Positions 1 to 52,327 of a stretch of DNA of 52,327 nucleotides are shown here, piece after piece; position 1 is the first letter of the stretch, and every line of letters starts with the position of its first letter. The notes beneath the pieces are model-generated. The model had not been told where the DNA came from and did no database searches. It worked only from the letters and a program-made list of their open reading frames with translations. Where the stretch lies: contig JAFZQT010000026.1 of assembly GCA_017620235.1 (NCBI GenBank), positions 1-52,327 of the forward strand, given 5' to 3'. The position numbers and the translations under genes were made by a program. The stretch comes from Butyrivibrio sp. (GTDB lineage: Bacteria > Bacillota > Clostridia > Lachnospirales > Lachnospiraceae).

Positions 1-2479
1 CCTTTATACAATGAATCGCAGTTTCTAACGTATCTTGATCAACTGCATAATCCATTGATAATATTTCTTTTAAATCTATACTATTATTAGATTCAACAAA
101 AGCACTTAGAACGAAAAGCGGATTAACATCTAACGTATCCTTATTGTCTTTCCAATATTCAATCAATTTATCGTATTGCTCTGTAAAAAAGAGCGCATTA
201 AAGTATGCCTCCTTATAACTTGAAACATCCAAATCATTTCTACTAAGGTGCTTTTCAAAGAGGCTACACAATTCATAATATCTATTTTCGCTTGAAAGAA
301 TTGAAAAAAGCCCTACTGCCGCTAGTTCATCGCTTTCAATTCCCAGTTTGTAATAAAACTCTGCTGTACGATTCTTATTTTTCTGGAAAGTATACAATCT
401 ATTAGCAATGCCAATATTGTCCGATGAAGAAAAATCTATTCTCTGTCGAACACTCTCTTGAATCAACTTTATTTCATCTGATGTATATCCCGCATCAAGA
501 AGAAACTCAGCATTTATTGCTAACGAACGAACCTTCGGAACGTTTCCTTCAATTAATGCCAGCTCCAATTCATTAAAAGCACCATATTCAACTCGCAGCG
601 AAACAAGATCTGCAAGTTCATTCTGTTCGTGTTCTATCGCTATATCTTGAAGGAAAGCAAGCATTTCCTTATCAAGGCCTAAAGATAACCAGTTATCTTT
701 AGTAAGATCCCAGAACTCACCTTTTTTGTTTATTTGAAGCAGTGCCTTTAGATATATTATTTGTTCAGATTCAAGTTTGTTGCTTATATACTCCGTATAG
801 TTATAAAGTTCATATATTAGTTCAGCATTTCCTTCATTCCAAAGAAGCTCAAAAAGCTGTTTTCCAACCATTGCAGCGTTTTTCAAAAATTCTGAACCGG
901 CTATAGATACTGCTACGCCATTACGATTCCCTTCAAATGCAATCAGTCTCTCAAAAGCACCCTTATTACCGTACTTAATTGTATCTACATCAAACTTTTT
1001 GATATTATCTAACTCTTCCGGAGAGTATCCCATGGATATAATTATTCCATCATTTCCTCTTAAGACATCAAATAGTTGATAGTTTTCTTGAATAATCGCG
1101 CTCTCCAATTCATTAGGCGCCGAATATTCACAGGTTTTCTTACATTGATGCACTAAGTGCTCAATTTTCTCGTTGTTTTCCGATATGTTTTCTGCAATGC
1201 TTATATATTTTATTGCAAGTTCTCTATCCAACCATAATGTAGTAAACTCTGGAAGATATTTCTTTAGATAAGTACTATTGGGATCTTTTTTTATGCATTC
1301 ACCAACTAGGCTTACAATATGCGCATCATTCTTAGCGTAAGGCATAAAGAGATCCAGTAGTGCAAAAAATGATTCATACCTTTCAGCTTTAATATATTGT
1401 GTTAAAAGTTGCATAAAAGAAATCTTATCTGGAAGGTTCAAAAGATTTCTAATTTCTTTAACCCCAACCTTGGGATCTGTCGCATCCAATCCCGGTAAAT
1501 TAGAAAAATCATAGTCACGATGTTTCTCATAGAAGCTCAATGAAAGCAGGATATCCCCATACTCAGCCTCATTTCCAGTTTCATCAATAATTTTTCTCGC
1601 ATCATCAAATAGGCCCATGTTTACACAGGCTTTGACAATGCCATAGCAAAGAGTCTGATTATGAAGAATCAATTCTCTATATTCTTCATATACCTTTCTA
1701 ATTTCATCATTTCTATCATAAGATAATATTTCTATAAGCGAATTTACCGCTTTACTCCTGAGTTTTATAGGTGTCCGATCCGCATGTAGAAATTCACTAA
1801 ATAGTTTATATGCCAGATTCCCTCTATTACGTTCCAAAGACAATAATCGTCTTGCCTGATTGTATCTCCTATTCGTATCATCATCATTCCATGGAAGTGG
1901 GACATTAATAGATCTTGCCATTCTGGCAGACTCTTCCTCGGTATACCCTTCCGCTACAAGTTTTTCAGGATTCGACAAATAATCATCAACTAATTCCTTG
2001 TTTGCATCTAAAACTGCAGCCTCAAATCCACTCAGATCATGCTCTGTAGTTTTTAAGTATGAAGATTCCTCTTTATCCTCACTATCTACTTTCTCAATTC
2101 GTACAATCTCTTCCGCAGGCAAAACAACTTTATTTGTGTCGGAGATCAGAACAAGCTTACCATCTCTATAATCAAATACAATTCCTTCAAGTGTTCCTTT
2201 TTTGTTACTTTCAACCATGACGTAGGATAATTTGAAAGAACTATAATCTGCTTCGATAAAGCTATCTTCCTCAGGATCAGAATTATTATCACTGTCAGAA
2301 ATATGCTCTATCCCAATTATTTCAGATAAAGCTATTTCATTATCCCCCATGAAGATCTTCTCACCATCAAAAAGGCGTATTACCCCTGTTACTTTAAAAT
2401 TTCCAGCCAATATGACTGATATTTCATTTTTCGTAGAAGCAGCAACAAACAATTCTTTGATTATTTCCATTTCAGTCAT
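1..2479 (-). CDS. Very large helical-repeat protein with Sm-like N-terminus (C-terminus beyond window)
   Basis: I translated an uninterrupted frame of about 826 codons from the ATG at 2479 to the left edge, where it is still open, so the C-terminus is missing. GGAAGG lies 8 bases before the ATG. Residues ~14-56 and ~95-131 are beta-rich and have the spacing of Sm/Hfq-like folds (a GVIRLFDGEKIFM stretch and a GTLEGIVFDYRDGKLVLI stretch). The rest is almost all helical, TPR/solenoid-like. A ~40-residue module recurs at ~151-190, ~457-496 and ~637-676, with pattern (F/L)E-x-A near the start and GY(T/S)-x-(E/D)-E near the end. There is no signal peptide or membrane segment, so it is probably cytoplasmic. 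It lies 4 bases after the HTH gene and shares its promoter. I do not recognise the family. A defence or regulatory role on a mobile element is only a guess. Confidence 0.75.
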   Translation of the reverse strand, partial: MTEMEIIKELFVAASTKNEISVILAGNFKVTGVIRLFDGEKIFMGDNEIALSEIIGIEHISDSDNNSDPEEDSFIEADYSSFKLSYVMVESNKKGTLEGIVFDYRDGKLVLISDTNKVVLPAEEIVRIEKVDSEDKEESSYLKTTEHDLSGFEAAVLDANKELVDDYLSNPEKLVAEGYTEEESARMARSINVPLPWNDDDTNRRYNQARRLLSLERNRGNLAYKLFSEFLHADRTPIKLRSKAVNSLIEILSYDRNDEIRKVYEEYRELILHNQTLCYGIVKACVNMGLFDDARKIIDETGNEAEYGDILLSLSFYEKHRDYDFSNLPGLDATDPKVGVKEIRNLLNLPDKISFMQLLTQYIKAERYESFFALLDLFMPYAKNDAHIVSLVGECIKKDPNSTYLKKYLPEFTTLWLDRELAIKYISIAENISENNEKIEHLVHQCKKTCEYSAPNELESAIIQENYQLFDVLRGNDGIIISMGYSPEELDNIKKFDVDTIKYGNKGAFERLIAFEGNRNGVAVSIAGSEFLKNAAMVGKQLFELLWNEGNAELIYELYNYTEYISNKLESEQIIYLKALLQINKKGEFWDLTKDNWLSLGLDKEMLAFLQDIAIEHEQNELADLVSLRVEYGAFNELELALIEGNVPKVRSLAINAEFLLDAGYTSDEIKLIQESVRQRIDFSSSDNIGIANRLYTFQKNKNRTAEFYYKLGIESDELAAVGLFSILSSENRYYELCSLFEKHLSRNDLDVSSYKEAYFNALFFTEQYDKLIEYWKDNKDTLDVNPLFVLSAFVESNNSIDLKEILSMDYAVDQDTLETAIHCIK

Positions 2480-2483
2480 ATTA

Positions 2484-2690
2484 TCAGCCTTCCTTTTTTC
2501 TCCAATTTCTATATTCACCGGTAGTCACACGCCCATCTGTCGGTTTCTCAGCGTCAACAGGAATAGCCCAAACATCACCAAACTTAGTAGCGCCTTCTAT
2601 CTTACCCTTTGCGCATAGAATCTGGACAGTTCTTGGTTTGACGCCCCATTTTTCTGCAATATCTCTTACGGTTACATATCCTTCTATCAT
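2484..2690 (-). CDS. Small excisionase/MerR-like helix-turn-helix protein
   Basis: 68 residues from the second in-frame ATG (2690), which has AGGGG 6 bases upstream; the first ATG (2696) directly abuts that site and is too close. The sequence YVTVRDIAEKWGVKPRTVQ is a winged helix-turn-helix of the excisionase/MerR type, followed by GKIEGATKFGDVWAIP, the usual wing of this widespread Firmicutes family. Such proteins often accompany accessory genes on integrative elements. It is the first gene of a two-gene operon with the giant protein and may control it or act in excision; which one cannot be told from sequence. Confidence 0.8.
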   Translation of the reverse strand: MIEGYVTVRDIAEKWGVKPRTVQILCAKGKIEGATKFGDVWAIPVDAEKPTDGRVTTGEYRNWRKKEG

Positions 2691-2732
2691 CAGCATCCCC
2701 TATAGCAAAATATGTATAGTTATCCATATTCA

Positions 2733-2761
2733 AATATACTCGTTTCTGCGAAATTTGTCAA
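2733..2761 (-). promoter_or_regulatory. Sigma-A promoter of the HTH/giant-protein operon
   Basis: Read on the minus strand: -35 TTGACA (2761-2756), a 17-bp spacer, -10 TATATT (2738-2733). It lies about 45 bases upstream of the HTH start codon and just after a terminator hairpin, so the two-gene unit at the left edge appears insulated and transcribed on its own. Confidence 0.75.
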
Positions 2762-2771
2762 TTTCAACGTA

Positions 2772-2805
2772 CAAAAAAGCATCGGATATTTTACTATCCG
2801 ATGCT
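2772..2805 (-). terminator. Intrinsic terminator hairpin
   Basis: A perfect 11-bp inverted repeat (AGCATCGGATA / TATCCGATGCT, loop of 6) is followed on the minus strand by six T. It would stop minus-strand transcripts coming from the DUF5680 side just before the promoter at 2733-2761. Confidence 0.75.
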
Positions 2806-2809
2806 ATGT

Positions 2810-3150
2810 AATCTAATTGCTAACCTGGGTCTCAATATAGCTTGTTACAAATGAAATAATGTTGATATTTTTTCTTGGTCTCCCGAATATCGAGTACCAT
2901 ACCGAGTACCACGGGAGTACCATTTTTCTATAAATTATAATAATTTATAACAAGTTACATACGAGAACAAATTACCACGAACCCAGTATTTATGCGGTTT
3001 CATAGAGTTTTATGACTCTTTATGGAGATTCATGAAACAGGAGTTCATATAACCTCCCCTAGGTTTACATTTACCAAACTTTTCTGGCATAAGAACACTT
3101 CTTTGTACCATTTTTGTTCCATCTCTGTACCAGCATTATCCATTTCACGT
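2810..3150. repeat. Gene-free stretch with GAGTACCA repeats, possible attachment-site remnant
   Basis: No convincing gene lies between the HTH promoter and 3155. GAGTACCA occurs three times at 2892, 2904 and 2915 (spacing 12 and 11), and GTACCATTTTT occurs at 2917 and again at 3105. Closely spaced short direct repeats of this kind resemble tyrosine-integrase arm or core sites. A palindrome TTCACGTGAA is at about 3147. I infer the boundary of an integrated element, but no integrase is visible in the window. Confidence 0.35.
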
Positions 3151-3154
3151 GAAT

Positions 3155-3595
3155 TTATTCTACGAATCCTCCATGGAATACGCATTCATAGATTTCATTG
3201 CCCTTATATGATATTGTTTCTCGTCCATGGAACCATTCAAAATCGCCGCTGACATCACATAGATAAACATACTCACCCGCTTTGTATTCTTCTGGTCCAC
3301 GAAATGGTTTATTCTCAGGAACACGAAGTAATGCTTCCTTCAAAAAATCTCCGCTAAAACAATCACCAGTAACTCTGCCAATGTAATTCATACTCCAAAA
3401 TGGAGCATCTTTAACCCATAATGCTTCTTCACCAGCAAACTTGCCAGTTCCTAAATATGTATCGTAATACATATAATCACCATCTTTATATATCAAATCA
3501 TGTGATTTTACTCTGGATGAAGTTGTCTCAGCTCCCTTACCAGCATATGTAGCCTGTTTTGCCTTTATTAAAAATTCAACTAATTTCTTGTCCAT
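3155..3595 (-). CDS. DUF5680 domain protein
   Basis: 146 residues from the ATG at 3595, chosen because a GGGGG ribosome site lies 6 bases upstream (the frame is open further upstream without a good site). The body has the pattern of the DUF5680 family: an N-terminal helix (LVEFLIKAKQATYAGKG), then a beta-rich part with YKDGDYMYYDTYLG, GEEALWVKDAPFWSMNY and a C-terminal YKGNEIYECVFHGG. The family often stands alone or is fused behind an XRE-type HTH, which is absent here. Function is unknown. No signal peptide is seen. Confidence 0.8.
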   Translation of the reverse strand: MDKKLVEFLIKAKQATYAGKGAETTSSRVKSHDLIYKDGDYMYYDTYLGTGKFAGEEALWVKDAPFWSMNYIGRVTGDCFSGDFLKEALLRVPENKPFRGPEEYKAGEYVYLCDVSGDFEWFHGRETISYKGNEIYECVFHGGFVE

Positions 3596-3699
3596 GATTC
3601 CCCCCATTAACTCCGATTTATATATTTTCCTGAACGTTATCAATAACTCTTATAATTGGCAAACTCAACTACTATATAAGTCTTTCCGCATTGTCTAAC

Positions 3700-3730
3700 C
3701 CCTGTGAGAATAAGGGGCTTTCTTTTCTCA
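3700..3730. other. Short GC hairpin between genes
   Basis: CCCCT (3700-3704) and AGGGG (3714-3718) form a 5-bp stem followed on the plus strand by a T-rich run (TTTCTTTTCT). It lies past the stop of the ATPase gene on the other strand. It may be a weak terminator or a relic of a former insertion; evidence is thin. Confidence 0.3.
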
Positions 3731-3801
3731 TTCGAGCATCCGGACTCAGATTTTGATATAACATCTAGTTACACTTCTTCATACCATTTACGTACCACTC
3801 A

Positions 3802-4626
3802 TTACTCAAAAACATTCTGTCTTTCCTTAAAGAAGTCATAGAAGTACCTGACGTTCTCGAGGTCATACCACTTGCTGACTCTGTAATCACAGGTATCAAG
3901 ATTGTATATTTTAGCATTGAGTGTGCCCAAAAGAAACGGCGAATGCGTAGCAATGATGAACTGGCATCCAAGGAATCTTGCCATCTTGTTAATTTCTTCT
4001 GCCATCGCAACCTGATTTGCCGGAGAAAGAGAAACTTCCGGCTCATCAAGAAGAAACAGCGCATCAGGAGTTATCAACTCTTTTAATATCTGCAACGCTG
4101 TTTCACCGTTTGAATACTTTTCTTGCGCAAATACTCTGGCATCCATCTCCTTTTTTCCCGCATATGAAGAAAGATACTTCTCTGCCTCCGCACGATTTTT
4201 CCCCTGCTTCATACGATCATAGAGCATATCGCCCGACAGTACGTCACGCTGCTGAATCTTCTTAATCTCATAGAGGATATCTTCACTCTTTATGTACATG
4301 CTATTCTTCGGAACCTCGCGAAACACCCTGCCTGTATTCTCATCTTCGCCTAGATCGTATGTGCACTCATTGTTGTATTTATAAGTGTAATCAATACGCC
4401 CAAGACCATTGGCAGTTACATGCTCGCTGCCTTTCAGCTCAAGCTTGTTTGCAATGATATTGAGAATCGTAGACTTTCCCGAACCATTATTTCCATACAT
4501 CACCGTAATATCAGAGAAAACAAAAGGTTCCGGATCCTTGCCCCTAAACACACTGTACGGATATATATGCGGGCAGCTCTCTTCAAGCCGCTCACTGCTT
4601 AATTTAAAGCTCAAAAGATATTTCAT
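3802..4626 (-). CDS. Stand-alone ABC-type ATPase (AAA family, COG3910-like)
   Basis: 274 residues from the ATG at 4626 (GAGG just upstream; the frame extends upstream without a ribosome site). Walker A is GNNGSGKST near residue 46, the signature region SNGETALQIL is near 172, Walker B is FLLDEPEVSL and the switch histidine sits in FIIATHSPFLL. There is no membrane segment and no partner permease, so this is a soluble SMC/ABC-type ATPase rather than a transporter. It follows the TIGR04076 gene by 7 bases and is the last gene of an HD/TIGR04076/ATPase operon. The cellular role is unknown; related ATPases occur in both housekeeping and defence settings. Confidence 0.8.
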   Translation of the reverse strand: MKYLLSFKLSSERLEESCPHIYPYSVFRGKDPEPFVFSDITVMYGNNGSGKSTILNIIANKLELKGSEHVTANGLGRIDYTYKYNNECTYDLGEDENTGRVFREVPKNSMYIKSEDILYEIKKIQQRDVLSGDMLYDRMKQGKNRAEAEKYLSSYAGKKEMDARVFAQEKYSNGETALQILKELITPDALFLLDEPEVSLSPANQVAMAEEINKMARFLGCQFIIATHSPFLLGTLNAKIYNLDTCDYRVSKWYDLENVRYFYDFFKERQNVFE

Positions 4627-4633
4627 GATATCC

Positions 4634-4942
4634 TCAATCCTCTTCCATAGTTTCAAGCAAAAAACTGACCGGTCTGAAACCATCATTGCATGATATCATT
4701 GCCGACTTAGGATTTTTCATCCATCCGTCATAGAAATTCTCTCCGCCATGAGCAAGTGTCATAACAAAAGGAGAAACTGTATCCCATGCACTATCGCAGA
4801 ATCCTTCAGGTTTAGTCCATCCATTGGCAATAAATGTCTGACCAACCTTCATATGGCAAGCATGTTCTATCGGATTCTCATATTTTTCCATGAGATCTTC
4901 ATAGGTCGTTATCCTCATCACCGTTATTTTTACTTTTTTCAT
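4634..4942 (-). CDS. TIGR04076 family protein
   Basis: 102 residues. The arrangement KVKITVMR...GQTFIANGWTKPEGFCDSAWDTVSPFVMTLAHGG, then WMKNPKSAMISCNDGFRPV matches the TIGR04076 family of about 90-110 residues, which has conserved Cys and Trp positions and no known activity. The first ATG (4942) gives the family-typical N-terminus and overlaps the end of the HD gene by 44 bases, which implies translational coupling. It may bind a metal or cofactor, but that is a guess from the conserved Cys residues. Confidence 0.8.
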   Translation of the reverse strand: MKKVKITVMRITTYEDLMEKYENPIEHACHMKVGQTFIANGWTKPEGFCDSAWDTVSPFVMTLAHGGENFYDGWMKNPKSAMISCNDGFRPVSFLLETMEED

Positions 4943-5543
4943 ACGAATGCTCTCTTAAATTCATTTCTTCATTTATCAGATCTTCATTTGCAGCCATAGC
5001 TTGAAGGGTCATCGTAAGTAGCTTATCAAGATCCCATCCCAGCTGCTGTGCTCCTCTTTCAATTACTTCTCTTGAACAGCCTGCAGCAAAACCTTTGCTC
5101 TTATATTTCTTCTTAAGAGACTTAAGCTCCATGTCCTTGGTGCTCTTGGACGGTCGCATAAGAGCAGCTGCCCATATAAGGCCGGTAAGCTCATCAGCAG
5201 CAAAAAGAACTTTCTCCATCTCATGAACAGGCTCAACATCTATCGTTACGCCGCAGGGAACTGTAATCCCATATCCATGCGAGCAAACAGCGTGGATGAT
5301 ATCATCACTAACACCACCTTCTTTTAAGAGCTCAGGAGCCTTCAGGCAGTGCTCTTCCGGATAAAGTTCAAAGTCTATATCATGCAAAAGACCTGCTATT
5401 CCCCAATACTCAGCTTCATCGGAATACCCCAGTTCATTTGCATACCACTTCATAACAGCTTCAACTGTCAAAGAATGCTGGATATGAAACGGATCCTTGT
5501 TATATTTCTTTAAAAGTTCAAACGCCTCATCTCTTGTTATCAC
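4899..5543 (-). CDS. HD (HDIG-type) domain hydrolase
   Basis: 214 residues. Metal ligands typical of the HD superfamily are visible: HSL at ~23, HDID at ~54-57, then HAVCSHGYG around ~84-90. The domain covers most of the chain. Proteins of this kind hydrolyse phosphate esters of nucleotides or small phosphorylated compounds; the substrate is unknown. It is the first gene of the operon with the TIGR04076 protein and the ATPase, with overlapping or near-touching genes. No membrane segment. Confidence 0.8.
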   Translation of the reverse strand: MITRDEAFELLKKYNKDPFHIQHSLTVEAVMKWYANELGYSDEAEYWGIAGLLHDIDFELYPEEHCLKAPELLKEGGVSDDIIHAVCSHGYGITVPCGVTIDVEPVHEMEKVLFAADELTGLIWAAALMRPSKSTKDMELKSLKKKYKSKGFAAGCSREVIERGAQQLGWDLDKLLTMTLQAMAANEDLINEEMNLREHSYEKSKNNGDEDNDL

Positions 5544-5715
5544 AATGCTCCCCCTTGTTTATCTCAGACTACATTATCAGTAAATTATATCGCGAAATCA
5601 CAATCGCATGATATAAAAATATCTTATTGTAACTGATAACTTTAATGAAATGGGCAGCTCTGATTTTATGTGATAACATTTGAGCAATCTATATCAATAA
5701 TTTCAAGGAATTGTC

Positions 5716-6207
5716 ATGGAAAAATACAGTATCAGAAAAGCAACTATAAACGACTTGGACATTATATCCGAACTTGAAGCGACCTGTTTTCCTGCTGCCG
5801 AAGCAGCAACAAAAGAATCCTTCAGAGCTCGTCTTACCAAATATCCCGATTACTTTTTTCTCTTATTTATTTCTGAAAAACTTGTCAGTATGGTAAACGG
5901 GCTTGTGACCGATATCCCCGATCTACAAGATGAAATGTATGATGACGCCGACATTCACGATTCAAACGGCGACTGGCAGATGATATTCGGAGTGGACACT
6001 CATCCCGCTTTTCAAAGAAACGGTTATGCAGAAGTCACTCTCAAGGCATTCATAGAAAATGCCCGCAAAGAAAACCGCAAAGGCGTAGTTCTTACCTGCA
6101 AAGACAAACTCCTTCACTACTATGAAAAATTCGGCTTCGAAAGCGAAGGCATCTCATCCTCCACCCACGGTGACGTAACCTGGTACCAGATGAGATTGAC
6201 ATTCTGA
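5716..6207 (+). CDS. GNAT acetyltransferase (arylalkylamine-NAT-like)
   Basis: 163 residues with AAGGAA upstream of the ATG. The fold runs from IRKATINDLDIISELE through IFGVDTHPAFQRNGYAEVTL, whose RNGYA is the acetyl-CoA loop (motif A), to HYYEKFGFESEG (motif B). The acidic N-terminal third (ELEATCFPAAEAA) is like arylalkylamine N-acetyltransferase-type GNATs. The substrate is unknown. It is transcribed away from the HD operon. It is one of the few plus-strand genes in this part. Confidence 0.85.
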   Translation: MEKYSIRKATINDLDIISELEATCFPAAEAATKESFRARLTKYPDYFFLLFISEKLVSMVNGLVTDIPDLQDEMYDDADIHDSNGDWQMIFGVDTHPAFQRNGYAEVTLKAFIENARKENRKGVVLTCKDKLLHYYEKFGFESEGISSSTHGDVTWYQMRLTF

Positions 6208-6365
6208 ATAGCAGAAAAAAACAACCGATTATATGAACCGCCCAAAATGAAGATGAAAGCAGATTATCTCAACGCGTAATTGTTTTTTCTCGATTAACTG
6301 TAACCCTTTATTCACTATCCTTCGCTTCATTAGGATGTGATAAATTTGCATAATCTCAATGCTGA

Positions 6366-6848
6366 TCAATTATCAAAACCCAGCTTATAAAAGTCACCCT
6401 CTGAAGAAGATAATGAGGCCTCAAGTTTTGCTTTATCCGCGGAAACTAACTTCACCCTATTCTTGCCCTGTTCCAAATCTAAAGTCTGAGTACCTGAACA
6501 TTCTCCTTTTTCTGTAGCCTCAGCAATTACAGTTACCTGATTATCAGCATTTATGAAAACAAGCTTAGCCTTACCATTTTCCACCTTGATATCATAAGCC
6601 AACTCTGCTTTAGCTTTTGTATCGGCGTCAATCGCCCAAAGAGTATCCATTCCCTCCATACTTCCCACAGTTGCATGGAATTTTCCGTCTTCGATTTCCT
6701 GCTCATAATTTTCTAAATTATATGAGTTTCCCTCACCTGCAATGCGCTTATCATCATTATAAACATTCATTGAAAATGGAAACACGTTTCCACATGCTGT
6801 TAGTAAAATACCTGAAATAAGTACAACAAAAGCTGTTTTCTTTTTCAA
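6366..6848 (-). CDS. Small lipoprotein of unknown function
   Basis: 160 residues with a short signal peptide and lipobox (LLTACG, Cys ~19), so a membrane-anchored extracellular lipoprotein is predicted. The mature part is beta-rich and ends with a repeated-strand region resembling small Ig-like or lipocalin-like Lachnospiraceae lipoproteins (KVENGKAKLVFINADNQVTVIAEAT). No catalytic motif is seen. It is monocistronic, between the acetyltransferase and the YibE/F gene. Confidence 0.75.
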   Translation of the reverse strand: MKKKTAFVVLISGILLTACGNVFPFSMNVYNDDKRIAGEGNSYNLENYEQEIEDGKFHATVGSMEGMDTLWAIDADTKAKAELAYDIKVENGKAKLVFINADNQVTVIAEATEKGECSGTQTLDLEQGKNRVKLVSADKAKLEASLSSSEGDFYKLGFDN

Positions 6849-6932
6849 TACTTTTCTTCTCCCTTTTCTACATAATTATAGATATCTGTTATCCAAAAAA
6901 CATTATAACATTATAACATAATAAACAAACAT

Positions 6933-8069
6933 TCATTTGACCTTATCATACAAATACGCTCCAATTGCCGCGACACAGGGAACCGTACCTATAATACCCA
7001 CAGAACCCGCTATAGCTCTGATCATTTCTATAGCCACAAAGTCTGTATTAACAAGCTGGATAAAAGAAACTCCATAAGAATAAATGAGTATCATCATATT
7101 CAGCGCACCGCCGACATATGCAAGGACAAGGGTATTTGCCATTGTGCCCATAGCATCTTTTCCGATATTCATTCCGGATCTGAACAGTTCAATAAAGCCT
7201 GCTTTATTATTGGCACGATAAATCTCTTCTATAGCCGATGAAATAGTCATGGCTATATCCATAACCGCGCCCATTGCCGCGATCAGGATCCCACTTATAA
7301 AAAGCCCTGACATCTTTATCTCACTAGTTGATTTTGCAAGCAAAAGAGCTTCTGCCTCATCCATCTGAAATGTCGTAACGCCGCCAATCTTCGCCGAAAC
7401 TGATCCAAGAATGGCTGCTATGACAACGCCTGCCAATGAACCTGCGGCCGCAGAGACAGTCTTTTTACATATGCCTCCTATGAGAAGGAAACATACCGCC
7501 GATGTAACGAATATTATGGCTACTGTTGTGGGAATCGCAGGAAAACCTTTGTATATTAGCGGAAGCAGTACAAAAAATATTACAACCACTGTATATACAA
7601 GTCCTATAAATGCCTTTATTCCCTGCTTGCCTCCCATAAGCACAAGCACGGCAAAAAACAGCACGACCAAACCTATAACAAGCGGAACTCGATTGTAGTT
7701 GTAAATGCTTACGGAATATGTATGCTCTGCAGTCGTATCTATCCTTACGCTGACAGTATCTCCCTCTTTTACATCCACGTTGTAGAGCGCACTGTAAAAG
7801 TTGGTAACTTCGCAGACGTCGCCTTTATAGCGCCCCGTAAGTATCTCCAGCTTAAGTTTTGTACTACCCTTCTTTTGATTCTCTGTACTTTCATCAACAA
7901 CAGTATTGTCCTCTATAACAGAAAGAACTTCGGCATTTTCATATTCAACGCCGGAGTTCTCTGTAATAGTGTATTTTGGCCTGTCCGCATTGGCGTAAAT
8001 GATAACGCCAATGCTTAAGGCTATAAATACAAGGACTGATACTATTTTTATTATCAGTTCTTTTTTCAT
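6933..8069 (-). CDS. YibE/F-like integral membrane protein
   Basis: 378 residues: one N-terminal membrane helix (IVSVLVFIALSIGVIIY), an extracellular beta domain (~35-125) with the YibE/F-typical GRYKGDVCEVTNFYSALYNVDVKEGD segment, then about seven further membrane helices with small-residue-rich stretches (ILIAAMGAVMDIAMTISSAI and GMNIGKDAMGTMANTLVLAY). This is the PF07907 layout. The biochemical role of the family is not established. It starts 6 bases after the giant surface protein gene and is probably in the same transcript. Confidence 0.85.
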   Translation of the reverse strand: MKKELIIKIVSVLVFIALSIGVIIYANADRPKYTITENSGVEYENAEVLSVIEDNTVVDESTENQKKGSTKLKLEILTGRYKGDVCEVTNFYSALYNVDVKEGDTVSVRIDTTAEHTYSVSIYNYNRVPLVIGLVVLFFAVLVLMGGKQGIKAFIGLVYTVVVIFFVLLPLIYKGFPAIPTTVAIIFVTSAVCFLLIGGICKKTVSAAAGSLAGVVIAAILGSVSAKIGGVTTFQMDEAEALLLAKSTSEIKMSGLFISGILIAAMGAVMDIAMTISSAIEEIYRANNKAGFIELFRSGMNIGKDAMGTMANTLVLAYVGGALNMMILIYSYGVSFIQLVNTDFVAIEMIRAIAGSVGIIGTVPCVAAIGAYLYDKVK

Positions 8070-8075
8070 AATTCT

Positions 8076-11000
8076 TTACTTTCTAAACAGATTCTTGATC
8101 TTAGATATAAGACCGGTCATCGATCCTCCCGATGCAGCAGAAGCACCTGCAGAGATCTTAATAACCGTAACTACTGCGGCAATAGCTATTATACCAAAAC
8201 CTGCAGCTGCAGGCACTATAGGAGGCAAAGGTATCTTTTTCTTTTCGGAAGTATCCTTTGTTTCTGTGCCATCCTGCTCTGTGCCCTGCTCAGCAGTTGC
8301 CTCATCCTTTTTGTTGTCTTCTACAGACGAAGCTTGTGCTGAATCCTCAACCGGAGTTTCATCCGTCTTCTTATCCTGTGACAAGCCATCATTGTTTTTA
8401 TTCGATGTATTGTCTTTTTTGTTTTTCTTAGAGGATTTCTTATTTTTATTTGCTTCTTTCTTGCTGTTATCCTTAGGAGTTGTAGCCGTAGAAGCATTTG
8501 CAGCCTTATCTTTATCTACAGCAGTTTTATCTTTTCCCGTAGCATTGCCCGTTCCTTTATTGCCGGATGAACCGGAATCCTTCTTCGAATCTTTTGCTTT
8601 ATTATCTGCAGGCCTTGCTTCAGTTTTCTTCGAATCCTTCGCTTTGTTGTCTGCAGGCTTTGCTTCAGTTTTCTTTGAATCCTTTGCTTTGTTGTCTGTA
8701 GGCTTTGCTTCAGTTTTCTTTGAATCCTTTGCTTTGTTATCTGTAGCCTTCGAAGCATCCGAATTCTTATCTGTTGTATTGCCGCCGTTAGTTCCTCTAT
8801 TTTTTCTAACAGCATCTGTCGCAGGACTTATATCATCACAGTTGCGAACTCTGAGTACAGGTACCGAAACTTCCGAATTTCCTTCGGGGTGCATGTAAAG
8901 CAAACCTGCTGCCGTAACTTTGGCGCCTTTCTTCACAAAATCACCAACAGTATTCTTTCCTGTTGTTCCGGACTTGATGTAACCGTCTATAAATATTGCA
9001 GCTTCTTTACCTGTTGAATCCTTGAGCCAGAACTCTGCAACGGTTCCGTCCGCATTGTAATCAACTCTTGTTACATCACCTGTTGTCTTAAGGAGCTGTC
9101 CGCCAAACTTTGCATAGTCCATAGCATTCTTTGTATCGACAACCTTTGGTTCCCAAACCTTCGGCTCATCTTTAAGTACCTTTGCAGAAATTACCTTGAG
9201 CTCAAGATCACCCTGATACTGAGCAAGGCATCCAACAATTCTCATCTTGGTACCGATCTTAAGTCCCGAAGTAGCGTAAGGGAATATATCCATACCGCCT
9301 GTCTCATCCTGAATGTAGATCGTATCAAAGAATGTTGTGTTCTCATTATCCGTGCCCGATGTAACATAGCCTTCAACCGCGAAGACTTCGTTCATCTTGC
9401 CTTTTCTTGCCTTTGCTATGGTCGTCTTTTCAAGTTCAACCGTAGAGCCAGCAAGAATGTTATTTACAATAGTATAGTTTGCATAAGGAAGTGAATCGTT
9501 ATTATCAATCTCTGCTTTAATCTCAAAGTCTGAAAGGAATACACCACCTGCAACTATAATCTGTCCGCCCTTCTTAGTCTTCTGACGGGCAATGAATGTG
9601 ACATTTCCCTTGTTGTCATTAGGCTTGTTTGCAGTGTATTTTTCTCCGTTAGGTCCCTTACAATCCATTGAAAGTGTTGTATCAAAGCCCTTTACAAGCC
9701 ACTCTGCCTCTTCAACAAACTTTGTAGCCTTTCCGTCAGAAATATCAACGGAACATCCCGAATACTGGCTATATTCCTGACCGTCTTTTATACCTGCAAG
9801 CAGATCTGAATTCTTATTAAAGTTCGTGGGACGAAGCCTGTACTGCTGACCACCGTTGTTTGTATCATCCCAAGCTTCATCAGAGCCCATTCTGATCGTT
9901 GATCCGATTGCAGAAAGAAGCTTATTCTGTTCTGTTGCAGTCTGACACCAGTCAGTATCGGAATAATCTGCAAGACCACATACGATCACTGAACCGCCGT
10001 CTGCCACATAATCTTTTACCAAGTTTATATACTCGTCACTGAAATGTGAAACGGTATATGCGCCCGCACCTGCAGTATCGTTCTTTTTCGCAGGAGCCGA
10101 AACAACAAGAAGCTTGCAATTCTTAAGCATATCCTTTGTGATCTTGTCTGTTACAACTTTTGCACGGATATTGTTCTTTGCACAAAGATTGATGAACGCA
10201 TTTACATTGCCTGCACGATATCCGGAAACGTAGTCATTGTAGTGTGTACCGTCTATGATAACTTCGGATACCATCTTGGAAGGCGTGTAATTTACACTCA
10301 GCTTATCTTTATATATCTTTTCAACACCGTTTAACGTTGCGTGTACGGTAACTTCATAAGTCACCTGTCCCACCCGATCATATTTAAACTTCGTCATAAA
10401 TGTTGCTGTTCCATTGGATGCAACCTCTTTAATTTTTGCAGCTTCTCCGGAAACTTTTGCAACGTGAGTCTTATTGCCATCTACGTCGCTGAGCTCAACC
10501 TCAATCTCGTTTATTGTAAGAGGCTGTTTCTCGTTGTTGTAGAAATCGACATTTATATCAAGCGCTTCTCCTGCAACGGGAAGAACTGTGTTTGTGTAAG
10601 TATTGCTGATACCGCATGCTTCAACCTCGCCTACCCATACAGGAGCGGTTACTGCAATATCTTTATCATTCTCGGAAATCTTGAGGTAATAATATGAATA
10701 ATTTGCGGGAACATTGAACTCAACCGTTGCTTCACTTTCTTCAACATTCTTTGAAGCAATGCACTGTCCGCCGTTTACTATAACCTCAACCTTACCGATT
10801 GCTTTATCAGTAGGATCCTTGATGTCAGCCTTGATGTTTACTGTCTCTCCGACTGCATCCTTCTCAAGGATAGAGCCCATCACGTTACCGTTAAGGGTAT
10901 AAAAAATTGAAAGGTCATTATCCTCGGTTGCATACACGCGATAATTTCTCATGGCATCATAGATAGCCGTCTCATCATTTGTGTCTGCCAAAATTACTGT

Positions 11001-14000
11001 ACGTGCTGTATTTGCATCTCCCCACTTTCCTTTGTGATTATCCTGGTTGTTTGTGGGAGCCACATGCCATCCCTTATCAAGCGCACGTGTGTAGTACTCA
11101 TATGACGGGAAGTAGCCTGATGAACCGATCTCGCCTTCACCGTTACCAACCTCGATCATTGTGATAAGTGCATCGTTCTCTTCTGAGTAATATGCAAAAT
11201 CCTGGAAATCACCGAATGTTGTGCCCGGATGGTTGAACTGGCTGATTGAATCAGGCGCAGTTCTGAGCGCAGCATAGTAATTGCTAAGTGCTGTTGCATA
11301 AGTTGAAAACTCTTTCTGTGTACGGCTCTGGAAACCTTTTGTATTAAAGGTGTTCATATGTCCGAGACCGTTTGACCAGGTCATCTCATAGCCGTATGCA
11401 AAGGTAAATCCTTCAGTCTTATTATTGTATTCTTCTGCTAGCTTATGAGCATATGTCCACTCATCATTCTCACTCTTATCAACATTTTCGTTTATCTTTG
11501 AATCCGCAGCATTATCAATTGAATTTGAATGGTCCGTAATGATAATGAAATCCAGATTGTCCACTTCTGATGCATGCTTGAAAGCATCCTCCAATGATCC
11601 TGCACCGTCAGATATGTTTGTATGCGCATGAATCTGACCAAAATAGATATTCTCTCTCTCATTTAAACGCTTTGTAAACTTAAGAGTAGAAACAACGCTG
11701 TCAAGGTACCCTTCTTTTGTAGCTTTGACCTGAATCTCCGCAGGGAGTTCTTTTATCTCAAAAGGTTCTGTGTACTCATTCCAATCGTCGTGTTTTTCTT
11801 CCTTATCTACTTTTTCTTCTTCATCTGCTGCTTTTTCATCTTTCGATTCTGCAACTGTGTTATATCTGTACAGTATCTTCGCGCCTTCAGTCTTTGTCTT
11901 TAATGTGATCTTTCTTGTAGGTGCGATTGCTCCGCCCTTTGGATCTGCAGTTACAGGAGCAACCTGAGACTGTGTATACTGATAAACACATGTCACACTC
12001 TTTTCCAAGCCTTCCTTGGTCGCATGAGCACGGATAATTGCAGGAAGCTCATCCAGAGTTATCTGCTTGTCCGCGTCATATTTTTCTTCTTTTCCACCGT
12101 TTACAGAATAGTAAATATCTGCACCCTCAGTCTTGGTAGAAAGAGAAATCTTACTGCCTGATGTTATCTCTCCGCTTGCGGGATCTGCAATAACATGGCC
12201 GCAAATCTTATCTGAAACAATAGGATGACCTGTTATCTTTACAGAATCAATCCTGTTAACGCCTCCTGCAGCTGCGTCCTTGTCGCCTTTTGCTGAAGTG
12301 CTTGTTGCGGGAACGAGTCGTACATATACTTTTTCTTTATTATCTGCGCCTTCGGGAATCTCGAACTCAAAGGACACATACTCGCCGGCAGCCATAGATG
12401 TTTTTGCAATTCCGTCTTCTATCTTTCCCTCGCCCTTCTTCTCCTCAGGCTTACCGTCTTTATAAACTGTGAAGCTATATGAATAATTACCCTTTTCGAT
12501 ATTCTTGAAGTCTTCACCTGTTGCAGAATACTGAAGCTTATAAGCTCCTACCGCAGTATTTGACGAACGCATACGGAAGCTGATGCCCATATCCGCATAC
12601 CCCGATGCAGGAAACTCCATCTGTATATAATCAGTATCCTTTACTACACCTTTTGATCCCATGTAGTAACTTGTATATCCCACTGAACCAGCAGATGTGT
12701 AAGGAACTACTACGTTTCCTCCCACAACAACCTGATACTTGGCATTCTCATCAAGCATATCGTTGGTCGCATAGAGATCGCCGCAGATATATTTATCTGT
12801 ATTCTTTGCCGCTGAGTAATCGGCATTTCCTGCCCACTGCGCAACTATAAGCTCAGTGTCCGGATCACTTTCAAAATTCTCAGTCTTTTCTTTTCCCCCT
12901 TCTTCTCCTACCTCCGGAGTTGTATATACAGAGAAAAGAAATTTCGTCTTATTCTTATCCGAATAACTATAGGTAGTGTAATCATTCGAATAAATCTCTA
13001 TGTACTGTGCATTGTTGTTATATGCAGCATTTACATTCTTTATAAGGAAATCACCGTTTTCCTTGGTCTCAAAAGTCCAAAGTCCCAGTTTATCCCTGCT
13101 GCCCGTATCCTTTACAAAATTAAGCTTGTTGCCCGTTGCACCGGATACAAGATAATATTTTTCTTTGTTGCTCGAATCAGAACCTGCATACTCAGTTGTG
13201 ATATAGAACTGCTTTTCCTGGTCCTTATTCTCCTCAAGCTTAAGCTTTGCAAGTTTTGAATCTTTTGCTTTGCATATCAAAAGATTGTCTCCACCAACCT
13301 CTACTGCTGTTGATGAAAGCTTTTCATTGTTTTTTCCGGAAGTTTGATAAGATAATGCGGCACTGCCCTGATTAACAAGAACAAACTCAAGTCCGTCCCT
13401 GATTCCGTCAGTATCAGTGATCTTCGTTCCGCTTTTAAGAGTATATTTGAAGGATACTTTCTCACTCTCCTTGCCATCTTTTGATGCATAGGCATGAATA
13501 GTCATATCCTTAGTGATTTTGATCGGCTTAGTATATTTGGAATAATTGGCCGTATCATTTGTATTATAGTAAATATCGATGTCTTCAGCATCACAGGACA
13601 GTTTGATCTCTGTTCCGTAATCAACTGCTTTATCGCTGTCTACAGATGCCTTGGGTGCTGATATGTCGCCACCTGCAACCTTATCTGTAAGCTTGTAAAA
13701 AACAAGATTCTTTACACTTATACAGCCGCTTTCAACATTCCACTTTGCACCTGCTTCATCACCGGACTTTCCGGCTACTCTAACAACATTGTCAGCATCA
13801 ATATTATACAGGTCATTTCCGTTTGCTGAAATTATGTAATAGTACTCTACTGCCTTGGTAGTCTCTGTTGAAGGAGCATTTTTAGGCGCGTCAGGTTCTA
13901 CAACTGTTTCTTCTTTTGCCGATGCACCTTCTGTCTCTGCCGATTCTTTTACCGATGATATCGACAATCCTTCTGTCGCAGCCGCTTCTTCTGTAGATGC

Positions 14001-14450
14001 TGCCGACGCTGTTCCTTCTGTAGATGCAGTCGATGATGCCCCTTCTGTCTTAGGCTCCTCTTTCGATGTTCCTTCAGTTGAAGCTTCCTTCTGACTTGAT
14101 TCGGCACCTTTCGCCTCATCGTGTTTTACTTCTTTTTTAGTGATCTTCCACGCGTAATCACTGTCAATTCCCTCAGGAATGGTCAGTTCACCGTTCTTAA
14201 CTGTTGCAAGAACAGCCTTGGGAACTGCATTGGTTGACTGTGCATTTGGCAATACATATGTATTATCGCCTTCTGTCACTGTAATAGCGATGGAATCGTT
14301 CTCTGAGATTTCGCTTAAATTTACTTTAGTCCAGATATGATTGATTTTCTCTGCCGAATAAGACATGATCGGATAATCATATAATGCAAAAGACAGTGTC
14401 ATTAAAAAAGACAACACTAAAGAAAGCGCTCTTCGACTCACTTTTTTCAT
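8076..14450 (-). CDS. Giant cell-surface protein with PHP/CehA-type phosphoesterase domain
   Basis: 2,124 residues. In order: signal peptide (~1-33); Glu/Ser/Thr-rich linker (~110-200); a chitobiase C-terminal-like (CHB_HEX_C) module (~263-340); a galactose-binding-like region (~600-750); two further CHB_HEX_C-like modules (~753-930); a PHP metallo-hydrolase domain starting with GQIHAHTNISDG (~940), then ITDHSNS and QFNHPGT; Ig-like strands; a class-I glutamine amidotransferase-like flavodoxin fold (~1397-1590); OB-fold modules (~1650-1870); a Lys-rich repeat region; and a C-terminal membrane helix (~2075-2100) with a basic tail. No LPXTG motif is visible, so anchoring should be by the membrane helix. 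GGAGG lies 10 bases before the ATG. It probably acts on phosphate esters or polysaccharide outside the cell; the substrate is unknown. Confidence 0.85.
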   Translation of the reverse strand: MKKVSRRALSLVLSFLMTLSFALYDYPIMSYSAEKINHIWTKVNLSEISENDSIAITVTEGDNTYVLPNAQSTNAVPKAVLATVKNGELTIPEGIDSDYAWKITKKEVKHDEAKGAESSQKEASTEGTSKEEPKTEGASSTASTEGTASAASTEEAAATEGLSISSVKESAETEGASAKEETVVEPDAPKNAPSTETTKAVEYYYIISANGNDLYNIDADNVVRVAGKSGDEAGAKWNVESGCISVKNLVFYKLTDKVAGGDISAPKASVDSDKAVDYGTEIKLSCDAEDIDIYYNTNDTANYSKYTKPIKITKDMTIHAYASKDGKESEKVSFKYTLKSGTKITDTDGIRDGLEFVLVNQGSAALSYQTSGKNNEKLSSTAVEVGGDNLLICKAKDSKLAKLKLEENKDQEKQFYITTEYAGSDSSNKEKYYLVSGATGNKLNFVKDTGSRDKLGLWTFETKENGDFLIKNVNAAYNNNAQYIEIYSNDYTTYSYSDKNKTKFLFSVYTTPEVGEEGGKEKTENFESDPDTELIVAQWAGNADYSAAKNTDKYICGDLYATNDMLDENAKYQVVVGGNVVVPYTSAGSVGYTSYYMGSKGVVKDTDYIQMEFPASGYADMGISFRMRSSNTAVGAYKLQYSATGEDFKNIEKGNYSYSFTVYKDGKPEEKKGEGKIEDGIAKTSMAAGEYVSFEFEIPEGADNKEKVYVRLVPATSTSAKGDKDAAAGGVNRIDSVKITGHPIVSDKICGHVIADPASGEITSGSKISLSTKTEGADIYYSVNGGKEEKYDADKQITLDELPAIIRAHATKEGLEKSVTCVYQYTQSQVAPVTADPKGGAIAPTRKITLKTKTEGAKILYRYNTVAESKDEKAADEEEKVDKEEKHDDWNEYTEPFEIKELPAEIQVKATKEGYLDSVVSTLKFTKRLNERENIYFGQIHAHTNISDGAGSLEDAFKHASEVDNLDFIIITDHSNSIDNAADSKINENVDKSENDEWTYAHKLAEEYNNKTEGFTFAYGYEMTWSNGLGHMNTFNTKGFQSRTQKEFSTYATALSNYYAALRTAPDSISQFNHPGTTFGDFQDFAYYSEENDALITMIEVGNGEGEIGSSGYFPSYEYYTRALDKGWHVAPTNNQDNHKGKWGDANTARTVILADTNDETAIYDAMRNYRVYATEDNDLSIFYTLNGNVMGSILEKDAVGETVNIKADIKDPTDKAIGKVEVIVNGGQCIASKNVEESEATVEFNVPANYSYYYLKISENDKDIAVTAPVWVGEVEACGISNTYTNTVLPVAGEALDINVDFYNNEKQPLTINEIEVELSDVDGNKTHVAKVSGEAAKIKEVASNGTATFMTKFKYDRVGQVTYEVTVHATLNGVEKIYKDKLSVNYTPSKMVSEVIIDGTHYNDYVSGYRAGNVNAFINLCAKNNIRAKVVTDKITKDMLKNCKLLVVSAPAKKNDTAGAGAYTVSHFSDEYINLVKDYVADGGSVIVCGLADYSDTDWCQTATEQNKLLSAIGSTIRMGSDEAWDDTNNGGQQYRLRPTNFNKNSDLLAGIKDGQEYSQYSGCSVDISDGKATKFVEEAEWLVKGFDTTLSMDCKGPNGEKYTANKPNDNKGNVTFIARQKTKKGGQIIVAGGVFLSDFEIKAEIDNNDSLPYANYTIVNNILAGSTVELEKTTIAKARKGKMNEVFAVEGYVTSGTDNENTTFFDTIYIQDETGGMDIFPYATSGLKIGTKMRIVGCLAQYQGDLELKVISAKVLKDEPKVWEPKVVDTKNAMDYAKFGGQLLKTTGDVTRVDYNADGTVAEFWLKDSTGKEAAIFIDGYIKSGTTGKNTVGDFVKKGAKVTAAGLLYMHPEGNSEVSVPVLRVRNCDDISPATDAVRKNRGTNGGNTTDKNSDASKATDNKAKDSKKTEAKPTDNKAKDSKKTEAKPADNKAKDSKKTEARPADNKAKDSKKDSGSSGNKGTGNATGKDKTAVDKDKAANASTATTPKDNSKKEANKNKKSSKKNKKDNTSNKNNDGLSQDKKTDETPVEDSAQASSVEDNKKDEATAEQGTEQDGTETKDTSEKKKIPLPPIVPAAAGFGIIAIAAVVTVIKISAGASAASGGSMTGLISKIKNLFRK
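8582..8747 (-). repeat. 45-bp tandem repeats coding for a Lys-rich wall-spanning segment
   Basis: Inside the giant surface gene, about four copies of a 45-base unit encode DNKAKDSKKTEAKP(A/T). They form a highly charged, disordered stretch between the folded domains and the membrane anchor, which would reach through the cell wall. Copies differ by few bases, so copy number may vary between strains. Confidence 0.85.
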
Positions 14451-14460
14451 CCCATTCTCT

Positions 14461-14505
14461 CCTCCACTTTTTTATAAATTTCCCCTAATTTATAAATCCC
14501 CTCGA
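14461..14505 (-). promoter_or_regulatory. Leader of giant surface gene with direct repeat
   Basis: TTTATAAAT followed by a run of C occurs twice (14471-14485 and 14489-14501) between the ribosome site and the rest of the upstream region. Each core is an AT palindrome. It could be a -10-like element or a regulator site; no clear -35 is seen. Confidence 0.3.
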
Positions 14506-14635
14506 ATGTGTCGAATAATTGCCTGTAAACCGCTTTATACAAGCATTTATTACCAACAAGTCAAATCGCTTATCGAAAAGCGTATCATTTATGTAAACGG
14601 CAGTCAACGTGAATCGTCTAACAGTACATAAATAA

Positions 14636-14663
14636 TCGGCGTTGACACAAATATCAACGCCGA
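14636..14663 (-). terminator. Hairpin after the copper ATPase gene
   Basis: A perfect 10-bp stem (TCGGCGTTGA / TCAACGCCGA, loop of 8) lies 26 bases after the copA stop. The T tract after it on the minus strand is short (TTATTTA), so it may be a weak terminator or an mRNA-stabilising stem. Confidence 0.6.
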
Positions 14664-14689
14664 TGTTTGGAAAAAATATGTAATTTACA

Positions 14690-17242
14690 TCATTTCAGCA
14701 CTCCGGCATACTCGTAGCCGGCTTCTTCTACCGCTGCTTTGATCACTGCCTCATCTACATCGCTTGAACTTGTGATCGTAACCAGATTTTCCTCGTGAGA
14801 TGCAACTGCATTCTCGATTCCGTCGATTGCCTCAAGTGCCTTCTTTACATGTGCTTCGCAATGTCCGCACATCATTCCGTTTACCTTAATCTTCATTTCT
14901 TCTTTTTCCTTTACTTTTCCAATATTTGTTTTTGATTCTATTAAATTCCCTGCGACAGCTTTTTTGATCTTTTTATCTCTTCTACTGTCATAGGGTTTTA
15001 TCCAATTAAGCCTGAGCGCATTTGATACCACACAAAAACTTGATAAGCCCATTGCCGCAGCGCCAAATACAGGTTTAAGTTCCCATCCAAAGTCAGCCAC
15101 ATAACAACCGGCAGCCAGCGGAATTCCCAAAACATTGTAGAAAAATGCCCAAAAGAGATTCTCATGAATATTTCTCAAAGTGCTTCTCGAAATCCTTATG
15201 GCGGCAGCAACATCTTTTATACTACTCTTCATAAGAACCACGTCAGCTGCATCTATTGCCACATCCGTTCCGGCTCCAATAGCTATTCCAAGGTTCGCTG
15301 AAGTAAGCGCAGGAGCATCATTTATACCATCTCCAACCATAGTCACAACGCCGTGTTCCATGAGTTCTCTGATGACTTTTTCCTTACCGTCGGGTTTTAC
15401 CGAAGCCACAACTTCATCGACACCGGCCTGTCCGGCGATTGCCGCAGCAGTGACCTCGCTATCGCCTGTAAGCATAACTGTATGGATTCCAAGTTTTTTC
15501 AATTCTGCTATAGCTTCCGGTGAATCCTCTTTAATCACGTCCGAGACTCCGATAACTCCAAGGAGCTTATTGCTCTTAGTGAAAAGAACCGGTGTCTTCC
15601 CTTCCATTGCAAGACTCTTTATAAGTATCTCTGCCTCTTCACCTATTCCGTCAAGAACGCTACCTATATACTTCGAACTTCCGCCGCTCACCACATCTGC
15701 GCCGAGCATTGCTTTCAGTCCGTTCCCGGGCAAAACTTCAAACTCAGTTGTTTCTTCAAGTGCCACATTCTTTTCACTTGCATAGTCCGTAACAGCCTTA
15801 GAAATAGGATGCTCACTCTTTGACTCAAGCGCATAAGCCACAGATAAGAGCTCTTTTTCCGTAGTCCCACCAAGTGGATGAATGTCGGTAACCTTCATCT
15901 CTCCTGTCGTGATGGTTCCCGTCTTGTCCAAAGCCACTATCTGAGTTCTTCCGGTCTGTTCCAAAGATGCAGCAGTCTTAAATAAGATACCGGTTTTGGC
16001 AGCAACACCGTTTCCAACCATAATAGCTACGGGTGTTGCAAGTCCCAATGCACACGGGCAGCTTATTACAAGGACCGATACCGCTCTGGCAACAGCATAG
16101 CCAACAGTCTGCCCCACCAGCAGCCATGCAAAAAATGTCACAAATGCAATGCCGATCACAACAGGTACAAACACTCCCGAAACCTTATCCGCGATTTTGG
16201 CGATCGGAGCTTTTGTTGCCGCCGCATCACTCACCATCCTGATAATAGCCGAAAGCGTCGTATCTTCCCCGACTCTCGTAGCCTCACACACCAAATATCC
16301 TGAGGTATTGATTGTCGCTGCTGATACAATATCTCCCACAATCTTTTCAACCGGAACGCTCTCGCCGGTAAGAGCCGATTCATTAACTGCGCTCTCGCCT
16401 TCGACAATAACGCCGTCCACAGGTATGCCATCGCCGGGTCTTACCACAAATCTGTCTCCGACTTTTACAGTTTCTATCGGAACGGTAACTTCAGCTCCAT
16501 CCCGCATTATCACTGCAGTTTTGGGTGAAAGATCCATCAGTCCCTTTAGAGCGTTTGTCGTTTTACCTTTGGATCTTGCTTCCAACATTTTTCCCACAGT
16601 GATCAGCGTCAGGATCATCGCTGCTGCCTCAAAGTAAAACTGATTCATATAATATATGGTCTGCTCCTCGTTGCCATCCAGTACGGACCTTGTCATGGCA
16701 AAAAGTGCAACCACACTATAACCGTAAGATGCGGTAGCTCCAAGCGCAACCAAAGTATCCATATTTGGAGATCTGTGAACAAGCCCTTTAAAACCGCTGA
16801 TAAAGAACTTCTGATTGATCACAAGCACGATGCCCGATAGCAAAAGCTGGTACAATCCCATCGCCACATGATTTCCGTCCAGAAATCCCGGTAATGGCCA
16901 GTCCCACAGCATATGCCCCATGGAAACATACATAAGCGGGAGCAAAAAAACTATCGACGCGATCAGTCTCTTTTTCATCTTGGGAGTCTCCGTATCCTTA
17001 AGAGAATCATCCGCAGACGAAAGGTGCGCTCCGCTTTCATTGCCATCCTTAACACCGGCACCATATCCTGCAGCTTCAACAGCTGCTATTACATCTTCAG
17101 GTCTGGCCGAGCCTTCAACGCCCATAGAATTTGTCAAAAGACTTACCGCGCAGCTCTCAACACCCTCTACAGCACTTACCGCCTTCTCAACTCTCGTCTG
17201 GCACGCAGCACAGCTCATACCCGTTACCGTATATTGTTTCAT
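14690..17242 (-). CDS. copA: Copper-exporting P1B-type ATPase with C-terminal CopZ-like domain
   Basis: 850 residues. An N-terminal HMA domain binds Cu(I) through GMSCAAC (Cys 11 and 14). Membrane helices follow, then the actuator domain (TGES), the CPC metal site in [11 protein letters not shown], the phosphorylation site [10 protein letters not shown], and the hinge [10 protein letters not shown]. After the last helix pair comes a Lys/Glu-rich linker and a second HMA domain (~783-850) with GMMCGHC. The second domain starts at an internal ATG (14896) preceded by AAGGA, so it could also be made as a separate CopZ-like chaperone. It is 14 bases downstream of csoR. It exports copper from the cytoplasm. 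Confidence 0.95.
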
Positions 17243-17256
17243 AAAGCCACCTCAAA

Positions 17257-17595
17257 TTACTTCATCAACTTCTGCAATGTTGTGACCAGTTCATCGATCA
17301 CTTCATCATTGCCCTGTCTGATGTTATCAGCAACGCAGGTTCTCATATGATTGGCTAAAAGAGCCTTATTAAAACTGTTAAGAGCACTGGTAATAGCTGA
17401 AACCTGCATCAGGATGTCAGTACAATATGCATCGTTTTCCAGCATCCCTTCAACACCTCTTACCTGTCCCTCTATTCTCTTTAACCTGTTCATGAGATCC
17501 TTATATTCTTTCTCATCACGTTCCTTGTGTTTGCCTGAACAGCAGCAAGAACAGGACTCTTCTATGTTTTCTATAGAATTTGTTTTATCCGGCAT
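17257..17595 (-). CDS. csoR: CsoR-family copper-sensing repressor
   Basis: 112 residues from the ATG at 17595 (AGGAG 8 bases upstream). A further upstream ATG lies inside the operator and is not used. The DUF156/CsoR core is present: LMNRLKRIEGQVRGVEGM, the Cu(I) ligand Cys in AYCTDILMQ, and the H-x3-C pair in NHMRTCVADNI. The unusual N-terminus has a cluster CSCCCSGKH with four Cys, which could add a metal-binding site. It represses its own operon with copA when copper is low. Two matching operators lie upstream. Confidence 0.93.
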   Translation of the reverse strand: MPDKTNSIENIEESCSCCCSGKHKERDEKEYKDLMNRLKRIEGQVRGVEGMLENDAYCTDILMQVSAITSALNSFNKALLANHMRTCVADNIRQGNDEVIDELVTTLQKLMK

Positions 17596-17612
17596 ATTTG
17601 AATCTCCTCTGC

Positions 17613-17629
17613 ATACCCCCAAGGGGTAT
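17613..17629 (-). promoter_or_regulatory. CsoR operator 2
   Basis: ATACCCCCAAGGGGTAT is a 17-bp near-palindrome of the CsoR box type, between the promoter and the csoR ribosome site. Centre-to-centre distance to operator 1 is 35 bp. Confidence 0.85.
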
Positions 17630-17642
17630 CTTTATTATCTTC

Positions 17643-17671
17643 ATAGTATACCCCTTAGGGGTATGTGTCAA
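17643..17671 (-). promoter_or_regulatory. csoR-copA promoter with CsoR operator 1 inside the spacer
   Basis: Minus strand: -35 TTGACA (17671-17666), a 17-bp spacer, -10 TACTAT (17648-17643). The palindrome ATACCCCTTAGGGGTAT (17648-17664) fills the spacer, so CsoR bound there would block RNA polymerase directly. This explains copper-controlled autoregulation of the operon. Confidence 0.9.
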
Positions 17672-17691
17672 TCAATATCTTTTATCCCAAT

Positions 17692-18681
17692 TTACCCCCA
17701 TCCATTGTTGTTATCCTTGAATTTCTTGGCGGCTTTGGCCCACTTGGAGATTGCCTTTTTCTTTGCGTAGTTGTTTCTATTCTCCTGCCCCAAAGATTTG
17801 TATAGCATATATCTGTCCGGATCAAGTTCGCCGCTTTCGATAGCTGCCTTGATAGCGCATCCCGGCTCAGTTTCATGTTTACAGTCGCTGAACCTGCAAC
17901 AGCTTTCCAGCTCTATGATGTCCGAAAATGTGTTGTCCAGTCCCTCATCAATCTGAGCCATCCCAAGCTCTCTCATACCGGGCGTGTCGATGATTGCTAC
18001 TCCGTTATCCAACATGATCAGCTGTCTGTGAGTCGTCGTGTGTCTTCCGGTCGAATCATAAGACCTGATTTCTGAAGTTTTCATTATCTCCTTGCCACAG
18101 ATGGCATTTAGTAATGTTGATTTTCCTGCACCTGAGGAACCCATAAAGCAGACGGTCGTTCCCGGAATCAGATACTCATCAAGTTCCTCAAGACCGATTC
18201 CATAAATTGCTGAGATGGCATGGACTCTGACTTGATCTGAAATTGATTCCACTTCTCTTATATATCTTCCAACGTTATTGCACAGGTCAGATTTGGAAAG
18301 AACCACCACAGGGATTGAATTTCCCTGAAGAACAACACTGACGTATCTGGCGATTCGGTTATAGCTGTAGTCTTCATTCAGTGATGTGACAATAAAGGTG
18401 TAGTCCACGTTTGCAACCATATACTGCATTGTGGCAGTCTTGGCCTGATCCGGTCTTGTCAGGAAGCTGCTTCTTTCACATACAGACAGAATCATAGAAT
18501 CCCCGATCGGATTATAAGCAAATGTAACATAGTCTCCCACAACCGGAAGCTTGTCGGCGCTTTCGTTATAAAAAGAGCCTTTGAGCTTAGCCGGAATGTC
18601 TTTTTCAAAAATCTTATCGTATAGCTGTTCTTCTGAATCTCGGAAATCCTGCCAAGTCTCTCCTTGTGAAGCCACTGACAA
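17692..18681 (-). CDS. rsgA: Ribosome small-subunit-dependent GTPase RsgA (N-terminus in another frame)
   Basis: A circularly permuted GTPase: LSKSDL (G4) comes before the P-loop GSSGAGKST (G1), then DTPGMRE (G3), and a C-terminal Zn site with C-x(4)-C-x-H-x(6)-C in CCRFSDCKHETEPGC. The OB-fold end (LPVVGDYVTF) is present. The frame's only upstream start is a TTG at 18681 with no good ribosome site, and its first ~30 codons do not look like an OB fold. The missing N-terminal strands (GRISEIQKNSYTI) are instead encoded at the end of the overlapping acetyltransferase frame, so the true N-terminus is probably joined by a frameshift near 18600-18612. RsgA matures the 30S subunit. Confidence 0.85.
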   Translation of the reverse strand: MSVASQGETWQDFRDSEEQLYDKIFEKDIPAKLKGSFYNESADKLPVVGDYVTFAYNPIGDSMILSVCERSSFLTRPDQAKTATMQYMVANVDYTFIVTSLNEDYSYNRIARYVSVVLQGNSIPVVVLSKSDLCNNVGRYIREVESISDQVRVHAISAIYGIGLEELDEYLIPGTTVCFMGSSGAGKSTLLNAICGKEIMKTSEIRSYDSTGRHTTTHRQLIMLDNGVAIIDTPGMRELGMAQIDEGLDNTFSDIIELESCCRFSDCKHETEPGCAIKAAIESGELDPDRYMLYKSLGQENRNNYAKKKAISKWAKAAKKFKDNNNGWG

Positions 18682-19277
18682 GAGAGCTTAAGGGGCTTGT
18701 AGTACGGGAAGTTCTTAGTGAACTCCTCAATCTCTGCTTCATCCTCGCACTCCTCAAAAACAGGTGCCTCATAAAACTTACCATGGATATCTTCAAAACC
18801 GTCGTTCAACGGATATGCCATGAATGCATCAAAATTACCGTCATCTCCGTGCTCGATTCCAAAATTATCGCAGGTAATAAAGCCGTGCTTAGGATAGTAG
18901 TCAGGCTCTCCGCACATTATAATGCCCTTGTAGCCTGCTGCCTTTGCAGCATCTGTAACTTCCGCAAGCATCTTTCCGCCAATGCCCATGCTAAAGCATG
19001 TAGGCTCTACAGCCACAGGTCCGATGGTCAGAACCTCATGTTCAATATCACCGTCAACAACTCTTGCTTTTGAAACAAAGACAGCTCCGACAATCTGTCC
19101 GTCCATCTCTGCCACTCTGCTAAGCTCGGGAAGATACTCTTTTGCATCTCTGAGTTTATGCACCATCAGGTGCTCATTGCATCCGGGTCCGTGAATATTC
19201 CAGAATGCTCTCATTACCATGTGTTCTGTGTTGTAAAAATCTTCTTTTGTTTCTTTTCTGATAGTTATATTATTCAT
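18492..19277 (-). CDS. YhbS-like GNAT acetyltransferase, frame runs into RsgA N-terminus
   Basis: 261 residues from the ATG at 19277 (GGAG upstream; an alternative ATG at 19313). GNAT motifs: IGPVAVEPTCFSMGIGGKML and GEPDYYPKHGF. The family body ends near KPLKLSCQWL. The next residues, GRISEIQKNSYTI, look like the first OB-fold strand of RsgA, and the last ~40 residues are an out-of-frame reading of the rsgA gene. A one-base change in ATTTTTGAAAAAG (about 18600-18612) would fuse the two into a single polypeptide. It lies behind the attenuator-like leader. Confidence 0.75.
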   Translation of the reverse strand: MNNITIRKETKEDFYNTEHMVMRAFWNIHGPGCNEHLMVHKLRDAKEYLPELSRVAEMDGQIVGAVFVSKARVVDGDIEHEVLTIGPVAVEPTCFSMGIGGKMLAEVTDAAKAAGYKGIIMCGEPDYYPKHGFITCDNFGIEHGDDGNFDAFMAYPLNDGFEDIHGKFYEAPVFEECEDEAEIEEFTKNFPYYKPLKLSCQWLHKERLGRISEIQKNSYTIRFLKKTFRLSSKALFITKAPTSFRLWETMLHLLIIRSGIL

Positions 19278-19339
19278 TGCTGTTTTTTCTCCATTATTTT
19301 TCGCGTTTTTCATAGTGTCTTTTCCCTAAAAAAGGGCAT

Positions 19340-19369
19340 AAAAAGACCGTGACGAAAAAAGCCACGGTC
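19340..19369 (-). terminator. Intrinsic terminator/attenuator in the leader of the GNAT-rsgA unit
   Basis: On the minus strand a 7-bp stem GACCGTG / CACGGTC closes an 11-base loop and is followed by five T. It sits between the leader ORF and the acetyltransferase start, inside the transcript that begins near 19502, so it can act as an attenuator. Confidence 0.75.
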
Positions 19370-19378
19370 GAAGTTGCA

Positions 19379-19460
19379 AATATAGAATAGAACTTAGTCT
19401 AATATATCAAAATAGGCATACCGAGGCCATCATTCTATATTCAGTTACAATCTCTATTCT
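19379..19460 (-). promoter_or_regulatory. Competing inverted repeats in the leader RNA
   Basis: AATATAGAAT (19379-19388) pairs perfectly with ATTCTATATT (19432-19441). The overlapping AGAATAGA (19384-19391) pairs with TCTATTCT (19453-19460). The two pairings exclude each other and overlap the leader ORF, the layout expected for a ribosome-controlled RNA switch. Confidence 0.5.
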
Positions 19461-19472
19461 CATTGCACTCAT
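19407..19472 (-). CDS. Leader ORF (21 residues) before the GNAT-rsgA unit
   Basis: A 22-codon frame from ATG 19472 to TGA 19407, with GAGG 11 bases upstream. It begins MSAMRIEIV and ends ASVCLF. It lies about 30 bases after the predicted transcription start and is followed by a terminator, so it is a candidate regulatory peptide whose translation decides readthrough. Its short length means the coding call rests on context, not on homology. Confidence 0.5.
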   Translation of the reverse strand: MSAMRIEIVTEYRMMASVCLF

Positions 19473-19508
19473 TATTATGATTACCTCGCTTTCCTTTTTT
19501 ATATATTG

Positions 19509-19538
19509 ATATTAGTGCATTTTTAGGGTATTTGTCAA
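19509..19538 (-). promoter_or_regulatory. Promoter of the GNAT-rsgA leader transcript
   Basis: Minus strand: -35 TTGACA (19538-19533), an 18-bp spacer, -10 TAATAT (19514-19509). The predicted start near 19502 gives a leader of roughly 190 bases or more before the first large gene. Confidence 0.8.
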
Positions 19539-19587
19539 TTTTTTGCATAAAATCGGAGGATTATTATGACCTCTCCTATCACATATC

Positions 19588-20643
19588 TCATTTGTGTGAT
19601 CCGGCATATTTTACATACGCATCTGTAAATCCACTTGCCTTAGCCTTATCAAGCGCCTCGTTGGCCTCTTCTTCCGTTGTAAAAAGACCTGCCGTCACAA
19701 CATAATACGGTTCGGGATTCAGTTCCTCAAAATCGGGAGTATATACTACCGAACAATTATTGAAGCCTGCTTCCTTGAGCGCACTTAACGTTTCATCACA
19801 GTCTTTTTCGTCCTTGAAAGCTTTAATGAACACACCATAGTACTTATCACCTGTAACTTTGTTAATACTTATAGATGTTATGACCATTCCATACTTTGAT
19901 TCACTATTCGGCTCAAGTTCATATGTTGCCACATAGTTTGAATAATCGGGCTTTTGCTCCAGTTCTCCCCAGTATCCCCAGAACACATTGACCTTTCCGA
20001 TATACTTGCCATTCTCTTCAGTGACCGTGCATTCCTGGTTCTTAAAATCTGTCTCTGTTTCTACCTCCTTATCGATGATCAGCGCACATGACTCGTTTCC
20101 CGTTTTGTACAATACTGCATCATGAAGATCGCACATAGGTCCTGACGGAAGCTCTCCCAAGTCGGCCTTGGTTCCGAAAAGATCAAGACAGTTTTTATCA
20201 ACATCTTTTTTAGACACCGATATACCATGGAATCCATCGCCGTTAGGTCCTGTCTCGGCACTTTTATCCTCGGAAACGCCTCCGGTGCCAAGAACGAAAG
20301 TACTGTCGATTACACCATCCGGCTCACAGGCAAGTACAGCGGCTCTTATCTTTTCTTCACCTGTTAGTTCCAGCTTAATTTCTCCGGCTTCCTGAGGACT
20401 GTATTCAGCCTCTTTCATCATCGAAGCCCACAGAAAACTGCTAAGAGCATCACTCATTTCCTTAAGCGACTTTTCTGCAGCTGCAGTATCGAATTCCGCC
20501 GTCTTCTCAAGCTCATTCTCTACTGTCTTTTCTTCTTTCTTTGCCTGATCGGTGGTATCTGCAGCATCGCTCTGCCCGCATCCTGCAAAAATACCGCACA
20601 TCATAAGACAAATTATAATTGCAACAATCGTTTTTTTCTTCAT
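19588..20643 (-). CDS. Lipoprotein with C-terminal SPOR-like repeats
   Basis: 351 residues. Signal peptide and lipobox (GIFAGCG, Cys ~22), then an acidic disordered linker (~25-55), a central beta-rich domain (~60-265), and two SPOR-like units at the end: YYGVFIKAFKDEKDCDETLS and YYVVTAGLFTTEEEANEALD. SPOR domains bind glycan chains lacking stem peptides, so a role near the cell wall is likely. The central domain is unassigned. It is followed by the leader promoter of the next unit and appears monocistronic. Confidence 0.8.
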   Translation of the reverse strand: MKKKTIVAIIICLMMCGIFAGCGQSDAADTTDQAKKEEKTVENELEKTAEFDTAAAEKSLKEMSDALSSFLWASMMKEAEYSPQEAGEIKLELTGEEKIRAAVLACEPDGVIDSTFVLGTGGVSEDKSAETGPNGDGFHGISVSKKDVDKNCLDLFGTKADLGELPSGPMCDLHDAVLYKTGNESCALIIDKEVETETDFKNQECTVTEENGKYIGKVNVFWGYWGELEQKPDYSNYVATYELEPNSESKYGMVITSISINKVTGDKYYGVFIKAFKDEKDCDETLSALKEAGFNNCSVVYTPDFEELNPEPYYVVTAGLFTTEEEANEALDKAKASGFTDAYVKYAGSHK

Positions 20644-20672
20644 CTTTTACTCTTTCCCACTATAACCTGTTA

Positions 20673-21440
20673 TTATTTGATCATTTCCCCTACTTTTGCT
20701 GTCGGCTTAACTGTCATTTCCACCCATGCCGGCAAAAATCCACTCTTTATGGCATTTCTCATTGATCTGATATTGGACCAGGCAGAACAATAAAACGGAA
20801 CTTTATCACGCTTTAAAATCTCAAGCGCAAGCCTTGATGTTAACGCCGATGCTATTCCTTTTCTTCGATACTCAGGTAAAACATCAACTCCTATCTGCCA
20901 CATTTCATTTGCATCCGAGGAACAGCCGGCTAGTCCGACCAGATTCTCTCCATCATATGCTCCTACTGCAAGCACATCCAGATTTTTTCTATAGCTACAC
21001 AATGCATTTGACCATTCCGGCAAATAGAGTCCTTCAAAATCTTTCGGACTCAATACGCGCAGTTCATAAGCACACGGCAAGCTTGTCAATCTGTTAAGAT
21101 CAGGAAGATAATACTCTGCCATAAAACAAACGGTGTACCCCTTTGGCTCAATTTGCTTGTTCAGCCAATACATATAAGGAGTCTCGAAGCAGTGATAAAA
21201 CTCAAATTTCTTTATATACTCGCCCAGTATTTCGAATAATTCTTCTGAAGCTGCCGCAACCACGTTATTTCCATATGATATAAAATTGCCTTCTATCGGC
21301 AGTTCATAATATCTTTTTGCGTCCTGCCCCAGCCTGAACGGAACGATCACATTTGTATCTAAAAGAAAATCCTCCGGCCTGCAACCGATATCTTCCGCAG
21401 ATTGTCGCATCGCAATCTGTAACAATTCGTTATTTGTCAT
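20673..21440 (-). CDS. GNAT acetyltransferase
   Basis: 255 residues. The N-terminal ~140 residues are a variable region (MTNNELLQIAMRQSAEDIGC...), as in the GNATs often called GCN5-related with an N-terminal substrate domain. The catalytic half has VLAVGAYDGENLVGLAGCSS, IGVDVLPEYRRKGIASAL (acetyl-CoA loop RRKGIA) and SAWSNIRSMRNAIKSGFLPA. The substrate is unknown. It is 29 bases upstream of the SPOR-like lipoprotein and may be in one transcript with it. Confidence 0.85.
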   Translation of the reverse strand: MTNNELLQIAMRQSAEDIGCRPEDFLLDTNVIVPFRLGQDAKRYYELPIEGNFISYGNNVVAAASEELFEILGEYIKKFEFYHCFETPYMYWLNKQIEPKGYTVCFMAEYYLPDLNRLTSLPCAYELRVLSPKDFEGLYLPEWSNALCSYRKNLDVLAVGAYDGENLVGLAGCSSDANEMWQIGVDVLPEYRRKGIASALTSRLALEILKRDKVPFYCSAWSNIRSMRNAIKSGFLPAWVEMTVKPTAKVGEMIK

Positions 21441-21470
21441 CGTTTCACCTTCCCACTATCATAGAACAAA

Positions 21471-21626
21471 GAGTCGCTCGCGACTCTTTCGCGCGCGAGC
21501 GGTATTGCGAAGCAATAAATTACCTTTACGCGAGCTGCGCATCCTGCGGAGCATTTTTATATCATAGGAAAGCAATTTCCTGTGATATAAAAACGACAAA
21601 GCAGCTACCTCTTTCGAACTAGCTGC
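21471..21626. repeat. Cluster of four hairpins (REP-like intergenic element)
   Basis: In 156 bases: GAGTCG/CGACTC (21471-21486); TATTGC/GCAATA (21503-21517); an 18-bp stem with one mismatch, arms 21554-21571 and 21576-21593, loop GCAA; and GCAGCTA/TAGCTGC (21601-21626). The last one, followed by T-rich sequence on the minus strand, may terminate the nitroreductase gene. The whole resembles composite palindromic intergenic repeats found in multiple copies in bacterial genomes. Confidence 0.65.
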
Positions 21627-21642
21627 CCATAATTTTATGTAA

Positions 21643-22311
21643 TTACACTCTTCTACACTTATGGCCTGATGCCGCCTCAAAATTATATCTGACTATGCCA
21701 AGATCTAGCTTTGTAAGCGGTCCGAATCCCGCTTTTATCGTAGCATCTTCTCCGTCAATGTTTATAAAGAACTTCTGCTGGTTTACAGCTGTCGGAGCCA
21801 AAAGAGCTGCTTCTACGCCCTCTTTAAACCATGACGGCATATCATTTTCCGAAACGCCGCAAAGCTTTGAAAGCTCTTTTGATTTATGGTTAACTCCGTC
21901 TGTAAGGCCATAACCAATTGAAATCACACAGACAATCTTCTCACCAGCATCAATATGAGCCTTACACTTTCCACGTCCATATGTTCCGGCAACCCAGCAC
22001 GTCCTGAGTCCCAGCATCTGTGCTTCGAGAACTATCTTTTCACCATAATAACCCGCAATCTCATCAAGGTTCGAAAGCTTCTTCGATCCCACAACTGCAA
22101 TATAATTATTTACACCTGTAAATTTCCCATAATGACTTAAAAATGTATCAAAACACTCGGGATCATCCATTACAAGCTGCATATGGAGGCCGCTCTCTTT
22201 ATTGCATTCCTGTATAAGCCCTTCAAGCGCAGTACGTACATCTCCCGATATGCGGTCGGGCGAATACTGCCTGACACTGTGTCTTTCTTTAATAGCCTGC
22301 TTAATATCCAT
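21643..22311 (-). CDS. Nitroreductase-family flavoprotein
   Basis: 222 residues. The N-terminal KQAIKERHSVRQYSPD is the FMN-binding start of the nitroreductase fold. VLEAQMLGLRTCWVAGTYGR and the later VEAALLAPTAVNQQKFFI (a second FMN contact) follow, with a TM-nitroreductase (PF14512) layout in which the two halves of the family motif lie far apart. The substrate is unknown; such enzymes use NAD(P)H to reduce nitro compounds, quinones or flavins. It seems to be a single-gene unit. Confidence 0.88.
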   Translation of the reverse strand: MDIKQAIKERHSVRQYSPDRISGDVRTALEGLIQECNKESGLHMQLVMDDPECFDTFLSHYGKFTGVNNYIAVVGSKKLSNLDEIAGYYGEKIVLEAQMLGLRTCWVAGTYGRGKCKAHIDAGEKIVCVISIGYGLTDGVNHKSKELSKLCGVSENDMPSWFKEGVEAALLAPTAVNQQKFFINIDGEDATIKAGFGPLTKLDLGIVRYNFEAASGHKCRRV

Positions 22312-22370
22312 GTCCCCTCTAGCTCCCCTTTCATAAAAAAGCCAACAACACCGAGTAGTTTTTCAACATC

Positions 22371-22694
22371 TTACACTTCCGCCATATGCTTTATAACCAA
22401 TGCAATATATTCACTTCTATTATACAAAACTCTGCCTACTTCAACGCGTCCGGCTCTTATTCTATAAAACGCACTGTACTTTTTATGTGTCACATAATAT
22501 ATTCCTGTAAAAATGCCATCATAATATAGGCACTCACCTGTTTTGGGACGTTTACAGATTTTTTTCAACTTAACACGCAAATCTGAAATATACTGATCTG
22601 CAATATCAAAATCCTTAGATGCTTCATACACTTCATCCCACATTTGATCAAGGTCTGCCAACGCAACCGGTGAATAAACCAATTCGAATTCCAT
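22371..22694 (-). CDS. RelE/ParE-family toxin
   Basis: 107 residues from the ATG at 22694 (GGAAGGTG upstream; a TTG at 22703 is an alternative). The ParE fold is visible: FELVYSPVALADLDQMWDEVYE, a helical hairpin, CKRPKTGECLYYDGIFTGIYYVTHKKYSAFYRI and RVEVGRVLYNRSEY. ParE-like toxins act on gyrase and RelE-like ones cleave mRNA; sequence alone does not decide. It almost overlaps the antitoxin gene upstream, as is usual for a type II pair. Confidence 0.88.
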   Translation of the reverse strand: MEFELVYSPVALADLDQMWDEVYEASKDFDIADQYISDLRVKLKKICKRPKTGECLYYDGIFTGIYYVTHKKYSAFYRIRAGRVEVGRVLYNRSEYIALVIKHMAEV

Positions 22695-22695
22695 A

Positions 22696-22971
22696 TTAGC
22701 CAATCACCTTCCTGCGTCTATCCTTGAAATGCTTGTCCACTTCAGCATCGCTTATCCATCCATTCTCATCTCCGGAAGCAAAACCGGCATTAAGCTCACT
22801 CATAAGCTTTACCATTGCTCTAGCCTTGTCAAAGATCTCATCATCTTCAATTTTATGGATACTATATTCGCCATGACCATTCTTGGTAAGATAAACAGGT
22901 TTTCCAGCTTCAACTTTATCCAATACTTGCCCATAATTTCGCAATTCTGATATAGGTGCTATTACTGGCAT
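22696..22971 (-). CDS. Phd/YefM-family antitoxin
   Basis: 91 residues from the ATG at 22971 (GGAGG 6 bases upstream). The N-terminal MPVIAPISELRNYGQVLDKV and the GKPVYLTKNGHGEYSI segment are the Phd DNA-binding fold. The C-terminal tail, rich in charged residues and with DAEVDKHFKDRRRKVIG, should wrap the toxin. It binds its own promoter region in this family. Toxin and antitoxin genes are separated by one base in opposite reading order (antitoxin first). Confidence 0.88.
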   Translation of the reverse strand: MPVIAPISELRNYGQVLDKVEAGKPVYLTKNGHGEYSIHKIEDDEIFDKARAMVKLMSELNAGFASGDENGWISDAEVDKHFKDRRRKVIG

Positions 22972-23105
22972 ATAATCACCTCCGTTTCTCACCTTAATCA
23001 TACTTTGTTTCGATACATTATTCAATAAATTTTTCGAAAGATATGCAGAAAAATTTAAGTGTCATCATATACTTGCTAATTTACTCTTCTTTAAGCATAA
23101 CACTG

Positions 23106-23717
23106 TTATATCATTTTCCCCCCTGTCGCCTTAATAGCTCCTAAGCAATGTATTCTCACAACACGATTGTTGTCCGACTCCGATATTTTATACAATTGTT
23201 CGATATAAGGTCCGACAAACTCCGGTCTTCGTTTTCCAAGAACCCGGAAAATCTCAGGTGCCTCCATTCTAACCTTGTCATCCGCATCGTACAAAAGCTT
23301 TTCAAATACCGGCATATAATCTTTATAAATATCAGGAGTATTTGTCGCAATATTTTCAGAAGCCCAAATAAAGCTAAGCCTGGCCTTTGGTTCTTCATCA
23401 TCTGCAAATCGGAATAATTCTTCCCAATGCGCTTCGATCAAGTGATAATCAGCTCTGCCTATCCTTCCAAGTGCATTTACAGCTCTCTCCCGCAATAGCG
23501 GAGACTTACTTTTGCAAAAAGAGAATATATCAGGCACTGTGTCCTTTACTTCATCAGGATATAAAAACCCCATCTCACCAAGAAGCCATAGCGCCTTAGC
23601 TTTTATCTTTTCCGATTCATGCTCCAGAAGCGCGGCAACATACGAAATATTATCCTTCCACTTATCTTTATTCTTGGTCAATATTCCAAGTTCTTTATAA
23701 AGCTCATCTACAGTCAA
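23106..23717 (-). CDS. HEAT-repeat protein of the PadR/CPBP operon
   Basis: 203 residues if started at TTG 23717, which has GAGG 9 bases upstream and lies 11 bases after the PadR stop. The frame is open further upstream but overlaps padR. Helical pairs of ~30-37 residues repeat (IKAKALWLLGEMG, LRERAVNALGRIG, PKARLSFIWASENI, VRMEAPEIFRVLG, VRIHCLGAIKATG), a HEAT/PBS-lyase-like superhelix for binding a partner. No catalytic residue is seen. It is the third gene of a CPBP/PadR/HEAT operon. Confidence 0.75.
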   Translation of the reverse strand: MTVDELYKELGILTKNKDKWKDNISYVAALLEHESEKIKAKALWLLGEMGFLYPDEVKDTVPDIFSFCKSKSPLLRERAVNALGRIGRADYHLIEAHWEELFRFADDEEPKARLSFIWASENIATNTPDIYKDYMPVFEKLLYDADDKVRMEAPEIFRVLGKRRPEFVGPYIEQLYKISESDNNRVVRIHCLGAIKATGGKMI

Positions 23718-23728
23718 TTCTTCAATCC

Positions 23729-24241
23729 TCAAATATTTCCAGAAAAGTTTTCCAGTGTTTCTTTTTCCATTCTTATAATCTGAACCATCCTGTCTATAGC
23801 GCAAATCTCTCTGTAAGACACTTTGCTCTTTTGCATTATCTTCTTGTTTTCCAGAGTTCCTTTTTCGTACTCATCAAGAAGTCTTTTTCGTATACCGATT
23901 TCCTTCTCAAGTTCCTTCTTACTTAAAACGCTTGAATACATTACAGCCAGGCAAAACCACACCGAATCAAAATCAACTCTCTCAAACAATGCACATATAC
24001 TGCTTTTCAATTCCTCAAGGCCGCTTTCCGTAAGCTGATAGATTGCTTTTTTATCAGATTCACCTGTATTAGATATGTACTTCTTTTTTTCCAGTCTGAT
24101 ACAAGTCTCGTAAAGCGTGGTTGCGCCTATAGGAAACCAGTACTTCATATTCATTCTTTCAATCATCTTGAGCATATCATATGCATTCATTTCGCCTTTA
24201 CTAAGCATTCCCAAGATTACTATTGATGTTTTTGACAACAT
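23729..24241 (-). CDS. PadR-family transcriptional regulator
   Basis: 170 residues. The N-terminal winged helix has the PadR pattern LSKGEMNAYDMLKMIERMN, then TTLYETCIRLEKKKYI and the wing AIYQLTESGLEELK. The C-terminal part is a helical dimerisation arm. Its start lies inside the end of the CPBP protease gene (41-base overlap), so it is translationally coupled to it. A PadR-type palindromic operator sits over the operon promoter. Confidence 0.88.
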   Translation of the reverse strand: MLSKTSIVILGMLSKGEMNAYDMLKMIERMNMKYWFPIGATTLYETCIRLEKKKYISNTGESDKKAIYQLTESGLEELKSSICALFERVDFDSVWFCLAVMYSSVLSKKELEKEIGIRKRLLDEYEKGTLENKKIMQKSKVSYREICAIDRMVQIIRMEKETLENFSGNI

Positions 24242-24974
24242 TTTCGTTTTCCCTTTTCTTTCTAAATATAATCCACGATACAGATATGATAAGAATAATT
24301 ACTGCCATGATAAAAGAACTAAGATTCTTGATCTCTTCTCCCGCTTCTGAGGAAACAAGCACATCCCACAAAGCTCCCACTCCCCAGAAAAAAGGAAATA
24401 TTATGAGCAGATTCCCAGTTAAGTAAAATACCGAACAATACATAATTCCAACGAAAAACAAATGTACAAATTCAGGTTGAAATCCGGCGTGATGTAAAGA
24501 ATAAAACGCCGAAGTCAGTATAATTGCAGGTATTATTCCAAAAGATTTCTCAAAGCTCATCCTGAGGAAACCATAAATAAAAGTCATTTCAAATATGCCG
24601 GCAACAAGTATGTAAAAAGCTCCATAGAAATTTTGTAAAGAAATCGCATTTTCAGGAACCTGTTCTGACAAAAACATAGCAAGAAGCCCGCCTGCAAAGA
24701 TTATATTTAGTATAACACTGGCTAACCATTTTCGTTTTGTGAATCCCATATCCGCAACAACATTATCACCTTTTTTCTCTACATATATCGAGACGAAAAA
24801 TATCCCCAGCCCAAAGATCATCAGAAAATCCCTAAGTATAAACGAAATCACTATATCCACCACAGAATTGCCACTAAAAGGAATCATCAGGAGACTTAAA
24901 CCAATCATTACACCTCCTGCTAATACCGCTATTCCTGTCTCCATTGATACATTGAATCTAAATATCTTTTTCAT
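24201..24974 (-). CDS. CPBP-like intramembrane protease (degenerate EE motif)
   Basis: 257 residues with about seven membrane helices. The CPBP core is recognisable in FEMTFIYGFLRMSFEKSFG, HHAGFQPEFVHLFFVGIMY and FFWGVGALWDV. The usual Glu-Glu pair is Glu-Met and the Arg-Gly is Tyr-Gly, so proteolytic activity is doubtful. Such proteins serve in bacteriocin immunity or membrane protein processing. Gene order is CPBP, PadR, HEAT, with a PadR-type operator over the promoter. Confidence 0.75.
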   Translation of the reverse strand: MKKIFRFNVSMETGIAVLAGGVMIGLSLLMIPFSGNSVVDIVISFILRDFLMIFGLGIFFVSIYVEKKGDNVVADMGFTKRKWLASVILNIIFAGGLLAMFLSEQVPENAISLQNFYGAFYILVAGIFEMTFIYGFLRMSFEKSFGIIPAIILTSAFYSLHHAGFQPEFVHLFFVGIMYCSVFYLTGNLLIIFPFFWGVGALWDVLVSSEAGEEIKNLSSFIMAVIILIISVSWIIFRKKRENENVVKNINSNLGNA

Positions 24975-24997
24975 CTCAATTATCTCCTTTAGCTTTT

Positions 24998-25040
24998 ACT
25001 ACGTGTACGTAGTATACTACGCATACGTAGTGCTCGTCAA
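24998..25040 (-). promoter_or_regulatory. PadR-type double operator and promoter
   Basis: Two 16-bp palindromes, ACTACGTGTACGTAGT (24998-25013) and ACTACGCATACGTAGT (25016-25031), stand 18 bp apart. The -35 TTGACG (25040-25035) and -10 TATACT (25016-25011) on the minus strand, with an 18-bp spacer, fall within and between them. Regulator bound here would shut the CPBP/PadR/HEAT operon. Confidence 0.85.
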
Positions 25041-25094
25041 GGAATAAAAAAGAACAGCCATCTTTCGATAACTGCTCTAATTAATGTGCTATTC

Positions 25095-25643
25095 CTATCC
25101 GTTTATTTTCACATACCTCTCTATTGGATCATCTGTCCAGATCTGAGCTTCTATATAGCGCTCCGGTCCGTATGCTCCGTCCGCATTCCACTCCTGTGGC
25201 AATCCGTATTTTTCTATGATTCCCAATAACTCTTCGTACGTATATACCGTCTTTCGGTATTCTTTCCCATCATTAACACGCGGGCTGAACGTGGGCATAG
25301 AATCTCCATATGTAAAAGAGATTTTGCCCGTATCGAATTCATCTATCGGGATCGATATCTCTGCTGCTTCCTCAAACCAACTGCTCAACCACGGACACGC
25401 TTTCACCACCATATAATGCGGCGAAGCGATATCCATGATAACGCCTTTTTCTTTGGCTTTTTCTCTTACCACAGCTTCACAATTACTTCTTTTTATAATG
25501 TAGTCCATGTCGCGCTGAGCGGTAAATGAATCAGGGCGCTGCGCCTTGATCTTTTCAAGCACTAAAAACGCCTCTTCATTTGAAAGAGCTGTCAAACTCT
25601 TAAATGGTCCAGAACGCTTGTCATAATAGTGATACAGATTCAT
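25095..25643 (-). CDS. Conserved hypothetical protein
   Basis: 182 residues, soluble, no signal peptide. It starts NLYHYYDKRSGPFKSLTALSNEEA and has a strongly conserved-looking core SFTYGDSMPTFSPRVNDGKEYRK, followed by YTYEELLGIIEKYGLPQEWN and YIEAQIWTDDPIERY. I recall this as a widespread Firmicutes hypothetical family; no function is known. Its start overlaps the end of the next CPBP protease gene by 23 bases, so the two are probably co-expressed. Confidence 0.75.
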   Translation of the reverse strand: MNLYHYYDKRSGPFKSLTALSNEEAFLVLEKIKAQRPDSFTAQRDMDYIIKRSNCEAVVREKAKEKGVIMDIASPHYMVVKACPWLSSWFEEAAEISIPIDEFDTGKISFTYGDSMPTFSPRVNDGKEYRKTVYTYEELLGIIEKYGLPQEWNADGAYGPERYIEAQIWTDDPIERYVKING

Positions 25644-26487
25644 GCTTACACTCCTCTATACTTTCCACTTCCAACGGTAGTTTCCCAACATGTCTTTTTT
25701 CAAAAAACATATCTCTGTTTGTAGCAATGATAATAATAGCAACAACTGTGACCACGATAGTTTCTACGCATTTTGTTTCCGGCGTCATCGCGATTCTTTC
25801 CTGCATGAAATTTATAAAAAGATGAAATATCATATTTGCCAACATACTGCGGCCATTTTTTACATATACCCAAGTGGTCAGAAATCCCATAGGCATGCAT
25901 GACACAAAGAAATTAAGCATGAATCCGATTCCCATCGTCCTAAGCCCATAATGATAGGTCCCCGGTATCCAGAATAAAGGCAAATGCCATAACGCCCACA
26001 CAAAGCCAAAGATTATGGACTCCTTAAACCAGCTGCAGTACTGTGCTATCGAGTCTTCGCCGTACCCTCTCCAGCCAATTTCTTCTATGACAGATGCAAG
26101 CAATATGGTCAAAAAAGCTGAACCAATCCCCGCACCGCTAAAAGAAAAATCTTCAGTAAAAGCTAACTGATCAAGCGATTGCCCAAAGAATGTAGACAGT
26201 AATATCGATGCAAGTACAATTGTCATAAAGACAGCCACAGCCAGCGCAAGATTCAGCGGTTTCAATTTGTAAAAGCCAAAGATCTTTCTTTTAAAATCAT
26301 TGATCAGATCGGTGTCTTTAGAAGAAAAAACAGTATACACAGCCACCGCAGAAGGAGCCAGTAGACCTCCAAGCATACCCATAGCGCATGATATTCCCTT
26401 GTCAAAAAGAATAGCGAACAGCCAGCATGCCCAAGTCAAGCCAATTGCAGTAACATAAAATCTCACAGGACGATATTTGTATCTCAT
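25621..26487 (-). CDS. CPBP family intramembrane metalloprotease
   Basis: 288 residues, about eight membrane helices. The CPBP catalytic pattern EEIGWRGYGEDSI (EE-x3-R) is intact, and the second motif is seen in FGFVWALWHLPLFW and the third in FLTTWVYVKNGRSMLANMIFHLFINF. The family includes Rce1-like proteases and bacteriocin-immunity proteins. It overlaps by 4 bases the XRE-DUF4097 regulator gene upstream, forming an operon with it and the hypothetical protein downstream. Confidence 0.9.
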   Translation of the reverse strand: MRYKYRPVRFYVTAIGLTWACWLFAILFDKGISCAMGMLGGLLAPSAVAVYTVFSSKDTDLINDFKRKIFGFYKLKPLNLALAVAVFMTIVLASILLSTFFGQSLDQLAFTEDFSFSGAGIGSAFLTILLASVIEEIGWRGYGEDSIAQYCSWFKESIIFGFVWALWHLPLFWIPGTYHYGLRTMGIGFMLNFFVSCMPMGFLTTWVYVKNGRSMLANMIFHLFINFMQERIAMTPETKCVETIVVTVVAIIIIATNRDMFFEKRHVGKLPLEVESIEECKHESVSLL

Positions 26488-27374
26488 ACTTCCACCGCCC
26501 TTTCCTTACAGATCACCAATTCACTGCGCGAACCGTTCAATTCAATTGTGTTTTTACTATCCTCGGCAGAAAAATCTTCCGCTTCTACACCGCCAACTTC
26601 ATAGGTTATAGAATTCTTGATTCCCTTTACTACTGCGCCAAAATCATAATCTGCCGGAACACTTAATCTGGATGTAGCGGACACTTGGTTGAGTTCAAAA
26701 GAGCCTTCAAAATCATCCAGATCAACAGACAGATCTGAGTTTGAATCCACTTCAAACGTACCTTTAACAGATGCCACATGGCATATAGAAGTTTTCCCTT
26801 TATACTCGATGTTTTCGCAAACAAGATTATCTAAGCCGATCTCATTACAATTGCACTCAATTTCAATATGATCAAGATATTTGTCCGGCAAAAGAACTTC
26901 TATAAACAGCCCCTCTTTTGCCTTTGCCTCAGTCATTTTATTCTTTCGCTTAACGTCTATATCTATGCGCCTTTTGAGGTCATCAATCTTCACCTTAAAA
27001 TCTTCGGCTACAGAATCGATATCATTTGATGCCAAAAGAACAATCACTTTCTCTTCAGAATGTCCCTTAACCGTAAGTGCGGCGGCACCTCCCAGTTTCA
27101 TATCAAATATCTTTGGTCCGTCGATATCATATTCAGTCTTACTTTCATAGAGAAATCTTCTTCGATCTGTGGAATGTTTCTCATTAGAAAGAAGTTCATC
27201 CAATGAGATGCCAAACAGATTAGAGATAACGATCATGTTCTCAATATCAGGTATCCCCTTATCCGTCTCCCATTTTGTTACAGCCTGTCTGGATACTCCA
27301 AGTTTTTCAGCCAATAGTTCCTGAGACATTCCGGATTCTTTTCTGGCTTTTCTAAGTTTTTCAGCAAATGTCAT
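26484..27374 (-). CDS. XRE-type HTH regulator fused to a DUF4097-like beta domain
   Basis: 296 residues. An N-terminal XRE HTH (FAEKLRKARKESGMSQELLAEKLGVSRQAVTKWE, ~3-60) is followed by a linker and a beta-helix-like region of repeated short strands (IEIECNCNEIGLDNLVCENIEYKGKTSI...), the DUF4097 or 'adhesin-like' fold, which in other proteins senses or shapes membrane stress. Here no membrane segment is seen, so the domain is cytosolic. It is the first gene of the XRE/CPBP/hypothetical operon and may sense the state of the membrane. Confidence 0.85.
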   Translation of the reverse strand: MTFAEKLRKARKESGMSQELLAEKLGVSRQAVTKWETDKGIPDIENMIVISNLFGISLDELLSNEKHSTDRRRFLYESKTEYDIDGPKIFDMKLGGAAALTVKGHSEEKVIVLLASNDIDSVAEDFKVKIDDLKRRIDIDVKRKNKMTEAKAKEGLFIEVLLPDKYLDHIEIECNCNEIGLDNLVCENIEYKGKTSICHVASVKGTFEVDSNSDLSVDLDDFEGSFELNQVSATSRLSVPADYDFGAVVKGIKNSITYEVGGVEAEDFSAEDSKNTIELNGSRSELVICKERAVEV

Positions 27375-27460
27375 AATACTTTTCCTCCTTTAGAAATTAT
27401 CCAAACTATAATATTGCTGTAACGTAAACACCAGAAACTACACTTGTCATTTGGCATAAA

Positions 27461-27483
27461 AAATGCTACTTATCGTAGCATTT
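27461..27483. terminator. Bidirectional hairpin terminator
   Basis: AAATGCTAC / GTAGCATTT (9 bp, loop of 5) with A-rich and T-rich flanks on either side. It lies between the DMT transporter gene and the XRE gene and can stop the transporter transcript's neighbour on the minus strand. Confidence 0.55.
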
Positions 27484-27511
27484 ATATTTTACGCGCATTT
27501 TCTGCACATTT

Positions 27512-28384
27512 TTATTTTTCATTAAGTAAAGCCATTCGCCATCTTACAACTGCAACTCCGATAATTATGACGTAGCCAATGATACTTAATGCTGTCGGTA
27601 CCTCATGCAAGAATAAAATGCCCCAAAGTGCGGCAAATATAACCTGAAGATAATCAAACACGGACAACTTCTTTGCCGGAGCGTATTTATATGCCGTAGT
27701 TATGGCAAACTGCCCCACTGCCGCAGACAATCCTGCAGCGATCAACATAGCAAGCTGAACCGGTGACATATGTACATACCCGACTATCATGAAAGGAAGC
27801 GTAAGCAGGCATGAAAAAAGTGAGAAGCATATGACAATAACCGGCGTAGCTGCACCTTTTCCGGTCGCTCTCCTGACAAATACATATGCTGTTCCTGCAC
27901 CAAACCCTCCATACAATCCAACCAAAGCCGGCACAAGTTCCATGTTTCCGGGAGTCGGTCTTATGATAAAAAGAGCTCCCGTAAAAGCAATAACCGTAGC
28001 AATAATATCGCTCTTTGACGGCTTTTCCTTAAGTAACGGAATCGATATCAGTATCGCAAAAAATGGCGACAACTTATTAAGCATGTTAGAATCCGCAAGA
28101 ACAAGCCTGTCGATAGCGTAAAAATTGGCTATCAATCCTGTCGTTCCAAACAGGCACCTGAACAAAATGTCCGTACCAAATTCTTTTTTTATCTCAAATC
28201 TTTCTCTTTTAACAAACAATGTCACTACTGCGATCAACAGTGCAAAAGCATTTCTGAAAAAAGCTTTTTGCATTGTCGGAAGTTCTCCTGATAACCTTAC
28301 AAAGAAAGTCATGAAAGAAAAACCAATTGCTGCTATAACTATGCATGTTATTCCTTTAATCTGGTCTTTCAACGCATCCTTCAC
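27512..28384 (-). CDS. EamA/DMT-family transporter
   Basis: 290 residues with ten hydrophobic segments forming two five-helix EamA repeats. Typical features are ITCIVIAAIGFSFMTFFVRLS at the start, FFRNAFAL, FALLFAIL-like LSPFFAILISIPLLKEKPS, and PVIVICFSLFSCLLTLPF to YLQVIFAALWGILFLHEVP in the second half. The family exports or imports amino acids, nucleosides or drugs; the substrate is not predictable. It appears to be transcribed alone, after the deleted acetyltransferase. Confidence 0.88.
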   Translation of the reverse strand: MKDALKDQIKGITCIVIAAIGFSFMTFFVRLSGELPTMQKAFFRNAFALLIAVVTLFVKRERFEIKKEFGTDILFRCLFGTTGLIANFYAIDRLVLADSNMLNKLSPFFAILISIPLLKEKPSKSDIIATVIAFTGALFIIRPTPGNMELVPALVGLYGGFGAGTAYVFVRRATGKGAATPVIVICFSLFSCLLTLPFMIVGYVHMSPVQLAMLIAAGLSAAVGQFAITTAYKYAPAKKLSVFDYLQVIFAALWGILFLHEVPTALSIIGYVIIIGVAVVRWRMALLNEK

Positions 28385-28411
28385 CTCTGTCTTAATTATT
28401 CTAAAAGACTG

Positions 28412-28588
28412 TTATGTCTCTTTATATAAAATAAATCTAGGCCCCTCTTCTCCTATCTCACCTGTAGCCTTGAAGCCACACTTTTCCAATACTCTCTGCG
28501 ATGCAGCATTGTCAGAATCTTTTTCCGTAGCGATACAGCTTTCCATCTGTTCTCTGTTTGAAGGATAAATTTTGATCTTTTCTGTCAT
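28412..28588 (-). pseudogene. GNAT acetyltransferase with large internal deletion
   Basis: A 58-residue frame that is too short for any GNAT. Its first ~24 residues (MTEKIKIYPSNREQMESCIA) look like the start of a GNAT family known for E-M-x-x-x-I-A, and its last ~34 (DNAASQRVLEKCGFKATGEI then GEEGPRFIL) are the end of the same family. Roughly 100 residues in between, including the acetyl-CoA loop, are missing. The reading frame is kept across the junction. It is therefore an in-frame deletion derivative and probably inactive. Confidence 0.7.
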
Positions 28589-28616
28589 TTAACTCTGATT
28601 AGTCCTTTCACTTACA

Positions 28617-30176
28617 TTATTTATTCGTCAAAAGAGCTATCTTATACAATGCTACGGTATCTCCCGCCTTATGCTCAAGCTTATATCCAAGCCCTAAAGT
28701 ATTCGTCGATGTCACAACCAAGATGTTATCCTCCCGGTCAAACATTCTTTCAACAATCCTCTGCTTTACGCTTGTTGAATTTATTAGCTTATAATCCATG
28801 TCGAATACCATTATCTTTTTACCAGACTGTACCACCAAAACTTCCTGTCCGTCCTTCAATGTCCTTCGGATAATATATTCCATCTTCGCAGGAAATGTAT
28901 CACTGACGCTAAGCGTCTTATTCTTAAAATCTAAAATGTATTCTCCAATAATAAGCTCATCTTTTTCTTCAATGTAACAGTAATCTGCATTTACTGCATA
29001 AAACTGCAGATCATCGTCTATTGGGATAAGTTCTGTTCTAAGATATTTTTTGTCTTTATCAAAAAAATCCGCAACAATAAACTGCTCTTTTTTCTCATAA
29101 TCATTGTATTCCGCCAACCGGATAATATATCCGTTTTCTATTTTGACTTTCTGATCATCAAGAACAAAGATATCCGATCCGATATCGGCATCAGCAAGTC
29201 TCTCAAGTTTTCCCGGATTGACAGGTAATTCATTTGCCCTAACATAACTACATGATGCAGGCTCAAATCCCGCGCTGATAAGTGCTTCACCCGGTATCTG
29301 TCCCAAAGAAATCGCGTTGGCTATTTCATCCTTTTTGTCCAGTTCACACACAACAACATTGTGATCATCAAAAACCGCCAAAAAATCAAAAAACTTTGTC
29401 AGAAATCTTGCCTCATCACCCGGTGCCCATTTATCAAAAGGATACGAATACTCAAACACGTTCGTCAGCGTCGGCAAATCATTATTTGTTATCTGATAGC
29501 AGTAGATATGGCTGTAGTCAACTCCCGTATCATCCGGCTTTATTACTCTGACAACGCCGTTCTTATCGTCGTCATAATCAATCCCGCAATTTAAAAGTGT
29601 TCCCGGAATCTCGCATAGAAGTTCAGCTTTGTTACTCTTCTTCTGAGTCTTTTTAGTCTTAGCTTTTTCGGCATCTATTTTCTTAAAAACAGCTTCTTTG
29701 TCGGGAATAAGCTTATCAGGGATTTCATCGAACATAAGCTTGTCTACATAAAAAGGTAAGCCGCAAACTGCTGAAAACATGCTTATCGCATCACTTGCAC
29801 TCATTTCCTTTTTAAGCAGATACCGAAAAGCTTTGGCTTCCGCGCTATCAAGATCTAAAATGCCCGCCATGGCGGTTGAGCCCTTAGTTTCGATTCCCTC
29901 ATATCCGCTGTGATAAAACGCTTTAACTTTTCCTGCGGCATAAACATCCAGTCCAAAAATGTCATCGTCAAAATAGACTGTTACAACAGCATTTGTATCC
30001 AAAGATTTCGACAATGAAGCTGCAAGTTTACTTATCCTGTCAAAATTATGCTCATTATCAACTTCAAGAATCGTGTCCCAATTCTCTGTAATATGCGCAA
30101 TGCAAAATTCTTTTCCCGCATCATATTCAGCTTTATTCGGATTATAAAGATTTATATTACATAAAGTTGTTCCCAT
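28617..30176 (-). CDS. Uncharacterised 519-residue soluble protein
   Basis: No signal peptide or membrane helix. Residues 1-~165 form one region (GTTLCNINLYNPNK, VTVYFDDDIFGLDVYAAGKVKAFYHSG), a Lys-rich linker is at ~170-190, and ~200-519 are a mostly beta-rich region with short repeated strands (EELIPIDDDLQFYAVN, YCYIEEKDELIIGEYILD, MVFDMDYKLINSTSV) that may be a propeller. I do not recognise the family. It lies next to the deleted acetyltransferase gene and an acetyltransferase upstream of it. Confidence 0.6.
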   Translation of the reverse strand: MGTTLCNINLYNPNKAEYDAGKEFCIAHITENWDTILEVDNEHNFDRISKLAASLSKSLDTNAVVTVYFDDDIFGLDVYAAGKVKAFYHSGYEGIETKGSTAMAGILDLDSAEAKAFRYLLKKEMSASDAISMFSAVCGLPFYVDKLMFDEIPDKLIPDKEAVFKKIDAEKAKTKKTQKKSNKAELLCEIPGTLLNCGIDYDDDKNGVVRVIKPDDTGVDYSHIYCYQITNNDLPTLTNVFEYSYPFDKWAPGDEARFLTKFFDFLAVFDDHNVVVCELDKKDEIANAISLGQIPGEALISAGFEPASCSYVRANELPVNPGKLERLADADIGSDIFVLDDQKVKIENGYIIRLAEYNDYEKKEQFIVADFFDKDKKYLRTELIPIDDDLQFYAVNADYCYIEEKDELIIGEYILDFKNKTLSVSDTFPAKMEYIIRRTLKDGQEVLVVQSGKKIMVFDMDYKLINSTSVKQRIVERMFDREDNILVVTSTNTLGLGYKLEHKAGDTVALYKIALLTNK

Positions 30177-30224
30177 AGCTTTTTCCTCACATTTGCCCTA
30201 ACATCGGGCAAATCCCGTACAACA

Positions 30225-30665
30225 TCAAAGCGCCATGCACATTGAAACAATACCATCCGTCTCAGATACTTCTTCAAAGCCCATTCGCTTATATAAACCG
30301 TAACCCACCTGCATAACAGAAGGTTTCGTCGTGAATGTCACCTTCTTAAACCCAAGCTCGCGGGATTTATCCAACATTGCATTAAGCATCACTCTGGCAT
30401 AACCTTTGCCTCTATATTCAGGTTTTATAAAAAGACGCTTTGCTTCACATACATTATCATCAATCTTTTTAACAGCAATACATGCAACAGGCTTCTCATC
30501 CTCATATCCGACAAGCAAAACTCCGCCTTTGTAAAAGCTCTCAAGATTATTCACTTCCTTATCGAATGATACAAAGCAGCTCTCAGCCCCCTGAATATGA
30601 GAATATTCAATAAAGAGCTCCTTTATTATTGTAGTGTCCGCACATTTCTTAACTTCAAAATACAT
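30225..30665 (-). CDS. GNAT acetyltransferase
   Basis: 146 residues. Core motifs: VLLVGYEDEKPVACIAVKKI, AKRLFIKPEYRGKGYARVML (acetyl-CoA loop RGKGYA) and VGYGLYKRMGFEEVSE. A single-domain GNAT with unknown substrate. It is 48 bases upstream of the uncharacterised protein and probably cotranscribed with it; a hairpin lies upstream of it. Confidence 0.85.
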   Translation of the reverse strand: MYFEVKKCADTTIIKELFIEYSHIQGAESCFVSFDKEVNNLESFYKGGVLLVGYEDEKPVACIAVKKIDDNVCEAKRLFIKPEYRGKGYARVMLNAMLDKSRELGFKKVTFTTKPSVMQVGYGLYKRMGFEEVSETDGIVSMCMAL

Positions 30666-30697
30666 ATCTACTTTTCCTTTTCCATTTGAAAACAGCT

Positions 30698-30730
30698 GAC
30701 CGGCACTTCAGACACTCCGAAGTACCGGTC
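30698..30730. terminator. Hairpin upstream of the GNAT gene
   Basis: GACCGG / CCGGTC flank a longer imperfect stem with ACTTC / GAAGT (30698-30730). No strong T tract follows on either strand, so it may end the preceding minus-strand gene or stabilise its RNA. Confidence 0.4.
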
Positions 30731-30764
30731 TATATATCATAGCATAATTCAGTTACAAGATGTG

Positions 30765-30820
30765 GGTGTCAAAAATAAATTTGACACCATATGATATACG
30801 CATTTTGGACTTTTGACACC
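30765..30820. repeat. GGTGTCAAA / TTTGACACC inverted and direct repeats
   Basis: GGTGTCAAA (30765-30773) and TTTGACACC (30780-30788) form a hairpin; TTTTGACACC recurs at 30811-30820. Such short motif groups are often found near the 3' ends of genes in Lachnospiraceae; function here is unclear and it could end the 30828 gene. Confidence 0.45.
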
Positions 30821-30827
30821 TATATCA

Positions 30828-31358
30828 TTACAATTTCTCAATATACCTTCTCGACGAATCAATGACTCCGTCTATAAAATCTGCAGGTATTTTCTCAAGT
30901 TCATAATATTTCTGCCAGGCATTCCCCATCGCGCTTCCGATCATATTTAACGCTTTGAGTACTTCTTCGCCTTCTTTTTGATGCTTCTCGCCAAACCTGT
31001 CATTGACGAATTCATCAAACTCTTTTTGCAGAATCGATATTTCCTCTTCCTTGGACAGCAATCTGTAGCCATCCTCTGAAGCTTCGTCCTGCACATATCT
31101 TGCTCTGGTACCCGCCTCATATCCGGATGAGATCTCATCCGCGATAGACTTAAAGCTGTTCATAAGAGCGTCCTCTTTCTCAGAAAGGCTGATATCGCCA
31201 TCCGGCGCCTGTGCTTCCATATTGCTGAACATCCCAAGAGACAGCCTGTCCCGAAAGCTTGTAGTCGGTTTGTTATTATGCTCTTTTGCAAGTGAAAAAA
31301 GATCAATTTTGGGCGGTTTGTAGGTATCGTTTATGTTTCCGTATATGCTTACAGCCAT
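30828..31358 (-). CDS. Uncharacterised helical protein
   Basis: 176 residues from the ATG at 31358, where AGAGAGG lies 8 bases upstream (a GTG 3 codons earlier is not supported). The chain starts MAVSIYGNINDTYKPPKID, is polar and mainly helical (EEEISILQKEFDEFVNDRF), and shows no signal peptide or membrane segment. It is not recognised. It is bounded by the hairpins downstream and the GH120 gene upstream. Confidence 0.65.
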   Translation of the reverse strand: MAVSIYGNINDTYKPPKIDLFSLAKEHNNKPTTSFRDRLSLGMFSNMEAQAPDGDISLSEKEDALMNSFKSIADEISSGYEAGTRARYVQDEASEDGYRLLSKEEEISILQKEFDEFVNDRFGEKHQKEGEEVLKALNMIGSAMGNAWQKYYELEKIPADFIDGVIDSSRRYIEKL

Positions 31359-31481
31359 AACTCTCACCTCTCTAAAATATTAAATTTTAAACACCAAAAA
31401 CCAAAACCATCCTTACCTTGTAAAAAATTTCAAACACACAATACATAATAACATAACCTTTTTGACTAAAGAACACTTTTT

Positions 31482-33494
31482 TTATTCAATGTACAACTTG
31501 TCAAAAAGCCTCTCTGCAACCTCCTTTCCCGAAACAAATGGCCCGGGGATCACATCTGCTGCGCGATGTTCGCCAAAATAATCTGTATCAAAAGTAATAG
31601 GCGTTCCGTCAGGATTTTCAAACATCTGCTGAGGCTCAAACGCCTTGCCCAAGGTCTCTGTCGAGATCATGTCCGCCTTAAATCCGCCAAGCACCTCATA
31701 GATATTTGTATCAAGGAAAAAGCTTCCGTCTTTCTCTACTACGTCAACATGAACCTTTCCCGAGTTGTCGGTAAATGCATTCTTTTCTTTTTTCCATCCG
31801 GATGCCCCTTCAAAATATGCGTTTCCGTCGATCCATACCGGAAGATGCGCAAAATGAGCGTCTTCATGCTTCATCATGTTGGGATATTCCTCTTCAATAT
31901 CAAACTGAGGAATCCACTCATCATAAGAAGGATATTCGTCAAAACAATATGTTCCGACCTTCCTGTTCTCGACATATTTTTTGTCCGGATCGGAATCATT
32001 CATAAGCTCCAAATCCTCAGATGGCCACTTCTGTATAAAAATATTGTTATAAATGCGGTCATCTCCGTGAAGAATAGTCATGAAGCCCATAACTTCCGTT
32101 CTATGAGGCATGTGGTACGGCGTATATCGCCATGTTGTTCCTTCTCCGACGTAGGTAAAAGAGCCTGCGCACAGATTATGTACCATTGCCACACCCTGAG
32201 TTGCTATGCGAAGCGAAACATCCGATAAAAGAATGTTGTTATCGATAAGAGTCGGTCCATGGCTGACCTCAACAAACAGATCCTGACAGGTCATTCCGCC
32301 CTGCAACTGCTTTGCAAACTCTGGGCACTGGTTGTCATGAAGAAGATTCTGTGTAATCCTTGTTCCCTGCGCTTCCCAGTCGCACCATATTCCCATCGTA
32401 CAGTGATGGATGTGATTGCGCCTCATAATAACATCGATCGCAGCGTGCATCTTTATTCCGGCAATCTCGGCACCGCCAAGCTCCATCATATTGTTGATGT
32501 GATGAATATGGTTATCCTCGATGATGCTGAACACGCCGCCCATACGTCCGATGATTCCGCCCTGCTCGCAGTGGTGAATATTATTTCGACGGATTATATG
32601 TCCTCCGACCTTTTCTTTTAACCATCCATAATACTGGCCGCGGCACACAGAATCTCGCTCCATCTGAGTCGGACTCTTTACATGCTTTGTTGTATAAAAA
32701 TTGCTGTTCTCCGGATCGTAGTATCGTCCCACGCAGATTCCAGCGCATTTACTTCCCCAGATCTCGCAGTCTTCTATTATCCAGCCTTTGCTCCAGTTGG
32801 GACCTATCATTCCATCCTGATAAGCAGCCGGCGGAGCCCATGTTGTCGCAGCTTTATTGATATTAAAGCCACCGACGGTGATAAATCCAACGCCTTCCTT
32901 ACTCGGCATAAAACATTCACGCCTCACGGTAATCTCGACGTTTTCTTTGTTGGGATCTGCTCCTCCGAAATTGGCATAAAAAATTGTCTCGTCATTTTCA
33001 TTATCCTGCTCTGCATACCATTTTCTCTTGGAATTGTCAGGATCCCATGAGCACTCATAAACTTTAGCTTCAAGGCACTCATCAATACTCAATGCTTCAT
33101 AAAGCGCTTCGTCGTTTAACCAGACGCAACCCGTGTGCTTATTGGGAGTTGCAAAGTACCAGTCGCCGTAAACAAGCGTCGTATATGGATTGTATTCGCC
33201 AAAGATACTGTTTTTTACCTTTGCCACCCATACATCATCCTTAAAATTAACCCATCCGGTAACCTTCTCAGCGCCTGTTATCACAGCTCCCAGAGGTTCC
33301 GTACTTCTGTAAATAATGCGTTTTTCTTCGGTTCCGGGATTGACCGGATCGACATATTCCCTGTAAATTCCGGGTGAAACTACAACTTCATCTCCCGGTT
33401 TTGCAATTTTAGCCGCTTCGTTGATTCTTTTAAAAGGTAATTTCTCAGTACCGTTACCATCATGCTTTGCATTTGCATCCACGTAAATTATCAT
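31482..33494 (-). CDS. GH120 beta-xylosidase (right-handed beta-helix)
   Basis: 670 residues, no signal peptide, so cytoplasmic. IIYVDANAKHDGNGTEKLPF and GDEVVVSPGIYREYV are the beta-helix start; WAPPAAYQDGMIGPNWSKGW and a GIWCDWEAQGTR to FVEVSHGP section match the GH120 enzyme XylC of Thermoanaerobacterium as I recall it. The expected nucleophile is Asp ~372 (CDWEA) and the acid/base Glu ~409 (FVEV). The extra ~14 residues between them relative to XylC form a local insertion. It removes xylose from the non-reducing end of xylo-oligosaccharides taken up by the ABC system encoded just upstream, 19 bases away. Confidence 0.88.
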   Translation of the reverse strand: MIIYVDANAKHDGNGTEKLPFKRINEAAKIAKPGDEVVVSPGIYREYVDPVNPGTEEKRIIYRSTEPLGAVITGAEKVTGWVNFKDDVWVAKVKNSIFGEYNPYTTLVYGDWYFATPNKHTGCVWLNDEALYEALSIDECLEAKVYECSWDPDNSKRKWYAEQDNENDETIFYANFGGADPNKENVEITVRRECFMPSKEGVGFITVGGFNINKAATTWAPPAAYQDGMIGPNWSKGWIIEDCEIWGSKCAGICVGRYYDPENSNFYTTKHVKSPTQMERDSVCRGQYYGWLKEKVGGHIIRRNNIHHCEQGGIIGRMGGVFSIIEDNHIHHINNMMELGGAEIAGIKMHAAIDVIMRRNHIHHCTMGIWCDWEAQGTRITQNLLHDNQCPEFAKQLQGGMTCQDLFVEVSHGPTLIDNNILLSDVSLRIATQGVAMVHNLCAGSFTYVGEGTTWRYTPYHMPHRTEVMGFMTILHGDDRIYNNIFIQKWPSEDLELMNDSDPDKKYVENRKVGTYCFDEYPSYDEWIPQFDIEEEYPNMMKHEDAHFAHLPVWIDGNAYFEGASGWKKEKNAFTDNSGKVHVDVVEKDGSFFLDTNIYEVLGGFKADMISTETLGKAFEPQQMFENPDGTPITFDTDYFGEHRAADVIPGPFVSGKEVAERLFDKLYIE

Positions 33495-33513
33495 AAGTAC
33501 CTTCTTTCTTTGC

Positions 33514-34383
33514 TTATCCCTTTACTGCGCCTGCCATCATGCCTTTTACAAGTTTATCCTGGAAAATGATAAACAATATGATCATAGGCATAACCGACAA
33601 CGTCAAAACAGCCATGATCATCGGAATATCCATCGAGTGTTCTCCCTTGAACTGTCCAAGTGCAAGAGGAAGGGTTTTGTTCTGAGGACTGATAAGCAAT
33701 GTGTTCGCAAAAGCAAATTCATTCCACATAGAAACACCGTTGTAGATCGCAAGTGTCGAAAGTCCCGATTTTGAAAGAGGCAGTATCATAAAGAAAAAGT
33801 TTTCGTATCTGTTGCATCCATCAATCTCTGCAGACTCCTCCACTTCCTTCGGTATGGTCTTCATAAATGCTGTAAGAATAAATACCGACATTGGAAGTGC
33901 AAATGCAACGTAAGGTCCTATCAGTGCTTTAAGCGAATCATAAAATCCCACCGCCGTAGTCAGCTTGAAGATAGGAATAAGCGTTACATGCATAGGAACT
34001 GACATCATCGCAACTATCATCGCATAGATAAGTGCATTTAATTTAAAGCTCATTCTTGCAAGCGGATAAGCTGCAAAAGCCGATATTATCAGCATCAGCA
34101 CCAGCGAAATACCAACCACGATAACACTTCGAAGGAAATATCCAAAAAATCCACCGGCAACTACCGTTGTATAATTCTTAAAATACCATGGATCCGGCAG
34201 ATGGAACACCCCCTGCTGAAGCATATCAAACTGTTTTCTAAATGAATTCATTATCATGAAGAAAAACGGTGTAAGCGTGATCACAAGCATACAGCACGCC
34301 AATATAATCGCAATCGTCCAGGCAATCCGGGACTGTATTTTGGACTTACGATAGTCCGCATCGTTCATATTCTCTTTTACCAT
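33514..34383 (-). CDS. Carbohydrate ABC transporter permease (MalG/MsmG-like)
   Basis: 289 residues from the ATG at 34383 (AAGGAGG 8 bases upstream; the frame continues upstream without support). Six membrane helices; the EAA loop is ESAEIDGCNRYENFFFMILPLSKSGL, with the usual G at the end of the motif, and it should contact an ATPase subunit. It pairs with the MalF-like permease next upstream (1 base apart) and belongs to the xylo-oligosaccharide importer. No ATP-binding subunit gene lies in the window. Confidence 0.92.
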   Translation of the reverse strand: MVKENMNDADYRKSKIQSRIAWTIAIILACCMLVITLTPFFFMIMNSFRKQFDMLQQGVFHLPDPWYFKNYTTVVAGGFFGYFLRSVIVVGISLVLMLIISAFAAYPLARMSFKLNALIYAMIVAMMSVPMHVTLIPIFKLTTAVGFYDSLKALIGPYVAFALPMSVFILTAFMKTIPKEVEESAEIDGCNRYENFFFMILPLSKSGLSTLAIYNGVSMWNEFAFANTLLISPQNKTLPLALGQFKGEHSMDIPMIMAVLTLSVMPMIILFIIFQDKLVKGMMAGAVKG

Positions 34384-34384
34384 A

Positions 34385-35296
34385 TCAATAGTCCTCCTTA
34401 ACCTTGAATGCTTTGTTAAAGATAAGAGCAATAGCAGTTATAAGAAGGAACATTCCCGCTGCAACCGTCGAGCCGTAGCCCATGTTGAACTGCTGGAACG
34501 AGAGCTTATACATATATGTAGCCATAAGTTCCGTTGAACCTGCCGGTCCGCCCTGTGTCATATTCCAGATCATGTCAAAGTACTTAAGCGAACCTATAAG
34601 CGACATAGTACATGCTGTCTTAAAGATAGGTCCAAGAAGAGGAATCGCAATATGCTTTATATACTGCCATCTTGTCGCGCCGTCTATGACAGCCGCCTCA
34701 TAAATCGATGTATCGATATTTCCGTATCCGGCAATAAAGTAAACCATATAGAAGGGAGTAAATTGCCAAGCCATAACGCCGATTACTGTGTAAAGAGCAT
34801 TTGGCGCAGTTCCCAAAAGATCTATGGTCGCTTTTTTACCCTGAATAAGGGAAGCAAACGAAGAAATAAGTCCTCCGTTTGTTGCAAGGGCATAATTGAA
34901 AAGAAATGCGATCGCAACTGAGCTCATCAGATACGGCAGAAACCAGATAATCTTAAAGATATTGAATTTCTTTCCACCGGCATCCAAAAATGTAGCAAGA
35001 AGCATGCCGATAGGTATCTGCAAAACGATTGAAAAGACCATGACGATCAAATTATGCCTAAAAGATTTCCAAAACATCTCATCGTGAATAAGCGCGTTCC
35101 AGTTCTCCATTCCCGCAAAAATTCTGTCCGATGAAATACCGTTCCATTTGTAGCCACTGATCACAAAGGTATCAATGACCGGATATATTATAAAAATAGT
35201 TATGAGCAAAAGCGCCGGCAGCAAAAACACCGTTGCTGCCACGGCAATGCTCTTGGCTCTCGCCTGGGCAAGGCCCACTTTATTATCATTTTTCAC
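34385..35296 (-). CDS. Carbohydrate ABC transporter permease (MalF/MsmF-like)
   Basis: 303 residues starting at a GTG at 35296 with AAGGAG 6 bases upstream. The first membrane helix is followed by a short extracellular stretch (SGYKWNGISSDRIFAGMENW) typical of MsmF-type permeases. The EAA loop is YEAAVIDGATRWQYIKHIAI. The partner is the permease 1 base downstream. It carries sugar oligomers across the membrane with ATP hydrolysed by a shared MsmK-type subunit encoded elsewhere. Confidence 0.92.
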   Translation of the reverse strand: MKNDNKVGLAQARAKSIAVAATVFLLPALLLITIFIIYPVIDTFVISGYKWNGISSDRIFAGMENWNALIHDEMFWKSFRHNLIVMVFSIVLQIPIGMLLATFLDAGGKKFNIFKIIWFLPYLMSSVAIAFLFNYALATNGGLISSFASLIQGKKATIDLLGTAPNALYTVIGVMAWQFTPFYMVYFIAGYGNIDTSIYEAAVIDGATRWQYIKHIAIPLLGPIFKTACTMSLIGSLKYFDMIWNMTQGGPAGSTELMATYMYKLSFQQFNMGYGSTVAAGMFLLITAIALIFNKAFKVKEDY

Positions 35297-35326
35297 GTAA
35301 ACTCCTTCCTGTCGCGTTTATAAAGA

Positions 35327-36754
35327 CTACTGACCTGCAATAGCTTTTTTCATCGCATCATCCTGCTCCTGTCCGATCTGTTCAGGTGTCTTCTCAAGTC
35401 CAAAGAGTTCCGTCATGCAGTTCTTATGTACTTCTGTTACAGATGCAGGCAGATACTGATCATACCAGAGCTGTACGTTAGAAGCGTTGAAGAATACATC
35501 AACTACAACCTTATTGTTTGGATCGTCAACTTTTGAATCAAATCCCTTGATAGAAGGAATATTTCCGCCCTCCATCTGCATCTGATTGTAGGTATCGTCG
35601 TTGTAATACTGAGTTGCAAGTACATAGCAAGCATCGAGCATTTCCTGATTTACAGACTTGTCAGCGTTAAAGCAGTTGAATGAGAATCCGTTACCGATAG
35701 CTGTTCCGATCTCGACATCCTGAGGAACGCCCTTAGCCTTTGCTTCTGAATCTTCAGGGAAACGGAAAACGCCGATGTTCTCTTTATACCAATCTTCGTT
35801 ATCAGTCTTGATACCTGCTACCTGCCATGATCCGTGAAGCATCATTGCTGCAGATCCGTCATAAAGAAGTGCTCTGTCCTGGTTGTCATCAGCTGTAAGT
35901 GAATTAACACCATCGGGGAAATAGCCTTTCTTTACCCAATCCTGAATCTTGGTGCCTGCATATACAAACGCATCACTTGTGAAAGATCCGCCGTTTTCCT
36001 GTGTATAAGCTGCATCAAATTCAGCATTTCCGGAGTGACGTGCAACAAGATACATGTAATACATAGATCCTGTCCACTTTGACGCATTTGCAAGCGAGAA
36101 AGGAACGATTCCTTTTTCTTTAAGCTTAGCGCAGACAGTCTCGAGTTCATCTATAGTTTTGGGAACTTCAAGACCATTTTCCTTGAAAATAGTTTTATTG
36201 TAGAAAATATCACAGCCTGAAAGACCGCCGAATGGAATTGCAAGCATCTTGCCGTCATATGTTGACTGGGCAACGGCTGCATCTACAAAATCGGGATGAT
36301 CATATTTTGCATACATATCTGTAATATCATTTGCGAAACCGGACTTATAATATTCAGCCATAGGACCGCCGCCCCAGTGAATATACATGTTGGGTGCCTG
36401 TCCCGAACTCATTGCAACCACAAGCTGCTGTTTATAGTTATCGTTCTGCTGGTGAACCTGATTTACAGTGATGTTTGGATAGTCAGCCATAAATCTCTGT
36501 ACGGCTCCTTCCTGTGCGCTTTTTGCAGGTTCCTCTGTCGCTATATCCCAAAGAGTAATTGTAAGCGGTTCAGTTGTCAGCGTCGGAAGGTTCTTTCCAT
36601 CCGTCTGCTTTCCTGCCGAAGCATTCGCAGCGGGTGCGCTTCCGTCAGTGCTTCCCAGCGCGGGAGTACCCGCAGATGAGCTTCCGCCGCATCCGGCAAG
36701 CGTTGTAACAGCAAGAACTGTTGCAAAAAAACTGGCTAATACCTTTTTGTTCAT
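35327..36754 (-). CDS. Extracellular sugar-binding lipoprotein (family 1)
   Basis: 475 residues: signal peptide and lipobox (TTLAGCG, Cys ~22), a low-complexity linker (~25-50), then a periplasmic-binding-protein fold of type 1 (LTITLWDIATEEPAKSAQEG, GAVQRFMADYPNITV, AVAQSTYDGKMLAIPFGGL). It is the capture protein of the oligosaccharide importer and precedes both permease genes. Context suggests xylo-oligosaccharides, but the ligand itself is not visible from sequence. Confidence 0.92.
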   Translation of the reverse strand: MNKKVLASFFATVLAVTTLAGCGGSSSAGTPALGSTDGSAPAANASAGKQTDGKNLPTLTTEPLTITLWDIATEEPAKSAQEGAVQRFMADYPNITVNQVHQQNDNYKQQLVVAMSSGQAPNMYIHWGGGPMAEYYKSGFANDITDMYAKYDHPDFVDAAVAQSTYDGKMLAIPFGGLSGCDIFYNKTIFKENGLEVPKTIDELETVCAKLKEKGIVPFSLANASKWTGSMYYMYLVARHSGNAEFDAAYTQENGGSFTSDAFVYAGTKIQDWVKKGYFPDGVNSLTADDNQDRALLYDGSAAMMLHGSWQVAGIKTDNEDWYKENIGVFRFPEDSEAKAKGVPQDVEIGTAIGNGFSFNCFNADKSVNQEMLDACYVLATQYYNDDTYNQMQMEGGNIPSIKGFDSKVDDPNNKVVVDVFFNASNVQLWYDQYLPASVTEVHKNCMTELFGLEKTPEQIGQEQDDAMKKAIAGQ

Positions 36755-36792
36755 ACAAAATTCCTCCTTTTCTAAACGTTATCTCTCCGTTT

Positions 36793-36812
36793 TGAAACAA
36801 TATGCTGTTTCA
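36793..36812. promoter_or_regulatory. Palindrome in the leader of the binding-protein gene
   Basis: TGAAAC-N8-GTTTCA, between the AT-rich promoter area and the ribosome site of the binding-protein gene on the minus strand. The half TGCTGTTT recurs at 37016 and, with one change, at 36863, so this may be part of a set of regulator half-sites. Confidence 0.45.
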
Positions 36813-36918
36813 GTCTTTTATATAATTCTATAATAGTTTACTTTTTTCTACGTTTTAAAAATTGCTGTCTACTATACCAAAATTGCCTTTTTGTTTGTGC
36901 AACTTTTCACAATATTTA

Positions 36919-36946
36919 ATTTTGTCAGTCTATATTGTGACAAAAT
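36919..36946. promoter_or_regulatory. Perfect 9-bp inverted repeat between the divergent genes
   Basis: ATTTTGTCA (36919-36927) and TGACAAAAT (36938-36946) are separated by 10 bases. Centred in the 296-bp gap between the importer genes and the AraC-family gene, it is a plausible operator for control of both directions. AAATTGCTGT at 36859 and 37012 is a second repeated motif in the same gap and could be AraC-type half-sites. Confidence 0.6.
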
Positions 36947-37050
36947 GCCAATTTTTATGAATATTTTTTGTTAAAAATATGTTATAATGACATAAACAGA
37001 ATCAAGACATAAATTGCTGTTTTTAGATATGTGTAGTTACTTGTTTTACA

Positions 37051-38043
37051 ATGTTAGGAGATTTTTTTAGCAGTATGAAAAGGCAGTACCCAAGCACCAA
37101 AGAAACAGTTCAGCACAAGATCAACACGAGTTTTCGGATGTTTATCAACCGGTTTCATGCCGATTTTCCGGCACACTGGCACACGGATATCGAGATCATC
37201 TGTCCAAAAGAGGCACCGTACAAGATTATCTGCGCCAATCAGACCTATCATGTCGAAATTGACGATATAATATTAATCTGCCCCGCCGTTATTCACGAGA
37301 TCTTCTCTCCCTATCCGGGAACCCGAGTGTATATTCAAGCTGACTTTTCCGGAGTCATCACTTTAAAAGAAATCGATAAGGCATTTCGCCTTATGTCCCC
37401 CGCCCTTCATATAAAGAAAAAAACATGTCCTCCGGACATATATAATTATCTGCGCAATTCTATTGATAAACTTATGGAACTGTATTTTGGCACCGTTCCA
37501 TCGTTTAGCATGCAAGAAAAAGAAGTGGATGAAAGCGTCATCTCCGTCACAGAGCTGGAACCATACTCTGAACTTGAGATATACGCAATTCTCATGCAAT
37601 TCATTGCATGCTGCGCAAAGAATATAGACCTGTTCCGCGAATCGGATTCCGCTCCTGCTTCGCCTAATTTTAAAAACAGCATTTCTTTAAGCAATGTTTG
37701 TTCCTACATTTCGGAGCACTTTACAGAATCTATCACGCTTGAGAGCATCGCAGCACACGCGGGCTTTAGCAAATATCATTTCGAAAGAATCTTCTCCGAT
37801 TATGCAGGTATGACTTTCTATAAATACCTGCTGCAAATGAGGATAAACTATGCAAAGAGGCTTCTCTCAAACCCTGAGCTCACCGTGACAGACGTCTCCT
37901 ATCAGGCAGGCTTTGCGAGCTGTACAGCGTTTACACGCGCTTTCAAAAAAAGTACCGGATATCCGCCGTCACAGTTCAGAGTGCTGAATGAAGAAAAACA
38001 TCCGCTAAGTGCAAATCCGCATTTTGCTGATATGAAGTTATAA
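37051..38043 (+). CDS. AraC-family regulator of the xylo-oligosaccharide locus
   Basis: 330 residues. The N-terminal part holds a cupin-like sugar-sensing fold (HWHTDIEIICPKEAPYKI, TYHVEIDDIILICPAVIHEI). The C-terminal HTH_18 has ISLSNVCSYISEHFTESITLE, GFSKYHFERIFSDYAGMTFYKYL, and RINYAKRLLSNPELTVTDVS then GFASCTAFTRAFKKSTGYPP. It is transcribed divergently from the binding protein, permease and xylosidase genes, the usual position of their activator. The start is chosen as the first ATG (no clear ribosome site); an alternative is the ATG at 37075. Confidence 0.88.
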   Translation: MLGDFFSSMKRQYPSTKETVQHKINTSFRMFINRFHADFPAHWHTDIEIICPKEAPYKIICANQTYHVEIDDIILICPAVIHEIFSPYPGTRVYIQADFSGVITLKEIDKAFRLMSPALHIKKKTCPPDIYNYLRNSIDKLMELYFGTVPSFSMQEKEVDESVISVTELEPYSELEIYAILMQFIACCAKNIDLFRESDSAPASPNFKNSISLSNVCSYISEHFTESITLESIAAHAGFSKYHFERIFSDYAGMTFYKYLLQMRINYAKRLLSNPELTVTDVSYQAGFASCTAFTRAFKKSTGYPPSQFRVLNEEKHPLSANPHFADMKL

Positions 38044-38065
38044 ATACAGATTTTGAGCATGAAAA

Positions 38066-38099
38066 AAGAGGTTGTGAAAATCCACTTTCACAACCTCTT
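38066..38099. terminator. Bidirectional terminator
   Basis: AAGAGGTTGTGAAA / TTTCACAACCTCTT, a perfect 14-bp stem with a 6-base loop and A/T flanks. It lies between the convergent AraC gene (plus) and the first chemoreceptor (minus). Confidence 0.9.
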
Positions 38100-38117
38100 A
38101 AATATTTTATTTCACTA

Positions 38118-39590
38118 TTATTTTGTGTAGCTCTGAAGTTCCTCGATCTTTGTAATAATGCCATCCATCGACTTCTTAAACTGATCAACGAGTTCAACGT
38201 TTCTGGAACTTGCCTTTGAAGCCTCGGTACTGCTTGCACTTATCTCTTCACTTGTAGCAGACAAAGTACTTGCACTGTCTACAATCTCATTGTTCGCGCT
38301 GCTAAGTGATGCAATGAAGTTAGCAATATCATTGATTGCCTGACCAAGTTCACTCAGCTTTTCCTGAATAAACTCAAATTTCTTGGATGCATTCTGTGTA
38401 TATTCAGTCTCGCGGTTAGCCGACTGTGAACTTATGGTAGCACAATCCGCTACCGTATCTGCATTTGATGTAAGGATCTCGATTATACGTGTGATATTCT
38501 CTGTCTCGTTTCTTGTCTGCTCGGCAAGATTTCTGATCTCATCAGCAACTACCGCAAATCCCTTACCGACTTCTCCCGCTCTTGCAGCTTCTATGCTGGC
38601 ATTAAGAGCAAGAAGGTTAGTCTGTGATGAAATTGAAAGGATAATACTTGTGATTCCGCTAACATCCTCTGTATTGGAACGAAGTTCATCAGCCGCAGTC
38701 TGAAGATTGTCTCCTGCCTTTCTGGCTTTTTCAACTTCTTCAAACAATGATTCCATGACTTCCATGCCTTCTTTAAGTGCAGCGGCAGCCTCATTGTTGA
38801 TACCCTCTACTACATCAGCGCTCTTCTTTGTATCATCTATAATATCCTGAATATCATGTGTCTGGGTTGTCTGATGCGTGATAGCTTCAGCAGTATTCTG
38901 CGTTCCGACCATGATATTTTCCATAGTCTCATCAAGAAGGTTGACCGACTCACCGATAGTATCAAGCGCATCACTGATCGATGAAATATCTTTTGCCACG
39001 CTGTCAGCAACTTCAGTAACTTTGCCTGTAATAGTTTTATTTTTATCCGATACCGATGTAACTTCATCAAGCGATTCCTCAAAGAATCTTGCAAGAAGTC
39101 CGTATCCCTTAATAATAGTTATAACCGTAAGAATCGTGATTATTGTCTCGATCATTATAACTTCGATGTCATCCTGTATATTCGCCGATGAAGTGATCGT
39201 CAATACAACTCTGATGAAATTTGAAATCGCAAAGCCAATAATTCCAACCCTTACACTGAGTTTATCAAGTGTCAAAAGAAATACGATCAAAAATGGAATC
39301 ATATAAGGATATGTCGTAACCGTGTTTCCGCTGTTAAGCATAGCGCAATAAACAACAGAATATGTGATCGCAAGCAGCCTTATGTAAGTAACTCCGCCTT
39401 TACTTATGAAAAGATATATCGAATCTCCCAAAAAGACCAATATAACAATGATCAGTGGGATTATTCCTCTGATCGGTGCAAGATCTGACATGGTGATCTG
39501 CGACATAAGACCGACGATTGAAAAGAATGTCGTAATAACGTGAACAAGAAATACTAGTTTACATGTGCGTTTTAAATGATTTTCCTGCAT
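38118..39590 (-). CDS. Methyl-accepting chemotaxis protein, multi-helix membrane N-terminus
   Basis: 490 residues. The first ~170 residues have five to six membrane helices and no large extracellular domain, so the sensor is in the membrane or works through a partner. HAMP-less, it goes into a long coiled coil ending in the signalling tip [37 protein letters not shown] (~330-370). It lacks a C-terminal pentapeptide. It could report on energy state or a membrane ligand to the CheA array. Confidence 0.92.
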
Positions 39591-39694
39591 AGTGCCCTTC
39601 CTCCGTCCTTCCTATATATTATATATTACACCATTCATTCACGCATTTACGTAAATATTGACAATCTTTACGAATTTTTCAGTATTTCTTAATA

Positions 39695-41686
39695 TCACAC
39701 ATTAAATTTATCTGTTGTATCCTGCAAATTAATGATACTATCCATAACATCCTTGGTCTCTCCGGATACGTTCGCACTATACTCTGTGATGCTCTGCATA
39801 TTGCTTGAAATATCACGCACCGCGTCGCCAAGCTCTTTCTGCACGGAGTTTATTCTTTCCAATACATTGTTGATATCGGCAACTGATGTACTTACTTCTT
39901 TTGCTCCGTTTCCAAGTCCCTTGCTTATGTCGCTGTAATAGTTCGCATCATCCATATAATTCTTCGCCAAAGTTTCAAGATTATCATAGTCTTTCAAAAC
40001 TCTGTCGGTTAAGAATGTAATGATCTGATTACTTACTCTCGAAAGCTCGTTGACATTGGCTGTAACTTCGTTTGTAAGAGCATTTACCTTGTCAATCTCA
40101 TTTCCTGTTGTTGTACTGAGACTGTTGATCTCACTTGCAACAACCGCAAAGCCTTTTCCTGCTTCTCCCGCTCTTGCAGCCTCAATTGAAGCATTGAGCG
40201 CAAGAAGGTTTGTCTGGCTCGCAATATCCTGAATAGCACTTGCCACATTCACGATCTGCTCAATTACCTGGATTCCCTTGAGAGCTTCCTCAAGTTCCTC
40301 TTTTGCCTTATTTGTCATCTCTACCGCATGGGTCTTATTTGCAAGAATCTCAGGAACCATCTCCTTAACTCTTCCGATGACCTCATCCGTTCTGTCACTC
40401 ATATTCTTAGTGTCAGACGCAAATGTTTCAGTCGCTGACAAAACGTTATCGCATATCTTATCAATATTCCGGATACTTGCAGTCTGGCTCTCAATTCCGC
40501 CCTCTGTACGCTGCATAGCCTCATTTATCTCAGAAATACTGTCTTTGATATCGGTTATCTTGTCGGAAGCACTCGTCATTTTCTCTTTTATCAGCTGCGA
40601 CTCGTCTTTGGTCTTATGAATCGTATCAATGACGCGGTCTTCGAGCTCTGAAAGAAGATATCTGATCTCTTCCGTTTCTGAAGAGGTCTTTTTGATACTC
40701 TCATTGCCGATAACTTTCTCTTTTACAAAAGCTTTCATCTCTTCCATGGGCGCAAGCTGCACACCGATAAGCTTTGTCATAATGATTATTACCGCAGCTA
40801 TTGCTATAAGCGTAATAACTATACTAGTCACGAGAAGTTGATATGTCGTGCTACTCACATTTTTCTTTGGCATAACAAGTCCAAGAGCCCATCCGCAGCC
40901 TTCTACCTTGGATGTCGCGATGTAATTTTTCTCGGAATCATAGTCCTTAGTAAGAACCACTTCGCTTCCGGGATTTGTGATTATGGAAGTGATACCCGGC
41001 ATAACACTGCTCACCGCTGTTGCCGTCTCATCACCGGGAAGGTATTCCTGATTTTCATGCATTATGTAATTTCCGCTCGCATCAACAAGAAAACCGTATT
41101 CGCCTTTGCTGTACGGAATACTATTGACAACATTTGTTATGTAATCAAGGGTAAAGTCTGCTCCAAGAACACCTGCAAGCTGACCGTTCCTGTAAACAGG
41201 AGATGCTATTGTGATACACATACCACCAATAAGCACATCCATGTAAGGATCTGTCACTATTGTTGTTTTTGCTGCCTCTGCAGCCTTATACCAGCCTCTT
41301 TGTGTGGGATCGTATCCTTCCGGTGGCTTAGCATTCGGATCCATCTGCAAATGAGTCTTATCTGCCATACCATAATACAGGTTCAGAAGCTCAGGATGCC
41401 CCTCAGCCTGTGTGGTGACCATCTTCTGGATATGTTCGATATCGTAAGATTTGTCGGGAAGTGCAGCAAATGCCGCAGCACCTGCACTGTTAAGACCTTT
41501 TTCCATCTCAATCCAGCTATTTATCGAATTGGCATACTTATCAGCATTTACCTGAAGCTGATTTTTAAGCTGCCCGGTAAGTTTACTGCCTGATGTTCCG
41601 ACAATAACTGCCGTGGAAATAACCATCGCCGCAACGACAATGATAATAACAACTAACGTAAGCTTTTCTTTGATAGTACCTTTCAT
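39695..41686 (-). CDS. Methyl-accepting chemotaxis protein with dCache sensor
   Basis: 663 residues from the ATG at 41686 (AGGAGG 11 bases upstream). Membrane helix 1, then an extracellular dCache_1 domain (~50-290) with [11 protein letters not shown] and [34 protein letters not shown], which resembles the R-x-W-Y ... D motif of amino-acid-type Cache domains, then helix 2 and a cytosolic coiled coil with [29 protein letters not shown]. The exact ligand is unknown. It lies behind the first chemoreceptor. Confidence 0.92.
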
Positions 41687-41840
41687 ATAAAACAGTTCCT
41701 CCTGCCTTTTACAAATAACCGGATTGAGCATCCCCACTCCGATAATCTTTAGTACTTATTATCAGTATTACGTCAATATCCTATTGTTTTATTTTAACAT
41801 ATTTCCACGGAATAAAGTATATTTTTCATATCACCCGATT

Positions 41841-42800
41841 TTAATAACCAAGCTGCTTGTCAACCGCGTGTTCAAGCGGTTTTCCCTCAGAATACCTGAT
41901 AAGATCTTCGCAGAACATAGCTACATTGGTATCAAGCGTGTGATCAATCGTAAGATTCCCCGCAACATGCGGTGTTATAAGAAGATTTTTGGTATTCCAT
42001 AGCGGGCTTCCCTCTGGAATCGGCTCATTTCTAAACACATCAAGCGCCGCACCCGCAAGTTTCCCGCTTTCAAGGCATTCCATCAGAGCATCTTCGTCAA
42101 TCGCAGAGCCACGTCCGACATTCACAACATATGCATCATCAGGCAGAAGCTCCATTCTCTCTTTTGACAAAATTCCTTCCGTTTCATGGGTTCCGGGCAA
42201 GCACATAACAAGTAACCCGGTCTCCCGAAGCACTCCATCGAGCTCATCAATCCTATATATCCTGTCAAAAGAACTCTCACTACATTCACCGCTTCTGCAT
42301 AAACCAACAACGCTCTTTGGCTCAAACGCTTTTACTCTCCTTGCAAAAGCGCTTCCTATGTCTCCCGTTCCAAGCACCGTGATCCTGCAATCTTTTAATG
42401 ATTTCTGCAGAAGTCTCTCTCCCCATACACCCGCAATTGATTTCCTGTAGTTCACCTGCATCTGCCTCATCATCATAAGGCTAACCATGATTATATGCTC
42501 TGCAATGCTCACACCGTAAGATCCCGCAGAATTGGTAATGATGCAGTCCTCATTGGCGAATACTCCCGGCTTTAAGAGAAAATCAATTCCCGCCGACGGT
42601 GAGCAAAACCACTTGATATGTTTGCTTCTTCCGATTATCTTTAAGCCTGTTCCGTACATAACTTCCGCATCGCTGAATTCTTCCGGAACATTATCTTCCG
42701 AATCAATAAAACAAACCTTCGCACCTGCTTTGGTTGCGGTTTCCTTTATCTGATCTATGTGCTTTTGCTTTAGTTGGTTGTTGTAGATAATCACCTTCAT
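41841..42800 (-). CDS. D-isomer-specific 2-hydroxyacid dehydrogenase
   Basis: 319 residues. The NAD-binding motif is VLGTGDIGSAFARRV (~140-154). The catalytic triad residues of the family appear as Arg in VNVGRGSAID, Glu in FRNEPIPEGSPL and His in LITPHVAGN. It is like D-3-phosphoglycerate- or hydroxypyruvate-type enzymes; the substrate is unknown. The next gene upstream is a small hypothetical protein 24 bases away. Confidence 0.92.
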   Translation of the reverse strand: MKVIIYNNQLKQKHIDQIKETATKAGAKVCFIDSEDNVPEEFSDAEVMYGTGLKIIGRSKHIKWFCSPSAGIDFLLKPGVFANEDCIITNSAGSYGVSIAEHIIMVSLMMMRQMQVNYRKSIAGVWGERLLQKSLKDCRITVLGTGDIGSAFARRVKAFEPKSVVGLCRSGECSESSFDRIYRIDELDGVLRETGLLVMCLPGTHETEGILSKERMELLPDDAYVVNVGRGSAIDEDALMECLESGKLAGAALDVFRNEPIPEGSPLWNTKNLLITPHVAGNLTIDHTLDTNVAMFCEDLIRYSEGKPLEHAVDKQLGY

Positions 42801-42824
42801 AACTGCTTCTCCAAACTCTTTTTA

Positions 42825-43133
42825 TTAAAATACACCCTCCGCGCATTTTGATAACAACTCAATACTTTCACCAAAATGATTAAGCATGCATTGTCTCCAA
42901 TTATCCTCTGAAATATCTTCAGCTTCATCACATTTAAGCGGATACAAATAATCTCTCTCATATGTCGCAGGTCTTCCGTTTGATTCAGCGACACAAGATT
43001 TTTTATATTCACGCAAATAATTATTGCCCTCTTTGTCCTTTACAATACTAATCTTACAAATTTCCTTTTCAAACGAATAATTCATATCCGCTTTGCTTTC
43101 TTCTTTTATCACTCGTATTGTTTGATAATCCAT
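42825..43133 (-). CDS. Small conserved-looking hypothetical protein
   Basis: 102 residues with AAGGGG 6 bases before the ATG. Sequence MDYQTIRVIKEESKADMNYS, SFEKEICKISIVKDKEG, and RPATYERDYLYPLKCDEAED then NHFGESIELLSKCAEG. Cytosolic, no motif recognised. It sits between the dehydrogenase and the DMT transporter, all on the minus strand. Confidence 0.6.
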   Translation of the reverse strand: MDYQTIRVIKEESKADMNYSFEKEICKISIVKDKEGNNYLREYKKSCVAESNGRPATYERDYLYPLKCDEAEDISEDNWRQCMLNHFGESIELLSKCAEGVF

Positions 43134-43160
43134 GATTTCCCCTTCATTTATTGCAAATAT

Positions 43161-44078
43161 CTATTTTCTGTTAACCACATATATTCCGAGACTGACAAGC
43201 AAAAGAGCCGCCACATAGCGTATATTCAGCTTATCCCATTCAGCGAGGAAAAAAGCTGACAAAAGTGCTCCGAATATCGGGTTTGAAAATCCGTAGATTG
43301 TAACCGACGACACGGGATTATGCTTTAGCAAAATTCCCCATATCGAATATGCAACCGACGAGATCAGCGCCATATATATGATAAGCAAAATGCCGATTGG
43401 CTTTGTCAGATGAATCCTGCCACCTGCTGCAAATCCCACTATGATCATGACCAAACCACCGATAAGGAACTGGTATCCACTTAGCGTTACAGGATTCTCT
43501 TTTACGGAGTACTCCTTGATAAGTACCGATGAAATTGCATATGAAACTGCCGCAATAAGGATAAATCCCTCGCCGTTAAAAGAAAAGCCGGCGTCTACGC
43601 TTCCGCCCGCTAAGCTCACGATGACCACTCCCGCGGTTCCAAGGATGCATCCAATTATCTTTTCTGAAGATAAGCGCTCCTGTTTCCTTACAAAGCACGC
43701 AAGTATGATTGCAAAGAAAGTAGTCATCCCGTTGATTATGGACGACTTCACTCCCGACGCATGCGCAAGTCCGATATAAAAGAAAAAGTACTGAAGAATT
43801 GTCTGAAAGACACTTAACGTGCAGACCATTTTCCATGATGATTTCTTAGGGAAAAGAACTTTTCTCTGAATGAGACTCCCGAAAATTATTGTCAGCACTC
43901 CCGCCAGCAAGAATCTTATTCCCGCAAAAAGAATCTGCGACACGCTGTCCTGTGCCCCAATCTCAAACAGCTCATATCCTGCCTTTATACTTGGAAATGC
44001 ACTTCCCCACAGCAGACAGCAAAATACCGCCAAGAGGCATACTATAAATTTGTTCTTTAGTAAATTCTCTGATTTCAT
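43161..44078 (-). CDS. EamA/DMT-family transporter
   Basis: 305 residues from the ATG at 44078; a TTG start 9 bases upstream is possible, and no strong ribosome site is visible. Ten membrane segments in two EamA repeats: CLLAVFCCLLWGSAFPSIKAG, FFAIILACFVRKQERLS, GFILIAAVSYAISSVLIKEY and NPIFGALLSAFFLAEWDKLN. A six-codon frame (M-S-R-L-A-stop, 44088-44105) with a weak AAGGA upstream sits just before it. It carries an unknown metabolite or drug. Confidence 0.88.
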   Translation of the reverse strand: MKSENLLKNKFIVCLLAVFCCLLWGSAFPSIKAGYELFEIGAQDSVSQILFAGIRFLLAGVLTIIFGSLIQRKVLFPKKSSWKMVCTLSVFQTILQYFFFYIGLAHASGVKSSIINGMTTFFAIILACFVRKQERLSSEKIIGCILGTAGVVIVSLAGGSVDAGFSFNGEGFILIAAVSYAISSVLIKEYSVKENPVTLSGYQFLIGGLVMIIVGFAAGGRIHLTKPIGILLIIYMALISSVAYSIWGILLKHNPVSSVTIYGFSNPIFGALLSAFFLAEWDKLNIRYVAALLLVSLGIYVVNRK

Positions 44079-44130
44079 ACTTATCAATTAAGCCAAGCGG
44101 CTCATCTATCCTTTTCAAATATCCTTTCGA

Positions 44131-44616
44131 TCAAAGCTTCTTTTCATAGCACAGGAAATCCTGCTCGTACAAGTGGCACTCACCCACCTCGTTGAATCCA
44201 AACACCGCATACGAGCGGATTGCCTTTGTATTGTACTTGCCGACAAGAATGTGTATACCGTTACATCCTCGCCTCTTAAGTTCTTCCATGCCATGCTTTA
44301 GCATTATCCTTGCAATCCCTTTATTCTGTTCTTCTGGTAGTACCGCAAGTCTAGCAAGTTCTCCCTCGGGCAAAAGAGCTTCATCCCAGCAAGGAAGCCT
44401 ATTCACTTCCTCATCTTCATCAATCGAAATTGCTGCTTTTATCTTTCCGTCTTCCTTCAAAACAAACAGCCCATCACGCGCAAAATCCGCATCTATCGTC
44501 TCATTAGACGGATAATACTCATCCCACGGACAAAGCTCCCTTCCCAGCTGCGCCTTATACAGCGCCATTATCTCCTCACGGTCTTCTTCCGTTGCAAGTA
44601 CTATGTTATATTCCAT
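44131..44616 (-). CDS. GNAT acetyltransferase
   Basis: 161 residues. Start IVLATEEDREEIMALYKAQLGRELCPWDEYYPSN and the catalytic core LARLAVLPEEQNKGIARIMLKHG (acetyl-CoA loop QNKGIA) are followed by NTKAIRSYAVFGFNEVGE. It resembles GNATs that act on amino-acid or peptide N-termini, but the substrate is open. It is divergent from the methyltransferase at 44778. Confidence 0.85.
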   Translation of the reverse strand: MEYNIVLATEEDREEIMALYKAQLGRELCPWDEYYPSNETIDADFARDGLFVLKEDGKIKAAISIDEDEEVNRLPCWDEALLPEGELARLAVLPEEQNKGIARIMLKHGMEELKRRGCNGIHILVGKYNTKAIRSYAVFGFNEVGECHLYEQDFLCYEKKL

Positions 44617-44777
44617 TTCTAGTCTATATCCTTTCAGTTAATAAAATGAGTGTAGCAGAATCATCATCAAATGTCTCAAAAAACATCCGATATTTCGCCG
44701 ACATTATTCCAATGGTCTTTCAATCAATTTCGAATAATGGTATATTTGTTGCATTCAGACTACAAGGAGGAGACATA

Positions 44778-45395
44778 ATGTTAGACAACAAAGGATTTGA
44801 TTTATGGGCAGACGGATATGACAAAGCTGTAGGTCTTTCAGAAGAAGCAAACTCATACCCTTTTGCCGGATATAAAGATGTACTTGGCGGAATATTCCGT
44901 GAAATAATGTCAAAAGAAAATGCCACAGTTTTAGACATAGGATTTGGCACAGGAACTTTGACAACAAAACTTTACGAAAGCGGATGTGAAGTCTACGGAC
45001 AGGATTTCTCACAAAGAATGATAGAACTGGCAAAAGAAAAAATGCCGAATGCAAATCTGTATCAAGGTGATTTTTCTAAAGGCTTGGTCTCAGAACTAAG
45101 TAATTGTAAGTTTGACTACATAATTGGTACTTATTCACTGCACCATTTATCTGATGACCGTAAGGTTTCTTTCTTCACAGAGTTATTAAGTCACTTAAAC
45201 GAAGGTGGCAAACTGCTGATCGGAGATGTCGTTTTTGAAAAAAGAACCGAACTTGAAAAATGTAAATCCGAATCAGCCGACGCCTGGGACGCCGATGAAA
45301 TCTACTTCGTCACGGATGAATTAAAAGAATCATTCCCCAATCTATCTTTCGACAGAAAATCATACTGTTCAGGAATAATCACAATTCAAAAGTAA
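44778..45395 (+). CDS. Class I SAM-dependent methyltransferase (YrrT-like)
   Basis: 205 residues from the ATG at 44778 with AGGAGG 7 bases upstream (the frame is open ~60 codons further, unsupported). SAM motif I is VLDIGFGTGTLTTKLYE; the acid loop is VYGQDFSQRMIELAKEKMP; motif IV region is FDYIIGTYSLHHL. It starts with LDNKGFDLWADGYDKAV as in YrrT-type enzymes and its substrate is unknown. A terminator follows. Confidence 0.88.
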   Translation: MLDNKGFDLWADGYDKAVGLSEEANSYPFAGYKDVLGGIFREIMSKENATVLDIGFGTGTLTTKLYESGCEVYGQDFSQRMIELAKEKMPNANLYQGDFSKGLVSELSNCKFDYIIGTYSLHHLSDDRKVSFFTELLSHLNEGGKLLIGDVVFEKRTELEKCKSESADAWDADEIYFVTDELKESFPNLSFDRKSYCSGIITIQK

Positions 45396-45425
45396 TGAAT
45401 TTATGAAATTTTCCGCAATTACCGG

Positions 45426-45456
45426 GAAGGTGTACTCAAAGTGCACCTTCTTTTTT
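45426..45456 (+). terminator. Intrinsic terminator of the methyltransferase gene
   Basis: GAAGGTGTAC / GTGCACCTTC (10 bp, one G-T pair, loop TCAAA) followed by six T, 31 bases after the stop. Confidence 0.92.
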
Positions 45457-45476
45457 CTGATCAAGTGTCAATCAGA

Positions 45477-46190
45477 TCACAATATGCTTCTTAAAAACTC
45501 TACAACTCCGATGTCCTGTCTGTTCTCATATTCTTCAAGTTCATCTTTATTGTCTTTTCCAAATGCGAACAGACAATCTATCTCATTATTGTGTGTACTC
45601 TCCTTGAAATGCTCAAACGCTGCCAACAACTCATCTGCAGTAAGCTCCGATTGAAGAATAGTCAGAATACCAAATTTCTTTTCATTAGTTATAATATGAG
45701 TCTCTCCGACACCTTCAATACTGTTCCTGATCTGAGTTCCAACTTCTTCCTCAAGCTCACGCATCGCTGTAATAAGCGGGTCTAAATGATTGGTCACTTC
45801 ATCCCTGTCCTCAGGATCCACCGCTCCGCCAATAAACTGTATCTTACCTGTAAATTCTGAACCAACACCGTTAAGCGAGACAATGCACTTTCCGTCACTT
45901 GTTTTCAAAAGACATCCCGCATACAAATTCCTGCACGCAAACTGCCCAAGGTCATGCGCCTCGCTATACTTGTAATTGGCATAATCGGAAAGCGCACACT
46001 CAAAAACAACATTACCGTCGTTATTCTCCATGTTCAGTACCGAATAAACCGGGCCGTTGAACATTCCCGGATACAGCTTCGTTTGCTCTCTCCAATATGC
46101 TGCGATATCCTCCCTTACATCCATAGGCAATTCAAGCATATCATCCTCGCCTTTTATGATCAGTTCTTTTGCCTTAATAATTGTAGCCAT
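45477..46190 (-). CDS. NUDIX-like hydrolase
   Basis: 237 residues from the ATG at 46190 (AGGTGAGG upstream). The NUDIX pattern is stretched: GGAVDPEDRDE ... TAMRELEEEVG keeps Gly, Glu and the R-E-x-x-E-E-x-G helix, but the spacing between Gly and the helix is longer than usual. An N-terminal ~95 residues are unassigned. NUDIX enzymes hydrolyse nucleoside-diphosphate-linked compounds. Its far upstream side carries the hairpin array at 46221-46612, which could lie in its 5' untranslated RNA. Confidence 0.72.
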   Translation of the reverse strand: MATIIKAKELIIKGEDDMLELPMDVREDIAAYWREQTKLYPGMFNGPVYSVLNMENNDGNVVFECALSDYANYKYSEAHDLGQFACRNLYAGCLLKTSDGKCIVSLNGVGSEFTGKIQFIGGAVDPEDRDEVTNHLDPLITAMRELEEEVGTQIRNSIEGVGETHIITNEKKFGILTILQSELTADELLAAFEHFKESTHNNEIDCLFAFGKDNKDELEEYENRQDIGVVEFLRSIL

Positions 46191-46220
46191 CCCCACCTCA
46201 CCTATTATTAACCTCATCGG

Positions 46221-46612
46221 TTCTCATATAATTCCTGTTTTGCAAAACAAATTTACGTGACTGACTATGAAAACACGTTTCTATTCACGTATAATTCCCG
46301 CGTCGCGCAACCAATTTACGTGAACAGAAACGAAAACATGCTATGATTCACGTATAATCCCTGCGTTGCTCAGCCAATTTACGTGAACAGAAACGAAAAC
46401 ATGCCATGATTCACGTATAATCCCTACGTTGCTCAGACAATTTACGTGAACAGAAACGAAAACATGCTATAATTCACGTATTATTTCTGATTTTCAGAGT
46501 AATTTTACGTGAATGATAACGAAAACAAGCAATAGCTCACGTATGATTCCTTTTTTCCAAAAGAATTTTACGTGAATGATAACAAAAACAAGCAATGGTT
46601 CACGTATAAATC
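46221..46612. repeat. Tandem array of 63-bp hairpin units with covarying inner stems
   Basis: Units start every 63 bases at 46221, 46284, 46347, 46410, 46473, 46536 and 46599 (last one partial). Each has conserved outer arms TTCACGTA / TACGTGAA closing a hairpin, a ~22-base conserved linker rich in A (GAAACGAAAACATGC), and a variable loop. The loops differ in sequence yet keep pairing: TGTTTT/AAAACA in unit 46221, CGCG/CGCG in 46284, TCTGA/TCAGA in 46473, ATTC-CTTTT / AAAAGAAT in 46536. No long open frame crosses the array. It lies between the NUDIX gene and a 48-residue ORF. I cannot name it; it is not a CRISPR array because the repeats are longer than the spacers and the variable part pairs with itself. 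Confidence 0.88.
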
Positions 46613-46651
46613 CTGCAAATCCCAAATCCAACAGGTTACCTTTAGCTTATT

Positions 46652-46798
46652 TCATTTCTTTTCCTTATCCTTCGCCAGCAGAGTCTTCAATGCCTTTGCC
46701 AATTCCTCCGAGGGAACCGCAGAAATTTTCTCAGCGTACTTATTCTGCTTGTACTCTATCTCTTTCAAGTTCTTCTTTTCAGGATTCTTTTTATCCAT
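46652..46798 (-). CDS. Small basic ORF (48 residues)
   Basis: MDKKNPEKKNLKEIEYKQN start at ATG 46798 with GAGG 7 bases upstream; an ATG 6 bases earlier abuts the site. It continues as a charged helix (EELAKALKTLLAKDKEKK) of Lys/Glu type with no hydrophobic segment. It is located 43 bases after the nitrilase stop and close to the hairpin array. A real small gene is likely from the ribosome site, but no family is recognised. Confidence 0.6.
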   Translation of the reverse strand: MDKKNPEKKNLKEIEYKQNKYAEKISAVPSEELAKALKTLLAKDKEKK

Positions 46799-46841
46799 AC
46801 TCATCCCTCTTCACTATCGACAGCTTCCGCAGCGTACTCTT

Positions 46842-47696
46842 CTATCGCTTTCCGCCGGTCTGCCCATGCCTGATAAACGGCTCTTTAATATCCGTACTCA
46901 GCAAATCACCGTAAGCACCCACCTTGCGGAATGTATTGCCCATCATCTCAGTGTTTCGGTACCACCTTATAGCATCCATATCAAAATCAGCGTAGAACAG
47001 CCCTTCCGCCAATTCATCAACCATGAGAATAGTATTGTCAACACATTTGCCCTCTCCGTCCCAGCAAATCGGGCTATACGCGCATGAACAACCGGCGTTG
47101 GTTCCGTTTGGATTCGCCATCGCAACACCAACCATATTTTCATAAGCTCTTGTAGATAGCGCATTTGTCCTCGGAGCCATCGAAACGCAATCATTAGGAA
47201 CAAGAATTATCTCCGCACCTTTCAGCATCAGTACTCTGGCACTTTCGGGGTATTCCCTGTCATAGCAGATCATTATCCCGATCTTTACTCCGTCGCAATC
47301 ACAAACCTTGAATTCCTCGCCCGGTTCAAGCACCTTTTCATCCGCAAAATCACAAGTGTGAACCTTTGAATACTTCATAAGTATCTGACCATTTTTATTT
47401 ATCACAAATGCGCTATTCTGCGGAGATTTTTTCCCCTGGGTAAAAGAAGTAAGAATAATGCCCACCTGATTCTCTTTTGCCGCGTTACATATTTCCTTAA
47501 TGCGGATATCATCGTCAGCGATGCTCTTCTCATATGTCACAGGCAGATCATAACCGGTCAAAAAACATTCCGGCAAGAGCACAATATCCGCTCCATTAGC
47601 CGCAGCTTCCTTGATTGCATCGATTACAGTCTGCACATTTTTATCAATCTCTTCAATTACAGCCCGCTTCTGTAAAATCGCAACTCTGTATCTCAT
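46842..47696 (-). CDS. Nitrilase-superfamily carbon-nitrogen hydrolase
   Basis: 284 residues from ATG 47696; GTG at 47711 or TTG at 47708 with GGAG close by are alternatives. The Glu-Lys-Cys triad is seen as PECFLTGYD, SKVHTCDFADEK and ICYDREYPESARVL. It is like N-carbamoyl-putrescine/omega-amidase-type members that cleave amides or nitriles; the substrate is unknown. It follows the isochorismatase gene by 9 bases or overlaps it, and the MATE exporter precedes both, so the three may form one pathway. Confidence 0.88.
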   Translation of the reverse strand: MRYRVAILQKRAVIEEIDKNVQTVIDAIKEAAANGADIVLLPECFLTGYDLPVTYEKSIADDDIRIKEICNAAKENQVGIILTSFTQGKKSPQNSAFVINKNGQILMKYSKVHTCDFADEKVLEPGEEFKVCDCDGVKIGIMICYDREYPESARVLMLKGAEIILVPNDCVSMAPRTNALSTRAYENMVGVAMANPNGTNAGCSCAYSPICWDGEGKCVDNTILMVDELAEGLFYADFDMDAIRWYRNTEMMGNTFRKVGAYGDLLSTDIKEPFIRHGQTGGKR

Positions 47697-47704
47697 ATTC
47701 GCAC

Positions 47705-48148
47705 TCAACACTCCACTCCTGCTGCCTTCATTTCCTCAAGTTCCTTAGCATAAAACTTGCTCTGTCTGGCACCAATGGCATCAAGATATAGTTTAACCTT
47801 ATATCCCTGCTTTACTGCTCTCATTACCGTCTGAAACACACAACACCTGCCGTCCACACCTACCACATTTATGGTATCGACATTCATTTCTTTTAATTTA
47901 TGAGCAAACTCTTTGTTTGTAAACGCATCCGGAAAGCGCTTAGTAAATATAAGTTCAGATTCAACATGAAGTTCCGAAGCCAGCTCATAGCCATCTATAT
48001 TTCCAAGAACACCAATATTTCTTATATACACAATTGGTATGCTCTGCTTTTTTGCCTCATCAATCCTTGAATTAGCGGCATCTAAAAGCTCATCCTTATA
48101 AAAGCCTATGTATTTTTGCTGAATATCAATTACAAGAAGAATCTCCAT
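47705..48148 (-). CDS. Isochorismatase-like cysteine hydrolase
   Basis: 147 residues from ATG 48148 (GGGAG ten bases upstream); GTG at 48157, overlapping the MATE stop, is possible. Asp in LLVIDIQQKYIG, Lys in FTKRFPDAF and the catalytic Cys in VGVDGRCCVFQTVMRAVKQGY are arranged as in isochorismatase/nicotinamidase-like enzymes. It may hydrolyse an amide. It lies between the MATE exporter and the nitrilase. Confidence 0.88.
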   Translation of the reverse strand: MEILLVIDIQQKYIGFYKDELLDAANSRIDEAKKQSIPIVYIRNIGVLGNIDGYELASELHVESELIFTKRFPDAFTNKEFAHKLKEMNVDTINVVGVDGRCCVFQTVMRAVKQGYKVKLYLDAIGARQSKFYAKELEEMKAAGVEC

Positions 48149-48153
48149 CTTCC

Positions 48154-49518
48154 TCACACTCCCGCAGACCAGCCTTCATGCTTCCTTATTCTTGCATAGA
48201 TCACATACGAAACAATTACCGTGAAAAGATCAGCTACCGCCTGCGTCCACACGATTCCCGTCATCCCAAACAAGCGATTAAACAAGATCAGGATTGGAAT
48301 GTTGAACACTATCTGTCGTATCACGGCAAGCCAAAACGATTCTTTGCCGCGCCCGATTGCCTGCGTAAAGTGAACCATCGAAAAGCAAAGAAACATGAGC
48401 GGTGTCGCAAAGCATCTCGCTCTAAGAAACTGTGTTCCAAAGCGCACTGTGTCAGGATCTTGGATGAACGCCCTCATGATCACCGGCGCAAAAGCATAAT
48501 ACATGATCACGCTTACAACACCGATCACAAGTCCCACTACTCTGCCGAACCTGAATATACCGTCCATTCTCTTTATGTCACCCGACGAATAGCTGTACGC
48601 GATAAGCGGCACCATACCCATGCAGATACCGATTCCGATGTTCAGCGGAAGACGCTCTGCTTTTAGCACGATTCCTATAGCCGCGAGCTCGACATCGCCA
48701 TACGAAGCTGACAAGCGATTTATCACGATAGTACACAAGTCAAAAAGAAGAACTCCGACAGCGGCAGGAATTCCCACTCCGAATATCGAGGAAAAAGAAT
48801 CTCTCGAAGGATATTCGCCATATGTATTAATTCTTAAGATTGTTTCTTTTCCCGCTTTGAGATAAGTGACAACAAAGTAGATCGATACCACAATGTTACT
48901 GAGCATCGTTGCTATCGCGGCACCCATAACCTGTTTTCCGTCAGGCAAGATCACAAACATAAAAATAGGATCCAATATTGTGTTGAGAACGCCTCCCATG
49001 CTAAGACCAAATGAAGCCTTTGAGGAAAGTCCTATACTCCTAAGCATTGACGAGACTGTGCTGCTGAATATAAACGGAGCTCCTCCGATAATTACCACGA
49101 AGAACATATACTGCCTTGAATATTCAAGCACGTTGTCACTCGCCCCCAGAAAAACAAGCAGCGGCGTCATTCCTACAAGGCATATAAGCGAGAACAAAAA
49201 TCCCACTCCCAACGCCATCCGGATGCATGCTGCCGATACTTTCGAAGCCTCATCATCTTTTCCCGCACCTATCAAGCGCGCAATAAGCGTTCCGCCGCCG
49301 ACTCCAAAGATATTGGAAATGACAATGGTAAGCATATACACAGGTAGCACCAAAGAACACGCCGCCACCATGTACGGATTATTTGTCCTTCCGACAAACC
49401 ACGTGTCAGCCAAATTGTATACCAGTGCTATAAGCTGGCTCGCAATCGCAGGAAGCGCCATCACTCCGAGCGCATGCGGTATATTATCTTTTTCAAAAAG
49501 AAACTTCTTATCTTCCAT
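48154..49518 (-). CDS. MATE-family multidrug efflux transporter
   Basis: 454 residues with twelve membrane helices. Typical segments include LADTWFVGRTNN (VDTxFVG-type), VYNLADTWF and PAAVGVLLFDLCTIVI in the second half (ISAAVG-type repeat). Na+- or H+-driven export of cationic drugs or metabolites is the family role. It is the first gene of the MATE/isochorismatase/nitrilase run, stop and start nearly touching. Confidence 0.9.
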   Translation of the reverse strand: MEDKKFLFEKDNIPHALGVMALPAIASQLIALVYNLADTWFVGRTNNPYMVAACSLVLPVYMLTIVISNIFGVGGGTLIARLIGAGKDDEASKVSAACIRMALGVGFLFSLICLVGMTPLLVFLGASDNVLEYSRQYMFFVVIIGGAPFIFSSTVSSMLRSIGLSSKASFGLSMGGVLNTILDPIFMFVILPDGKQVMGAAIATMLSNIVVSIYFVVTYLKAGKETILRINTYGEYPSRDSFSSIFGVGIPAAVGVLLFDLCTIVINRLSASYGDVELAAIGIVLKAERLPLNIGIGICMGMVPLIAYSYSSGDIKRMDGIFRFGRVVGLVIGVVSVIMYYAFAPVIMRAFIQDPDTVRFGTQFLRARCFATPLMFLCFSMVHFTQAIGRGKESFWLAVIRQIVFNIPILILFNRLFGMTGIVWTQAVADLFTVIVSYVIYARIRKHEGWSAGV

Positions 49519-49562
49519 ATTTTCCTGCGCAAAGCGGTGAGCCTAAAACTCACCGCCAATAC

Positions 49563-50336
49563 TCAACCTTTCTTTCGTGCTACTATAAGATATCTGTGAA
49601 TGGTTCCTTCAACCAATCCCTTTTTATCAATAACATCCTGCATTTTAAGCAATTTGCCAAAACATTTTTCAACCGAAAATCCCGGAAACTCCCATTCAAT
49701 GATTCGTGCAAACCACACAAACGCGCCTATATCATAGAACTTGATAGGTCTTAAAGCTTCTTCGGCACAGATCACCTCAAAGCCCGCATCCTCGAATTTT
49801 TTTCTCTGAACGGACAATTCCAATTCAGGAAAAGGCACCGGAACATCCGGAAGCACCATCTCCACAAGATCCCTGTCATTCCTGGCTCCGACCTGCTCCG
49901 TTATAAACACTCCCTCCGGCTTTAGAACTCTGAACGCCTCCACCGGGTCGAAATCCCCGTGTCTGTTTATCATTATGTCAAAAGAGCTGTCGGCAAAAGG
50001 AATCTTCGACGCATCATCGCACGCTCTGAAATCAATCCCACGCGGATTAAGACGTTCCTCACATAGTTTTACATTAGGAGCGTATCCTTCGGTCGCTGCC
50101 GTATTTTCATACGGATGCCCCAAAGACAGCAAAAACTCTCCTCCACCTGTATCAAAGTCAAGCATCTTCATGTCGGGCAAAAGATACTTCTTAACTATTT
50201 TCTCATAGTCCCACGGAAGATCGTTTTCCTCCTCATATCTGTCATTTATATGAGAAAAATCCCAGCCGCGAATATGTGCTATCTTTTCCTCTGCTTCCCA
50301 CTCTTTTCGTAGTTCATTTATTCTCATCTTATCCAT
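49563..50336 (-). CDS. Class I SAM-dependent methyltransferase
   Basis: 257 residues. SAM motif I is MLDFDTGGGEFLLSLG; the acidic loop is AATEGYAPNVKLCEERLN; the PF and FDIMINRHGDFDPVEAFRVLKP segment is the class I pattern. A C-terminal ~80 residues follow the fold and may bind substrate. Family function is not settled. The start ATG 50336 has GAGGAG 6 bases upstream, overlapped by the stop region of a 20-29-codon leader ORF (50349-50411/50438), which implies translational coupling. Confidence 0.85.
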   Translation of the reverse strand: MDKMRINELRKEWEAEEKIAHIRGWDFSHINDRYEEENDLPWDYEKIVKKYLLPDMKMLDFDTGGGEFLLSLGHPYENTAATEGYAPNVKLCEERLNPRGIDFRACDDASKIPFADSSFDIMINRHGDFDPVEAFRVLKPEGVFITEQVGARNDRDLVEMVLPDVPVPFPELELSVQRKKFEDAGFEVICAEEALRPIKFYDIGAFVWFARIIEWEFPGFSVEKCFGKLLKMQDVIDKKGLVEGTIHRYLIVARKKG

Positions 50337-50348
50337 TTCTGCTCCTCA

Positions 50349-50411
50349 TCAAATAATAGTCTTTTTCATTATTTGTTCGGTGCAGCTTCGTGACAGCAAA
50401 AAAACTTCCAT
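50349..50411 (-). CDS. Leader ORF before the methyltransferase
   Basis: From ATG 50411 (GAGG close by) to TGA 50349, 20 residues, MEVFLLSRSC then TEQIMKKTII; an ATG at 50438 extends it to 29. A run of seven T encodes part of it. Its stop overlaps the ribosome-site region of the methyltransferase gene. No family is recognised; the call rests on position, length and the RNA structure around it. Confidence 0.5.
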   Translation of the reverse strand: MEVFLLSRSCTEQIMKKTII

Positions 50412-50453
50412 TAACCTCGGTACAACCTGCTGCCGCATTAAAACTGCACCGAG
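50377..50453 (-). promoter_or_regulatory. Mutually exclusive hairpins around the leader ORF
   Basis: On the minus strand CTCGGTGCAG (50453-50444) can pair with CTGCACCGA (50385-50377), or in part with TGTACCGAG (about 50423-50415) in the shorter stem; the same strand can not do both. The short stem is followed by a run of seven T, as in an attenuator. It precedes the methyltransferase start. Confidence 0.5.
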
Positions 50454-50489
50454 TAATTGTCTCGCATTTTCATAACCATCTCCGTTATC

Positions 50490-50831
50490 TCACTCCCACT
50501 TTTTCCAAACATCAGGCTGATACCCGATTGTGGACTGCTTTCCGTTACGAACGACAGGCGTTTTAATAACCTGCGGATTCTCTAAGATCTTTTCAAGCTT
50601 ATCTTCCTCTGCAATATACTTAATCAAAGAAAGTGTGTCCTGATCTTTGCAGTTAGGGTTCAGCATATTTTCGATACCTCCGTTTACCTGAGCAACTGAG
50701 GTGAACTCGCCCTTACTCATGCCCTTTTCTTTCATATCGATAAACTGAAACTTTATGCCACGCTCTTTGAAAAAGCGCTCAGCCTTCTTAGTATCATTAC
50801 ATTTCTTAGTTCCAAAAATCTGTATATTCAT
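50490..50831 (-). CDS. ArsC/Spx-family protein
   Basis: 113 residues with a thioredoxin-like fold. The single active-site Cys is in GTKKCNDTKKAERFF (no CxxC), and the region before the end, KTPVVRNGKQSTIGYQPDVWKKW, is the ArsC/Spx pattern. Spx proteins have CxxC and bind RNA polymerase, while ArsC members have a single Cys, so this is more likely an ArsC-like reductase or YffB-like protein of unknown role. Confidence 0.88.
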   Translation of the reverse strand: MNIQIFGTKKCNDTKKAERFFKERGIKFQFIDMKEKGMSKGEFTSVAQVNGGIENMLNPNCKDQDTLSLIKYIAEEDKLEKILENPQVIKTPVVRNGKQSTIGYQPDVWKKWE

Positions 50832-50855
50832 CTTCTTTTATCCTTATCTGCGAAG

Positions 50856-51215
50856 TTATGAAAACTTCTTTTTTAACGCAATCTCAGTTGGTATGATCGA
50901 TCCCACCAATAAAACCAGTTGGAACACAATAAGTGGAACGCAAACATTAGCCAGTGTTTCTTCGCTACTTGTGAAAAGAGGTATCAAAACAATTATCGAC
51001 GGAATTATCAAAAGCAGCCCTAATCTATTCCACAAACGACCGCAATATTCATTACCAAACTTCCAGGTTTCTGCATTTTTCATGGATCTTTTTGTTCTGT
51101 AGCCAAGCATTCCATTGATCTCTTTGGGATAATGTTTCCATAAAAGCCATCCCAGAACTATCATAAGTGCAGGTATAAAACAGTTTGTTGCCATCATAAA
51201 CCACCAAAACCACAT
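50856..51215 (-). CDS. SdpI-family membrane protein
   Basis: 119 residues with three to four membrane helices. The conserved SdpI motif NGMLGYRTKRSMKNAETWKFGNEYCGRLW sits after the first helix. SdpI in Bacillus gives immunity to the SdpC toxin; most members outside that system have unknown function. It is 25 bases upstream of the ArsC-like gene and may be transcribed with it. Confidence 0.88.
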   Translation of the reverse strand: MWFWWFMMATNCFIPALMIVLGWLLWKHYPKEINGMLGYRTKRSMKNAETWKFGNEYCGRLWNRLGLLLIIPSIIVLIPLFTSSEETLANVCVPLIVFQLVLLVGSIIPTEIALKKKFS

Positions 51216-51250
51216 TTTTCCTACCTCCGTAATATTAAATAATAGCCGGG

Positions 51251-51691
51251 TCAGTCCAACCGCAAGTCAAAAGCTTTTTTGGAATTACCGTCAAAGCCTT
51301 TGCTCTCATAGAATCGATGCGCTTCTTCCCGCGCAATCCCGCTCTGTAAAATAGCTTTATAACAATTCTTTTCTTTCGCAAAAAGAATCGCCATGTCTAT
51401 AACCTTCGAAGCAAGCCCGCGTTTTCTGTAATTTTTATCTGTCACTACATTTTCAATAAAACAGATGCCGCGATTGCCTCTTGTGAGATTAGGTATATAT
51501 ACAACATAACAAGTTGCAACCACCTTGTCATCGTCAATTGCGCCAAAATATCTGATATTGGGATTTTTTTCAATCTCGCGCCACGTGCACAGGCTCTCTT
51601 TCATAGAAGATTCATCATCTTCCGGATCTAGCTGCTTATACAATTCAATAAGTGATGGCAGATCACGTTCTGTAAGCTCTCTAAATTCCAT
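51251..51691 (-). CDS. GNAT acetyltransferase
   Basis: 146 residues from ATG 51691 (GGGAGG, 6 bases upstream). Motifs: FRELTERDLPSLIELYKQLDP, FIENVVTDKNYRKRGLASKV (acetyl-CoA loop RKRGLA) and YKAILQSGIAREEAHRFYESKGF. It resembles GNATs that act on small amines. It is 21 bases after the neighbouring acetyltransferase, so the two genes form a tandem pair. Confidence 0.85.
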   Translation of the reverse strand: MEFRELTERDLPSLIELYKQLDPEDDESSMKESLCTWREIEKNPNIRYFGAIDDDKVVATCYVVYIPNLTRGNRGICFIENVVTDKNYRKRGLASKVIDMAILFAKEKNCYKAILQSGIAREEAHRFYESKGFDGNSKKAFDLRLD

Positions 51692-51711
51692 TTTTCCTCC
51701 CCACAATTGAC

Positions 51712-52182
51712 CTACAAGTTATACATCATAAAATTCCCGTTATGTTTAAATCCATAAGCTGTATATAACTTCACGCCCATATCCGAAGCGGTGATATGGA
51801 CTGCGCCGCATCCATAGGCTCTTGCCTCTTTTATAACACGATCAAGAAGCTCTTTTGCTATTCCCATGCGCCTATACTCCGGAGCAGTGAACATACTTGA
51901 AAGAAGCCCCAGTTTCCCTGACGGGCATGTGAAATACGGCGGCTTTTCAACAAATGACATACCGCTTGTTCCGACTATTTTTTCGCCATCCATAGCAAGC
52001 CATGATACAAACGTACCATCCGCCATATGCTTTTGATAGTACTCAAAAAGAGCCGCTTTTAAATCCACACCTGTCGGCACTTCTCTACCTTCCGACTCGT
52101 ATTCTTCGGTCAATTGTCCGATTCTCATGTCAATAAAAGTTTCCAGCTCAGCTTCTGTAAGTTTTTTATATACTATCTCCAT
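51712..52182 (-). CDS. GNAT acetyltransferase
   Basis: 156 residues from ATG 52182 (no strong ribosome site; a TTG at 52200 is possible). Core: WLAMDGEKIVGTSGMSFVEK, LSSMFTAPEYRRMGIAKELL (acetyl-CoA loop RRMGIA) and VHITASDMGVKLYTAYGFKHNG. The first ~70 residues form the substrate lid. It is the upstream member of a tandem pair of acetyltransferase genes. Its leader contains the hairpin at 52204-52234. Confidence 0.82.
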   Translation of the reverse strand: MEIVYKKLTEAELETFIDMRIGQLTEEYESEGREVPTGVDLKAALFEYYQKHMADGTFVSWLAMDGEKIVGTSGMSFVEKPPYFTCPSGKLGLLSSMFTAPEYRRMGIAKELLDRVIKEARAYGCGAVHITASDMGVKLYTAYGFKHNGNFMMYNL

Positions 52183-52203
52183 TATGCACGTATAATCCAA
52201 TCA

Positions 52204-52234
52204 TATTAGAAAAGTGATTGGATTCTTCCTTTCT
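52204..52234. other. Hairpin in the last 150 bases
   Basis: AATCCAATCA / TGATTGGATT (10 bp perfect, loop of 11). The 12 bases CACGTATAATCC at 52197-52208 that enter this stem also begin two units of the array near 46,350-46,420. Beyond the hairpin, up to 52327, I see no gene. Confidence 0.55.
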
Positions 52235-52327
52235 CCCAGGTTCTCTGGGCTATTTCTAATCCTTTTTTGATATATTTATCTAGGCACTGTGGATCTGTAT
52301 CTCATTGAATACAGCTTTGACTGGTAG

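Follow-up and report, generated by a model that had tools for sequence, protein, structure and literature searches.

A helically phased array of alternately inverted DNA sites in Butyrivibrio and its likely PD-(D/E)XK-like protein partner

The window considered here is the whole stretch of 52,327 nucleotides that was analysed from Butyrivibrio sp. (contig JAFZQT010000026.1). It carries at positions 46221–46606 an array, assigned to neither strand, of 13 eight-base sites in which TTCACGTA and its inverse TACGTGAA strictly alternate with a period of exactly 63 bases, the ACGT cores being 31–32 bases apart. Twelve of the 13 sites have at most one mismatch and the thirteenth has two; the latter is the degenerate forward site TTCTCATA (46221–46228, plus strand), with which the array opens. 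It is followed on the plus strand by TTCACGTA at 46284–46291, 46347–46354, 46410–46417 and 46473–46480, by CTCACGTA with one mismatch at 46536–46543, and by a last TTCACGTA at 46599–46606 in the final partial unit. The inverted sites on the minus strand are TACGTGAC with one mismatch (46254–46261) and TACGTGAA at 46317–46324, 46380–46387, 46443–46450, 46506–46513 and 46569–46576. A sequence-only reading had described six 63-base units and a partial seventh, with outer arms and linkers conserved between units, and both descriptions hold. The between-site segments are copies of one another that have diverged. Elsewhere in the window, at 8581–8750, lies a tandem repeat with a 45-bp unit and 3.8 copies, its period being divisible by three.

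The array is adjoined by a NUDIX-like gene (45477–46217, minus strand) and, on the opposite side, by an open reading frame without a Pfam match (46652–46804, minus strand), which had been given as 48 residues and is in fact 50 codons long. The start of the NUDIX-like gene lies 30 bases from the array, as had been stated, if the ATG at 46190 is used, and three bases from it if the ATG at 46217 is used. The array had been described as spanned by no open frame, and it is intergenic; a minus-strand frame of 45 codons (46494–46631) does cross part of it, and nothing marks this frame as a gene.

The sequence-only reading had also proposed that the inner stems of the units covary and that structure, not sequence, has been kept. 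Perfect inner stems with loops of two to eight bases comprise 6, 5 and 5 pairs in units 1, 5 and 6 and only 3 pairs in units 2–4; compared with shuffles of the same 25 bases, the probabilities for units 1 to 6 are 0.055, 0.74, 0.73, 0.77, 0.083 and 0.109. The CGCG/CGCG pair would enclose a loop of one base. The inner stems lie in different registers (paired-position sums of 45, 40, 40 and 43, obtained by hand) and therefore do not represent homologous columns. Inner covariation was assessed in three ways: on pairs of positions placed symmetrically or with a shift, by comparing the folding of loops with that of shuffled versions, and on the window units alone. In relatives, covarying pairs formed no run along a helix, with isolated z values of up to 3.3 (43 inner and 55 linker segments), and the folding of loops exceeded that of shuffles only a little, to the same extent in linkers and inner segments (52 and 57 segments), this excess being weak (mean z of −0.36 for inner segments and −0.43 for linkers, on one strand). 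These segment counts, like those behind the flank-base and A/T-phasing results below, leave out overlapping or duplicate rows (L002–L004, L009, L011, L012, L040, L052, L066 and L088) and three-site hits in unrelated organisms that were presumed to be chance (L056 in Parabacteroides, L058 in Nevskia, L063 in Streptomyces, L070 in Planctomycetaceae and L089 in Haladaptatus). Covarying inner stems were not borne out, the related arrays displaying no conserved inner stem, no consistent inner covariation, loop folding close to that of shuffles, and segments that differ from one another.

Changes within the arms themselves were seldom matched in the other arm. Among facing arm pairs, 101 were exact, 41 had one arm changed and 11 had both changed, one of these 11 by the same change, while for back-to-back pairs the corresponding numbers were 134, 48, five and one. 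Thinning for homologous copies left 33 exact, eight one-arm and one both-same facing pairs and 42 exact, 13 one-arm and no both-same back-to-back pairs, and since few changes remain after thinning, the independent evidence on compensation is small. On one strand, G-U pairing would survive in 12 of the 41 facing pairs with one arm changed. What has been preserved is the sequence and spacing of the sites, with no visible sign of selection on pairing, although the independent sample is small; the earlier claim that structure rather than sequence was kept is not supported. One result does favour pairing and counts against a reading as DNA sites: facing arms are correlated in the base immediately outside the core (26 of 50 versus 15.5 expected, P = 0.001) and in the inner flank base (P = 0.013), the same correlations being weaker between back-to-back arms (P = 0.21 and 0.062). 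This correlation was initially read as pairing and was set aside because core changes are rarely compensated; it is the main result in favour of the sequence-only reading.

The spacing of the sites follows the DNA helix. The periods of 43 arrays located upstream of genes fall at 52–54, 62–65 and 73–76 bp, which correspond to approximately five, six and seven helical turns. Between TCACGTA sites the sequence is A/T-rich at the middle and about 10 bp away from it, and richer in G/C in between. This modulation fits best to 10.5 bp in inner segments (z = 9.4) and broadly to 10.5–11 bp in linkers (z = 8.4–8.7), and about 10.5 bp is close to the helical repeat of B-DNA. The A/T phasing recurs in 12 six-turn arrays that have other sites (z = 4.6), and the five- and seven-turn arrays, for which the test is ill suited, gave no 10.5-bp signal.

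Arrays with the same sites and spacing recur across many Butyrivibrio and related genomes, with unrelated between-site segments, and the genome of the window itself holds a second such array on contig C123, its segments likewise unrelated. A three-site pattern matched 66 stretches among 84,980 species genomes, 61 of them labelled Butyrivibrio, Pseudobutyrivibrio, Lachnospiraceae or one uncultured Clostridiales bin; the remaining five, in unrelated bacteria or archaea, were taken as chance. At least one inverted pair was detected in 32 of 79 genus genomes, with 33 pairs in one genome; the backward control pattern matched once each in 13 of the 79, so that single hits may be chance. In a family-wide draw, four of 299 genomes matched the three-site pattern and none matched the control. 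The patterns used retrieved one array from viral contigs. The place and number of arrays differ between species. Two site types were seen in adjoining arrays at L006/L088, L290 and L291.

These arrays often end shortly upstream of a gene for a protein of approximately 266 residues, which belongs to an uncharacterised family of gut and rumen bacteria. The gap between array and gene is about 20–100 bp in members of Butyrivibrio and Pseudobutyrivibrio, while two other genomes have gaps of 168 and 307 bp. The C-terminal half of the protein matches PDC-S68, a PADLOC candidate defence model (E = 4e-27 for P0002); weaker matches are to HEAT_CxxC_PDDEXK (E between 7e-5 and 2e-3) and, for one of three proteins, to PDC-S69 (E = 6e-4). 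Residues E163, D194 and E209, which we take to be the putative PD-(D/E)XK catalytic residues, are invariant across 22 aligned family members, and the C-terminal half resembles PD-(D/E)XK nucleases. For the three members searched, no Pfam match, an Lrp family included, exceeded the cut-off; there was no corresponding NCBIfam family and no solved relative by PDB-sequence search. The only significant protein match outside PADLOC (among Rfam, Pfam, NCBIfam, PHROGs and PDB sequences) was a weak one, from one of three proteins, to a PHROG whose function is not known (E = 2e-4). No relatives were found in viral contigs by the patterns used; eight plasmid records match the protein, all inside residues 152–265, and three unannotated 'phage' records match it, one over 97% of its length. 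Family matches were present in 70 of the 79 genus genomes (up to nine per genome) and, class-wide, in 19 of 196 genomes, five of these 19 with weak partial matches only.

Four family proteins are encoded by the genome of the window. The one on contig C113 (44001–44798, minus strand) is 79% identical to a protein of genome G050, whose gene sits behind a TCACGTA array, and the C113 gene is itself preceded by eight TTACGTG sites, which is the site of the window array. In other genomes the array and nuclease unit often lies directly behind guaA (L042, L157–L159, L161, L164, L165 and L262; a GMP synthase by Pfam for L042), an arrangement also seen in a genome outside the genus, and in the genome of the window and in G050 the unit lies elsewhere. 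A member of another Clostridia family (G432; L210, L215 and L216) has 13 family matches, and arrays with as many as 16 sites accompany some of these.

The pairing of array and protein extends to paralogues that have other sites. In a search for alternating 7-mers upstream of the first 30 paralogue loci, 28 loci scored higher than any of 29 control windows (maximum 3.4), and among these 28 are 13 close orthologues that share a TACGTGA site; the other site types comprised TACTTGA, CCGTAGA, TACCCGT, TACGGTG, GGATACA, CAGATAG, GCGCAAC and GACGTAA. The search was then made with fixed criteria, the score limit of 4 having been set once the 29 control windows (maximum 3.4) were known. Full-length proteins with at least 250 bp of upstream sequence were obtained from 91 of 96 loci, of which 73 remained below 90% identity. 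A regular alternating array precedes 43 of these 73 non-redundant members and was not detected by the same criteria in the other 30, as compared with two of 160 control regions (from 345 available); Fisher's test gives P ~1e-24 with shared ancestry ignored, and as arrays share ancestry such formal probabilities overstate the case. Both passing controls look like genuine arrays. One, in G039, consists of CTATAAA, the 7-mer found upstream of that genome's own family protein (L176); the second, at L057, is made up of CACGTAG sites.

The sequence of the site follows the protein, chiefly its N-terminal half: half-site similarity correlates with N-terminal identity at a Mantel r of 0.485 (0 of 2000 permutations) and with C-terminal identity at 0.22 (6 of 2000). 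Furthermore, TCACGTA pairs occur in every one of the 13 genus genomes that encode an orthologue at 68% identity or above, versus 19 of the 66 others (Fisher P ~1e-6), a contrast that is inflated because the array at the gene itself counts. The pairs in those 19 genomes speak against the pairing with the protein, though single hits among them may be chance. A second site type concerns another family protein of the window's genome, encoded on contig C115, whose gene has twelve GTGCGGT-type sites upstream that the exact GTACGGTG pattern misses. Pairs of GTACGGTG occur in four of the 79 genus genomes, and three of these four hold an orthologue of the C115 protein of at least 84% identity; the fourth, G036, has such pairs without a close orthologue (20 of the 79 genomes were covered by the orthologue check). 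In G030 the backward control of the GTACGGTG search matched ten times, which is probably another array with its own site.

Many arrays stand apart from any family gene. Among 83 TCACGTA-type arrays, a family gene or fragment lies within 3.5 kb of 24 and of none of the other 59; this split is limited to the sequence around each locus, which is short for some, and among the 83 are the five hits presumed to be chance, copies of a MITE and one array counted in two cuts. Beside two arrays, L049 and L111, matches cover just the C-terminal 20 and 41 residues, as if the remainder of the protein had been lost. A partner was sought in eleven genomes with TCACGTA arrays. A family gene accompanied by a TACGTGA array is present in G568 and G569, both found via gene-less arrays, and in G570, found via an array at the gene; in G571 the nearest family gene lies 966 bp from an array (three of three paralogues checked). 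No TCACGTA-type array was found upstream of the paralogues checked in G566 (four of ten), G567 (three of five), G572 (three of six), G573 (one of one), G023 (three of six), G025 (three of four) and G039 (three of eight), the available upstream sequence being just 18 bp for two G567 paralogues and 147 bp for one from G025.

One group of arrays is carried by a MITE of 305–307 bp (246 bp at L041) with CAATGTCATTTAGATAA ends, its array resembling that behind guaA. Copies with both ends were found at L035, L041, L044, L047, L051, L055, L061, L067, L069 and L078, and with one end at L038 and L062. Exact 9-bp duplications flank two of the ten two-ended copies (L044 and L051), near ones occur at L035 and L069, and several insertion sites display a GGACGGGGT-like motif. 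Separately, a Mutator-family transposase gene splits a TCACGTA array at L072 (2640–4060), likely with a 9-bp duplication (by eye). The idea that genes are cassettes between arrays, considered from L072 and L101, was dropped, as one insert is this transposase and the other may equally be a deletion.

Some arrays have stayed in place between species. For genomes G004 and G023, three pairs of stretches were compared and all three occupy the same place in both species. One of these shared loci has 15 and 14 GTACGGTGC sites with a 52-bp period in both genomes; identity is 90% in the sites, 52% and 58% in the between-site segments and 84–94% in pieces of the flanks, as compared on segments of one length only (7 and 5, and 7 and 7). 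The 90% value is partly built in, because sites were chosen with at most two of nine mismatches, while the kept spacing and site number are not built in by this choice. At another locus shared by G004 and G023, a GTACGGTGC array has next to it a TCACGTA array, with two sites in one case and six in the other; one assembly has a gap at this place.

Several explanations may be weighed against binding of the arrays by a dedicated nuclease-like protein. It is possible, though we would not expect it, that the protein is mainly a transcription regulator which reuses a nuclease fold and that gene-less arrays are operators, in the window of the NUDIX-like gene. Arrays upstream of the protein's own gene, the three loci common to G004 and G023, and the finding that both neighbours point at the array in only five of 63 arrays with two called neighbours (counted by hand from crude open reading frame calls, homologous copies included) are consistent with this. 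Among known systems, the arrangement resembles Lrp-type regulators, where several sites in helical phase lie upstream of the regulator gene and DNA is wrapped (compare PMC2995911 and PMC10201364); the partner here, by contrast, has a nuclease-like domain and no Lrp domain by Pfam, the sites alternate in orientation with up to 16 before a gene, and specificity varies among paralogues. Against a regulatory network, the neighbours of gene-less arrays are unrelated (a metallo-beta-lactamase fold, araA, an aldo/keto reductase, a tRNA editing domain and an exonuclease) and mostly unshared, with one five-member group and four pairs beyond the nuclease and guaA, and the putative catalytic residues are invariant. 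Around the window array itself, promoter-like matches were no more frequent than in shuffles, and not so much as one pair of TTCACGTA-type sites in alternating spacing was present at any of the 19 loci (L013–L031, with flanks of up to 1.5 kb) that match the NUDIX-like gene in other genus genomes. A nuclease parked on chromosomal arrays and freed or activated by invading phage or plasmid DNA is a rather less probable reading. The PADLOC matches argue for it, but they are limited to the C-terminal domain of the candidate proteins, the PDC-S68 and PDC-S69 likeness lies in that domain, and the PDC-S68 models span approximately 1200–1270 positions as against some 266 residues here, with a different N-terminal half; moreover, no defence gene was recognised by Pfam name among the few neighbours scanned, and the chromosome-wide scatter of gene-less arrays would be left unaccounted for.

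That the arrays encode structured RNAs, for example an antitoxin RNA of the type III toxin-antitoxin kind before a nuclease gene, appears improbable. As in ToxIN, a tandem repeat array directly precedes a gene for a nuclease-like protein; a stem of 7–9 bp could arise from each inverted pair, and both the flank-base correlation of facing arms and the weak excess in loop folding point the same way. Repeat units of ToxIN-type systems are 34–44 bp, whereas those here are 52–76 bp with inverted sites near whole helical turns; in addition, gene-less arrays are common, one-arm changes outnumber same double changes by 41 to 1 in facing arms (8 to 1 after thinning, on a small independent sample), the inner diagonal is not consistent, and Rfam models matched nothing in the window and only a tRNA in seven gene-proximal loci. 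We likewise find it hard to favour a passive selfish repeat, MITE or REP/BOX-like, without a partner protein. Similarly to REP/BIME, BOX and MITE-like repeats, the arrays are dispersed, inverted and variable in copy number, and one group is MITE-borne with some 9-bp duplications; yet inspection by eye saw neither CAATGTCATTTAGATAA-type ends or other terminal inverted repeats nor a target duplication around the window array, only short sites and spacing are common to the loci, the sites are conserved amid turnover of the rest, and a protein family whose specificity changes is paired with them. Repeats separated by variable segments also call CRISPR to mind, but the segments here are diverged copies of one another, A/T-phased and of two alternating lengths, and cas families were absent among the six window and ten neighbour proteins scanned. 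Among the options of the sequence-only reading, a protein-binding array fits best and structured RNAs are not supported; a selfish element is possible in view of the MITE-borne group and the variation in place and number between species.

We therefore favour, with good though not complete confidence, the interpretation that the window array is a platform of double-stranded DNA for a sequence-specific DNA-binding protein, likely the PD-(D/E)XK-like protein of contig C113, encoded elsewhere in the same genome. Each TTCACGTA or TACGTGAA would be one candidate binding site, and alternate inversion at a spacing of three helical turns would bring the sites into phase, allowing a multimer of the protein to coat the stretch or wrap it. 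Recognition of the site probably lies with the variable N-terminal half, the conserved C-terminal half being nuclease-like, and the protein may control its own gene through the array in front of it. Gene-less arrays such as that of the window may represent additional docking sites that a module of array and nuclease, selfish in part, has left behind or spread. As to purpose, three possibilities are comparable: a module that controls itself and is partly selfish, a regulator, or a nuclease for defence.

More broadly, we lean towards the view that Clostridia harbour a large, as yet undescribed class of modules, in which a PD-(D/E)XK-type enzyme with an N-terminal domain would read a private site of 7–10 bp, arranged in long arrays, alternately inverted at 2.5, 3 or 3.5 turns, before its own gene and in gene-less satellites. 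Paralogues would have distinct sites, giving several independent networks per chromosome, and enzyme and sites would co-diverge fast. The literature searched, as represented by the starts of abstracts, contained no description of such an array-protein pairing. If this view is correct, the pairing of protein and repeat would be new, and dozens of related natural DNA-reading domains would be available with candidate cognate sites, making the code that links N-terminal domain to site directly testable. It would also add a new kind of multi-copy module to these genomes, for which self-spread, defence, regulation or chromosome organisation are possible purposes.
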